A stretch of DNA of 64,000 nucleotides, taken from NCBI GenBank assembly GCA_938743325.2, contig OW568862.1:1031501-1095500 (forward strand), given 5' to 3'. The stretch comes from Pycnococcus provasolii. Its lineage: Eukaryota; Chlorophyta; Pseudoscourfieldiophyceae; Pseudoscourfieldiales; Pycnococcaceae. The notes under the pieces are model-generated. The model did no database searches. It saw nothing but the letters and a program-made list of their open reading frames with translations, and had not been told where the DNA came from. Both the position numbers and the translations under genes were made by a program. Below are positions 1 to 64,000 of the stretch, piece by piece. How positions within the stretch are numbered: position 1 is the stretch's first letter; each line of letters starts with the position of its first letter.

Positions 1-498
1 GAAGAAAAAGGCGCGCCATACATAGGACTGACCATGACGAACAAAAACACACCTTGGAACGAACAAAGAAAAACAGGTCCCTACTAAACCCTAACCCTAA
101 CTCCAAGATTAGGGCTACAGTAACCCTAGTCCTAACCCTAACCCTAACCCTAACCCAGGGCAGTTCGTTCATCGTTGTTGTTTCTGTTTCCTCCCAATGG
201 GCAAGCAATCTCAGGTAACTTATTAACTTATTACAGATGTGAATTGTGCACAGAATGAGACAAAACGGTTAAAAGGTTTGACCAAGCTTAACAGTTGAGC
301 TTTTCCCACCTTAGACTACCCTTAAACTTTACCGGGTAACATTTCCTGACCTATTACCCGGTCGAAAGATTGGCAACCTTTCCCTTGCAAGAGGTCCTTG
401 CAAGCCCCTCTCCTCTCCGTCCTCGGCCCCCCCCGCCCCCGGGACTCCCCCGAAGGGTCGGCCAGTTGACTCCAGTCAGAGCCCCTCCAGAGCCAGCC
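1..498. other. intergenic, telomere-like repeats
   Basis: No gene is supported here. It holds degenerate CCCTAA repeats at about 86-100 and 122-157, broken by non-repeat bases, so this is an interstitial block and not a clean chromosome end. The open frame of the next gene reads back to a TTG at 370, but the first ATG is at 499, so about 370-498 is probably its 5' UTR. Confidence 0.6.
86..157. repeat. interstitial CCCTAA (TTAGGG-type) repeats
   Basis: Several tandem CCCTAA units occur at 86-100 and, after a gap, at 122-157. Sequence on both sides is ordinary, so this is an interstitial telomere-like array. Similar short arrays recur in other spacers of the window. Confidence 0.85.
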
Positions 499-3400
499 AT
501 GGACCAGCTCGCGCAGGCTGTGAGCGTCGTCGTGCGCAAGTCGTCGCGCGAACGGCCGCGCAGATTCCGGGTCACCGCGCTCGAAATCGCGCCCAGGTCT
601 GTCCAGACGCTCGACGAGGGGGAAAACGAAAGACACGCGACGCTGCACATCACCGTGCTCGGTGACGCCATGCCCAAGTCGTCGCCGTACCACACAGGCG
701 TGTTCCCGCTCGAAATTCGACTGTGCCAGCCGAGGTCAGGGCCGCCGGTGGCCACCGCGCTCAGGTTCGTCGCGGACGTGTACCACCCGGCGTTCAACAG
801 AACGAGAGAGGGCGTCGACCACACGCAGTGCGACCACACGCTGCCGAGCCTGCACCTCATGTCGCCGAGGCTCTGGAAGATACTCGAGGAAGTGTGGAAC
901 CTCCTCGTCGACGGAGGCGACGCGACGATGAACTCGAGCCTGCAGGACACGACGCGCTCGAGTGCGGGCCTGGCGCTGGCCCGCGAGAGGGCGCAAAGTC
1001 CTTCCGTCTTCAACAGTAAGGCGATGTCGTGGTCAGCCGCCGTCGACGCGGCAAGACCGAGGCTGCGAAGACAAACGTTAGACCCGACGTTCGAGGAACT
1101 CTTCGACGGGCCCGACGCGACAGCGAAGTTCACAGAAAGGCTGCGCCGCGAGGGTCGGCGCATCGACGTGGCGGCCAAGAAGCTGCTTCCTGAAATAAGA
1201 AGCGAGAAGCTGGCGCAAGGACGCAGTGGCGCCGCTACGACGCGCGTTCGCCCTCAGTTCCTCTACACACGATCGCTCGCATTCCAGTACCGGCACAAGC
1301 TCGGTGCGCAGCTGTTCGAGGCGTTCGATGGAACGTTCTTGTCGAGTGCGGACATCATGCCGGCGCCGACATCCTCGTTCCCGAAGGAGGCGGCTACGGC
1401 AGGAAAGCGCGTCGGGTCGACGGTGCCGCACCCGATGGCTGTCGACGCCTTGTACGGACCGCCAAGCCTGAGCGCGCCTCCCGTTCCTATCGGGCAGCCT
1501 ATCGTGAAGGACGCCGGACCAACGCAGGCGGTGGTGCACGTGACGATGCGCAGCAAGCGCTACGCGTCGGGCCCGGGAATGAATGGTGGGTGCGGGGCAG
1601 TCGTTTCGATCGATGGAATCGCGTACACCAAGCGCGTTGACGTGAACTTCATGCCAGGAGGCTACTCGCTCCTGCTCCTGCGCGACACCGACCTTGCCGT
1701 GCTGCACTATGCGCAGTACTCGCGAAGCCATCCCAGTGGACTGCGCGAGTTCTTCGCCGCGCTGATGAGCCGTCCGGGCGATAGCATCGCTATCGCGTTC
1801 GTCGATAATTGGCAGGCGGACGGCGTGCGCGACGCTTCGTGGATCAGCGCCATGGGAACGAATGGTGCGGATCTCCTCCGCAAGTGTGGATGTCGCGTGT
1901 GGCCGAATGCGCTGGACGAGGCGGCTCGCGCTGGACGGCAGGCGTGCCTGCACCTGAAGGACCATCCTAGCAGCGGAATCGGTTGGGATCGAATCGGTGG
2001 AGGAATGTCAAGATCAAGCAGGCGAAGCGATGTCAGCGGAGGTGCCTCAACGGCGCGCAGAGAATCGACGCCGCGGACTCGCAGAGTTCCAGCACCCTCG
2101 ACAGGTGGCAGAGTTCCACCACCCTCAACAGGTGCAGAGACAGACCGATCGGAGGGCCGCTCTCGCATGACAGCGTCGCGCACGGCAGCCGCCTCAGCTC
2201 TCAGCGCGGACTACGGCCTTGCGATTGTGTGCGCCCCGCGTGCCGAGGAGTCGCCACTGCACGACTTCTGTGTTGAGACCATCCTGCACCCCGCAGGCGT
2301 TCCAGGCGCGCGCGAGGCTCGTGTGGACGCCATGCTCGCGTACGATTCGCCCAAATACTACCTCGTTAATAGCGGACTGATGCCCAAGCTCGACATAGCC
2401 GACGTCGTAGATGAGATTGGAGAGTTGTGGCATTGGCCCGGTCAGCAGGGATCGCTGACTCGCATGCAACGTGCGGAGATTGAGATTATGCGATGCCAGG
2501 GATTCCTATTCGAGTACAGGACTCTCTTATACAAGATCTTTTCGTACTATGCTCTGCATGGTATGAACACCAACCACGAGATGGGAGCCCGGCAGTGGCA
2601 GCTGTTTGTCACTGACTGTAAGTTTGAGATTTGCACCAGCGATGGACACGTGCTGAAAGGCTTCGAGGGAGAGGATGCACAGAACATTTTCCGAGACTCG
2701 CATCACGAAAACATGGACCTCGTTCAAGATCTCAGAGAAGCGATTGACAAGGTGACCAGATTGGAATATGCAACCAGCTTTGAAGCGTTAGGCAAATCCA
2801 AATCCATGAGCCGCCAGGCGACACCAGGAGAGAACTCGGCACGCGGCGGCGGAGGCGGAGGCGGCGGCGGCGATGGTTCTAGCTCAGGTCCAACACTGCC
2901 GCATCCTCCGGCGGTGGACAGCCCTGCTTCATCTCCCTCAACAGGCGGGACGCCGCATCCCGAGATGGGTGACACGACGTCGACGACCCAAGGTGGCACC
3001 ATAAAATCGGGAACTCAGCGCAGCCAAATGTCCACTATCCTGAGAAGGGCTGTAAAGGTTTTGGTGGAGCAATCGCACACTGAGACGAAGCATAAGGAAA
3101 GGCCCTTATCGAAGATGATCGTGACGATGTGCCGCTGGCGCACCATCGGCAACCGCGTGATAAGTAAGATTGCTGTGGACGAACAGAATGAGTCAGAAAA
3201 TCGGCTGGACGGTAAAGGTAATAAGGAGAAGACGGACCCGGTGAAGAGGAAGAAAACTCTGTCAAGTCGACGTGCGGCGAAGGCACGCGCCGAACAGGCG
3301 CAACAGAAACAACAGGGTCCGGTGCAATCCTCGCACATGAAGTTCGACCAGTTCCTCGAGGCTATTGTTCGATCCGCGATTCGCTGCTCACGCTACCAGC

Positions 3401-4140
3401 AGCACAAGACCCTTGGTGATGCTCTTCGCGTCGTGTTGAAGAGGTTCATTCAGGATCGCGCGCATCGCGTTCCCGCTGATATCGCCTTCGACAAGGCTTA
3501 CATGCAGGCACGTGAGGTGCGCGCGCTAATTCCTCTGCAAAGCAGGATTCATGACTTATTTCATGATTCGCTGGAGGCGAGCGGACCACGCGCGGAGAGA
3601 GTCAGACAGCCGGGCTTTGTTTGGCTCTTGAAACGCTACGGCGTATTTGGAGGCGGCCTGAGTTTGTCCAAGGCTCTGACGGCCTTCACCACGAGCTGCG
3701 GATACCGCCTGGATGGTGCCTTCGAAACGGAGCTTGATATCCACGCATTCACGAAGGCGTTGTGCCGTTGTGCGTGGTACATCTCGTGTGGTGATCAGCC
3801 AGTACATACGTCAAGTACATACGTTCCTAGCGTTTCTGTGCTGATGCAGGCATTCACGAATTTCCTACGAGTCTTGGATGGACTGCCCCCGACCGATCCT
3901 GAGGAGGATGACAGGATTGGTTCCATCCATATCGCGCGCAAGCCAAGCGTGCCGGGAGCTGCGCGCCCATCGAGTAGGCGACCTAGCATGAGAGCTTCGT
4001 CCAGCAGAGGCGATTCTTCTAGGGCACCTTCCACCACGTTTTCTTTTGCTGAGGAGCAAGAGCCTTCCATCGTAGAGCCTGCTGCCGCCACGGCAGCAGC
4101 GGAGGCCACGGTGACGACGACACCGGCAGCGGCTTCGTAA
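499..4140 (+). CDS. large UEV-like / ILEI-like domain protein, possibly ciliary
   Basis: This is an intronless frame of 1213 aa from the first ATG. Residues about 45-155 resemble a ubiquitin-conjugating (UBC) fold: a beta-rich part, a VYHPAF block in the place of the usual YHPN motif, then WKILEEVWNLL like the helix after the active site. I see no cysteine in the catalytic context, so it looks like an inactive E2 variant of the AKTIP/UEV type. Residues about 345-490 resemble the ILEI/FAM3 domain, with GGYSLLLL followed by a spaced GDSIAIAFVDN block. The rest has two helical, EF-hand-like segments (about 633-755 and 947-1100, the second starting MKFDQFLEAIVRS, a pattern common in flagella-associated proteins) separated by Gly/Pro-rich and basic linkers. 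The C-terminus is Ser/Arg-rich and disordered. The gene is real; the domain names are from memory of the families, and the ciliary role is inference. Confidence 0.75.
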   Translation: MDQLAQAVSVVVRKSSRERPRRFRVTALEIAPRSVQTLDEGENERHATLHITVLGDAMPKSSPYHTGVFPLEIRLCQPRSGPPVATALRFVADVYHPAFNRTREGVDHTQCDHTLPSLHLMSPRLWKILEEVWNLLVDGGDATMNSSLQDTTRSSAGLALARERAQSPSVFNSKAMSWSAAVDAARPRLRRQTLDPTFEELFDGPDATAKFTERLRREGRRIDVAAKKLLPEIRSEKLAQGRSGAATTRVRPQFLYTRSLAFQYRHKLGAQLFEAFDGTFLSSADIMPAPTSSFPKEAATAGKRVGSTVPHPMAVDALYGPPSLSAPPVPIGQPIVKDAGPTQAVVHVTMRSKRYASGPGMNGGCGAVVSIDGIAYTKRVDVNFMPGGYSLLLLRDTDLAVLHYAQYSRSHPSGLREFFAALMSRPGDSIAIAFVDNWQADGVRDASWISAMGTNGADLLRKCGCRVWPNALDEAARAGRQACLHLKDHPSSGIGWDRIGGGMSRSSRRSDVSGGASTARRESTPRTRRVPAPSTGGRVPPPSTGAETDRSEGRSRMTASRTAAASALSADYGLAIVCAPRAEESPLHDFCVETILHPAGVPGAREARVDAMLAYDSPKYYLVNSGLMPKLDIADVVDEIGELWHWPGQQGSLTRMQRAEIEIMRCQGFLFEYRTLLYKIFSYYALHGMNTNHEMGARQWQLFVTDCKFEICTSDGHVLKGFEGEDAQNIFRDSHHENMDLVQDLREAIDKVTRLEYATSFEALGKSKSMSRQATPGENSARGGGGGGGGGDGSSSGPTLPHPPAVDSPASSPSTGGTPHPEMGDTTSTTQGGTIKSGTQRSQMSTILRRAVKVLVEQSHTETKHKERPLSKMIVTMCRWRTIGNRVISKIAVDEQNESENRLDGKGNKEKTDPVKRKKTLSSRRAAKARAEQAQQKQQGPVQSSHMKFDQFLEAIVRSAIRCSRYQQHKTLGDALRVVLKRFIQDRAHRVPADIAFDKAYMQAREVRALIPLQSRIHDLFHDSLEASGPRAERVRQPGFVWLLKRYGVFGGGLSLSKALTAFTTSCGYRLDGAFETELDIHAFTKALCRCAWYISCGDQPVHTSSTYVPSVSVLMQAFTNFLRVLDGLPPTDPEEDDRIGSIHIARKPSVPGAARPSSRRPSMRASSSRGDSSRAPSTTFSFAEEQEPSIVEPAAATAAAEATVTTTPAAAS

Positions 4141-4998
4141 GGAAAAACAAATTAATTGTAAAATTGAATCTTCGTCCACAAGTTGGTACGGCCTCGTGTC
4201 GAGAGCTCTTCCTTTTTAGCAAACGCGACCGACATTCACGCCGGCTATTGTGTCGAGCAATGCCGCCATTGTGGTGAAAGCAAGCTCGGGCCATGATTGC
4301 AAAGCGCTTGCTTGTCGAGGCTTGACCGGTTCTTGTTGGCACCGTGGTCAACTGGTCATAGTGCCGTCCAGACACCTCCTCATAGCCCCGTGCCTCCATC
4401 CGTGCGACAAGTTGCCTCACTTGTTCCACACTCGGCGCTTTGCAATGCTCCCACCTCGATGGGGAAGAGGAGGTGCCACGAAGCGACCGCGGCTCGTCGA
4501 GAAAGCCGGCGATGGCGGCGCGAGGGGGCCGCCGCCTCGTCTAGGCAATGATGCACGTTGAAGGGACTGCCAAAACCTCCCTACGCGAAGCAAGCAGACC
4601 GGGAATAAAGATATGGCGCCATTGAATTCTACAAAAAGCTCACTCGACCGGGATCCCCAGGGGCCAAAACTTTCCTCGACCAGGGGAAGAAACCAGCGAC
4701 GGATCCCCTACATGGGTCAAACTGCGCCCCCTCCCCCTCCCCCTCCAGGTCCAACCCTTCTCCCTACGTGTACTTTACATGAAGTAATTCCATTCCATTA
4801 CAGTACTGAATGCGCGATTCAAGCGCGGAAGGCAAGCAAGTTCGCCGCAAGCCTCTTCTACGGACGCGACGATCGTGGCGATGAGAGACTTTGTACGGGT
4901 AATTCCACTAATTCGGTGCTTCAGGATATCAACGAATGTTGAACGAAGAAAACATAGATCCATTACTGAATGAGCGATCATAACAATGTGTTTCATAT
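4141..4998. other. intergenic, nothing clear
   Basis: This lies between two convergent genes. It contains only short overlapping frames on both strands with no recognisable domain. The run gcgccccctccccctccccc at about 4725-4745 is low-complexity. I see no RNA gene or clear repeat. Confidence 0.5.
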
Positions 4999-6930
4999 TC
5001 ACGGATCGGCAGTCCTGCCAGCAGCCACAAATTGCGCAAAAGCTGTGGATGTAGATTGCCATATGGATGAGATGGTTTGGCCAATTTGTGTAAAGAAGAA
5101 TGGATTTGCAGTTTGATCAACGGATGCAGAAGAACGTAAGCCATCGTTTGTTGTTGTTTTCCCCGTGCATGTGGCATCTGCCCAACCTTGCACAGCACGA
5201 CTCAGCGATGCAAGTGCGTCTGCACGTGCGGCGTGCGGTGGAAATGCTGCGTCGAATCGCACTGGCTCCTCCTCCTCGACGTCTTCATTTCCTGCTACTG
5301 CTCCTGGCATCACTCGTAGCGATGCCGAATTTCCTGCCACTCCACGTTTGGTGACGCATCGAACATCACCCTCAACAAAGCTTTGGGTGGCACTGGTGGT
5401 GGTATCCTTTCCCGCTCCTGCTCGGAGTGCCGCAAGAAGACGTAGTGCCATTTCACATGTTGGATTAATTGTTGCATTTGAGGGTGATGATGCGATCAGG
5501 GGTGGTGGTGAATACGATCCGAATGCGTCGGCAGCTCTTTCTAAAATGTTTTTAGATGTTAGGGTGTTTCCTTGAACGCTAAACAGGTACCTAGGTTTTT
5601 TGTCGAGGTGGACAATGATGGTGGTGGCGCTGGATGTTGTTTTTGTGTTGTGGTGGAGCCCTGGCGATGGCGGCTGCTCATCATCATCGGACTGCTGCCA
5701 GATCCATTGTGTCGTTCCCACTCCACCGGTAGTTGCCATTCTCCTTATGGTTTTGAGTGGTAATGCATCATGTTGTGTTGTTGCTGTCGTGAATGATGAT
5801 GACTTGTTGGTGGTGGTGGTAGTAACTGCAGTATCATTTGCGGAGATGGCAGCACCATGCATAGCACCAGCGAACACGAAAGGCCAGCAACGTCGCACTC
5901 CAATTGCATCGGCAATCGGTACACGAGAATATGGAGGGATGTTATCTGTCGCCGCTGTGTTCGTGGGTGTCTCTACCACCATTGTTTGGTTTTCTTCACC
6001 GAGAAGCGTGTAACCTGCGAGGTGCAGTTGCAGAGGATCACGCATATCCGCGCGAGACGCCACATTGAATTGCAGATGTTGCTGCTGCTGCTCGACGTCG
6101 TCGTCGTCAACCTCACATCGATCGCACCTTGGATTTGCCCAGCACGATCGCCCTTGGAAGCTTGAGCACCCGGTCTTGTCACATGCCGTGTACTGCCTGC
6201 TCTCCGCACCTCCCCAAAGCCAGTCACGTCCTGGCGCGATGATGGCGGTGACAGCCTCTTCCGGGTTATCGCCACGCTCAAGCGCTTCCGCGAGTGCATC
6301 GCGTAGTGGCCAGTCGGATGCCGAGGATGCGAACGATGGTGTGTGGAAGATGCCTCGGCTTGGCGGTGCTCCTTCCGCGGAGTCGTTGCACTCTTTCCAC
6401 GCCTTGGATGCCCACCTGAAGTACACGTCATGCGATGCAAACATCTTGCTGAATTCCTGCTCAATCTGTCGACGTCTTTCCCCCGGAGGCAGCTTGAGAA
6501 ATTGCAGTGAACAGCACGACACGCGGCACGTCGCCGCCGACGACGTGTCGATGGAGAACACCTGCGGATTTCTCGAGGATGGACCGCCGTTGCACACTTC
6601 TTGTGGTAAGCCGACAGAGACGTAGCACGGGAACACGGTGTACTCTCCGAGAAGTGCCTGCGCTGCCACCACAGACGGCGGCGTTCCTCCACACACGACG
6701 TCGATCGACCTGCTTCCGATGCACGACGTCGCTGCGCATCCCGTGATTGACGTTTGCAGGTCAACGGCGACGATCGAGAACGTGGCTTGTGCTGTTGTGA
6801 TTACTCCTCTTCTGTTGCTGTTGCTGGGGTCGTGGAGGAGAACGAGGAGGAGGAGTGAAACAAAGGAGGACGATGAACAGCGACAACAACACCACCACCA
6901 CCAGCGCATCATCGTCATCCTCCTTTCCAT
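4999..6930 (-). CDS. secreted or type II membrane protein, unknown family
   Basis: The frame is 643 aa from the ATG at 6930; the open frame continues to a TTG at 6990, which I reject as a start. The N-terminus has Arg and Trp runs (MERRMTMMRWWWW) followed by a hydrophobic stretch, FVSLLLLVLL, at about residues 23-32. That is consistent with a signal peptide or signal anchor. The lumenal part has paired cysteines at about 60-150 and 250-275, suggesting disulphides. The middle and C-terminal parts are rich in Thr, Ser and Gln and contain Asp and Gln runs. Possible N-glycosylation sites are visible. I do not recognise a family. It is probably extracellular or in the secretory pathway. Confidence 0.65.
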   Translation of the reverse strand: MERRMTMMRWWWWCCCRCSSSSFVSLLLLVLLHDPSNSNRRGVITTAQATFSIVAVDLQTSITGCAATSCIGSRSIDVVCGGTPPSVVAAQALLGEYTVFPCYVSVGLPQEVCNGGPSSRNPQVFSIDTSSAATCRVSCCSLQFLKLPPGERRRQIEQEFSKMFASHDVYFRWASKAWKECNDSAEGAPPSRGIFHTPSFASSASDWPLRDALAEALERGDNPEEAVTAIIAPGRDWLWGGAESRQYTACDKTGCSSFQGRSCWANPRCDRCEVDDDDVEQQQQHLQFNVASRADMRDPLQLHLAGYTLLGEENQTMVVETPTNTAATDNIPPYSRVPIADAIGVRRCWPFVFAGAMHGAAISANDTAVTTTTTNKSSSFTTATTQHDALPLKTIRRMATTGGVGTTQWIWQQSDDDEQPPSPGLHHNTKTTSSATTIIVHLDKKPRYLFSVQGNTLTSKNILERAADAFGSYSPPPLIASSPSNATINPTCEMALRLLAALRAGAGKDTTTSATQSFVEGDVRCVTKRGVAGNSASLRVMPGAVAGNEDVEEEEPVRFDAAFPPHAARADALASLSRAVQGWADATCTGKTTTNDGLRSSASVDQTANPFFFTQIGQTISSIWQSTSTAFAQFVAAGRTADP

Positions 6931-7384
6931 GTGAATCTTTCTTCTTGCTTGCTTGCTTGAAAAAAAAATAAGGAACGCGTGCGCCGCCAAGCAAGCAGGT
7001 TTTCAAACAACAACAAAAAGTCAACGCGTTCGTGAGTTTCGTCGTTGTTTGCAAACCAAAGGTTCGTTCCTTGTGAAGAGTGAAGACCCTCCCTCCTCCT
7101 GTGGTGAGTCCTCACTGTGAAGTACACGACAGCAAAACTCGAAAGAAAGAAGGCTCGAAGTGTGACTGTAGTTGTAGGGGACGACGAGGAAAAGCAGGTC
7201 TCCAAAAAAGTCTGTGACGGGCGGGACAATTAAAATTGCCCGAGGATCCGTTGTTGGTCCATACCCCTTGGCGGAGAAGAATGTGGGCCGGGGGGAGTCG
7301 TGTTTGGGGATCCCGGTCGCGCTCGCGACCGTTTTGTTTCCATAACGAACACATTAACTTACTACCGGTCATGCACCTATTGCA
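6931..7384. other. intergenic / upstream region
   Basis: This is the region upstream of the secreted-protein gene on the minus strand. It has an A-run and short repeats such as cttgcttgcttg near 6945-6957. No gene is supported. Confidence 0.45.
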
Positions 7385-7849
7385 GTGTTCGGCTCTCATT
7401 TAGGGTTCACGTACAATTACCACTTCTCAGGTTTGGAGAACGCCGCACGACGAGAGCGGAGGGCGGACCCGGACGTGCGTGATGCGGAGAACGCGCGTCA
7501 ACGAGAGCGGAGGGCGGCCGAACAAGCAAGGCTTCTACCCATAAGGCGAGCGGCGTATGATGCGGCAATCTTGGAGCACGGTGGTGCGGTGATGAGCGAC
7601 GAGGACGTCACGCGTGAAGACACTAGGATCGCGAGTGCTTACGCGCACATCATCGCCAACGGCTACTCTTACATTGGCACCGCCGGTCGTCCGGCGGAGC
7701 CGGATACGACTAGGTGGACGTGGGAGGATGGCGCGTGGACGCCGACTTACGAGGGACGCCGTTTCTTGACGCAACGCACGACGGCGAGGATGCGTGGATG
7801 CACGATGGCGACAAACTGGGACAGTCAGCCACTAAGGTTAGTGCTTTAG
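7385..7849 (+). CDS. unidentified Arg/Ala-rich ORF, possibly an exon or fragment
   Basis: This open frame of about 154 codons has no ATG at its start (GTG at 7385). The base just before it ends ttgcag, and a second possible acceptor, ttctcag, lies at about 7425-7431, so it may be a 3' exon. The protein has a repeated ENAR/RRERRA pattern in its first 50 residues, then an Ala/Tyr/Trp-containing segment. Such Arg-rich repeats are often seen near the start of transposon-encoded or orphan proteins, but I do not recognise it. CCCTAA-like repeats follow at about 7881-7920. It could be a gene fragment, a missed multi-exon gene or a chance frame. Confidence 0.3.
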   Translation: MFGSHLGFTYNYHFSGLENAARRERRADPDVRDAENARQRERRAAEQARLLPIRRAAYDAAILEHGGAVMSDEDVTREDTRIASAYAHIIANGYSYIGTAGRPAEPDTTRWTWEDGAWTPTYEGRRFLTQRTTARMRGCTMATNWDSQPLRLVL

Positions 7850-7880
7850 TTCGCTCGAAGAAGAATAACAAGGTGGTGGT

Positions 7881-7921
7881 CTAACCCTAAACAGTAAACC
7901 CTAAACCTAGAAACCCTAAAC
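7881..7921. repeat. degenerate CCCTAAA repeats
   Basis: Four or more CCCTAA/CCCTAAA units with short interruptions lie between the unidentified ORF and the TIM23 gene. This is one of the recurring telomere-like intergenic blocks. Confidence 0.75.
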
Positions 7922-8170
7922 GATCAAACCCCCAAACAGAACCTACGATAGCGCTCTTACGTTCTCTGGTTGTCTGTGGTCGTTCGAGGTCTGGGGTCGT
8001 TCCCCTCCCCTGCCCCTGGCCCTCGTCCCCATCGCGTTCCGGGCGATCCCTCCCCATCCCATCCCATCCCTTCCGTGGCGGCGGCTTTCCTTTCTTCAGA
8101 AGTCTCCTCTCCTCATCTTACTCATATTCATATTCCTTTTCTGGTTCTGTTTCCTGGTTGTTCTGTCTCC

Positions 8171-8911
8171 ATGGGCTGGTTCGGATCGTCGTCGTCATCA
8201 TCTTCATCATCAGCATCTTCAGTTGGTGTTTCCTCTGGGGAGCACACTGGGGAGTCATCACTTCAGGGGGGCGCTCAGTCGTCGTCATCAGCGTCAGCAA
8301 CGGACTATGGCGCAGCCACGCTTGGGGAGGCGTCAGGAGGCGCGATGATGGGAGCAGGAGGAGGAGGTGCGCGCATGCACAACCCGTACGAAGGACTGCA
8401 CGGAACGATCGACCCCGCCCTACTCAAAAACGTATACACGCTGCCCAAGGCACCGGAGCAGCTGTTCACCGAACAGGCGGTCGTCAACAGGAGGTCGTGG
8501 AGCGAAAACCTAACGTACTACTGCGGAACGGGGTACCTCATCGGAGGCGCGGCTGGAGGCGCGGTAGGTGCGAGGGAAGCACTCACGACGCCCGCGCCTA
8601 AGGGCGTCGCGGACACGAGCCGACTTCGCGCCAACAGGCTGCTCAACGCCACGGGACACTACGGAAGGTCCGCAGGAAACGCCGCCGGCGTGCTCGGACT
8701 GTACTACGCGCTCATGGAGAGCGGCGCGCTGAACTCCATGGACGCCTACCTGCACACCGAGAGCGGAAGCGTCGCCGCCGTCGTCGCGGGGGCGGGGGCG
8801 GGGGCGCTCTACAAGTCCGCCGCAGGCTCACGGCGCATGGCGGTGGCAGCCTCCGTGGGTGCGGTGGCAGCTGGCACGATCAACGTGATTGGCCGTACCG
8901 TCTTTGGCTGA
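8171..8911 (+). CDS. TIM23: mitochondrial import inner membrane translocase subunit TIM23
   Basis: The protein is 246 aa. It is a Tim17/22/23-family protein, the pore-forming part of the presequence translocase in the mitochondrial inner membrane. Residues 1-65 are a Ser/Gly-rich, disordered intermembrane-space segment. From about residue 115 four glycine-rich hydrophobic helices follow: YLIGGAAGGAVG, then GNAAGVLGLYYAL, VAAVVAGAGAGALY, and VAASVGAVAAGTIN near the C-terminus. The spacing and GxxxG-type packing match the family. The start is the first ATG; the frame is open upstream only from a TTG at 7970. Its 3' end converges on the MYB gene 115 bp away. Confidence 0.85.
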   Translation: MGWFGSSSSSSSSSASSVGVSSGEHTGESSLQGGAQSSSSASATDYGAATLGEASGGAMMGAGGGGARMHNPYEGLHGTIDPALLKNVYTLPKAPEQLFTEQAVVNRRSWSENLTYYCGTGYLIGGAAGGAVGAREALTTPAPKGVADTSRLRANRLLNATGHYGRSAGNAAGVLGLYYALMESGALNSMDAYLHTESGSVAAVVAGAGAGALYKSAAGSRRMAVAASVGAVAAGTINVIGRTVFG

Positions 8912-9026
8912 TGGAAGCGGTTCCGTGTCAACAAAAAGAAAAAGCAAACTTCTCAAGATATTCGTTACTGTTGTTGTTTTTTTCCCACCACGCGTGATTT
9001 CCCTGCTCACGTCGTTTCGACCCACC

Positions 9027-10703
9027 CTATTCTTTCTTTGCAGCTGATGCATGTGGTGTTTGTTTGTCAGCCGTCGGCGTCGCCGGTGGTGGTATCGCCG
9101 CCACAACAAGCGGCGTCACGTGCTGATGTTGGTTATGGTAATGCTGAAACGCGTTGCCTTGGTAGGCAGGTGGTGCATCGCCATGCCCGAGGTGGGGAGT
9201 CGCCACTTCGTTGTTGAAGACAGAGCGATCGCCGTGAGTGAAGACACCCCCCGTCGTCGGCGTGTTCATGAACGGTAGTGACGGTACAGGCCACGCGAAC
9301 GGGACGAACATGAGTTGGTTGGCATAGTGGGCTGGCTGTCCGTCCGCAACGTTGCTGTTGTCGTCTTCAGGCTGACGACGCTTCACACCCGTCAGCGGTG
9401 TCCACGACGACGGAGAAGCCGCAGGCGCCGCAGCAACAGCAACAGCGGCCAATCCCGCAGAGTTTTCCAGCCTCCCATCTTCGGCGAGTTTCTGCTGCTT
9501 TGCCGGCTTAAGCGCGATGTTCCAGCGATTCTTCACAGCATTGTCCGACCGGTTGCTGCCCAGCGCATGCGCGATCTTCGACCACTTGTTGCCGAACTCT
9601 CGCTGTAGTGCGATAATCTTCGCATCTTCGTCACGCGAAAAAGGCTCGCGATTCACCCCTGTGGCAAGGTGATTAAGCCATCGCTGACGGCAGCTCTTGC
9701 CATCGCGCTCCACACCCATCTTCAAGGAGATGCCGCGCCAGTCTTTCGCGCCGTGCGTTTGCACAAGCTCACGAAGTTTGCTGTCCTCCTCGTCCGTCCA
9801 AAGCACGTGCCTGTGAACCTTGCAGTCAGCCAGTTGGACGTTCGATGTGTCGATGTCCCTGCCCAATTGTTGCAGTAGATCCAATTTGCTGTGCTGCAGA
9901 TTCGGACACGCAGCCGCCACTTCACCACTTTCAAGCACGCCTGGTGGCAATGATGGATGAGCAGCGGCAGGTGGTGATGTTGTTGTAGGCGGCAGCACTG
10001 TGTTGGTGTTGGTGTTGGTGTTGTTCAGCGGCAGCATTTTCAAAGGTACCGTCGCCGTCGTCGTCAAGGTGTTTTCCACCTTGTGCTGAATCTGCTCTTG
10101 CTGCATCCTCTTCTTGTTTTGTTGTTGCATGGCATCGAGAACCGCCAGAGCTGCGAGTCCACCACCAAGTTGAATTCTTTTCGCTGGATTATGCAGCTCG
10201 TCGTCGTCGTGATGACGAGATGTCTTCTCTCCTCCTCCTCCTCTCCCATCAGCATCACCACCGTGGTGATTGTCCTCTTCGTCAGATTGTTGTTGGTGTT
10301 TCTTCTGATGAGCTAGTACTATTGTTGTTGGCATCACGACATCAACATCAACATCAACATCACCACACTCCTCCGGCGTCGGCGTCGTCTCCTCGGCATC
10401 CTGAAGATTCCCCTGGGCAGCCGACTCTTTGGGTAAGTTCTCCTCCTCCTCCAACAAGGGAAGTTCGCCAACAAGGGAATCCTTCTCCACCACACCCACC
10501 AAGGGAATCTCAGAAGCAATCACAATACTACTAGGATCTTCTCCTCTCTGAGCCTGATGATGACGACCACCACCACCATTATCATTGTCATCACGGAGAT
10601 GATCCTCCTCCTCGATTGACCCATGATGATTACCATGAGCCTCCTGAGCCTCATCAGCAAGAGGGAGCGCATACGGTTCATGGCGCTCAACAGCGCCCAT
10701 CAT
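9027..10703 (-). CDS. R2R3-type MYB transcription factor
   Basis: The frame contains two MYB repeats at about residues 294-400 (numbered from the ATG at 10703). The first has spaced tryptophans in LWTDEED, DWRGIS and CRQRWLNHL. The second is EPFSRDEDAK through KWSKIAHAL to NAVKNRWN, where Phe replaces the first Trp, as is usual for R3. The MYB region sits between long disordered Gln/His/Asp/Thr-rich stretches, as in many algal activators. An in-frame ATG at 10877 would add 58 residues including a hydrophobic run (VVFRLLLLLVALLTHF). I prefer the MM pair at 10703/10700 because the upstream DNA looks like leader. The product should be a nuclear DNA-binding regulator; its targets are unknown. Confidence 0.8.
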   Translation of the reverse strand: MMGAVERHEPYALPLADEAQEAHGNHHGSIEEEDHLRDDNDNGGGGRHHQAQRGEDPSSIVIASEIPLVGVVEKDSLVGELPLLEEEENLPKESAAQGNLQDAEETTPTPEECGDVDVDVDVVMPTTIVLAHQKKHQQQSDEEDNHHGGDADGRGGGGEKTSRHHDDDELHNPAKRIQLGGGLAALAVLDAMQQQNKKRMQQEQIQHKVENTLTTTATVPLKMLPLNNTNTNTNTVLPPTTTSPPAAAHPSLPPGVLESGEVAAACPNLQHSKLDLLQQLGRDIDTSNVQLADCKVHRHVLWTDEEDSKLRELVQTHGAKDWRGISLKMGVERDGKSCRQRWLNHLATGVNREPFSRDEDAKIIALQREFGNKWSKIAHALGSNRSDNAVKNRWNIALKPAKQQKLAEDGRLENSAGLAAVAVAAAPAASPSSWTPLTGVKRRQPEDDNSNVADGQPAHYANQLMFVPFAWPVPSLPFMNTPTTGGVFTHGDRSVFNNEVATPHLGHGDAPPAYQGNAFQHYHNQHQHVTPLVVAAIPPPATPTADKQTPHASAAKKE

Positions 10704-11078
10704 CGTCCCAGCGATGGATTGACTGAAGTGAGTGAGAAGCGCGACCAAAAGTAGTAGTAACCGAAATACAACCGGACGCGACGCGTTTTCATTTTCACCA
10801 CCCAAGAGGCGTAAAGTCACACCTTTTGTTTTTCTTGGGAGGATTCGACGGTTATCCCTTTTTTTCCTATGGGCCATATGGGGGTCAGTCAGTCACAAAA
10901 CGCAAACTCAAACTGGAAAAGTGGGATAGGTACAAAAGGCATTCAAGAGGGAGGCGTCGGGTTTTAGGGGGGGCCAGTATTGCCAATGAAGGTCATCTTT
11001 TACACAAACCGAAATTAAAACCAAAAGTAGGTCTCCTGCTCCAAGTACCAACTATAGTCAACAGGGAGGGAGGGTGGG
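10704..11078. other. spacer left of the mobile element
   Basis: It holds the probable 5' leader of the MYB gene and a 24-bp sequence (10962-10985, ttttagggggggccagtatt followed by gcca) repeated exactly at 11246-11269. No gene is supported. Confidence 0.5.
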
Positions 11079-11247
11079 AGGTTGTTTGCGAAGCAAGCAA
11101 CCAACAGCAAGAGTGGATACGCGCGAGCAGCCTTAAGGGAGAGGCCGCCGGAGGGTCTCGAGACCCGCCGGGCGGCCGCCCAGAACCAGCTGCGCGAGCG
11201 ACTCCCCCTAATCAAAAACCCCAATTAAACAAGTAGAACTGAAGATT
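11079..11247 (+). repeat. 169-bp direct repeat, left copy
   Basis: By eye this matches 12668-12836 along its whole length, at a constant offset of 1589. It includes an imperfect hairpin at 11081-11101 (gttgtttgc / gcaagcaac) and a perfect 14-bp palindrome, gggtctcgagaccc, at 11153-11166. The near-perfect identity suggests recent activity or gene conversion. Confidence 0.85.
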
Positions 11248-11275
11248 TTAGGGGGGGCCAGTATTGCCATCATAG

Positions 11276-12349
11276 TCACGTATCTCCACGAAGAGGAGAG
11301 ACGAGTGTCACCAATCGTGACGCCAAATTGGCCAGCGGCGAGCTCCAAGGCGCGACAGGCGCGACAGGCACCTCCACAGGAGGCGGCGGCAAGCCGATGA
11401 GGTGGCCAAAAAGGAAGCGGGCGGCGTCATCAACGACGACACTGTTGTCGACGTAGTGAGTGCCGACCGCATGCGAGTTCGCAGCCCAGCCCGCGATGTA
11501 GTTACGTCTGTCTGGTGAGACGTTCATCGCGGTCACCGCGGACGCGAACCCAGAGCGAAAGCTCTTGGGCGCGTAGTGTCCGTTGGGCGGGGCTGCAGCT
11601 TCAACAGCTCGCAGCGCTACCGGCAGCCAGCGCGCAAACGCGTCGCCACGCGCCTTCTCCCCAAGGTTGAAGAAGTGCGTCGCCCGCGAGCACACCCGCC
11701 GGCGCATCCGGTCGTAGCGCATGAGCATTCGGCCCAGCGTCTGCCACGTGGCAGTCACTGGCCAGCTGACCGTTCTGCGGCCGGGAACGTCGAAATCGCA
11801 AGCATCCGGAGCAGTCTTAACGTAAGAGCGCTGGATGCCAAGCTCCGAGCCCAGTGCGAACGAGACACCCGTCAGCGGCAGTAACGCAATGGAACTCGGG
11901 CGCGACCCGGTAATGTAGCAGACAATGCACGCGAGGAGTGCCCGAATCTCGGGGAGCTTGGTAATGTACTCGAGATCAGGTAGAGCTGTGAGCTTCTCAA
12001 CGCGGCGCCACATGTCCAGGATGATGCGTGCGGGCATCACCAGGATGCGCGGTGCCGGCCTGATGCGGACTACCTTGCGCCCGTAGGCCCGCTTCATGGA
12101 CTTAACGAGAGTGCCAATCGCGGGTCGCTGACGGTACCCCAAGTCTTTGTGCACGGTATTGATCACCGATAGATACGGTTTCAGTGATTTTTTCTGGACC
12201 GTGCCACGCTCGCCCAGCCACTTGAGGTAGCATGCGACCGTGTAGGGTTCGACGGCAAGGAAAGCAGTGTTGGCTTGCCACGACGCGGAATCCCAGTCGT
12301 AGGTAGCGACTCCGCGTGGCGAGCGTCCGGATAGCTGGCCGGCACCACG
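11276..12349 (-). pseudogene. tyrosine recombinase, no usable start codon seen
   Basis: The C-terminal 296 codons are open from 12166 (a GTG, not a true start). The same frame remains open upstream to at least 12349, through residues such as YDWDSASWQ and PYTVACYLKWLGERG. That stretch looks like the helical core-binding domain of tyrosine recombinases. The catalytic part has GSRPSS (first Arg), PKSFRSG (the H-x-x-R box with Lys where His is expected), GW and THYVD (nucleophile Tyr). No ATG occurs in the frame within this span. A 107-codon ORF at 12181-12504 with a good ATG overlaps it in another frame, so a frameshift near 12300-12400 or an intron is likely. The upper limit given here is the furthest clearly recombinase-like codon. 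Confidence 0.6.
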
Positions 12350-12504
12350 TAATCTAACGTAGGCTCGCCTCCTTCTTCGGCCGCTTTCTTGCCCTTCTGC
12401 TCTGCTTCTGCAGCTGCGCGGCGCTCCTGCGCTAGCGCAATCTCCAGCTGCAATATTTCGCGACGAGCTTCCAGAACCTCGAGTTCGTTCGGCGCGTCAC
12501 CCAT
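12181..12504 (-). CDS. N-terminal ORF of the recombinase element
   Basis: It is 107 codons starting at an ATG. An acidic, coiled-coil-like start (LEARREILQLEIALAQERR) is followed by a Pro/Arg-rich part that loses protein-like character where it overlaps the recombinase frame. It could be the true N-terminus of the recombinase, joined by a frameshift. The alternative is a separate small protein. Confidence 0.4.
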   Translation of the reverse strand: MGDAPNELEVLEARREILQLEIALAQERRAAAEAEQKGKKAAEEGGEPTLDYVVPASYPDARHAESLPTTGIPRRGKPTLLSLPSNPTRSHATSSGWASVARSRKNH

Positions 12505-12667
12505 TAATCAATCGATTAAGAATCCAACAGTAAACTTCCAATCGAAGGTTGCTGATGTTTCGATCTAAACGTAGGTATTCAGACCGTTTCGGTACACGAA
12601 CTACGTCCCTCGAAGACGCGTTCGGCGTGTGTTCGACCTCCCACTACTCGCGTGTAGTGCGGCTGTT

Positions 12668-12836
12668 AGGTTGTTTGCGAAGCAAGCAACCAACAGCAAG
12701 AGTGGATACGCGCGAGCAGCCTTAAGGGAGAGGCCGCCGGAGGGTCTCGAGACCCGCCGGGCGGCCGCCCAGAACCAGCTGCGCGAGCGACTCCCCCTAA
12801 TCAAAAACCCCAATTAAACAAGTAGAACTGAAGATT
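12668..12836 (+). repeat. 169-bp direct repeat, right copy
   Basis: This is the second copy of the repeat at 11079-11247, with the same 14-bp palindrome at 12742-12755. TTAGGG-type sequence starts immediately after it (12834-12850), so the element may have inserted next to or into a telomere-like spacer block. Confidence 0.85.
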
Positions 12837-13066
12837 AGGGTTAGGGTTTTAAAAAGTAGGGGTTACGGGTTCGGGGTCCTCTTTTTTCGTTTTCGTTTTC
12901 GTTTTTCAGTTTTTGCCACTTCTTTCCCTTTCTATGTAGTTTCCAGCCACAGATCTTGTTCATTATTTTGCCATTTTGCCATTTTCTCTCTCATCTCGCA
13001 CACCTTTAAGCTTTCGTCAGTCAAGTCGCATCTCGTCTCGTTCGTGTGTCTTGCTCTAGAGCTGCT

Positions 13067-13939
13067 ATGACGTCTCCGTTTCTCTTGTTGAATGCTCTTT
13101 CGCCATCCGTGAAGTCCGCTTTTGCTTCTTTCAGTAGGAAAAGTCGCGTGCTCGTTCTAACTTCTAATCCTTCTACTACTGCTCACTTTCGATTCCTGGC
13201 GTCGTCGGCAACCACATCATCCACATCCTCCACAACCACCCCATCCTCCTCCTCCTCCTCCTCGTCGTTCTCCGACGACGACAAGTCACGCCAGACTCGT
13301 CTGCTCGACGCCGCACTCAAACACGTGCCGTCGCAAGGGTGGTCCGTCGCAGCCATCAGACACGGAGCGCACGACCTCGGATGGTCGCCCGCGGCGGCCG
13401 GGGTCGTGCCAAGAGGGGAGGCGGACCTCGTGCTTCACTTCGTGCACAAGTGCAACGCCAAGCTCGTCGACGCGCTCGAGAGCGGGGAGGCTTTCTCTGA
13501 CAAAGCGGACGACCAAATACAAAAGCGACTTGGAGCGGCTCTGAAGTTTCGGCTGGCCATGCTAGAGCCGTACGTGTCGACGTGGCCACAGGCGATGGCT
13601 GTGTCCGTGACGTCGCCCTCGGCGGCACGCGAGGCTCTGTCAGCGGCTTGGCGCATGGTGGACGACATATGGCACTTCTCCAGCGCAGGTGCAGCAGGTG
13701 CACCCGAGGGCGTTGTCGAGTACCGCGTGAGGAGAAAGCTGCTGCTTGGCGCATACGTCGCAAGCGAGCTGCACATGCTCACGGACTACTCGGCTGGTTT
13801 TCAGGATACGTGGGACAGCGTGGATAAGCGTGTCGCGCGTGTCGTGCGTCTGGAAAAGGATGCAGGTAATGCCGCGGCGCTGAGCGGTGTGGTTGCTTCA
13901 AGTTTGCTGCGCCGTTTCACGGACTCGCGCAAGCAGTGA
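13067..13939 (+). CDS. COQ9: ubiquinone biosynthesis protein COQ9
   Basis: The protein is 290 aa. COQ9 is a lipid-binding partner of COQ7 in the mitochondrial coenzyme Q complex. Residues 1-70 are Ser/Thr-rich with Arg and Lys and lack acidic residues, as expected of a mitochondrial presequence. From residue 73 the TetR-like fold of the family follows: LLDAALKHVPSQGWSVAAI, then GAHDLGWSPAAAG, and a region that ends with YSAGFQDTWDSVDKRV. The start is the first ATG after a pyrimidine-rich leader. The gene converges with the ankyrin gene, with 141 bp between stops. Confidence 0.85.
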   Translation: MTSPFLLLNALSPSVKSAFASFSRKSRVLVLTSNPSTTAHFRFLASSATTSSTSSTTTPSSSSSSSSFSDDDKSRQTRLLDAALKHVPSQGWSVAAIRHGAHDLGWSPAAAGVVPRGEADLVLHFVHKCNAKLVDALESGEAFSDKADDQIQKRLGAALKFRLAMLEPYVSTWPQAMAVSVTSPSAAREALSAAWRMVDDIWHFSSAGAAGAPEGVVEYRVRRKLLLGAYVASELHMLTDYSAGFQDTWDSVDKRVARVVRLEKDAGNAAALSGVVASSLLRRFTDSRKQ

Positions 13940-14080
13940 GCAGGCAAATGCTTTTTTTTTTTAAAACAAAAGTTCGGAATCTTCTCTTACAACGACAGCA
14001 AACACAACGCACTTGTTTTGCTTGAATCCTCTTTCCCTAGGCAACACAAAAGACTTGTTTTGTTCTCCGTTAGAACCTCC

Positions 14081-14593
14081 TTAGTCATCCGCAAGCAGCT
14101 CGCGAACGTAGCGCCACGAGTTGCTCCAACACGCCTGGCAGTTGTCGATGGGCAACCGCTCCTGCTTGTTCTTCAGAGTCTTGTCTGCTCCGCTCTCCAG
14201 TAGGTACTTCACGATTTCGACGTGACCTCGCATAGCTGCCCAGTGCATAGGCGTGTTGTCCCCCAGGTCGAGCGGGTCAAGTTCCGCGCCTTCCTCGATC
14301 AGGTATTTGACGGTGTGGAAGTGTCCGTTGTGAGCCGCCCGCGAGAGAGGCGTCTCCTTCATCATTCCTCGCTGCTCCAGGTCTGCGCCTTCGTTCACGA
14401 GCAGCTTCACGCACGCGAGGTGTCCGTTTCCCGCGGCGAGAAGCAGCGGCGGGTCGCCGCAGTGGTCCGCCTCGTTGAGCGGCGCGCCTTCTGCGATGTG
14501 TTCTTTGGTCCAGTCGTAGTACCCGTCGACGCAGTCACGCCAGATGTTGGACTTTTCCGGTATGAACTTTCCCGTGATGAGGTCGAACGGCAT
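14081..14593 (-). CDS. ankyrin-repeat protein
   Basis: The protein is 170 aa from the ATG at 14593. It contains about four ankyrin repeats (residues 35-165), shown by PLLLAAGNGHLACVKLLVNEG, TPLSRAAHNGHFHTVKYLIEEG and TPMHWAAMRGHVEIVKYLLESG-type units spaced 33 residues apart. It has no other domain, so it is probably a binding adaptor. A TATATATATAT run at about 14609-14621 lies 15-30 bp before the ATG on the coding strand, close for a TATA box, and implies a very short leader if it is one. Confidence 0.8.
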   Translation of the reverse strand: MPFDLITGKFIPEKSNIWRDCVDGYYDWTKEHIAEGAPLNEADHCGDPPLLLAAGNGHLACVKLLVNEGADLEQRGMMKETPLSRAAHNGHFHTVKYLIEEGAELDPLDLGDNTPMHWAAMRGHVEIVKYLLESGADKTLKNKQERLPIDNCQACWSNSWRYVRELLADD

Positions 14594-15265
14594 TATCGCG
14601 GCAGAACTATATATATATATTTGTGCACGCGAAATGAAAGAGAGCACAAATGAAACGTAACGCTCTCCCAATTATTGTTTTTCGCCAGACCAAACTTTTC
14701 CTTTTTTTTCACGATCACTCAAGGGAGGGTCCCCAGTCCACAATCGGGAGGAGGAGGGGGGTAGAGTCCCAGCAGGGTTAGGGTTTGGGTTACGGGTATT
14801 CGGGTTTTACAATAGTAATCTCTCCAAGCTCCCCCTGCGGGCCCTGCCAGCACCCTCGAGTTCCTCCTTCATCCCCCTCCCTCTGTGCCCTCCCTCCTGG
14901 AGTCCCGGGTGATGGTCCCGGCGGATGGTCGGAGAGCTCTTGTCCGTCACATAAGACAACACAAGACATGACATGACAGACACGTATTCATGAGGGAGGC
15001 TCATGAATGTCTATGTCACTGCTTACTCGTATGAGATGAGCCTCAAGCCCTCAACTCATTACTTCTATCAGTGTTTCTTCTGTTTCTACTTTCTTTTCTT
15101 CTTCTTTTACAGTACTCTTTCTTTCTAAGTGAGTAGTAGTAGTTATTAATTGACTCAGCTTGTCGTCATTGATTGTCATTGTTGTCATCCTGGCTGGGAT
15201 TTCTGGTTGTTGTTGCCATCTGGATTCTAGAGTGGGTGTTGTTTTCAGGACTTTGACTTTGAGTG
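14594..15265. other. divergent promoter region
   Basis: This spacer separates the divergent ankyrin and somatomedin-B-like genes. It holds the TATATA run, a telomere-like ggttagggtttgggttacgg at about 14777, and T/G-rich sequence near 15061-15260. No gene is supported; both-strand short frames look like chance. Confidence 0.5.
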
Positions 15266-16507
15266 ATGATGTTAAAGATGATGATGAGTCGCAGTCGTCG
15301 TCGCCGGCGTATTTGGACATTCACAATCGCAAGTATCACTGCGACTTGGGCTCTGCTCCTTATGACACTACTGCTCGGCGGACCACAGCAAACAGCACTC
15401 GCCACCACCACTTCAAAAGACGGAGGAGGAAAGTGCGTTCTCAACAAAACATGCGGTACGTTCGTCAAAGAAGAAAAGTGCTCGTGCATGAGGACATGCC
15501 ACATCACCAAAAACTGCTGCGACTCACCGAAGCAGATTGACAAGGTGTGCAACGACGGAAAACCTTACGTCATACGAAGCATCCTCGACGACAAGGATGC
15601 ATTCCATCTCGTCAAAGCACTCCTGCTCGAGAACAAGGGTGTGCATGTTGCCGACGCGCACGACGCGGAGAAGACGCTCGCGAAAGCAGCGCTCGACTCC
15701 ATCGCAGGAATCACCAAACCTGTCTGCAAGAATGTGTGCCTGCAGCTGCTCATGCTAAAGAAGAAGCTCGCGATCGTCTCGCGTGTGCAGCAGGCATTTC
15801 TGCTCGAGTCGTTTTTCCTGTGGCGCACGAAGTGGAAGGCGCTGCAGACAGCCCGCGCGGGACTTGCCGCACATCGTCTCGTCGTCATGCCCGTGCTCGA
15901 CACGCCGCTCGCACGGCGTGTCGCGCGGGACACGGCGAGCGCCGCGCTCGAGGCGGCTACCCAGGCGGCTGCCGAGGAGACAGGTCTTCCGATCCCTCCT
16001 CCTCCTCCTACGCTCTTCGACAGACTCAAGAATTGGAGGAGAGAGGGCGAGAAGAAGTTGCGCACGACGGTGGAAAAAGCCGCGCAGTTTCCTTTCCTAC
16101 CGAACGCGAACGACGGCGAAGATGGGATCATCACGCTGCCGTGGGCATTCGACGCGATGCGAAAGGCGATTGGTGCAGCGACGGGTCTCGACGAGTTTGC
16201 GCTGGCGGCGGAGCAGCTTGCTGAGGACGACGTCGAGGAGTACGAGGGTGTGACTGCTCGCTTTCACAACCACACACTCAGCATGTTTGACGTGGTGATT
16301 GGCGAACAGGCGCGTCTCGCGTCGACACTCGCGTCTGTCGAGGAGGACGTTCGTGCGGCAGAGTCATCAATATCCATCCAAGAGAAAGCAGTTACGGACA
16401 TGCTCGCTCGCGCGCGTCGTCTCGAGGGTCGCGTCGCGGAGGCCATGGCGCAGGCGTCGAGGATGGCGACTCATATGGCGGAGAGGGAGGGTGCCGAACA
16501 ACCATGA
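15266..16507 (+). CDS. signal-anchored protein with a somatomedin-B-like domain
   Basis: The protein is 413 aa from the ATG at 15266. A basic N-terminus is followed by a hydrophobic helix (about 20-38), a signal peptide or anchor. Eight cysteines (57, 63, 72, 74, 78, 84, 85, 95) follow the CxC-x3-C-x5-CC spacing of somatomedin-B domains, which are small disulphide knots found outside cells. The remainder is Ala-rich and helical, with a likely coiled coil at 340-405 ending in an Arg/Glu-rich tail. I know of no named family with this combination. Secretory location is inferred from the anchor and cysteines. Confidence 0.7.
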   Translation: MMLKMMMSRSRRRRRIWTFTIASITATWALLLMTLLLGGPQQTALATTTSKDGGGKCVLNKTCGTFVKEEKCSCMRTCHITKNCCDSPKQIDKVCNDGKPYVIRSILDDKDAFHLVKALLLENKGVHVADAHDAEKTLAKAALDSIAGITKPVCKNVCLQLLMLKKKLAIVSRVQQAFLLESFFLWRTKWKALQTARAGLAAHRLVVMPVLDTPLARRVARDTASAALEAATQAAAEETGLPIPPPPPTLFDRLKNWRREGEKKLRTTVEKAAQFPFLPNANDGEDGIITLPWAFDAMRKAIGAATGLDEFALAAEQLAEDDVEEYEGVTARFHNHTLSMFDVVIGEQARLASTLASVEEDVRAAESSISIQEKAVTDMLARARRLEGRVAEAMAQASRMATHMAEREGAEQP

Positions 16508-16529
16508 TGTAGCAACAAGGGGAAATAAC

Positions 16530-16589
16530 AACCTTAATAACCTTAATAACCTTAATAACCTTAATAACCTTAATAACCTTAATAACCTT
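16530..16589. repeat. tandem 9-bp repeat (aaccttaat)
   Basis: Six full copies plus a partial one of aaccttaat follow the stop of the upstream gene by about 20 bp and precede the MutS2 gene. Confidence 0.95.
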
Positions 16590-16622
16590 TGCCCCTTGGT
16601 AGCAAAGGGCAAACCCCGAACG

Positions 16623-16642
16623 ACCCTAACCCTAACCCTAAC
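16623..16642. repeat. CCCTAA telomere-like repeats
   Basis: Three CCCTAA units lie directly upstream of the MutS2 gene, just after an AACCCCGAA element at 16612-16620. Confidence 0.85.
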
Positions 16643-16719
16643 ACTTGTGGCGTGTATTTGTCCAAAAATCTCTTTCGTACTCGACCAGTTCTTCTTCGTT
16701 CACCTCACCAAAGAAGAAA

Positions 16720-19137
16720 ATGCTGAGAAGAATAATGGCGCCTTCCCATACGCACACGCACACCGCCATACGCCAGCCTCACCCACGACAACGTTCACTC
16801 AAGAATACAAGGTTAGCTATCAAGCGATGTGCTTCCTCCTCCTCCTCCTCCTCCTCCTCTTCGTCGTCGTCGTCGTCAGCCGCAGCCGTCGAGTGGCCCG
16901 ATTTACTCGACGTCGTGAGCCGATTCGCATCAACGCACCACGGACGCAACATCATCATGCAGCTGCAGGCACCTTGCGACTTTCGCACCGCACAAACGCT
17001 TGCCACTGAGACGCGCGCGGCGATGCTTCTCGAGTCGATGGCGGCGGAAAGCGGCGGCGTGACGTTCGCTCCTGCGGACACACTAGCGTCACAAAAGGCG
17101 ATCGCCCTCGCACAAAAGGGCGGCTTGCTAACGCCGGAGGCGTGCGTGCGCGTGCGCGACGCCTCGGAAGTAGCGACGAGGCTGAAGCGACTGCTCGACG
17201 AGACGACGCGCGCCGCGCGTGGGGATGACGCATCCAGTCTCGCTGCACTCGCCGTCAAGGTGGAACTCGTCGAGCCGCTCGACAACCTGTGCGCGGAGAT
17301 TTCGCGCACCATCGACGAGGAGGCGATGGAGGTGCGCGACTCGTTCTCGAGCCAGCTCAGAAAAGCACGAAACGACATGAGAAGCGCAAGGCAGCGCGTG
17401 GAGCGCGCCGCTTCAGCAGCGATGGCGGGCGCCGGCAAGGTGTCTCTCGAGGAGCGCAACGGGCGCATGCTGCTTGTCGTCTCAGCCTCCGCGGCAGGTC
17501 GAGGAGCACTCTCCAAGGCGCGACAGATGGGAACGGCTGCTGGCGGCAACGCGCTCATTGAACTGCCGGCACTCGTGGCGCTGAACGATAAGCTTGCATC
17601 AGCAACGGCAGCCGCCCTCGAGGAGGAGAGGCGAGCTCTCTCCATCCTGACGTCGATGGTACGCGACAGCGCGGACGCCATTGAGGTGGGTATCGAGGCG
17701 ATTGGTGCCATCGATGCTGCGTGCTGCCGTTCTCGGTTCGGTGCGTGGAGTCGCGGCGTCGTGGCGGACGTATGCCAATCATCTGACAGTCGCGCGAGCG
17801 GACCTTACAAGCTGCGACTGGACGGGCTGGCGCACCCACTTTTGCTTGCCGCACGGCTTGACGATATCGCGGAGCGGCGCGAGCAGCGCAGAAGGTCAGG
17901 CAGCCGCGGCGGCGACGGTGGCGGCGGCGAGACGTCTGAAAGTCGCATGGCATCTGTGGTACGTAACGACGTGCGCGTGCCGCATGCTACGCATGCTGCG
18001 ATTCTCACAGGACCAAATACAGGGGGCAAGACGAGCCTGCTCAAGGCGGTTGCGCTCGCGTGCATGTGCGCGCATGCAGGTATACCCATCACGTGCTCGC
18101 GCGAGCCTGCCATTGTGCCTCACTTAAGGAATGTGCTGGCGGACATTGGCGACGAGCAGAGCCTCGCCGCAAGCCTTTCGACGTTCTCCGCGCATGCGAC
18201 TCGCATTGCAGACATTTTCGACGTCGTCCTGGGAAAGGGTGGCAAATCGGCTGGTGGCGGCGGCTCTCTCGTGCTTCTCGACGAGCTGGGCACAGGCACC
18301 GAGCCTGCCGCCGGCGCCGCGCTCGGTGCATCTGTGATCCGCGCACTTGCCGACGGATTTCGCCATCGCGGTGAGACGAGCATGGTTTTGGCCACGACGC
18401 ATCAGGGTGAGCTTAAAGCGCTTAAATATGAAGACGGTCTTGCGGCGGAACACGATGCTCCAGTGCACATCGAAAATGCCTGCGTGGAATTTGACGAGCA
18501 GGAGATGTTACCGACCTATCAGCTCCTCTGGGGTGTTCCAGGTCGCTCTCACGGACTGAATGTTGCGCGGAAGCTCGGCCTGGAGGAGGGTGTTGTACAG
18601 TCTGCCGCGGCGTTGCTTGGCGAGGAGCACGAAGCGGCCAACGCGGTCGTGGCGACCCTCGAGGGCTCGCTCGGGTCTTACCGCCGCGATGTCGCGGCGG
18701 CGCAGGAGACATTGCGCCGGACTCGCATGGAAGTGTCGAAGTGTCGAAACTCGAATGCCAGCATGTATGATTCGGAAGTGAAACGGCGTCGGGATCAAAT
18801 GGAATCTCTCCAAAAGCACTTCCGCGCGGAGCTCGAGCGTGTGGTGAAGACTTCGCCATCGTCCAATACGGCACAGACGACTGACGCATCGGCAGCTGGA
18901 CCAACACCATCGCGCAATTTGGGGAAGAAGAAGCTTAAAAAGCTCGCCCAGAAGACGAAGCGTGCCGAATCGTCGTCAGCTCAAGATGAGGGTGCGCGAA
19001 AGGCTGCCACCGCTTCCCAGCCGAAGCCGAAACGTACCGCGCCCAAGCCATCGAAGCCGTCGTCGTCTTCGCCGTCTCAGGATCCGTTTCGCTCAGAGCT
19101 GGAGCGCGCACGCGCGGAGCTGGAGAAGCGACGTTGA
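16720..19137 (+). CDS. MutS2 family ATPase, organelle-targeted, no Smr domain
   Basis: The protein is 805 aa. The N-terminal 60 residues are basic and Ser-rich (a Ser run at about 40-53), a likely plastid transit peptide. The middle part matches the MutS core and clamp domains. The ATPase has Walker A GPNTGGKT at about residue 431, the SLSTFSAH segment, and Walker B LVLLDELGTGTEP at about 517, followed by TTHQGELK. Then comes the clamp coiled coil typical of MutS2. Bacterial MutS2 usually ends in an Smr endonuclease domain. Here the C-terminus is only a Lys/Ser/Pro-rich linker and a short helix. MutS2 acts on stalled ribosomes or recombination intermediates in bacteria; the role here is unknown. 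Confidence 0.85.
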   Translation: MLRRIMAPSHTHTHTAIRQPHPRQRSLKNTRLAIKRCASSSSSSSSSSSSSSSAAAVEWPDLLDVVSRFASTHHGRNIIMQLQAPCDFRTAQTLATETRAAMLLESMAAESGGVTFAPADTLASQKAIALAQKGGLLTPEACVRVRDASEVATRLKRLLDETTRAARGDDASSLAALAVKVELVEPLDNLCAEISRTIDEEAMEVRDSFSSQLRKARNDMRSARQRVERAASAAMAGAGKVSLEERNGRMLLVVSASAAGRGALSKARQMGTAAGGNALIELPALVALNDKLASATAAALEEERRALSILTSMVRDSADAIEVGIEAIGAIDAACCRSRFGAWSRGVVADVCQSSDSRASGPYKLRLDGLAHPLLLAARLDDIAERREQRRRSGSRGGDGGGGETSESRMASVVRNDVRVPHATHAAILTGPNTGGKTSLLKAVALACMCAHAGIPITCSREPAIVPHLRNVLADIGDEQSLAASLSTFSAHATRIADIFDVVLGKGGKSAGGGGSLVLLDELGTGTEPAAGAALGASVIRALADGFRHRGETSMVLATTHQGELKALKYEDGLAAEHDAPVHIENACVEFDEQEMLPTYQLLWGVPGRSHGLNVARKLGLEEGVVQSAAALLGEEHEAANAVVATLEGSLGSYRRDVAAAQETLRRTRMEVSKCRNSNASMYDSEVKRRRDQMESLQKHFRAELERVVKTSPSSNTAQTTDASAAGPTPSRNLGKKKLKKLAQKTKRAESSSAQDEGARKAATASQPKPKRTAPKPSKPSSSSPSQDPFRSELERARAELEKRR

Positions 19138-19384
19138 ATTGTAAACTTTTATCTTACCACTTACGGGTAGGTACTTACAGTAGTCTTTGTTTGGGATACA
19201 TACATACGCCTTGGTCAGAACTCGAAAGTACCAACTACGAGGTTGATACGTGCTGCGCGTGCTTCGAAAAGGGGTGGTGTAGGGTGGTGTTGTCTCAGCC
19301 CTAACCCCTGATGATCCCTCCCTCCTCCCGACCCTTGTTTCCACGCCACAAGTCGACAACACCATTCTGAAACATCCGTCAAAG

Positions 19385-20482
19385 ATGTCCACGTCGCTCC
19401 CTCCCGACGTGCTCGATATCATCGCCGTGCGGTCGTGCGACCACTGGCTCGAGTACATGCGCTCGTGGGCCGCCGTCTCGTCGCGATTCCGAGACTTCAG
19501 AAGGTACTTGCCCCTCATCGGCAAGGGAGCGCGCTTCGTGGTGCCCCGAAGACTTGCCGTCGAAGAACCTGAGGAAGAAGAAGAGGAAGGACTGGAAGAA
19601 GAGTCTATGTGGAGTCGGGCTCAGCCAAGATGTGGCGCAGCTCTAGCACCAGAGCACTCGGTTCACGCCGCGGCCATGCTTGCGGCGGCGGAAATCAAAC
19701 ACGGTGGAAGTGGCGTCGTTGTTGTTCGCGACGGTGTCTATAGAGAGCCACTTCGAATTACGGGTGCCGTCGCAATCTTGGCTGAAAATGAAAACGCTGT
19801 GACCCTCGAGGGTGTGGGTTGGGAACCAGCTCTTACCTTCGCAGGTCTCGGCGCTGCGGCCAAAAACGAACACGACGTCATCAAACTCGACACTTCGGTA
19901 GGCACGGGAGAGCGGTGCGCCGTATTTGGTATGAATTTTCGCAACCGCAACGAGGCAAATGCGACTTGTGTACTTGTGGCACGCGGTGCGCCGATCTTGC
20001 ATCGCTGTTTAATCCGAGGGAGCATATGGTGTGGCGGTGAGGCTGCTCCCGTGCTTCGCGACGGCACGCGGTGTACGCATTCGCGTGGTGTCGGTGTAAG
20101 AGTGACGGACAAAGGCATGTGCACGTTGAGGCGAGGGTGTGTGCTGACGTCAAACAGAGGAGCCGGCGTGTGTGCCGACCGTGGTGGGCACGTGGATTCC
20201 ATCTCTTGCTCGCTAACGGGCAATGGCCAGGGCGCCGTTTTGGCGTCGACGACAGCTTCCGTATCGCTCGTCGAGACAGCCACAGGACCGCCCGTGGAAG
20301 TTCAATTGCGCGTCGGCAGGGACGGCAAGGACGGCGCGTATAAGGTACGTCTGCGCATGTGGGAATCCATGATTGACTGGGCGACGGATGAAGATTTGCT
20401 GCACGGCAGATGGGAACCTTTGTTCGATAGCGACGACTTTGAAGAGATGCTAGAGCTGGCCAACGCCACTACAACACAGTGA
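19385..20482 (+). CDS. F-box-like / right-handed beta-helix protein
   Basis: The protein is 365 aa. The N-terminus LPPDVLDIIAV... WAAVSSRFRDF resembles a short F-box. After an acidic linker (Glu run at about 60-70), residues 95-300 look like parallel beta-helix repeats, with alternating hydrophobics such as GVVVVRDGVYREPLRI and repeated V/L-x-G-N turns. The arrangement recalls FBXO11-type proteins, which act as substrate receptors of SCF ubiquitin ligases, but the match is weak. It converges with the ERMARD-like gene, with 100 bp between stops. Confidence 0.65.
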   Translation: MSTSLPPDVLDIIAVRSCDHWLEYMRSWAAVSSRFRDFRRYLPLIGKGARFVVPRRLAVEEPEEEEEEGLEEESMWSRAQPRCGAALAPEHSVHAAAMLAAAEIKHGGSGVVVVRDGVYREPLRITGAVAILAENENAVTLEGVGWEPALTFAGLGAAAKNEHDVIKLDTSVGTGERCAVFGMNFRNRNEANATCVLVARGAPILHRCLIRGSIWCGGEAAPVLRDGTRCTHSRGVGVRVTDKGMCTLRRGCVLTSNRGAGVCADRGGHVDSISCSLTGNGQGAVLASTTASVSLVETATGPPVEVQLRVGRDGKDGAYKVRLRMWESMIDWATDEDLLHGRWEPLFDSDDFEEMLELANATTTQ

Positions 20483-20582
20483 TCGATAGTCTATCTCATT
20501 GTGCTGTATCTGTTGTAAAGTATGGATAGACTAAGTACTATTGAAATTGATGTGTAATACAGTGATACTAATATTAAATTCA

Positions 20583-27567
<6,985 letters not shown>

Positions 27568-27618
27568 GCTGTAATGTAAAAACAATTCTTTTTTTCTCCA
27601 TTCTTTTCTACTATTATG

Positions 27619-30974
<3,356 letters not shown>

Positions 30975-31670
30975 TTACCAGCTGTAGTTGTACGTGGGGG
31001 CAGCCGGCGGCGGCGGCGGCGGGGGCGCCATCTGCTGCGGCGGGGCGGAGTAGCCACCTCCCATCGGCGCCGCTCCCTGGTCGGGGCGCACGATGATGAG
31101 GCCGGCGCACTGCACCTGGCGCACGTTGTCGAATCCGAGGAGACGCACGAAGCAGCCCGGGTTCTCCATCTTGCAGTTGTAGATCTCCTCGAGCACCTGG
31201 CCGGGGTCCGTGCAGCCGTACATCGGCAGCTTGTACATCGTCCAGTAGCGGTTGTCGTAGTATCCGGGGGACATCACGTTCGCGGAGTTTCCGCCGATGG
31301 CGAAGCCATCCTCCTGGTTGGCGAACTCAACGCAGGGCACCCAGCCGTTGTTGACGAGGTACTGCACCTGCTTGGCGATCTCCTGGTTGGAGAGCGGGGG
31401 GAGGAAGGACATGTTCTCGTACTTCTTCTCGTTGATGGGCCACACCTGAATATAAGAAGACGGAGGGGAAGAGAGGTGAGTAAACGGAAGAGCGAGATGA
31501 GAAGGAAGACGAGATGATCGTCATCGAAAACCAAAAGACAAAAAAAAGACAAAACCAGAACCACACACAAAGTGTTAACATAAGAGACATACCTGCATGG
31601 CGTTGGCACGCACGGCACGGGGCGTGGAGCGGACAGCGACGGAGCGCGAGGGAGCACGGAGAGCCATCAT
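30975..31670 (-). CDS. rbcS: Rubisco small subunit, copy 1, with C-terminal Pro-rich tail
   Basis: Two exons: 31593-31670 (26 codons) and 30975-31445 (156 codons plus stop), with a 147-nt GT-AG intron. The N-terminal 24 residues ([18 protein letters not shown]...) are a short, Arg/Ser-rich plastid transit peptide. The mature protein starts MQ|VWP, and the intron falls between Gln and Val, the same place as intron 1 of land-plant rbcS genes. The mature core has SFLPPL, the [18 protein letters not shown] block and [10 protein letters not shown], all typical of green-type small subunits, with the longer green-algal beta-A/beta-B loop. After IIVRP it carries a tail of about 35 residues, Gly/Pro-rich with a run of seven prolines and ending YNYSW. 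It differs from copy 2 by one Ile/Val in the core. Confidence 0.95.
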
Positions 31671-32321
31671 CTTGCTAATAGGTAAAGGTAAAGTGTAGAA
31701 TGAACGAAGGGGGGGAGGGACAGTCGGATGGAGGCCGACGAACGAGGTCCGCCCCTGTTTTCACTCACCTTATCCGTCTACTGGGTCCCTGGGAGCAGTG
31801 GGAGGTGGGGCCGCCCCCTGGCCTGGGGTCCCGGGAAGGGGGGGAAGGGGGGGAGAGGAGAGGGCTCCGGGGGCCGAGAAAGCGACAGACAATGGCATTG
31901 CAATCCCATTGATCGGGGTTGATTTCTCGCAGTATGTTGGTTGATACATGCGGTTGCGAGATCACAGCCACAGGAACCGTGTGAAGATACAGATTACATA
32001 GACGCGATTCACAACACCCCTCAGGTGGGAGGGGGGGGGGCCGAGAACAAAGAACAAAGAACAGGGTTGCACTCCAGAGTTGCCGCCACTTGCTCCTATC
32101 TCAAGAGTAGTTCTGGGGGATAGATCACTTCCCTGGGGAGGCCAATCCCCATGAATCCATAGAAGCCGACACGATTTCCCAACCGCTTATATCCTTATCC
32201 CTTCCGAGAGAGAGAGACTTCGTCCCCCTCTTCTTGTCCCCCCCCCCCCCCCTGTCCTCGTCGTCCCCCCTCCTCCGGCCCCACCTCTTTCCACTTCATT
32301 CTTACTACCTTTTTTGTCAAC
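31671..32321. promoter_or_regulatory. bidirectional rbcS-1 / rbcS-2 promoter region
   Basis: This 651-bp spacer separates the divergent start codons. G-runs (about 32030-32040 and 31705-31717) and a C-run (32238-32252) lie in it, with a cttatatcctt sequence at about 32187. No gene is supported. The region must carry the promoters of both copies. Confidence 0.6.
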
Positions 32322-33016
32322 ATGATGTCCCTCCGCGCCCCGTCCCGTGCCGTCACCGTCAAGTCCACGCCCCGTGCCGTGCGTGCCAACGCCATGCAGG
32401 TATGTCGGGGGCGTTTTCTGCTTTCTGTTTTTTTTTTTGGCGTTTTGTTTTGTTTTGAATTTGGTTTGGTTTGTGATGCGGGTGTTTTTTTGATGAAATG
32501 TTTTGCTGACAAAGTCCTCAAACAAACTTTCTACTTTACGTGCAGGTGTGGCCCATCAACGAGAAGAAGTACGAGAACATGTCCTTCCTCCCCCCGCTCT
32601 CCAACCAGGAGATCGCCAAGCAGGTGCAGTACCTCGTCAACAACGGCTGGGTGCCCTGCGTTGAGTTCGCCAACCAGGAGGATGGCTTCGCCGTCGGCGG
32701 AAACTCCGCGAACGTGATGTCCCCCGGATACTACGACAACCGCTACTGGACGATGTACAAGCTGCCGATGTACGGCTGCACGGACCCCGGCCAGGTGCTC
32801 GAGGAGATCTACAACTGCAAGATGGAGAACCCGGGCTGCTTCGTGCGTCTCCTCGGATTCGACAACGTGCGCCAGGTGCAGTGCGCCGGCCTCATCATCG
32901 TGCGCCCCGACCAGGGAGCGGCGCCGATGGGAGGTGGCTACTCCGCCCCGCCGCAGCAGATGGCGCCCCCGCCGCCGCCGCCGCCGGCTGCCCCCACGTA
33001 CAACTACAGCTGGTAA
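32322..33016 (+). CDS. rbcS: Rubisco small subunit, copy 2, with C-terminal Pro-rich tail
   Basis: Two exons: 32322-32399 and 32546-33016, with a 146-nt intron after codon 26 (MQ). The transit peptide differs from copy 1 ([18 protein letters not shown]). The mature core and the 35-residue tail with the proline run and YNYSW end are the same as in copy 1, apart from Val for Ile in the loop. At least 25 bp after the stop also match copy 1. Together with copy 1 it forms an inverted pair, probably kept alike by gene conversion. Confidence 0.95.
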
Positions 33017-33639
33017 GCAGTTGGTATTAGTTGGATAGGCGAGGACACGAAATTGGGTTGAGGGACTCGCAAAGTAATCACAGTAAAGAATCCACCGATT
33101 CATCAAACAAACAAAACACAAGAGAGAGCCTCTCAGTTTAGAGTTACACACACACGTTACATAGTCAGTTGAGCTGAGAACAAACACACAAAGGCTTCGC
33201 CATCTCGTGCCCATCCATCTTGAGATTTCGGGAGAGGTGACTCATCATCGAGCGAGACCCCAGGGGTCGTTCCTTTCGCCGCCCTCAGGGGTTGGTGTCC
33301 TTTTTCGTCGACGTCATGGATTTGGGAAAACTCGGTGAAAATCTGCGCGATTTCCGGCTGAAAGGGGGAACGTTTTGGACAGAGGTGCTTGGTCGGAAAA
33401 TGGTCTTGAGGAACCTGGCCTGTGGGCCTGTGCCTTACATCTTAGTGATCGTCGCTATGGGAGTTTGGGACATGTTTTTCGCGTGAAAATCGGAAAGAAA
33501 TCACCCCTGGGAGGGGGGGCAACGCACGAGCAGAAAGATAAGAGGATGAGGAGCTTTTTCTCCACCAAGGGGAAAGAACAACAAGCGGCCATGGGAGCTA
33601 CTCCCTCGGACGGGGTGACGGGAGAGCAAGAGCCTTCCC

Positions 33640-33642
<3 letters not shown>

Positions 33643-33673
<31 letters not shown>
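33643..33673. repeat. 31-base poly-C tract
   Basis: An uninterrupted run of C lies about 245-275 bp upstream of the rbcS-3 ATG, with a matching poly-G tract 150 bp further downstream. Confidence 0.9.
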
Positions 33674-33674
<1 letters not shown>

Positions 33675-33822
33675 CCCTCTAAAAACCGTTGAGGAGCTCC
33701 CAGAGAATCTTTTTCGATGGATCAGTGAGTGTTGTGAACCGTGTCTTTCGTTCGGAAATTCTATCTCAACGCCTCCCCCCCCGGGAAATGATAGACTAAG
33801 AGCGGGGGGGGCCGTTGGGGCC

Positions 33823-33840
33823 GGGGGGGGGGGGGGGGGG
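33823..33840. repeat. 18-base poly-G tract
   Basis: An uninterrupted G run lies about 80-95 bp before the rbcS-3 ATG, followed by ccgggcccgg and more G. It could pair with the poly-C tract or form a quadruplex. Confidence 0.9.
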
Positions 33841-33917
33841 CCGGGCCCGGGGGGGGACGAGTCGGACCTCCTCTCCTCCGCGTCGATCATTCTTCGTACT
33901 TCCAACCTATTAGCAAG

Positions 33918-34472
33918 ATGATGGCTCTCCGTGCTCCCTCGCGCTCCGTCGCTGTCCGCTCCACGCCCCGTGCCGTGCGTGCCAACGCCATGCAGGTATG
34001 AAGTCTCTCTGCATAGTTTTCGTTTTATCCTTTTGTTTTTTGCTTCTGGTCTTACCTTTTTTTTTTTTTGCTCACTCCCCTCCCCCTTTTGTTTTCTCTC
34101 ATTCAGGTGTGGCCCATCAACGAGAAGAAGTACGAGAACATGTCCTTCCTCCCCCCGCTCTCCAACCAGGAGATCGCCAAGCAGGTGCAGTACCTCGTCA
34201 ACAACGGCTGGGTGCCCTGCGTTGAGTTCGCCAACCAGGAGGATGGCTTCGTCGTCGCCGGAAATCGCGCGAACGTGATGTCCCCCGGATACTACGACAA
34301 CCGCTACTGGACGATGTACAAGCTGCCGATGTACGGCTGCACGGACCCCGGCCAGGTGCTCGAGGAGATCTACAACTGCAAGATGGAGAACCCGGGCTGC
34401 TTCGTGCGTCTCCTCGGATTCGACAACGTGCGCCAGGTGCAGTGCGCCGGCCTCATCATCGTGCGCCCATAA
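33918..34472 (+). CDS. rbcS: Rubisco small subunit, copy 3, tail absent
   Basis: Two exons: 33918-33995 and 34107-34472, with a 111-nt intron at the same position. The transit peptide is identical in sequence to copy 1. The mature core matches copies 1 and 2 except for a cluster of changes in the beta-A/beta-B loop (GFVVAGNRAN instead of [10 protein letters not shown]). The frame stops directly after IIVRP, so the tail is missing. The patchwork of identity suggests gene conversion. It should still assemble into Rubisco. Confidence 0.93.
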
Positions 34473-35586
34473 ACAACTAAAAAAATTTATTTTTTTTCGA
34501 ACAGCAAGAGATCCTTGCGTGAATGTTGATGAGATGTTTGTAACACGTAGCACATTCTATTTCTACACCTCTTCCTTTTCACGTTGCCTAGCTGGAGACT
34601 TTCTATGACGACTTATCATAAAGATAAAAAAATTGCTATCCAAAAGATAGGACGGTTCGGGTGACAATATCTCGTTGTAGCCGCGTCTGCACACGATACG
34701 CATCTCCCCATGAATGACCATGCGGCCCTGAGGCGTTTGGCAAACTCCTCAAGTCCTCTTGTACAGTGAATAAAGTGCCCATAGGTAGGTAGTAGACTGA
34801 CGATGTTCTTCGTGGTCAAACGCGTACCACCTCATCCTAACCTTGGGCTATGACCCATATGACGATGCTTGGGAACCACCGACGCACCCTATTCATACCT
34901 ATTCGGCGAAAGGTCAAAACTACTCAAAGGTCGTTCAAATTGCAGGTACAAACACCTGGTCCAAACTCCAAACGGCCAAGCTGCCAAGGCCACTGGCGGC
35001 AAGGCGCTACCTAACCTTTCGGTAGTGCTACTGTACAGTACAGTAATTGTAGCCTACCTAGAGAACTAAGGTTAACTAAGAACTACAGTATGTACTGTAC
35101 GGAGAAGTCCGTTTACTGTACTATTCCCACCCTAAACCTTTACAAGGCTACAACAGGTCCCTACACCACCTCCCTACACCCACGAAACGAAAACGAGACG
35201 AAAACGAGACGACGACGACCACCACCACCACCACCTGACCACCACCTGACCACCACCACCACCAGCAGCAGCAGCAGCAGCAGAACGAGAACGAGCGAAC
35301 GAGAACGAGCGAACGAGAACGAGAACGAGCACGCCACTCAAACTCAACAGCTCAACTCGAGCACTTCACTGAAAAGTGAAAACGACGACGGGACCTTTCC
35401 CGCGGAACGGAACGGAGGAAAAAACAAGGGAGGAAAAAAAAGGGGTGGGCAAATCTTCCCCAAGGCCCCTTGGAATCATCTGCACCTCGCATTTCCGATA
35501 GTCAGATTTGCCCCCCCTGGGCCTCTAGAGATGTAGCCGCCTCCTTTCCCCCTTTCATTTTATATCCTCGAAGAACATCGTGAACG
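34473..35586. other. spacer with CAC/CAG and GAACGA repeats
   Basis: It has the 3' region of copy 3, unremarkable sequence to about 35190, then low-complexity repeats: CAC-rich at about 35218-35260, a CAG run at about 35261-35282, and CGAACGAGAA units at about 35285-35335. These make long open frames on the plus strand that I do not regard as genes. The promoter of copy 4 must lie at its end. Confidence 0.55.
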
Positions 35587-36241
35587 ATGATGTCCCTCCG
35601 TGCACCCTCGCGCTCCGTCACTAAGGCATCCACGCCATCCCGTGGAAGGTCCATCCCGGCCAAAGCCATGCAGGTACGTACAGTATGTCTCTGGTTGTGT
35701 GTGTTCACACTCGTTCGTTGTGCGCTACGCCACACACTCATGTTTGTGTGGTTGCTTTCCTCATACACATTTTTTTCTCGAAAGACATCACTAATTTCCC
35801 TTTTTTTCAACCCTTGTTTTTTCTTTAAAAAAACAATCATCCAATCATCCTCTCTTTCTGTTTTAGTCGTGGCCCATGGGCGAGAAGAAGTACGAGAACA
35901 TGTCCTTCCTTCCCCCGCTCACCAACGAGGAGATCGCCAAGCAGGTGCAGTACCTCGTCAGCAACGGCTGGGTGCCCTGCATTGAGTACACGCACCCGCA
36001 GGAAGGCTTCGCGCGAGGCGGAAACTCCGCCACCGTGAATACCTCCGGATACTACGACAACCGCTACTGGACGATGTACAAGCTGCCGATGTACGGCTGC
36101 AACGACCCGAACCAGGTGCTCGAGGAAATCTTCAGCTGTAAGGCGGAGAACCCAGGATGCTTCATTCGTCTGCTTGGCTTCGACAACGTGCGCCAGGTGC
36201 AGTGCGCCGGCCTCATCATCGTGCGCCCCGACCAACCCTAA
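35587..36241 (+). CDS. rbcS: Rubisco small subunit, copy 4, divergent
   Basis: Two exons: 35587-35673 (29 codons) and 35867-36241 (124 codons plus stop), with a 193-nt intron after MQ. The transit peptide is distinct ([18 protein letters not shown]). The mature protein begins SWP where the others have VWP. The loop (EYTHPQEGFARGG) and several core positions differ, and it ends IIVRPDQP with no long tail. It is the most diverged copy and might be a functional isoform or one expressed under other conditions. The strand and spacing match copies 2 and 3. Confidence 0.93.
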
Positions 36242-36417
36242 AACTTTTCTTGGCATGTCGAACCTGTTGAAATGGAGGGTGTGCCGTCTCTACGTCCTCC
36301 TTTTAATTCATACACAATATGTTTCCTTTGTTTACTCTCATACAAGTACATTTTTTTTTATTTGAAAAAATAAACAAACAAACAAAACAAAACAAACAAA
36401 ATAAACAAAGCCTCTTC

Positions 36418-38112
36418 TCAAGCATCCTCCTCCACATCCGCCAAATCACGCAGCAACGGCAAGATCGCACAACTGCACGCGTGAAATGCCACGGGAAGGT
36501 CGCATCCCTCCAGCACGCGCCACTCGCCACTGTCAATCGTATCGAGAACTTCCACCGTGCTCGTGAACGGCGTGCGATCGCTGCCGGTGGCACCACCCAC
36601 CGCGTACAGGCGATCGCCACCGTGAGAACTGCCAGCCACGCCGCAGCACAGCGAACCACCCAGGCGAGGCACATTCAGAGGAGGCAGCATACGCCAGCTA
36701 GAGCCATCCCAAGCCTCCACCGTGCGAAGCGCTTCGCCGTGAGGCCCACGTCCTCCAGCCACCACCACGAGACCTTGCCACGTTACCGAGCCCGCGGCGG
36801 AGCGTGCGTGCTGCATCGAAGGCATCGGCAGGAACGACGCGTCGCCAGGCATCCACGACTCCGCCTCGGCCACAGGACCGTCCGAGTCGCCGCACTCGCC
36901 GCCAGCCACCACGAGGCGGCCGTGCGCATCCATGCCGCTCGCAGCGAAGCAGCGCGCGCGAGACGGCGTCGGCAAGCAGCGCCCGATCCACGTCGACGTG
37001 GCGACGTCGAACGCCTCCATGGGCGCGGGAAGTGGCATCGCATTCTGAGCTTCCATCAGGGCATCTTGGAGAAGGTCCGCGTCGTCGAGATCGTCGACGC
37101 CGTCGGCATCTGCCGTGCGACCACGATCGAGAGGGTCCGTGCCGCCGCCGCCGCGGCGCATTGCCGCGCGACGTGCGGCGTCCGTCGCCGCGCGACGCGC
37201 ACGCTCGAGCGCGTCGACGTACTCACCACCCACGACGTAAATTTGCCTGTTCGAGGCATCGTAGCAACCCGTGGATCCATGCCGAGCCACGGACATGGGT
37301 GGTAAGTCGCTCCAGCTGTGGCACAGCGAGTCGTAGCATGCAACCGTTCGCCACATAGCACCATCCGAGCGGTGCGGGTGGTCGTCGCACCCACCCGCCA
37401 TCATCACGAGCCCGTTCTCGTACGGAATCACCGCGGCGTCGATGCGCGGTTGTTCCATACGAGGTAGGCTGTGCCAGTGCAGCCTCTGGCTGTGATCCAT
37501 CTCCTCGTCGCCGTCGCCGTCGTTGCCACCTTGCAATTTCGGCGACGGCGCGCGCCCATCCTCGAGCTGTGCTGCAAACACCGTGTCGAAGACGCGCCCG
37601 CGGTATCCGCTGAACACGAAGAGCGCGCAGTGCGCCCCCTTCGCCAAGGCCAGCGGCGCACCGACATTCTCGGCAATGGCGACGCAGAGTCCCTCGCATC
37701 CGCTGAGACTCGGGTGAAGTGCGAGCATAGCCGATGCGCCGCTACGCCTGCTTGCGTGCAGCGCGAGCGCCTTCTGACGGTCCCCCATCTTGTGCCTTCG
37801 GAAGACGGCATCCCTGCGAGCGCGCAGAATGACGGGTGGGTTCCCCGTCGCGCCGCTGTCCGCCACCAGCACGCTCACCGCCTCCTGCGCCGGCGCCACC
37901 GCCGGCGACGCTGGCTCGGCGCTTTCGTCGTCGTCGAGGCAGACGTCGAAAGCGTGCGTGATGACCCCTGGCCTTGCTTGGTACTTGCGCGCGGGGCTAT
38001 CTCTCGCCGCCAGCGACGACGACGGCGCGTGCGTGAAGAAGAGGAACACGCGCTCGCCGGGCGTGAGTCGTCCAGACGTGGACGTGGACGAAGACGGAGA
38101 CGTGGTTGGCAT
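36418..38112 (-). CDS. kelch-repeat protein
   Basis: The protein is 564 aa from ATG 38112. The frame stays open upstream through a CACACG microsatellite, which I treat as leader. Residues about 215-550 contain kelch-type beta-propeller repeats: VMMAGGCDD, IYVVGGEYV, LVVAGGECGD, VVVAGGRGP and LYAVGGATG, each with the double glycine before a W or aromatic block. An insertion rich in Asp and Arg splits the second and third repeats. The N-terminal third has no recognised domain. Kelch proteins bind partners such as actin or ligase substrates; the partner here is unknown. The gene ends 177 bp from the rbcS-4 stop. Confidence 0.75.
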   Translation of the reverse strand: MPTTSPSSSTSTSGRLTPGERVFLFFTHAPSSSLAARDSPARKYQARPGVITHAFDVCLDDDESAEPASPAVAPAQEAVSVLVADSGATGNPPVILRARRDAVFRRHKMGDRQKALALHASRRSGASAMLALHPSLSGCEGLCVAIAENVGAPLALAKGAHCALFVFSGYRGRVFDTVFAAQLEDGRAPSPKLQGGNDGDGDEEMDHSQRLHWHSLPRMEQPRIDAAVIPYENGLVMMAGGCDDHPHRSDGAMWRTVACYDSLCHSWSDLPPMSVARHGSTGCYDASNRQIYVVGGEYVDALERARRAATDAARRAAMRRGGGGTDPLDRGRTADADGVDDLDDADLLQDALMEAQNAMPLPAPMEAFDVATSTWIGRCLPTPSRARCFAASGMDAHGRLVVAGGECGDSDGPVAEAESWMPGDASFLPMPSMQHARSAAGSVTWQGLVVVAGGRGPHGEALRTVEAWDGSSWRMLPPLNVPRLGGSLCCGVAGSSHGGDRLYAVGGATGSDRTPFTSTVEVLDTIDSGEWRVLEGCDLPVAFHACSCAILPLLRDLADVEEDA

Positions 38113-38571
38113 ATAAGAGACACACACGCACACTCGTACAGTACTGTACAGACACAACCAACACGACGACCACAAGGTACCGTACCAAGTGCTTATGCAC
38201 ACGCACACGCACACGCACACGCACACGCACGCACACGCACGCACAAGATTGGGCGCTGGAGGTGGACCTCGGGGGGGGGGGAGAAGATTCACTTCCCCTT
38301 CCGGGATTCCTCCGAAGGATCCCCTAATAATAAAAAGGAGGGGGGAACACGTGGTGCACAATATGTAAACGTTTCCGGGTGGATCCCCATTCCCATTCCA
38401 GTGTGGGTGTTGTGCTGTGCTGTGTTGTTGTTGTGTATTTTACTATTTTGGGTAACGCGCTTATATTCCCCCTTTTCTTTTTTTTTCGCGTTTTTCCTGA
38501 ATTTTTTGCTGAATTTTAGTATACGTCATTCTATCATTGCGTGTCACTCCTTGCGCCTGGTCGTAGTGGGA
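38113..38571. other. spacer with CACACG microsatellite
   Basis: This lies between the divergent kelch and TGA-containing genes. It has a cacacg/cacgcacg repeat and T-rich sequence towards the plus-strand gene. No gene is supported. Confidence 0.55.
38197..38244. repeat. CACACG/CACG microsatellite
   Basis: About eight cacacg/cacg units lie in tandem upstream of the kelch gene ATG. Confidence 0.95.
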
Positions 38572-39360
38572 ATGTCCGGCTTCAGCGAGCCGCTGCTGCG
38601 CCCTGACGACGTGCTTGCCGCCGGTGCGGATGCCCTTGCGTCAGACGCGGACTGCGAAGGGGGCGTGTGAAGACCGCCCCCCCGACGACGACGACAAACG
38701 CCCACGGGAACATTGTCGTCGGGGGACAATAATGCGACGGAGAATACGAGTGGAAACGGTTTGTCTGAATCTGAGCACGTCGACGACGGCGAAGACGACG
38801 ACGGGAAAACGGGAATCGTCATGTCCGTGCTGACAATTCTGTTCAGCATACCCGCGCTGCTCGGCTCCTGATGCTGGCCTCTCCTCGTCGCGTCGCTCTT
38901 CAGCATAGCGGCCGACGAGGGGGCGAAGACGCTAGCGCACGGTCTGAGCTTCGGCGTGACGCTCGCCGTGCTCACGAACCTCACGCAGTACACATACAAC
39001 CACGCATCGCTCATGCGAGCGCACAAGGCGACGCATTGGCAGAGGCACGGGCCCACTTATCTTGTCGCGCTCAGCGTACCTCTCGTGTGCGCCGACCTCG
39101 TGCGACACTTGCTGCAGGACGGCGGGCAGTGGCCGTCGCCAGGCAGCGACATGTTTAGACCGAACTGCAAGCACGGCGTACTTGGTTTCAAGTGCCTGAC
39201 GCCTGTCGGGTGGATCTTCTCAGTGTTCTGCACCTACACAGGCTTCATATTACTCATTGTCGGAACGCTGTGGGCAGCCGACTTTGTGCCGAAGCTGCAG
39301 GCGGCTTGGAAAAAGTCGCACCGTCGTTCTCGACAAAGCACGAGCATTTCCCAGGTGTAA
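38572..39360 (+). CDS. candidate membrane selenoprotein (two in-frame TGA codons)
   Basis: One continuous reading frame runs from ATG 38572 to a TAA at 39358-39360 (262 codons) if two TGA codons (33 at 38668-38670; 100 at 38869-38871) are read through. The protein starts MSGFSEPLLRPDD, has an acidic Asp/Glu/Ser linker, then a first hydrophobic segment (MSVLTILFSIPALLGS, TGA, CWPLLVASLFS). Further membrane segments follow (LSFGVTLAVLTNLTQY, YLVALSVPLVCADLV and WIFSVFCTYTGFILLIVGTLW), and the C-terminus is basic. The second TGA sits within the first hydrophobic segment, directly before a Cys, as Sec-Cys. A SECIS-like hairpin follows about 75 bp after the stop. The first TGA might instead fall in a 78-nt GT-AG intron (38665-38742) that keeps the frame. 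I do not recognise a named family with certainty. The alternative is a pseudogene with two stops, but every other codon is intact. Confidence 0.7.
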
Positions 39361-39422
39361 GTGCAGAGTTCGCAGCAACGTTCTCTCTCTCTCTCTCTGG
39401 ACAACTTCAAACTATTCGACTT

Positions 39423-39503
39423 AAACTACCAACAGGTGACGGCGCCAACGATAGAAAGAATACGCAACATTATTCATACGTGGTGCCTGATGAGTGGAAG
39501 TTT
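39423..39503 (+). promoter_or_regulatory. SECIS-like element (selenocysteine insertion)
   Basis: Helix I pairs 39423-39427 with 39499-39503 and 39429-39431 with 39495-39497. An internal loop follows, then the core: 5' TGAC (39437-39440) opposite 3' TGAT (39488-39491), giving the tandem sheared G.A pairs of a SECIS. Helix II pairs GGCGCC (39441-39446) with GGTGCC (39482-39487) and ACG (39448-39450) with CGT (39479-39481). A 5' bulge AGAAA (39453-39457) holds the unpaired AA, and a mini-helix, GAATA/TATTC, closes an 8-base loop. That is the form II layout. The pairing was checked by eye, not folded by program. Confidence 0.65.
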
Positions 39504-40238
39504 TTTTGTTTGCTAAAGTTTGTAAGAGATTTACATAGACTGTATCGTGTTCGTACGTGAACACCAAACCACACACGATACAAACACTGTGCCACACACA
39601 CACGGTAATGAACGAGAATGAGCACCACTGGTACCCTGCCAACTGCGGTCAATGGCCCATCGTTGTTGCCCATTGCGATGGAAGCAATCCATCGCCTCGT
39701 CCTCACCACCGTTACAAACTTTTCGCCGGTTTATAGGATACAGTACAGTACTTCCTAGACTGGTTGTGTAGCGAGGTTAAAAAGGATGGTAAAAAGAGGG
39801 AGTCCAATGGGTGACGTCGATGGGTGGCATCGCCCACCAAAATACGGCCCATGGTGTGCCGTATTTTTGATCGCCTTGATTGACGTGATGGCATGCATGG
39901 TATTGCTATTGCAATTGATTGCTACAGTACCTATGGTAGATCACGTGAAATGAAGGTCAAGTAAACTAAAGGATCCTGACACCTGAGGGATGTAAAAAAG
40001 TGTCCTCAAGAAAGATCTTTTCGGGGGCACTTTTCCACGTCGGATGCGAATCGAACTTCACCCTTCCTACCCCGGCAGCCCGGGCGGGTAGTCCCGTACA
40101 TAGCAAGGTTAACAAGCGAAAGCGACTTGTCCACGTCTGGGCCGCCGGCCCTTGCACGCAAAAGTAGTCTACGCACCTACCTTTACCATAGTCCATAGTC
40201 TAAGGATACCATTTCCAACAAACAAAACACCTTAAGAT
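39504..40238. other. spacer, no gene seen
   Basis: It contains a T-rich stretch, then unremarkable sequence. Near 40040-40065 a sequence resembles a tRNA T-loop on the minus strand, but the T-stem does not pair. No gene is supported. Confidence 0.5.
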
Positions 40239-40973
40239 ATGATGATCTCGTCGTGCTCTCGTGTTGTTCGCCGCGCGGTGACGGTGCGTGCGTCAAGCTC
40301 GTCTGACAAGAAACGTGCGTTCGCCGCGTCGTCAGTCCCACTTCCCTTCGCGCCTAACATGGGCCGCCACCCGCCTATGATCGAGCGTGCGGAGGAGGAA
40401 ATGTGGAACCTTTGCGAGTCGCTCAAGAGCCGTGGCGACGTGCAGGGCGAGGAGAGGTGCCACCGCCTGCTCAAGGTGTTTGACCAGCGCGTGTCGGCCG
40501 TCGAGGAGGAGGAGTGCAACCTCGAGCTCAAGTCTTGCAACGCGCTCGACCGCATTACGAACCTCATCACCAGCCTTGGCTTCAGTGCAGATCTCCTTCT
40601 CAAGACGGCAGCTCGCTGGGAGTACGAGTTGAAGAATCGCAGCCGCCTTGGCAAGTCCAACGCTGCGATAGATGAGAGCCGCCTTGCTCGTCAGAGGCAC
40701 ATCACCGCCGCCTTCAAGGCTGCGGATGTGAACCGCGACGGCGTGCTTCAGGTGGCGGAGGCGCGCGCTTTTCTCCAGGCACTTGGTCACGAGTCGGCCG
40801 AAAAGGGTGCGCTGTCGTCGCTTGACTCGTTCACGCTCGAGGAGGTTACTTCCGGCACGGAGGTGACGTTGCAGGACCTCATCTGGCTTGACGAGAACCT
40901 GAACCGCCACGAGGCTGGTGACAGCTTGATGAGGATGTACGGAAGCATTGACAGCATTGACCAAATGCATTGA
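40239..40973 (+). CDS. organelle-targeted EF-hand protein
   Basis: The protein is 244 aa. The first 35 residues are rich in Ser, Arg and Val without acids (MMISSCSRVVRRAVTVRASSSS), a likely plastid or mitochondrial targeting peptide. A helical middle part follows. At about 165-180 there is one canonical EF-hand loop, DVNRDGVLQVAE, with Asp, Asn, Asp and Glu in the calcium-binding positions. A second helix pair after it is less canonical. It is probably a calcium-responsive protein; the family is not recognised. Confidence 0.65.
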   Translation: MMISSCSRVVRRAVTVRASSSSDKKRAFAASSVPLPFAPNMGRHPPMIERAEEEMWNLCESLKSRGDVQGEERCHRLLKVFDQRVSAVEEEECNLELKSCNALDRITNLITSLGFSADLLLKTAARWEYELKNRSRLGKSNAAIDESRLARQRHITAAFKAADVNRDGVLQVAEARAFLQALGHESAEKGALSSLDSFTLEEVTSGTEVTLQDLIWLDENLNRHEAGDSLMRMYGSIDSIDQMH

Positions 40974-41460
40974 CGAGTAGGACGTGCGCATCAGGTGTGC
41001 ACGTGTGCAACGTGCATGCGCGCCATTTTTTGATTTTTTGATTTGATATGATTTATTTTCTTCTTCTTCTTCGCGTCAGTTTGTGCAAGCTAGAATTTTT
41101 TTCAAAGTTGAGGTGTTTCAAGATTTCGGACATCAACGTGCTTGACCGTACTAATACAACAGTACATTCAACGGTCTTTTTGATTTGATTTGTTATAATA
41201 CCATAACCTTATTATTTAACGTCCATTTATTAGTCTGTGAGTCCTTTCGACGCGTCTCTGCGTGGCGGCCATACCCCAGGGGTGGCCACAGATGACAGAT
41301 GGCACTTGCAAGTTGGCAACATTCGCAGGCACCTGGACAGCTTGCTGGAGGCCTTGATTCAGCAGGTTGGCGAGGGTCTTGACGAAAACCCCAAAATTCG
41401 GGGTTCAAGATTGGGACGAGGGAGAGAAAGATTCTTGCGATTAGTCGTGGTTGGAAGGAA
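40974..41460. other. spacer with a TTCGGGGTT element
   Basis: It contains T-rich sequence after the EF-hand gene and, at 41397-41405, the element TTCGGGGTT 56 bp before the next ATG. No gene is supported. Confidence 0.55.
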
Positions 41461-42600
41461 ATGTCGGCGGCGCCAGGTGGTGGTGGTGAATCAGCAACGC
41501 CTCGTGACGTCGCCGCTCTCGCCGCTGTGCCAGCGCGCGTCACCTCACGCACAACGCGCCAGTGGCCGTCAGAACGGTCGGACGCAAGCCGGCTGTTCGT
41601 GGAGTTTGTCACGAGCCGCCTGGCAGGTCCTCTTGCCGTGGGAGGACAGGTGATCGACGTCGCGGGGGGCAAGGGACGCGTGGCAGCGGCGCTGCAGAAT
41701 AAGCACGGTGTCAACGTCGTGGTGATTGACCCACGCGAGGAGCTGGGCATCGCTCTCGACTGGACGAAGCGTCGTCACGCCGCGCTGAGAGCTCGGCAAA
41801 GAAGAGGCGAGGAGCAGGACGATGAGCCAAAAAGCGAGCAGGGTGAAGGCAGAAAGCAGCGCCTGCCGAGGCACCTTTGCGCCTTCTTCTCGCCCGCACT
41901 TTGGGGGGGAGACGACGACGAAGTGCTGCAGACGTCGCTTCGCCGTGCTTGGTTCGCGAGCCCGTATTTTGCACCGGCGCTGGTGCACGGGACACGGCCG
42001 AGAGTGGATGCGGCGAATGCCGTCGTCGAGGACAAGTCGGCGGAGGAAGAGACGTCGCCAAGCAGTAAATTAACCGGACGCGGCGCGTGCTGGCGCTGTG
42101 GGCCTGACGCAGAGGGTGGCGCTCGCGCAAGTGCGTGTGCAAGCGACGGCGTGAGCGGGTACCTCCAGCATCACGCTTACATGTGCCCGAACGGCGCCAC
42201 GGACATTCGGCACGCGACGGCGTCGGCGCCGCGTGTGAACGAGGCAGAGGCGCAGGCACTTTTGCGTGACTGCACAGCTGTCATCGCTTTGCATCCAGAC
42301 CAGTGCACGGACGATATAGTCAAATTCGTGAGCATGTTTCGCAAGCCGTTTGCGATTGTGCCGTGCTGCGTCTTCCCAAACACATTCAAGCGCACCCTCT
42401 GGGATGGAACGCCCGTGCGTACACACGATCACCTAGTGCGTTGGGTTGCCGAGCAAACGGGAGGCACAATTGCGGAGATTGACGCCAGGGATGGCGACGG
42501 CAGAGACAAAGTGAGCGTGGACACTGGCAACGCGTCGCAGCAAAAGAAGGGTCGTCGATACACAGTAGTCTACAGACAATCTTGGGACACTGATATGTAA
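41461..42600 (+). CDS. SAM-dependent methyltransferase-like protein
   Basis: The protein is 379 aa. Motif I is VIDVAGGKGRVAAAL at about residues 64-78, and an acidic end, VVVIDPRE, follows at about 86. A conserved later block, LHPDQCTDDIVKF ... KPFAIVPCCVFP, sits at about 277-305. These fit a family of SAM-binding methyltransferase-like proteins found in algae and fungi. The substrate is unknown. A Cys-rich part (CWRCG, YMCPNG) lies before the conserved block. It converges with the F-box-like gene, with 31 bp between stops. Confidence 0.65.
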   Translation: MSAAPGGGGESATPRDVAALAAVPARVTSRTTRQWPSERSDASRLFVEFVTSRLAGPLAVGGQVIDVAGGKGRVAAALQNKHGVNVVVIDPREELGIALDWTKRRHAALRARQRRGEEQDDEPKSEQGEGRKQRLPRHLCAFFSPALWGGDDDEVLQTSLRRAWFASPYFAPALVHGTRPRVDAANAVVEDKSAEEETSPSSKLTGRGACWRCGPDAEGGARASACASDGVSGYLQHHAYMCPNGATDIRHATASAPRVNEAEAQALLRDCTAVIALHPDQCTDDIVKFVSMFRKPFAIVPCCVFPNTFKRTLWDGTPVRTHDHLVRWVAEQTGGTIAEIDARDGDGRDKVSVDTGNASQQKKGRRYTVVYRQSWDTDM

Positions 42601-42631
42601 CAGAACTGTACACAATTCGCACACACAAAGT

Positions 42632-43486
42632 TCAAGGCGCTTTGTTCCACCACGAGCCGCCGCCGTCGTCGTCGTCACTTGACTCGTCGTCGCTCTCGAT
42701 CACGTCGAGCCCAAGGTTTAGCGTCAACTGCACAGCCATCGTCGGAAGCACCGCGCTGCTCGCCATGTGATTCGTCCCTCCTATGCATTGCCCAGCATCC
42801 GGCGCTCTACCACCGGCACGCAACCAGACAAAGTGACGACATCTTGTACAACGGTACAAGCCGTCACCAAGCACAAATGTGGCACCCTTCTTCTTCGCTT
42901 GGTGACCAAAGAGGCGCCTTGCATCATCCAACGTGCAGCGGCGAGGAAGGCTGCACCCTCGCTCTTCAAGGAGACGCTTCCACAGAGTTTGGTCGCCAGC
43001 GGCGTCGCGCCAAGCCTTATTCACGCACGACGCAGCGGCTAGGTCACGCGGGTCCCTCAAGCAAGCAAGCACGAACGGCAGAGCTGTATATGGGATTCCA
43101 CCGCCACTTGCGTCGACGACGTCTCGCTTGCTTTCGCGTTTTATCAAAATCAACTTTTTTCTCAGGTCTCTATCGTACGCCGCCTCCACTTTGGCAGGAC
43201 ATGCGGAGAAGGCCGTGCCCACCGCACGTTGCAAGTCGTTTGTCATCATTCCTGCGCGCGCCAAGCTCTCCAATGCTGTCACGGCGACTCTCAAGTCTTG
43301 CTGAGCCTCTTCCTGCAGAAGAGCACCGTGCTCGGCGTACGCACAAGCTAGTTGTCGCAAAGCAAGAGCGACCAGTCGCGGATTATTCGACGACAGCGCA
43401 GTTGACACGCCTAGTCGCGCGTACCGGGAGCGGAGCGCGGCGCGTTCCACCTCGGAGCTCGAGCCTTTCCGACGCCGACGGCGCAT
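42632..43486 (-). CDS. F-box-like protein
   Basis: The protein is 284 aa from ATG 43486. Residues about 135-175 look like an F-box: PFVLACLRDPRDLAAASCVNKAWRDAAGDQTLWKRL. A Cys-x2-Cys (YRCTRCRHFVWL) follows at about 213-224, and an acidic, Ser-rich end precedes SWW. It is probably a substrate receptor of an SCF-type ubiquitin ligase. Its start is 205 bp from that of the helicase gene on the other strand, so the two may share a promoter. An AACCCCGAA element lies at 43514-43522, 28 bp upstream of its ATG. Confidence 0.65.
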   Translation of the reverse strand: MRRRRRKGSSSEVERAALRSRYARLGVSTALSSNNPRLVALALRQLACAYAEHGALLQEEAQQDLRVAVTALESLARAGMMTNDLQRAVGTAFSACPAKVEAAYDRDLRKKLILIKRESKRDVVDASGGGIPYTALPFVLACLRDPRDLAAASCVNKAWRDAAGDQTLWKRLLEERGCSLPRRCTLDDARRLFGHQAKKKGATFVLGDGLYRCTRCRHFVWLRAGGRAPDAGQCIGGTNHMASSAVLPTMAVQLTLNLGLDVIESDDESSDDDDGGGSWWNKAP

Positions 43487-43690
43487 CGGAATCGCAATGG
43501 CGCCGAATTTGCCAACCCCGAACCAAAACTTTCCAGCCAGATTGACCGGACTCTCCCCCTGAAATCAAACGCGTGGCCCACAGAGCTCGGATTGTTCACA
43601 CGTTGATATTATTCCGAAAGAATAATATCTTTGCGACAATGGCGCTTGGTTTCAGCACTTTTGAATCCTGCTTTTGAATAATACTTAAAT

Positions 43691-46462
43691 ATGGCAAAAC
43701 TGGACGGCGCCGTTTGTCTACGCTTGCACCAGCGCGAGTGCCTTTTAAACATCATGCACGCGCTCAGAGAGCCTACCACTATGAGGGACAGTTGTTGCAA
43801 ACCGTCGAAGTTTCTCATCCAGCACGCACCTGGATCGGGGAAAACCTTAACCATGGCGGCGCTCACGTACGCGCTCATCAACGAAGACGGAGACGACGAC
43901 GACGACGACGACGACGGCAGCAGCAGCAACAACAACAACAACAATGGCGAGAACATGGTCGTAGTGTTGTCAGATCGACTCGTGCTTGACGAGCAACTCG
44001 CGCGCGTCATCTCGCAGTACCTCGGCGGGAAGGGAGTGTGCACGCAGCAAGTGCTCAAAAAGTGCTCCGGAATTGACAAAACGGACTCGCTCGCTCACGC
44101 GCTTGCCGATCGAAGGTGCCGTGTCGTGGTTACCACACTCCAGACATTTCGCACGCAGGCATACGAAGTGAAGAAGGTGGCGCGCAGAAGAGTGGCGGTC
44201 GTCGCGGACGAGGCTCATAGAGGGCACAACAGTGCAACCGCAGCTGTGCTTGAGGAGTCTCTTGCGAAAGCGGGTGTGACGAGCCTAGCGTACTTCTGCT
44301 TCACAGCCACGCCCGGACAGGCGACGCTTACACAGTTTGGTCAGCTGCAGGGTAATGTTCTGCGTCCGTTTCACGTATATAGTCTTCGCGATGCCGAGGC
44401 TGATGGACTCACGCTCCCTCTGCTCGACGACTATACGTGCATATCACCGCGTGTTTCCCTCCACCGCACGGAAGATGGCCGTGGCGGGGAAGGTGCCGAC
44501 TGCAAGTCGAGAAAGCTGGACGTGTCGTCGCATCTCCATCGTGCCGCTTCGATGTCGGCAAGTCTGCGAGCGAAGGCGGCTTACATTGCCGAGCACCACG
44601 TGAAACGATTGGCGAATGGACTCTACACCGCGTTTCCAGAAGCGCGCTCACTGGTCGTGTGCTGCTCGCGCTACGCGGTGCTGCGCATGAGGCGCGCTCT
44701 CGTGCGTGAATTCAAAAGACTGCGCGAAGAGAAATCTAAGCTTGCTGGAGCTGTGCCAATGGATGTCGCCTTGCCCGCTGATTCCGTGTACGCCGCATTC
44801 AGTGGAACGCTCGCCGTGACTCCTGCTCAAGGCGCACTTGATGAAGAAGACGGATATGACGATGGCGATAACGAAAGCGACGCAGAGGTGCCAAACAAAA
44901 CCCTGGTGAACGAATCCGATGTCAACGGGATCCTGAACTTTCGCGACGCGCGCTTTCTCATCGTGTGCGGGAAGTATGAAACGGGCTACGACGACTATCG
45001 TCTCGTTACATTATATCTCGACAGACCGGTCGCGGGAAGTCGCGCTGTTCAGGTTTGCGGTCGTATTGGCCGGAAGCCGCCGACGGGAGCGGGATCGAAA
45101 CCGACACCCTGCGTCGTTGACTTCGCAAATGACATTGACACGATCTACGACTCGTTCGTTGTCTTCTACGATGAGGCGGAACTTCACACGGATGGCGATA
45201 GCTCGGGCAATAAGGAGAGAAGTGCGTTCGAGGGTGCGCTTCGCCACGTACTAGCCGCACTTTCGTCAGCAGGGGCGGCTGCTACGCACGGTGCATCGAT
45301 AGGAGGTGCGCTGAATCTCACGCCCACGGAGGCAGCAAGATGGACGGCCGTTGCCCGTGGCGCACACGATGAGCTGGAAACGCCTGGTGATGACGGAGGA
45401 GCCGCACGTGCTCAGGCAGCCGTCGCTGATTACATCTCGGCATGTCTCGCGCTGCGATGTCAGGCACCCGAGCTGCCGCTAAGCTGGGCGCGCGCTTACC
45501 GCGACGCTCTAAAGGACGAACTTGCACGTGCGCAACAGAGCGGCGCAACTAGCGCACGCTTGCCACGAGGGTGGTGCGCGCGCGTTGACTCCATGGACGT
45601 GACATGGACCGGCGCCGTTTCTCTTCGTGAGAGGCTTGGTGGAGTGTCTCTGCCAACGATTCCTCTAGGGCGCAGCGCGGGCGGCGGCGCCAGCACAAGC
45701 AGCAAGCTCAGCTTGGGCGCGGCATCGCAGCAGATGCTCACCTCCTTGTCGTCGAGCAGCTCTGCTCCGCTCCTCGCACTCGCGGATGCCATTTCACGTG
45801 CAGCGGAGCAAGGTGCGGCGCCACAGCATGCGCTAGCCCTGCTGCGTCGTGCGGCAATGCGGAGAGTCACAACCGAGGATCTTGTGAGTACGCGCCTTGC
45901 GTTCGCCGTGAAGCGCCTTCGTCGGGCACACACGGACACAAATGTGATCGCATCAGCATCCGCACTATTGCGAACGTGGCGCGCTCTCGTGGATGCCGTT
46001 GGCGAGGGTCAGGCTGCGGAGGATCAGAAGATTGTTGCTTTCCTTGCATCGTCGCTTGGTGCGAGCGGCGGCAAGGATGCCAGGGTGCATGCCGCTGCGC
46101 AACGTTTGCACGCCGCCTTGCATGCACGCGACCCGAAGGATGCTAAGGCGCATGCACGTGCCCTGGCGACATTCCTCAAGTCGGATGAAAGCATGCGCGA
46201 GCGCGTGATTGACGGTGGCAGTGAGGTGGCATCGAGTGCCGTTGCCGAGGCGCTCGGTTATGGCAAGCGCAAGCGTGCCGCCGCCGAGGCTGCTCAGAAG
46301 GATGACGACGCGATGGTCCCCGGAGGAACCGACTGCGCGCGGTGCGGCGGCGTTCGATGCGTTGAGGAGGTCACGATGAACGGCGGGGGAACGTATGCGC
46401 AGGAGCGTGAGCTCCTGCAGAAGGCTGTGTGCCGTATGTGTGGCCACACGAGCGTCGTTTGA
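43691..46462 (+). CDS. HsdR-like superfamily 2 helicase fused to TFIIS-like domains
   Basis: The protein is 923 aa and intronless. Residues 1-540 are a two-domain SF2 ATPase resembling the motor of type I restriction HsdR: Walker A APGSGKT (46-52), VLSDRLVLDEQL, DEAH (173-176), TATP (205-208), then YETGYDDYRLVTLYLDRPV, QVCGRIGR and a VVDFANDID block like the HsdR motor end. The N-terminal nuclease domain of HsdR is absent. At about 716-770, VTTEDLVSTRLAFAVKRLR ... LLRTWRALVDAV resembles the TFIIS N-terminal (LW) domain. The end carries a zinc-ribbon-like C882-x2-C885 ... C914-x2-C917. The DE acidic hairpin needed for transcript cleavage by TFIIS is not seen. An acidic Asp run and an Asn run interrupt domain 1. 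It is probably nuclear; horizontal origin of the motor is inference. Confidence 0.75.
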   Translation: MAKLDGAVCLRLHQRECLLNIMHALREPTTMRDSCCKPSKFLIQHAPGSGKTLTMAALTYALINEDGDDDDDDDDGSSSNNNNNNGENMVVVLSDRLVLDEQLARVISQYLGGKGVCTQQVLKKCSGIDKTDSLAHALADRRCRVVVTTLQTFRTQAYEVKKVARRRVAVVADEAHRGHNSATAAVLEESLAKAGVTSLAYFCFTATPGQATLTQFGQLQGNVLRPFHVYSLRDAEADGLTLPLLDDYTCISPRVSLHRTEDGRGGEGADCKSRKLDVSSHLHRAASMSASLRAKAAYIAEHHVKRLANGLYTAFPEARSLVVCCSRYAVLRMRRALVREFKRLREEKSKLAGAVPMDVALPADSVYAAFSGTLAVTPAQGALDEEDGYDDGDNESDAEVPNKTLVNESDVNGILNFRDARFLIVCGKYETGYDDYRLVTLYLDRPVAGSRAVQVCGRIGRKPPTGAGSKPTPCVVDFANDIDTIYDSFVVFYDEAELHTDGDSSGNKERSAFEGALRHVLAALSSAGAAATHGASIGGALNLTPTEAARWTAVARGAHDELETPGDDGGAARAQAAVADYISACLALRCQAPELPLSWARAYRDALKDELARAQQSGATSARLPRGWCARVDSMDVTWTGAVSLRERLGGVSLPTIPLGRSAGGGASTSSKLSLGAASQQMLTSLSSSSSAPLLALADAISRAAEQGAAPQHALALLRRAAMRRVTTEDLVSTRLAFAVKRLRRAHTDTNVIASASALLRTWRALVDAVGEGQAAEDQKIVAFLASSLGASGGKDARVHAAAQRLHAALHARDPKDAKAHARALATFLKSDESMRERVIDGGSEVASSAVAEALGYGKRKRAAAEAAQKDDDAMVPGGTDCARCGGVRCVEEVTMNGGGTYAQERELLQKAVCRMCGHTSVV

Positions 46463-46681
46463 ATGAATGGCAATGGCTTTAATGTACTATCATACTTGTA
46501 ATATGCACAATTGTATCTCACAATTTTCATCGTTTTCTTTGATCGTTTGATGTGTGACGGTCGCACCCTGGGGTCGACTGTTTTCGTTGGGGAAAATTCG
46601 GGGTCCCCTTCCCCATTCTGAAGTCTGATTTCTGACTTGGCAGATTTGCGGCGGCGGCGGCGGCTACATACACTGCGTCCG

Positions 46682-47980
46682 ATGCCTCCTGCTTCCGCTT
46701 CGAAGGCGCGCGAAGACGCGAAGAAGGCGCAAAAGAAGGCGCCTCGAACGAGCCTCGAAGACGCGTCGAAGACGCGACTCTTCGACGACGTCATGGATGT
46801 GCCTGCGTGGGATACGCCCGCGTTGCGGCTTCCTCATGCAGAGTTGTCAGTGGTGATGCCGATCACCAAAAAAAAGAAGTCCAAGAACAAATTTAAGAGA
46901 CACCTCGATGAGGAGAAGGAGGAGGAGGAGAGGCCTAGCGCCATTGCTACGAGTCCGCCAGCACCGTTGCCGTCACAGCCACACAGTCACCAGAAGAGCA
47001 ATCAGAAGAAGAGGCAGAAGACCGCGGCGCACGTGACAACGACAAACAAGGCACTGGAGATGGCAGTGATCTCTGCGCCTACAAAGGCGACGACGACGAC
47101 GGTGCCACCAACGACGACAAAAAAGGCGTCGTCGCAAGGAGGTCTCGACGCCATGCTGGCGTCCATGCGCAATCGGCTAGCTGGAGGTCGCTTTCGACAG
47201 CTGAATGAATTTCTGTACACGTCAAGTGGCGCAGAGGCGCTGCGCCGCTTTCAGGGGGATACGTCACTCTTTGCCGAGTATCACGAAGGATACCGCGCAA
47301 TGGCTGCCAAGTGGCCTGCGTCTAAGGCGGGAGGCGGCGCCGCACGGCCTGCACACGCCGCCGCGGCGTTCGTGAAAGGTGTGGTGCTCCCGCGTCGTGC
47401 AAAGGATAAGGTTGTTGTCGCAGACCTCGGATGCGGCGATGCAGAACTGCACGCAACTCTTGGTCCAGTCGGCGTGGACGTGCGCTCCTTCGACCTCTTC
47501 ACCGCGAAACCGTGTGTTGTCGCAGCGGACATCGCCAATCTGCGTGACTTCCTCGACGATGCCTGCGTCGACGTAGCCGTATTCTGCCTTGCGCTCATGG
47601 GCACGGACTACGCCAAGGCGATCACAGAGGCGTGTCGCGTCGCAAAGCCGGGCGGGTACGTGTACATCGTCGAGGTGCGCAGCCGATTCCCAGAGGCGAC
47701 GAAGCAGCAACGCGACGATGGCGCTTCTGCGTCGAAAGCGAACAAGGCGAAGGCAAAGGCTGCAAAGCGCGCAATCATGGAAGGCACGAGCCTCGTGCAC
47801 GCCTGCGAGCGCAATCTTGGACTTGTGAATGTGACGCATCTGCACGCCAATACACCCGCGGTGATGCCCAATGATTTTTTCGTGACGCTCATCTTCCAGA
47901 AGAAGGCGAATGCCGGCGTCGGCGCAAAGTCTGCCGTGCCGTGGCCAACTCTCAAGGCTTGCGAGTATAAAAGGAGATGA
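46682..47980 (+). CDS. RRP8: ribosomal RNA-processing protein 8 (rRNA m1A methyltransferase)
   Basis: The protein is 432 aa from ATG 46682. RRP8 methylates an adenine of the large-subunit rRNA in the nucleolus. Residues 1-150 are Lys/Ser/Thr-rich, with KKKKSKNKFKR as a likely nuclear signal. The conserved C-terminal part has LAGGRFRQLNEFLYT (about 165-179), where RRP8 proteins have a similar segment, then motif I VVADLGCGDAEL at about 243-254. Next come DVAVFCLALMGTDY, the expected CLxLMG block, and GGYVYIVEVRSRF. It converges on the UBE2J-TPR gene, with 46 bp between stops. Confidence 0.85.
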   Translation: MPPASASKAREDAKKAQKKAPRTSLEDASKTRLFDDVMDVPAWDTPALRLPHAELSVVMPITKKKKSKNKFKRHLDEEKEEEERPSAIATSPPAPLPSQPHSHQKSNQKKRQKTAAHVTTTNKALEMAVISAPTKATTTTVPPTTTKKASSQGGLDAMLASMRNRLAGGRFRQLNEFLYTSSGAEALRRFQGDTSLFAEYHEGYRAMAAKWPASKAGGGAARPAHAAAAFVKGVVLPRRAKDKVVVADLGCGDAELHATLGPVGVDVRSFDLFTAKPCVVAADIANLRDFLDDACVDVAVFCLALMGTDYAKAITEACRVAKPGGYVYIVEVRSRFPEATKQQRDDGASASKANKAKAKAAKRAIMEGTSLVHACERNLGLVNVTHLHANTPAVMPNDFFVTLIFQKKANAGVGAKSAVPWPTLKACEYKRR

Positions 47981-48026
47981 GGAAAATTTATATTGTAGTA
48001 CTTACTAAGGTAACATATTCTGTTGT

Positions 48027-49235
48027 TCATGTGCCAAGTTTCTTCTGGCTGATTGCGCGTCGTTGCTGAGCCTTTTCGTAAGACGGGTTGAGACGCAATG
48101 CGACGTCACACGCTGCCACAGCCTCGGCGTGCTTTTTAGAAAGCGCAAAGGCGGCAGCCATGTTTGAGTATAAGGCACTGTAGATGGGGCAGTATGCCAC
48201 CGCGTTTTCAAATGCAGAGATGGCAGCATCGTAGTCCTTCGCGGCATACTTCGCGTTTGCCTCCTCCTTCAGACGAGCTACTTCAGACAGCCAGGCGCGC
48301 GTCGTCGTTGGGCCGCTTGCGATGAAGTTGTCTATAGAAGCGTTCCATCTTCGTGCGCATGAAGCATCATCATCGTCGTCATCATCAGATGTCATCGTCG
48401 CGTCTACATTGCGTTCATCTGAGCCGTTGCCTTGCGGCGCAACACATGATGCCGCGTCCAAGTCGCCCAAGCAGAGGTATGCTTCAGCCGCCGCAGAAGA
48501 TACCGCCTCGTCTTGGCCAGGAACGCGCTTGATGGCTTCCGCCAGCGTGTCGGCGGAGATCGCATCGTCAGACTCTATTTGCAAGGAAGCGGCCAGCTGG
48601 CGGAGCGCAACGCTAGCTTCACCCTTTGCAGCCGCCGTGCGCACAGCCGCTGCTGCCTTTACGACGTCGGCGTACGTATCGATGTCAGTGGTGGTTGCGT
48701 CACCGCAGCCGTCCTCCTTCTCTGCCGAACGCTGCTTCTCGACGGCAACTGCGCGCTCCTTATAGTATTCAGGAAACAGATTACGCGTTAGGCCGTTCGT
48801 TTGGCAGTGTTCAAGGCTGCCGCGTGCGAGATTGAGCTTCTCCTCCTCAGTCGTTTCGACGGCGCCCGTCGTGACATCGTCCTGTACCATGAAGGAGAGC
48901 ACTCCCTGCACTATTGATGCAACGGACCAGAGCGGGTTCCATGACTCCGGGTGAAAGTCTGACATGGATAGGCAGAGGCGCGTTTGCGTGGCAAACCGAC
49001 CGGAAGGCGTGAGCATGGAGATGGCTGGCGGTGCGAATGGGTAGTTGGGGGGGAAGACGAGTTTGCCGACGTACGTGCCTAGGTGGTACGGCGTTGACGG
49101 CGGTCCTTCGAGGACGAAGTACCACACGTGTATGTCCGACTCGTCGACGTGCACGCACGGGCAGTACGCGGGCGGCGCGTCGTGGTACGCGCGCATCTCC
49201 TTCTGCAGGCGGCGCAGGCACAGCTTAGCCGCCAT
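48027..49235 (-). CDS. UBE2J-like E2 ubiquitin-conjugating enzyme fused to TPRs
   Basis: The protein is 402 aa with ATG 49235. Residues about 5-150 form a UBC6/UBE2J-type E2 domain: KLVFPPNYPFAPPAI, then TQTRLCLSMSDFHPESWNPLW with the catalytic Cys at about 88 and IVQGVLSFMVQ. UBE2J enzymes normally end in a single membrane anchor and act in ER-associated degradation. Here the end has no hydrophobic anchor. About residues 305-395 hold two to three tetratricopeptide repeats (EANAKYAAKDYDAAISAFENAVAYCP-type), following an acidic linker. The fusion suggests recruitment to a chaperone-like partner in place of the membrane. Partner and substrate are unknown. Confidence 0.75.
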   Translation of the reverse strand: MAAKLCLRRLQKEMRAYHDAPPAYCPCVHVDESDIHVWYFVLEGPPSTPYHLGTYVGKLVFPPNYPFAPPAISMLTPSGRFATQTRLCLSMSDFHPESWNPLWSVASIVQGVLSFMVQDDVTTGAVETTEEEKLNLARGSLEHCQTNGLTRNLFPEYYKERAVAVEKQRSAEKEDGCGDATTTDIDTYADVVKAAAAVRTAAAKGEASVALRQLAASLQIESDDAISADTLAEAIKRVPGQDEAVSSAAAEAYLCLGDLDAASCVAPQGNGSDERNVDATMTSDDDDDDDASCARRWNASIDNFIASGPTTTRAWLSEVARLKEEANAKYAAKDYDAAISAFENAVAYCPIYSALYSNMAAAFALSKKHAEAVAACDVALRLNPSYEKAQQRRAISQKKLGT

Positions 49236-49442
49236 CGGCACCTACGGCCGGATCGATTTGGTAAACTTTAATCAACCAAATGCGCGGGACGAATCGTTCG
49301 GGTTTTGAATTCCTTTTCTGGTTGGGGTTTTGAGTACCTGTTTTTGAGTCAGCTATGATATCTGCTTTCTCGGAGTTCGGAGTGAGGCCTGCTTTGCACG
49401 CCTGCTTTGCGCTTTTTTGTGATACCTGTCAATTTCACTTTC

Positions 49443-50462
49443 ATGCCACCGCACACGCGTCGCGTCACCTTGCTCGCCCATGCCGCACTGGCGTACGATG
49501 CCCTCAGGCTCGTCTTCTTCCCGTGGCAACGCGAGCGACGCCTTGCCAGGGAGTGTGAGCGAACGCGCATCGCGCGGATGCCTCGGAGGTTTGCCGCTGG
49601 TTTATTGTACTCCGTCGCAATTCGCCGCGACGGTACAACTGTGCTTTGGGGCAACATCGCCGATATGATTCGAAGCATTCCTATACGTTCGTACAATGAC
49701 TGCATGAACGACGGCGACTTAAAGTTTGCCGCAATTGAACGTGTCGCCGCGAGTGCCACTCACTTGCTCCGGTTGCGTAGCAACGGGAGCGTCGTGTGCT
49801 GGGGCGACAACGACGAGGGCCAGGCGCCTCCCGAAGGTGTCGATGGTGACTTTGTCGAGATCGCGGCGGGTGACGCTCACTCGCTGGCACTGCGACGCGA
49901 CGGCAGTGGTGTCGCGTGCTGGGGCGACAACGACGAGGGTCAGGCGCCTCCCGAAGGTGTCGGTGGTGACTTTGTCATGATTGCGGCGGGTGGCGCTCAC
50001 TCGCTGGCGCTGCGACGCGACGGCAGTGGTATCGCGTGCTGGGGATACAACGAAGACGGCCGGGCGCCTCCCGAAGGCGTCGAGGGTGACTTCGTCGCGA
50101 TCGGCGCGGGTACTAGTCACTCGCTGGCGCTGCGACGCGACGGCAGCGTCGCGTGCTGGGGATACAACGAAGACGGCCAGGCGCCTCCCGAAGGCGTCGA
50201 GGGTGACTTCGTCGCAATTGACGCGGGTAATGGTCACTCGCTGGCGCTGCGACGCGACGGCAGCGTCGCGTGCTGGGGCTGGAACGAGTACGGCCAGGCG
50301 CCCCCCGAAGGCGTCAAAGGTGACTTCGTCGCGATCAGCGCAGGCACTGCTCACTCGCTGGCGCTACGACGCGACGGCAGCATTGAGGGCTGGGGCTGTA
50401 ACCTCTTCGGCGAGGCGCCTCCCGATGGTAGGGTAGGTCCCTTCGGACGCGTCGACGTATAA
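49443..50462 (+). CDS. RCC1-like repeat protein
   Basis: The protein is 339 aa from ATG 49443. From about residue 115 it has at least five tandem units of about 40 residues: CWG-x-N-x2-G-QAPPEGV then GDFV, AG and HSLALRRDGS. This is the blade pattern of RCC1/BLIP-II-type beta-propellers. At the DNA level the units are nearly identical over 120 bp. The N-terminus is basic and lacks a known domain. A regulatory or binding role is likely; I cannot name the partner. It converges with the next gene, with 47 bp between stops. Confidence 0.7.
   Translation: MPPHTRRVTLLAHAALAYDALRLVFFPWQRERRLARECERTRIARMPRRFAAGLLYSVAIRRDGTTVLWGNIADMIRSIPIRSYNDCMNDGDLKFAAIERVAASATHLLRLRSNGSVVCWGDNDEGQAPPEGVDGDFVEIAAGDAHSLALRRDGSGVACWGDNDEGQAPPEGVGGDFVMIAAGGAHSLALRRDGSGIACWGYNEDGRAPPEGVEGDFVAIGAGTSHSLALRRDGSVACWGYNEDGQAPPEGVEGDFVAIDAGNGHSLALRRDGSVACWGWNEYGQAPPEGVKGDFVAISAGTAHSLALRRDGSIEGWGCNLFGEAPPDGRVGPFGRVDV
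49795..50440 (+). repeat. 120-bp tandem repeat inside the RCC1-like gene
   Basis: Five to six copies of a unit of about 117-120 bp encode the RCC1-like blades. Their near-identity at synonymous positions indicates recent duplication or conversion. Confidence 0.85.
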
Positions 50463-50509
50463 ACAAATACTATTGCAAACAATGTTTTGGTACTTAGTCT
50501 ACTTACAAT

Positions 50510-52888
50510 TCATGCTTCGTCAGCAACAACACCCGGGGATTCGGGGGGTTCACCCGTCCACGCACACGCAGGAAGGCTTAGACACGCAAAAACACGATGC
50601 AAAACCTCGCGAGGAAGACGGTCGAACGCGCGCACAGACTCGGTCACGGAAGGGAGGTCAGATGTGGTGAGACGTGACTTGCCGTGAGTGTGAATCGTCA
50701 GCAGCTCGCGGACGGCATCGCGGAAACGACGAGGGTAGCGGTGATGAACCTCGGGCGTCCAAACGTGAGGGAGAAGCGCAACGCACCAGATGCCCGTCTC
50801 CGTGGAAATCGCCAGGAACGGCGCGTCGCGGCTCTGTCGGCCCCGCGCTAGGAACGGTGCAAGTCCCGTGATGCGAAATCCGCGCGAGTTGAACCGAATA
50901 CGCGCGTTCATGGCATGCGCGTCGGGTGGCTTGATGAGCGGCAGAAACGTCAGCTGCTTCGCCTTTGGCGTTGGGAAACGCGTCTCATCCGAAGTCGAGG
51001 TGAGCATAGATTCCGCCGAAAAGCTCCAGAGGCGCCATCTCTCCTCCGCGCACAGAACCACGTCGGGCATGCCAGGGTGGTATGCTGCGGGCAGCATGGG
51101 GCCATCGGAAGCGAGCGCCGCGACGAGACTTGCTTGACATCTCCCATCAGGCGATAGGCGCACTCGCCAAACGGCGCACGTTCCTCTTTTGTCGCAGCAT
51201 GCGGTAAGAAAGCGAGCGTCCGGGCTCCACTTGCAGTACTGGCAGCCGTCAGCACGATCCTTGCCCGAGCCGTAGAAAGTCACGTGCGAGGGAGAGGGTC
51301 GCGTCGGATAATCAAGCTTTTGCGTCCACGGATCAGGACGATCGTCGTCGACACTGCTAGCGTGCTCGTCAAGCACGGCAGCACTGCCCGCGAGGCTTAG
51401 GATCCAGACCATCGGCTCATCGCACACCACCGCAACAAATCGACCGACGAGCGAGTTGTCGGCCGTGCTTGGCACTGGCTCCGCGCAGTTCAGGTGCTGA
51501 TCTTCGAGCAGAATCGCAGCAGCCGCAAGCATGAGTCTCGAGCCGGAGTGTCTCGTTGTCAGGGTGAACGTCTGCAAGCACGTTGAAATCATACCCTCAA
51601 TCGCGGGAATTGGCGTCTCCTCCCCGGCAATCGCTCGTCCGAGTGACCGCGCGCGCTCGCGTCGCATATTATCTCGACCAAGAACCACCGATGGATCGCC
51701 ATGTGCCGCCAGCGCAGACCCGGTTTCCATTGGCGGGATTTCCTCGTCGAGTTCAGCCGGCACGCCGAAGAGCGCGACGACGCCATCCTGAGATGCGACG
51801 TAAAGGCGCTCGACTCCGAGAAAGGATCCGAAACGAAGGCTGTTGCACATGGTGGTGATGGTGTGTCCAAAGCGCAGGTACGCGATGACAGTCAGGGTGG
51901 GACTGCTCGTGTTGCCGCCCCCTGACGACGACGATGGAGGTTCGCCGTTGTCGTTGTTGTTGTAGGACATTTGGCACAGTCCAACCATGCCGTTGTCGCC
52001 ACCAATCGCCATGAAGCGTCCGTCCTCCGACCGGCTGACAGAATATGCGCTGATGGAAAGGCGGCACTCGCATGCCACCTTCCAGTCAAGCGAGCCGGCT
52101 CTTGCCTTGTTTTGGTAGACGGCGACTCGCGTGATGAATCTGTGCTGAAACACCTCCGGGCTGTCGATGACAGTCAGCTCGTCAGCATCTTCTGCAGCGT
52201 GGTATCTGTAGTGCAGCGCGTCCGCCGTCTGGTAGTGTGGCAAGCACGCGCACGTGGAGATTGACGACGTTCCCGTGTTTGGTCCTGTGGCGACGTACGC
52301 GACGTCGTCGAACGCGTACGTTTGGTTGTTGTCCAAGGTTGGTGCGTCTCGTCTCCTGTCGTGTCCTGCGGGAAACACGGGTATTCTCTGCGCATCTGCG
52401 CGGTCGCGTTCGTCCGGGTCGTCCTCGCCCGAGTCGTCGTCGTCGTCGTCGTCGTCGCCCGAGTCGTCGACGTTCGTATCGTCGACGTCGTCGTCGACGT
52501 CCCATAACACGTCGTCGTCATCTCCTAGCGAGGAGTCGTCGAGGTCTTCGAATGACGAGTCGTCGTCGTCGTCGTCACTGAATCTGTATTCGTCAGGCTC
52601 GTCCCCGCCAGCGTCACCATCATCACCCCTAAAGTTAGCGTGTTCATCACCTTCGTCCCCATCACCACCATCACCTTCATCATCACCACCACCATCACTG
52701 CGAGGAATCGACCGGTCGCTAAGTGACCGGTCGCTAAGTGACCGGTCACTGCGTGATCGCGACAACGAGCGCGAAGAGCGACCAGAGACCAAGGGTTCAG
52801 CAGAGGCAGGAGCAGAGGCAGGAGCAGAGGCCGATGCCGATGCTGGCTGCTGCTGCTGCTGCTCATCAGGAGAGGCTGAGGCGGACAT
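50510..52888 (-). CDS. acidic WD-type protein
   Basis: The protein is 792 aa from ATG 52888; the frame continues upstream only to a TTG. Residues about 1-220 are disordered: a Gln run, Ala/Ser/Pro repeats, four LSDRS-type units encoded by a 15-bp repeat, and long Asp-rich stretches. From about 240 on it looks like a WD40-type propeller, for example SVSRSEDGRFMAIGGDNGMVGLCQM and CKWSPDARFLTACCDKRGTCAVWRV. The C-terminal FDRLPREVLHRVFACLSL resembles a SOCS or F-box-like helix, so it may contact a ubiquitin ligase. Family not identified. Confidence 0.7.
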   Translation of the reverse strand: MSASASPDEQQQQQPASASASAPASAPASAEPLVSGRSSRSLSRSRSDRSLSDRSLSDRSIPRSDGGGDDEGDGGDGDEGDEHANFRGDDGDAGGDEPDEYRFSDDDDDDSSFEDLDDSSLGDDDDVLWDVDDDVDDTNVDDSGDDDDDDDDSGEDDPDERDRADAQRIPVFPAGHDRRRDAPTLDNNQTYAFDDVAYVATGPNTGTSSISTCACLPHYQTADALHYRYHAAEDADELTVIDSPEVFQHRFITRVAVYQNKARAGSLDWKVACECRLSISAYSVSRSEDGRFMAIGGDNGMVGLCQMSYNNNDNGEPPSSSSGGGNTSSPTLTVIAYLRFGHTITTMCNSLRFGSFLGVERLYVASQDGVVALFGVPAELDEEIPPMETGSALAAHGDPSVVLGRDNMRRERARSLGRAIAGEETPIPAIEGMISTCLQTFTLTTRHSGSRLMLAAAAILLEDQHLNCAEPVPSTADNSLVGRFVAVVCDEPMVWILSLAGSAAVLDEHASSVDDDRPDPWTQKLDYPTRPSPSHVTFYGSGKDRADGCQYCKWSPDARFLTACCDKRGTCAVWRVRLSPDGRCQASLVAALASDGPMLPAAYHPGMPDVVLCAEERWRLWSFSAESMLTSTSDETRFPTPKAKQLTFLPLIKPPDAHAMNARIRFNSRGFRITGLAPFLARGRQSRDAPFLAISTETGIWCVALLPHVWTPEVHHRYPRRFRDAVRELLTIHTHGKSRLTTSDLPSVTESVRAFDRLPREVLHRVFACLSLPACAWTGEPPESPGVVADEA

Positions 52889-53135
52889 AAGCTTAGTTAG
52901 TTTGGGAAATGATGAGACGGATTCATTCAGCAGGGGAGACAAAACACGCCACGTGAGAAAAAACCACAGGAATCAGGGTGGGTTAGGGGTTAGGGGTACA
53001 TGTTAGGGGTTCGGCGATTATTAGGATTAGGGGTTCGGGCATTTCTTTTTCCCGCTTTTTTCGTTCCGTTCCGTTCCTCGAGGCCATTTCCACTTGGCAT
53101 TTTGCTCCTGTTGATACTTGATACCACACTTTGGT

Positions 53136-53654
53136 ATGTCCGTCTCCCACTGTGTTTCGTCACACGTGTACGCGTGGGACGCTTCACTGGTGTCTCTGCT
53201 CTCTTCGGGCATCATCGACTCGTACAAGGTGCTTTCGACGGTGCACGGCCTCGGGGTATTGAGAGACTCATCTGTAGCAAACTCCTCCTCCTCTTTCCAC
53301 ACTCGTCCGGCCTCCCCCTCCTCATCAGTACCCTCAGCGATTACGCCTGCAATGTGCGCACTTGTCGCGTACGGAGCGCCGGACGACGCCTTGACACACA
53401 CAAATACGACGCGGGGGAGCACGGACCACGATCTCGAGGCGGAACCCAAGAGGTGCTTGCACCTACAAGGACAGCCATGCCACGCGATCACGCCAGTGGG
53501 CGCGAACACAACCGTTTTAGTCGCGAGAGGACTGCGATTGGGGGCATTTGTCGCTGAAACGAAACTAGGGTGGGTCGTTGCGACGTTCCGAGACAAAAGA
53601 CCGCAAACCATCTTGCCGCAAGTCGAGAGGGCTCTAGACACGCTCAGGAAGTAA
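53136..53654 (+). CDS. small protein of unknown function
   Basis: The protein is 172 aa from ATG 53136. It starts MSVSHCVSSHVYAWDASLVSLLSSG, has a Ser-rich linker at about 55-75, then an alpha/beta-like end (ANTTVLVARGLRLGAFVAETKLGWVVATF). I do not recognise it. A short adaptor or chaperone is possible, but nothing specific shows. It starts 248 bp from the WD-type gene on the other strand and ends 62 bp before the MFS gene stop. Confidence 0.5.
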   Translation: MSVSHCVSSHVYAWDASLVSLLSSGIIDSYKVLSTVHGLGVLRDSSVANSSSSFHTRPASPSSSVPSAITPAMCALVAYGAPDDALTHTNTTRGSTDHDLEAEPKRCLHLQGQPCHAITPVGANTTVLVARGLRLGAFVAETKLGWVVATFRDKRPQTILPQVERALDTLRK

Positions 53655-53716
53655 TCTGCGTTTGCTTTTCTCTTTTTCTTGTAACTTACAAAATTCTTAC
53701 AAAATTCTAGACAAGT

Positions 53717-55297
53717 CTACTCGGACAAGGCAGCTCTCCTGGAACACTTCGTGTATGGGCCTAGCGACCAACCAAACAGCGCGCAAACCAATCCGCAAGC
53801 CGCGCAAAGCCAGAGCGTCGTGCGGTAACACTGCGCTCCGTAGCAGTACAGACCGCCGCCGCCGCCGTCGCTGCTGTGCGCGTGTGCGTCATAAACCGAA
53901 CCGGCGATTGCATTCATCGTCGATCCTGCCACCGCGGGGGCGACGATGTGCCAACCCCAGTGCGTTGAGAATCTCCTCGTCCCGAAGAGCTCGGAGACGA
54001 TGGCGGGCGTTATACTCCACATGTTGCCGTAAGCAAAGCCAACGAGAAGGGCAGTCAGATAGAGTCCCGTCTCCCGTGTCGCGTGTTCGGTGGAATCTGC
54101 TCCTACAATTCCAGCGAGAAAGCCGGCGCTCAGAAATGCACCCGCGAAGCACACAAGGTACCCGCGCTGGAAATTCACGATGTCGCCGACGATGCCGGCC
54201 GCCGCCCGTCCACCCGCGTTCGCGAGGCTGATGAGCACGACAAGCCGCGCTTTGACGACTAGCGCATGCGAAACGCCGCCTCCGTCGGGCGAAGCGAGCA
54301 TGCTGCGTGTCCACGATCCCACATTATTGATGAGCATCAAGCCTGCGCCACATGCTGCGAAGAATGCGCCGAAATTGATCAGGAATCGAGAATCCTTGAG
54401 CAGCGCTAGAAGCGGTGCAACGACGGATTTGAAGAGTGACGCAGGTGTGTCGTCGCCGCCACTCGAGACTGGAGTACTGCTCGTGGCGTGTACCTTGGCA
54501 AGAGGCAGGACGCATGCGGCGACTGCGCCGGTGGAGGATGTGAAGAATGCGAGGAACGTGAGGAACTTGCTGACTTCGCCGTTCGCTAAGCCTGGCACCG
54601 CCTGCATGGCGGCTGTGCATATGGCTGCAGAGAGGCCGTAAAGCGCGACGAGAAGGCCGATCGTTCGTCCTCGCGACGCCGGCGTGCTTGCGCGCACGAG
54701 TGTGCCTAGCGTTGTGAGATAGAGTCCTCCTGAGCCGACTCCGGCAAGGAAGAGCGCCACCGCCGCGGGAGCAGCCGTCTCCTTGGGTCCCGAGGTTGTC
54801 GCGAGCGAGAGTCCGAAATACCCTACAAAGAGCGCAATCGCCCATATCGCGCACGATTTTTTGGGACCCAGCTGGTCGGCTACAGCGCCCTGCCAAGGTC
54901 CGTTCAAGTAGACGCCGAGATCGCCGATGAAGCCCACCTGTTCCACCTGCGCCTGCGTGAGTCTGAGCGCATCTTTGAGTCGATCTTCGTACGCGCCGAA
55001 GCTGTAGAGCGTTCCGGCGCCCACCATTGCGACGCACCCTACGAAGAAGACGAGAAGATCGCGCGGACTCGACACCAGTGCATCGTTGAAAAGAGCAGGA
55101 GATGTGGTTGGAGACAGCTCCCTCTCCATCACAGCAGGATTAGCGTCGCCACCAACCCGAAGCCCTGGAGTATCGCTTCCGTCCCCCCCACCCTCCAGGT
55201 CGTTGGAAGGCGAGGAGCGAGCAGATGGCTGAGATGGAGCGAGGAGCGGGACGGCTTCCCTCTCCATTGGAATGGAGTCCACGAAGTCGTCCACCAT
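53717..55297 (-). CDS. MFS transporter, Nodulin-like family
   Basis: The protein is 526 aa with ATG 55297. After a Ser/Gly-rich cytosolic segment (1-75), about twelve hydrophobic helices follow. The first part has GAGTLYSFGAYEDRLKDALRLTQAQVEQVGFIGDLG and NGPWQGAVADQLGPKK, which is the nodulin-like (NFD4/MCH1) branch signature with a G-x3-D-x2-G motif. A cytosolic loop of about 40 residues sits between helices 6 and 7. It should move a small organic molecule across a membrane; the substrate is not indicated by the sequence. Confidence 0.8.
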   Translation of the reverse strand: MVDDFVDSIPMEREAVPLLAPSQPSARSSPSNDLEGGGDGSDTPGLRVGGDANPAVMERELSPTTSPALFNDALVSSPRDLLVFFVGCVAMVGAGTLYSFGAYEDRLKDALRLTQAQVEQVGFIGDLGVYLNGPWQGAVADQLGPKKSCAIWAIALFVGYFGLSLATTSGPKETAAPAAVALFLAGVGSGGLYLTTLGTLVRASTPASRGRTIGLLVALYGLSAAICTAAMQAVPGLANGEVSKFLTFLAFFTSSTGAVAACVLPLAKVHATSSTPVSSGGDDTPASLFKSVVAPLLALLKDSRFLINFGAFFAACGAGLMLINNVGSWTRSMLASPDGGGVSHALVVKARLVVLISLANAGGRAAAGIVGDIVNFQRGYLVCFAGAFLSAGFLAGIVGADSTEHATRETGLYLTALLVGFAYGNMWSITPAIVSELFGTRRFSTHWGWHIVAPAVAGSTMNAIAGSVYDAHAHSSDGGGGGLYCYGAQCYRTTLWLCAACGLVCALFGWSLGPYTKCSRRAALSE

Positions 55298-55515
55298 ACC
55301 TAAACTTACCTACCAAATAAGGGAAGGGAATGACGGAAGAGGTTCCCGAGGAGGGGGACTACCAAACCCCGAATTCAAACTGACTGGTTTGGTTCAAATG
55401 AACCTATTGGAGTTTTGACTTTTGAGTGGGATTCTCCCGCCCCGGATCCGCATTCTCAATTCTGAATTCTCAATCCCAAAACCACAACAACTTGTGCGTG
55501 CAGCCTACTCTTAAC

Positions 55516-56799
55516 ATGTCCGCCCGTACTATGTCTCTTGCTCATCCGCGTCATCGATGTGCGCGTGTGGTCCCTTTAGGGTGTGCTCCTAGTAATAAGT
55601 CTAGGCGTGTGGGGGTGCTTTCTCAGTTTCCTGGGCATGGTCGTGGCCATGGCCGTGGCACATTCCCCCCCTCGTCTTGTCAGTCGCCCATCGTGCGATC
55701 GTCGTTGGGAGGACAACTGCAACGCCCTGCCGCCGAACACCGACTCGACAGTCAGAAAGATGCGTGGAAGTTGCACGCGGCTGCCGCAAACGCTGAGCCT
55801 GCGCCTGATAACAATAGCGATAGCAGCAGTGCGGCGGGAGCAAAGTCAGCACTCGCCACCATGGCTCTCTTCGTGATTGGCTGGTATGCGGCGAACTGCG
55901 CATTCAACATCGTCAACAAGCAAGCGCTGAACCTTCTCGGCTTGCCCTACTTCATCTCGCTGCTTGAGCTCGGCATTGGATGCCTGTGGATGCTAGGTGC
56001 TTGGGCAACGGGTGCCATCAAGCCGCCACCCAAAAAGGCATTCTCGAAGGAGTTCCTTATCGCACTGCTGCCCGTCTCCCTCTTCCACTGCGTCGGCCAC
56101 GTCGCGGCTTGCCTCAGCTTCTCGAAAATGGCGGTATCCTTCGGTCACGTCATCAAGTCCACCGAGCCCGTCTTCTCCGTGCTGCTCTCCGTCGTGTTTC
56201 TCGGCAAGGCCTTCCCGCTCGCCGTGTGGCTGAGCCTCATTCCCATCGTCGCCGGCGCGTCGGTGAGCGCGATGAAGGAACTTTCGTTCAGCCTCGCAGG
56301 AACGAATCTCGCGCTGCTCTCCAACGTCGCCATGGCGATGCGGTCTGTGGCGTCGAAAAAGGCGCTCGAGGACTTCCAGATGGTGAAGGGCGTGAATCTG
56401 TACGCTTTCATGTCCTTCGTCAGCCTCGCCTATCTCATTCCCGTCGCGATCGTCGTCGAGGGACACCTCTGGCAAGAAACGTTCGATCGCGTCATCGCCG
56501 CGTCCGCGACAAAGTCATTCGACATCCTCGGCCTCGCGCAGCTCAGCGGCCCGATCGGACTCGCCATCCTGCTCACCGTAACGGGCATCTTCTACCACCT
56601 CTACAACCAGCTCAGCTACGACACGATGGACACCATGAATGCCGTGTCGTTCTCAGTGGCAAACACGATGAAGAGAGTGGCGGTCATCGTCAGCTCCGTG
56701 CTCTTCTTCCAGAATCCTGTCAGTCCGATGAACTGGCTCGGAATCGCAGTGGCAGTTGCTGGTACGTACGCGTACTCCGTCGCAGCAAGGAAGAAGTAA
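55516..56799 (+). CDS. plastid phosphate translocator, GPT-like
   Basis: The protein is 427 aa from ATG 55516. The N-terminal 110 residues are a long plastid transit peptide rich in Ser, Arg and Pro. The mature part is a ten-helix triose-phosphate/nucleotide-sugar translocator-family protein. It has NIVNKQ, HVIKSTEPVFSVLLSVVFLGK (substrate-binding Lys region) and the NTMKRVAVIVSSVLFF block near the end, with the Lys-Arg pair. The NTMKR motif and the VSPMNWLG segment are most like glucose-6-phosphate or triose-phosphate translocators. It exchanges phosphate with phosphorylated C3/C6 compounds across the plastid inner membrane. The exact substrate is uncertain. Confidence 0.85.
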   Translation: MSARTMSLAHPRHRCARVVPLGCAPSNKSRRVGVLSQFPGHGRGHGRGTFPPSSCQSPIVRSSLGGQLQRPAAEHRLDSQKDAWKLHAAAANAEPAPDNNSDSSSAAGAKSALATMALFVIGWYAANCAFNIVNKQALNLLGLPYFISLLELGIGCLWMLGAWATGAIKPPPKKAFSKEFLIALLPVSLFHCVGHVAACLSFSKMAVSFGHVIKSTEPVFSVLLSVVFLGKAFPLAVWLSLIPIVAGASVSAMKELSFSLAGTNLALLSNVAMAMRSVASKKALEDFQMVKGVNLYAFMSFVSLAYLIPVAIVVEGHLWQETFDRVIAASATKSFDILGLAQLSGPIGLAILLTVTGIFYHLYNQLSYDTMDTMNAVSFSVANTMKRVAVIVSSVLFFQNPVSPMNWLGIAVAVAGTYAYSVAARKK

Positions 56800-57042
56800 G
56801 TAAGGTTAAGTGAGCATGAAGTAAGGTGACCTGAACATATATATATCGGAGAAATGTGACGGCGGTGTAGAGGAAATAATGATTAGAAAGATGAACAAAA
56901 ATCGGATCTTTTTTTGTAACACCCTCAAACTTCACACACAACAAATTGACAAACTTCACACACAACAAATTGACAAATTCAAATGCAACACTTTTCCATC
57001 CACCCAATTCGACGAATGCGTATCTGAGTATCTCCCACCCTA

Positions 57043-60000
57043 CTACTTCCTGAGTGAATTCTTGAGGTCCGCTATCACCGTCTCGAGCTCGGCGATGCGC
57101 GTCATGGCGCCTGCTACGTCGCTCGGCGCACTCGGCATACGGGTGCTCGGACGCACCAATTCGCCCACCTTCTTTCCTCGGCGAATCGATTCCCTAGTGA
57201 GCGATTGGCGGTTGCTGCGTTGCAGCTGACGCTTGCGGTCCGCCACTTCACGCTCCTGGCTCGCGAAGCCCGTCGACGTCAAGAACAGGCACCAGTATGC
57301 AATCATCTTTGCAACGTCCTGGATGATGAACCAAATGATCACGTACAGCCACGTGAGGGCACACAGCTTCCACGATATGCCTTCCATATCCGGAAGAGGC
57401 CAGTAACGAGCGAGCAGCGTGCTCGTAACCATGGCGACGATCGCGGCAATCGTCAGCTTCAAGCCCGGCCTACGAGAGAAGAATGGGCCGTGCGTGCGCG
57501 CAGCAAACACCGTGAGGAAGTCCGACAGAGACACCTTAAGGTACATCATAGCCTGCACCTGCAGGTAGTCGAGTGGCTCAAGTCCCAGCTTGGCGAACCA
57601 ACCGTGCGGATTGTGCGAATCGAGGCCCAGGTCGAGAAGGATTAGGCTGGACGCGAGAGCGATTGATCCGGCCACGATTGCCACTATGAACACCTGACCA
57701 AGATCCCAAACCTCCGGTTTGCGACTCGCCTTGACGTGATCGTACGCAATCGAGATGATGCACCCGTCGTTGAGGATTGTGATGATCACCAGGGCAGTCA
57801 CGGGCATCTTGAAATACTTTGCGTCGAATCCATCCCAGTACAGCGAAGGGTGCATGCACGTGACGGCGAAGAAGAAGAAGAACAGCAGCTGGAAGGTGCA
57901 CGCGATGCGGTAAATGACATAGTTCTTCATGCGCTGGAAAATCTCGCGCGAGTACAGGATGGCGGTGACAATCGTGCTCAGCCCGGGTGCCGTGAGGACG
58001 ATGTCCGCCGCCGCGCAGGCGGCGTCGGTCGCGCCCTGCACAGCCACGCCAATGTCGGCACGCTTCAGCGCAGGTGCGTCGTTCACCCCGTCGCCCGTCA
58101 TCCCGCACATCCATCCCTTCTGGCGAAGGATCTCGACGATGATGAACTTGTGATCGGGGAACACCTGTGCGAACCCATCTGCGCTCTCAACTATCTCACC
58201 GTAGTCTTGGCCGAGAACCCTCGATCCGATTGCCTGCTCACCGGTTGGCAAGTCCTCGGGCGTGACGATATTCATGCCCATACCAAGGACGCGGCACGTC
58301 TCGATGGCAATCGCCTGCTGATCTCCTGTTATCATCTTCACCTCAATACCGTAGTGGCCAGCGCGCTCGATCGTCGACTTGGTGTCCGGGCGAGGTGGGT
58401 CGAGGAACGTGAGAATGCCCATCATCTCCCACGTGTCACCCGCGGTGCTGCTCGCGTCCTCGCTGCCCACCTTGGAAGCCTTGGCAACTGCTAGCGATCG
58501 AATCCCGCGCGTGGCGAGGTCCACAACCTTCGCGTTGAATGCATCCTCAATCTCCGCCTTGTTTTTGCAGAGATCTAGGACAATCTGAGGCGCTCCCTTG
58601 GTTACCTTGAAGACGCTTCCGTCCGGCGCGCGAATCGTCGCGCATGTGCGCTTAATCGCTGGATCGAAGGGCATGTAGTCGAGCTGCGTGAATGCGTCGA
58701 GAGGCTTGAGGTCTATCGCGTTCAGTGTCAGCGTGTCCAAAGCATCTTTGGCCGGCTCCTTCCATTTCGCGGCGAGCGCCGCGGCCTGCAGCACGTGATT
58801 ACGTGTGAGACCGGGGGAGAATGTCGGCAGGTCGTCCTGCAGAACCATCTTATTCATCGTCAGCGTTCCCGTCTTGTCGCTGCACAGCATGTTCATGCCC
58901 GCGAGCTGCTCGATGGATGTCAGGCGCGTGACGATCGCCTTCTCGTCAGCCAGCATGCGGCATCCGAGTGCCATGGTGGTGGTGCACACCACCTGCATCG
59001 CGATGGGAATGGACGCGATGAGAAGCACGACGCAGAACGCAATCGCCTCGAGGATGTCCTCGCCATGCAGCAGGAGGTATCCCAGCGTGATGGAGACCGC
59101 GACGATGCTGAGTCCCATGAGACCGAACGTGATTCGCAGAATGATTTTCTGGAAGTGGCCCATCTCGTCAACGGATTGGATGAGCGCCGCCGTTTTCCCG
59201 AAGAACGTTTCACCACCCGTGGCGCACACCATCGCTTCCACCTCACCTCGTGTGACATTGGATCCCATTTTTGCGACGTCTCCCGCACGCATCGTCACGG
59301 GAAGCGACTCGCCCGTCAGAGCTGCCTGATCCACCTCGATGGGTGCGCCGGGTAGAATCTCGCAATCTGCCGCAACTGCCGCGCCGGCTGACAGCGTGAT
59401 GATGTCACCCGGCACGAGCAGGCTGGCATTGATGGTCTTGAAGATCCCGTCGCGCTTCACCTGAGCCTCTGGCTTGAGAGCAGCCTTGAGAGCCGCCACG
59501 GCATTGCCCGCCTTGTGGTCCTCGTACCAGCCGACGAATCCGTTGAGAAGCTGCAGGACGAGAAGAATGAGGAGATCGGGCACATCCTTGATTATCGCCT
59601 CGACAAGGATTGCGAGCCAAATCATGATTGGCATAGGTCCAGTGAACTCCTTGACGAGTTTCACCCATGGCGAGACGGTCTTTTCCACGAGCTCGTTCGG
59701 TCCAAACTGTTGTTATTATTATTCATTAAAAGGAAATGATGAAATTGGGTTGGTTGGGTTGGGTTGGTTGTGCATGCATTGTGTAAGTCAATTTGTTGTT
59801 GTGCATCATTCTGAGTGTGGTAGGCCGAGCCCAAGATAACAAAGGAACGAGGCAGACTCGTTCGTTCGTCGCAATCAACTTACCAGTCCGATGCGTCGTT
59901 CCGCCTCTTCGGTGGTGAGTCCTGTTTCCACGCTAGTGTCGAAGAGGGTTGCCTTGGGCACGGCGTCTGGTCCCTGTTGTGGTAATTCATTCGTAGCGCA

Positions 60001-60298
60001 GTAGTAGCGAGCGGTGAGGGAAAGAAAGTGGTGAGCGTGTGCCTTTCATTCATAACAAGAGGAAAGAAGAAGAAGGAAGAAAGTAAAGTCCGTCGCAGAC
60101 AAACAAAGGAGACAAGGAGACTGCTGCGTGCGTGCGTGGATGATCACACACACCAAAAACAAAAACTCAAAAAGCGCGACATACAACAGGAAAACAAGGT
60201 GTACGACATACCTTTCCGTAGAATGCGTCTGGGTCGGTGACGGGGAGCAGCAATGGCGCGGAGAGACCACCGGAACCGGCGGCGGCGGGAGAGGCCAT
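57043..60298 (-). CDS. PMA1: plasma-membrane H+-ATPase (P3A type)
   Basis: Three exons: 60212-60298 (29 codons), 59884-59973 (30 codons) and 57043-59706 (887 codons plus stop), with introns of 238 and 177 nt and GT-AG ends. The phase is kept and the protein is 946 aa, normal for the family. The start MASPAAAGSGG leads to EERRIGL (here EAERRIGL) and FGPNEL, the usual beginning of the P3A ATPase. Key parts are TGESLPV (about residue 189), CSDKTGTLTMNKM with the phosphorylated Asp (about 335), and MTGDGVNDAPALKRADIG (about 595). Ten membrane helices are expected. It pumps protons out of the cell to energise transport. The C-terminal 80 residues are basic and may be autoinhibitory. Confidence 0.93.
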
Positions 60299-60824
60299 TG
60301 ACGATGATGTCACGGCGATGGAATGAAAACACGAAACACGAAGAGTGAGTTTCCACCTCCTTATCCTTGATTGAGCGCGTCGGTTGGCTGGTTGGGGGGA
60401 CTCAACAACAACGGCAGGGGGGGGACTCGAAATCGATATCGATACCTTTTTTTTTTCCCCAAGTCTTGTCGTCGCATTATTAGGGTTAGGGTTATGGTCT
60501 TATGGAGGATTTTAATGGATTATTCATTCTTGCGTTTGTGCGTGGATTATTGGTGATTCCTTATTACGTGATGTGACGCGTATCTATTGTTGCGTGGAGT
60601 ATTGGTGATTCCTTATTACGTGACGTGACGCGTATCTAACTATCTATTTGTTTGCTGTGTTCTGCGCACACTACGACGAGCGGCTGAGCGGCACTACGCA
60701 CGCGCTCACGCGTAGGCGCCATCATCGCGAGTAGTAGCAAAGTCCTAGTGGCACTAGTACAAAGTTCTGTGGTAACTGTTTTTGGTGGTAACTTTTACTA
60801 CATCCTTGTAACTTTGTGAACTTT
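60299..60824. other. upstream region of the H+-ATPase gene
   Basis: It contains a TTAGGG-type block at 60480-60493 and a 47-bp sequence duplicated in tandem (60540-60586 and 60592-60638). No gene is supported. Confidence 0.6.
60540..60638. promoter_or_regulatory. duplicated 47-bp element with ACGTGA/TGACG cores
   Basis: The two copies at 60540-60586 and 60592-60638 differ at about three bases. Each includes ttattacgtga and tgacgcg, which resemble bZIP/CREB-type sites. They lie about 240-340 bp upstream of the H+-ATPase ATG. Confidence 0.55.
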
Positions 60825-62033
60825 TTACTCGATGCTCGTGTACCGCCTTGGCACTGGCCGCGACGATGCGATATGGTGGTGGTGGTGCGATGATGGTGGT
60901 GATCGTGCCTCCTCCTGCTGGTCCATGGGACTCAGGCCGCGACGACACACAGGGCAAGTCGGCTGGCGGATTAGCCAAGGCCACGCACAATGCGTGTGCA
61001 TTTCATGCTTGCATGGCAAGATGCAAACACGCTGGCCTGGCAACATGTCGTCGAGGCAAATCGGACAGACAATCTCCTCCACCACACGTGAAGATTCCTC
61101 CTCCTCGTCGTCGTCGTCACCCTTCTTCGTTGTCGAAGGAGGAGGACGAGTGGGCGGTGCGTAAGTCACCACCGAAACGGCACGGCGAATCCATTGCCGA
61201 TTTGTTGACACTCGACGTGTACTCATCGGCGGCGGATGCGGTGTACGCTGCGGATGATGCGAATGCGAACGAGAGTGGTGCTGTGACGTCGCCGTGCGCC
61301 AAGGATTCGGAATTCGACGACCGTCGTCCAGAAAGTCAGGCTCGTCGTCGTCGTCGTCGCTCGATGTGTCACCTGTGTCGTTAACAATAGAGTCGTCCCA
61401 AAATCGCCACGTCGGCGACGACGACGACGGTGGCACATTGTTGTTTGTTGTCGTCGTCGTGGATTCCGTAGGAGGAGTAGCAGTCGAATTGCTCAATGCG
61501 AAGATCGCTGCCTGGAGAGCGGCACGTTGCCTGCGCCTCCTCCTTCGCCTTTGATCCCTCAGCACACCGCGCATGGCGTTGGTGAAGAGGCGCAGAACGA
61601 CCACGGCGCAGCTCGATGTTGCTGCAACGACGGCGACGATGAGCGCACAAACTCCCGCGATTTCCAGAGCGCGGAACCAACTCACGCTTGTGTGCATCGT
61701 GGTGGATGGTATCGTCGTTGGCACCGGTGCCTCCCCGTATCGGTGCAGTATCATCGTTTCCTCAGCAGATTGCGCGAATAGTGACCCCATCATCATCAAA
61801 TCACCGTCGTCGTTTTCCCCTGTGACTGTCAATTCCTCCTCGTGTTCATCTTCCGGCGCCGGTGCTCCTCCACCTCCTCCGTATTTCCTAGTCATATGAT
61901 GAACCAGATCGAGGCCCGCAGTGGCACCTTCCAACGACGAAGAGGCGAGTGCGACTTGTGGCACGACGACGACGAGGTGAATCAGCTGCAGTGATGCCAC
62001 CATTACCCACATGCAGAAGAATAGCAGCGTCAT
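60825..62033 (-). CDS. RING-H2 membrane protein, probable E3 ligase
   Basis: The protein is 402 aa from ATG 62033; the frame is open further upstream from a GTG, which I reject. It has a signal-like hydrophobic start (MTLLFFCMWVMVASLQLI), a lumenal part rich in Asp/Glu, and a transmembrane helix at about 128-155 (ALEIAGVCALIVAVVAA). Then follows an Arg-rich stop-transfer region and a long low-complexity cytosolic part. The RING-H2 finger is at about 320-365: CPICLDDML ... CILPCKHEMHTHC ... CPVC. That supports a ubiquitin-ligase role at an endomembrane. His and Asp runs are visible. Confidence 0.8.
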   Translation of the reverse strand: MTLLFFCMWVMVASLQLIHLVVVVPQVALASSSLEGATAGLDLVHHMTRKYGGGGGAPAPEDEHEEELTVTGENDDGDLMMMGSLFAQSAEETMILHRYGEAPVPTTIPSTTMHTSVSWFRALEIAGVCALIVAVVAATSSCAVVVLRLFTNAMRGVLRDQRRRRRRRQRAALQAAIFALSNSTATPPTESTTTTTNNNVPPSSSSPTWRFWDDSIVNDTGDTSSDDDDDEPDFLDDGRRIPNPWRTATSQHHSRSHSHHPQRTPHPPPMSTRRVSTNRQWIRRAVSVVTYAPPTRPPPSTTKKGDDDDEEEESSRVVEEIVCPICLDDMLPGQRVCILPCKHEMHTHCAWPWLIRQPTCPVCRRGLSPMDQQEEARSPPSSHHHHHIASSRPVPRRYTSIE

Positions 62034-62478
62034 CGCTGCTACTGAATGTTGAATGACAAGATAAGACTGTTGACAACAAGATGATATATATAAGGTAATG
62101 AGGATAACACAGGCGCCGACGACGATAAAGTGCACTACTATAGAGTACTATAGGACTATGTTACTCGGACAGCCATAGACGACCAAAAACACACTTGTAA
62201 GCGGTGAGAATTCTCGAAGCCTCTCTCTCTCGGAATCTCGGAGCACGCGAAATATGAACAGACCGAATGGCAATGCGACGAAGGCTTTGGAGTCGGGGTT
62301 TCCCCGGGGTGGGATTTTAGTTGGTAATTCGGGGATGGGATGATCGACAGCTTGCAAGGCTGTCGTCCGTAGACGACGCATCTTCACTCGAGCAGGAAGA
62401 GGAGCTTACAAGACGCGAGCAAGAGCTGCGAGCAGCCCTTGCTGACGTTGGCCGTGCGCGTGCGCGAATTGCATTCTG
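62034..62478. other. spacer with TCGGGGTTT-like sequences
   Basis: It lies upstream of the RING gene and at the 3' end of the ZPR1-like gene. A tatatata run near 62085-62092 and two TTCGGGG-like sequences (about 62293 and 62327) are visible. No gene is supported. Confidence 0.5.
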
Positions 62479-63396
62479 CTATGACTTCGCCGCCTTGGCT
62501 TCTTTCAGCATGTCGGAGAACTCCCCTCCCTCCTCGCCGAGCAGTCCGATGAACTCTGGCGTCGTGTACAAGCCGAGATTCTCGTACCCGAGCTTGCTCT
62601 CGCTCGCACCAGGCTCGTCCAAGTACACCACCTCCACGCCCTCCATGGGCCGGAACGTCGACTTCCCGGAAGGGTCTGTAATAATCCACGTCCACGGATG
62701 TTCCACGTCCAGCAGCACGTTCAGGGCCACGCACGTCTCCATCAGCTTGATTTTGTACTCGTCGGCATTCTCCATGCCGTCGCAGAACCCTTCGCGCACG
62801 TGCGTTCCAAGGTTGAAGACTGCGCTGCTAATGTGGTTGTAGACGGCGTCCACCTTACGCGCGCCATCCGCACCCACCTCAAATTCCAACTCAGGAATTT
62901 CCGCGCGCGCCTCCTGCGACTTGAGGCACACGCGCCATAGGTCCTCCGTGGTTCTGATTCGGCAGATTAGCCGCATAGGCCGCAGGTCGTCTTCGTCAGG
63001 CTCGGGCGCCTTTTTGACGAACGTGCGCATGTACCTCTCCTCGTTGCGGTACATGGGCGCAGCCTGCTTTCCCTTCCCACTACTCTCCTCATCCTTCTGC
63101 TTCTGCTGCTGCTCGGTGAGCGCCCTCTCCTCGATGACGACCGTAGGTAGCGCCCTGAGGAATTCGACGAAGTCTCCCTGCAGTCCGTCCTCGAGCTCGT
63201 TCACGTCCTCGTACCCGAGGTTGTGGCTGATGAACTGCGCGAGGTTGGCGACGCTGATGGACTGTTCGTTGGGGAACTGCGTGAGCACCTGTTCGAGTTC
63301 GAGGTTAATGCGTTCGACTTCCTGGTGTCCGAGGTGAGGTCCCAATATAACGTGAGGCTTCTTGAAAGAGTCATCCCCGGAGGTGGAGTCCGCCAT
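62479..63396 (-). CDS. ZPR1-domain-like protein, zinc fingers absent
   Basis: The protein is 305 aa with ATG 63396. The second half (about 150-260) resembles the alpha/beta domain of ZPR1: RPMRLICRIRTTEDLWR, then IPELEFEVGADGARKVDAVYNHI and HPWTWIITDPSGKSTFRPMEGVEVV. ZPR1 proteins usually pair each such domain with a C4 zinc finger and bind eEF1A. No CxxC pair is seen here, so this would be a single-domain relative. The N-terminal half is helical and carries a Gln/Lys/Glu linker. The assignment is tentative. Confidence 0.5.
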   Translation of the reverse strand: MADSTSGDDSFKKPHVILGPHLGHQEVERINLELEQVLTQFPNEQSISVANLAQFISHNLGYEDVNELEDGLQGDFVEFLRALPTVVIEERALTEQQQKQKDEESSGKGKQAAPMYRNEERYMRTFVKKAPEPDEDDLRPMRLICRIRTTEDLWRVCLKSQEARAEIPELEFEVGADGARKVDAVYNHISSAVFNLGTHVREGFCDGMENADEYKIKLMETCVALNVLLDVEHPWTWIITDPSGKSTFRPMEGVEVVYLDEPGASESKLGYENLGLYTTPEFIGLLGEEGGEFSDMLKEAKAAKS

Positions 63397-63538
63397 TATG
63401 ACTGACGAGAAAATGAAAGGATAGGAAATGGCCGAGCCGCCACCAACTCGTTGGTTGATGACCACAGCCCCAGGGGGGAGTTTTGTGGGGGGGGGAACCA
63501 GAACCTGCCAAAAAATTCCTTCAGGTTCAGGGAGAGTT

Positions 63539-63570
63539 GGTTAGGGTTAGGGTTAGGGTTAGGATTAGGG
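63539..63570. repeat. TTAGGG telomere-like repeats
   Basis: Four and a half ggttag/ttaggg units, the last with one change (ggattaggg), lie upstream of the ZPR1-like gene on its 5' side. Confidence 0.9.
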
Positions 63571-63628
63571 ATTTGTTTTTACCACCTACTTACAGGTTTC
63601 GTTGAGGTCTGTTTCGTTGGCATTCACA

Positions 63629-63687
63629 GCACGGCAAAGCACGGCACAGGCCACGGCACAGCACAGCACAGCACAGCACAGCACAGC
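63629..63687. repeat. GCACA-type tandem repeat
   Basis: Degenerate ggcaca then six exact gcaca units lie in tandem, directly before an ATG at 63688. Confidence 0.85.
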
Positions 63688-64000
63688 ATGAGTGACTCTC
63701 GAGTGAGTTTTGCACAGGCCGGCTACCAACCAAATACCAACCGCTGTACAGTAAGTTAAGGTTAGGTCGGGCGATGTGGTCTCCCTTTACTTACCGTGTG
63801 GTTTCGCGCCTAAGAGTATCCCCTTTTTCCTTTTTCCGGACGGGACTGCTTGCACGCACCTTCGAAGGCGGGCTTTAGACTAGCCTGTTTAGGTGTCTTT
63901 AGGTGTCGCACGCCCTCGGTGCTCGGCCTTTCAGCGTTTGCTTTTGCTTTGCTTGGGAAGGGTTCGACTTCAGGGGGCCGGCCGTGCCATGAGAATTCCC

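Follow-up and report, generated by a model that had tools for sequence, protein, structure and literature searches.

A candidate membrane selenoprotein gene with a proposed selenocysteine-cysteine pair in its first hydrophobic segment

Among named proteins, the nearest counterpart of the gene product considered here is MSP, a "membrane selenoprotein" known from green algae and Dictyostelium, with which it has been compared by description only. The 2007 description of MSP concerns Ostreococcus, Dictyostelium, Chlamydomonas and Volvox (PMC2375036). The protein is found almost exclusively with selenocysteine (Sec) in algae (PMC7539508), and it appears in the selenoprotein lists given for O. tauri (PMC8834552), V. 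carteri (PMC6681478) and eukaryotes (PMC7435645). A second system to compare is that of the mercury transporters MerT and MerE, whose first membrane helix carries a cysteine pair at about its midpoint (PMC5715351). The candidate gene lies in a stretch of 64,000 nucleotides, referred to as the window, and its positions are given in window coordinates.

The candidate selenoprotein frame occupies 38572-39360 on the forward strand. Translation gives 262 codons followed by TAA at 39358-39360, and the only internal stops are TGA at codon 33 (38668-38670) and codon 100 (38869-38871), with no TAA or TAG, as a preliminary description of this DNA had stated. Support for the frame is strongest from the ATG of codon 84 (38821) onward; it is weak for codons 1-32 and 61-83 and absent for codons 34-60. 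Residues 82-113 read IVMSVLTILFSIPALLGS-TGA-CWPLLVASLFSIA, where TGA is codon 100, the proposed Sec, and is followed by Cys-Trp-Pro codons. When TAA and TAG alone are counted as stops, the frame is open over 630 codons (37468-39357), and much of this length is antisense to a divergent neighbouring open frame with kelch repeats (36418-38361, reverse strand). The next open frame downstream (40239-40973, forward strand) has no Pfam family at E 0.001. The preliminary description had also taken a long frame interrupted only by TGA as an argument against a pseudogene, an argument that fails: on both strands of this GC-rich window there are 109 stretches of at least 262 codons free of TAA and TAG, and since 99 of them carry TGA (25 of the 109 hold only one or two), the length of such a frame proves little.

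The source genome (32.3 Mb in 46 contigs), which 51 chlorophyll a/b-binding family matches mark as that of a photosynthetic eukaryote, decodes Sec. A tRNA-Sec is present at 69.5 bits, above the cut-off and with anticodon TCA (ARAGORN), and SepSecS is matched with an E value of 3.7e-73. TGA occurs within the matched region of both Rdx genes (SelT- and SelW-like), four of five GPx matches and the single Sep15/SelM match. Internal TGA is also present in two of 55 thioredoxin matches, namely one PDI-like gene and one short match that also contains TAA, and in two of five MsrA matches, one with TGA alone and one with TGA and two TAA. The PDI-like gene and the TGA-only MsrA were taken into the reference set of nine selenoprotein genes (L006, L007, L008, L010, L011, L012, L013, L022 and L045), and the short thioredoxin match and the MsrA with two TAA were left out. 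The names SelT, SelW and PDI were assigned by eye. The products of these genes (GPx, Rdx, Sep15/SelM, MsrA and PDI-like) are proteins that we take to have thioredoxin-like or other soluble folds.

Several further features of the genome were observed in passing. A second tRNA-Sec-like match (L003, G000 C45:4421-4502) lies on a small contig and scores 35.2 bits, below the cut-off. A second MsrA (L047, G000 C31:113913-114335) has its TGA near the start of the domain; the sequence GTAAGT, apparently an intron start, occurs towards the end of the match, and no SECIS was located for this gene. Telomere-like CCCTAA/GGGTTA runs are found a few hundred bases 3' of two GPx genes (L008 and L011). The chlorophyll-binding matches include two groups of six with equal scores and mixed orientation (G000 C31:133072-142609 and C31:360395-366434).

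Every reference gene has a GTGA located 43-100 nt 3' of its stop codon, which was taken as the SECIS core. Since the variable apical part of the nine references was misaligned by MAFFT, a scripted rule was used rather than a covariance model. The rule asks for a G before TGA, an AAA following at 10-15 nt, seven or more paired positions on the 5' side, a 3' GA, and an inner energy of -11.8 kcal/mol or better, the value of the weakest passing reference; these cut-offs were set after a first scan in which the candidate had been seen too. Seven of the nine reference genes pass, the failing ones being L008 and L010. A first, stricter script, which found nothing at L010, L011 and L012, was superseded. 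At the candidate locus, the SECIS-like hairpin that had been noticed downstream of the frame could be located as a GTGA-type element at 39426-39502 on the forward strand, with its GTGA core at 39436-39439, an apical AAA and a 3' GA at 39489-39490. Its GTGA starts 75 nt after the stop codon, its inner helix has an energy of -13.8 kcal/mol, and it passes the rule.

Such elements are rare outside selenoprotein genes. Within 300 nt of the stop, none of the 38 control loci, which represent 35 distinct 3' regions, passes the rule. The controls were genes matched without an internal stop, for which the stop used was the earliest one in frame beyond the match, so that in a control gene with an intron (e.g. 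L035) this stop may be intronic; they comprise 35 loci (33 distinct 3' regions) together with L009, L049 and L050, of which L049 and L050 have their stop in common. When the 300-nt 3' region is shuffled by dinucleotides, 4 of 1000 sequences pass the rule, as do six background sequences in approximately 436 kb of strand (two in the window besides the candidate and four in the loci, overlapping loci being counted twice). A looser rule without the AAA gives 12 matches in the 128 kb of window strand. Taken as a whole, the 83-nt SECIS region is of ordinary stability (z -0.83; 41 of 200 shuffles equal or better). The Rfam SECIS model has no match at the candidate locus, so that the element in the 3' UTR is recognised by our own scripted rule and not by Rfam; genome-wide the model gives two matches, both below its cut-off, and it is of little use here: among the nine reference elements it recovers a single one, that of Sep15/SelM.

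Other hairpins were encountered during these scans. The first scan returned two hairpins with C-TGA further downstream that have better energies than the candidate SECIS. The hairpin at 39984-40043, a strong one with A-rich and T-rich arms between the candidate gene and the next gene, was rejected as a SECIS on account of the C before its TGA, and a perfect stem at about 39838-39870 was rejected by eye. An identical SECIS core of 25 bases is common to two unrelated genes of the reference set, L011 (GPx, near 2051) and L045 (MsrA, near 1970). A search of the genome for this core with up to three mismatches returned G000 C26:197257 and C3:80375 alone, and copying of the SECIS between the two genes is possible.

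Coding potential was scored with a codon usage derived from 14 long window frames presumed to be genes. After codon 100 the frame scores 18.4 bits over 162 codons, the best of the six frames, the next best reaching 8.5. Codons 84-99, too few to judge, give 0.9 bits and no clear coding signal, with a frame on the other strand at 4.0. UGA 100 is accordingly placed inside a coding frame in which the signal is clear after the codon and weak just before it. The hydropathy of the translation, in 19-residue averages, exceeds 1.3 over residues 78-115 (38803-38916), which corresponds to the earlier view of one hydrophobic segment on both sides of codon 100; the stretch spans TGA-Cys-Trp-Pro and is a helix in a low-confidence structure model. 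Were translation to end at TGA 100, the following ATG in this frame (about codon 148) would fall beyond the first hydrophobic segment. Two further hydrophobic regions are seen at residues 159-182 and 202-244, giving three in all by hydropathy, and the single-sequence model, a sketch only with a mean pLDDT of 54, has four long helices; both agree with the multi-pass membrane appearance noted before for the downstream part.

A strong hairpin lies directly 3' of TGA 100 (38873-38936), with an energy of -29.8 kcal/mol in 63 nt; it ranks 8 of 262 frame positions, and 20 of 500 shuffles are as good. It recalls the redefinition element of SelN, as that element is presented in PMC3541580. Strong hairpins after the TGA are found in three of the nine reference genes (L010, L013 and L045, ranks 21, 9 and 7 of 150), and the hairpin of the candidate is weak support because the other six (ranks 68 to 150) lack a strong one.

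Relatives of the protein were sought in several collections. The best Pfam profile is a chance-level DUF4013 (E 0.074), the best NCBIfam profile has an E value of 0.15, and the best PDB sequence has an E value of 0.41. The genome itself, searched with E up to 10, returned the self-match alone. Two queries gave 11 and 2 pattern matches among viral contigs and 48 and 83 among GTDB genome contigs, none of them confirmed as a relative, and the phage collection returned none. No homologue, with Cys or Sec at codon 100 or otherwise, was found among the viruses, prokaryotes and phages searched or elsewhere in the genome. The contig collections hold viruses and prokaryotes and were searched by exact 8-residue matches that recover close relatives only, so absence from them carries little weight; eukaryotes are represented in Pfam and PDB.

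The assignment of codon 100 to selenocysteine is well supported by computation, and we consider it likely that this photosynthetic eukaryote has at the locus a functional gene whose product is a small multi-pass membrane protein and whose UGA 100 specifies Sec by means of a GTGA-type SECIS element in the 3' UTR. By this mechanism the UGA would be decoded as selenocysteine through the SECIS element, the hairpin 3' of codon 100 would perhaps help decoding, and the product would have Sec and Cys side by side midway along its first membrane helix. The actual reading of UGA 100 as Sec, the topology and the function are what we infer from these features, and the function is probably in thiol/selenol redox chemistry or soft-metal binding.

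The TGA at codon 33 may lie in an intron, may lie upstream of the true start, or may be a second Sec. Codons 1-32 look coding (9.7 bits, the next best frame 3.4), the 27 codons that follow the TGA (codons 34-60) do not look coding in frame (-4.1 bits), and codons 61-83 again score as coding at 7.0 bits, yet reach 6.5 bits in a second frame. A possible in-frame GT-AG intron of 78 bases (38665-38742) would remove codon 33, but it is weak, with no clear pyrimidine tract by eye and a GC content of 63% as against 41% in the one intron measured. A start at Met 84 (38821) would leave codon 33 outside the protein. On these grounds UGA 33 is probably not translated. A protein with Sec at both positions has some points in its favour. 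One SECIS element can serve several UGA codons, the candidate frame contains exactly two TGA, and each is followed by a hairpin, the one after codon 33 (38675-38736) ranking 26 of 262 and being equalled by none of 500 shuffles. MSP, moreover, is described with two Sec residues (PMC2375036). However, the negative coding score of codons 34-60 stands against it, codon 33 lies in a low-complexity Arg/Pro-rich stretch without a membrane segment, and its hairpin is made of GAC repeats, and we find this reading unlikely. Read-through of in-frame TGA, as proposed in the preliminary description, is thus retained for codon 100, where Sec machinery, an organism-typical SECIS at the usual distance, a hydrophobic stretch and a coding signal come together, and is not supported for codon 33 in view of the 27 codons that do not look coding, the 78-base GT-AG segment and the later in-frame ATG, a second Sec there having a low probability.

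Removal of codon 100 by splicing would make the gene an ordinary spliced membrane protein. Introns do occur in the genome (L035 and L047, by eye), and an in-frame GT-AG segment at 38823-38903 has a pyrimidine-rich acceptor, CGCTCTTCAG; its donor, GTCCGT, is nevertheless poor, and the segment encodes the heart of a continuous hydrophobic stretch. Splicing would also leave the SECIS element, of a kind present at none of the 38 control loci, unexplained, and we regard it as quite improbable. A pseudogene, a chance frame or a base error at codon 100 is very improbable: long frames with TGA and free of TAA and TAG are common in the window (99 of 109) and the searches for homologues were empty, but the frame after codon 100 scores best of six and is followed by a typical SECIS at a typical distance from its end.

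If codon 100 does encode Sec, selenium is placed beside cysteine within a hydrophobic helix, an arrangement unexplained by the usual soluble redox folds of selenoproteins, and the gene would offer a direct handle on the role of algal membrane selenoproteins. Where UGA is taken for a stop, gene prediction would truncate the candidate gene or miss its start, and proteins of this kind are therefore easily lost. It is doubtful, and suggested here only tentatively, that the protein represents a new family of eukaryotic membrane selenoproteins in which an in-helix Sec-Cys pair serves a soft metal (for example mercury, silver or copper) or electron transfer within the bilayer, which would form a mechanistic class separate from that of the thioredoxin-fold selenoproteins.

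The candidate shares with the other selenoprotein genes of its genome a proposed SECIS of the GTGA, A-rich type within 43-100 nt of the stop, whereas their products presumably have soluble folds and the proposed Sec of the candidate sits in a hydrophobic segment. No title describing a Sec-Cys pair in a membrane helix was among the literature matches listed, and such a pair could still be in print. With MerT and MerE the likeness would lie in two neighbouring chalcogen residues midway along the first hydrophobic segment, Cys-Cys in the Mer proteins as they are outlined in PMC5715351 and the proposed Sec-Cys at residues 100-101, within hydrophobic residues 78-115, in the candidate. The candidate is longer, has more hydrophobic segments and would have Sec in place of the first Cys; this likeness is an analogy only because no profile matched, Pfam and NCBIfam giving no Mer family match with E up to 10. 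With MSP the candidate shares the character of a predicted algal membrane selenoprotein of unknown function, as well as the G before the UGA quartet, which is also carried by the SECIS elements of Ostreococcus (PMC2375036). The two differ in that two Sec residues are reported for MSP and the candidate has one well-supported TGA of the two in its frame. Whether it is MSP or otherwise, the candidate would be a further selenoprotein with an unusual Sec site.
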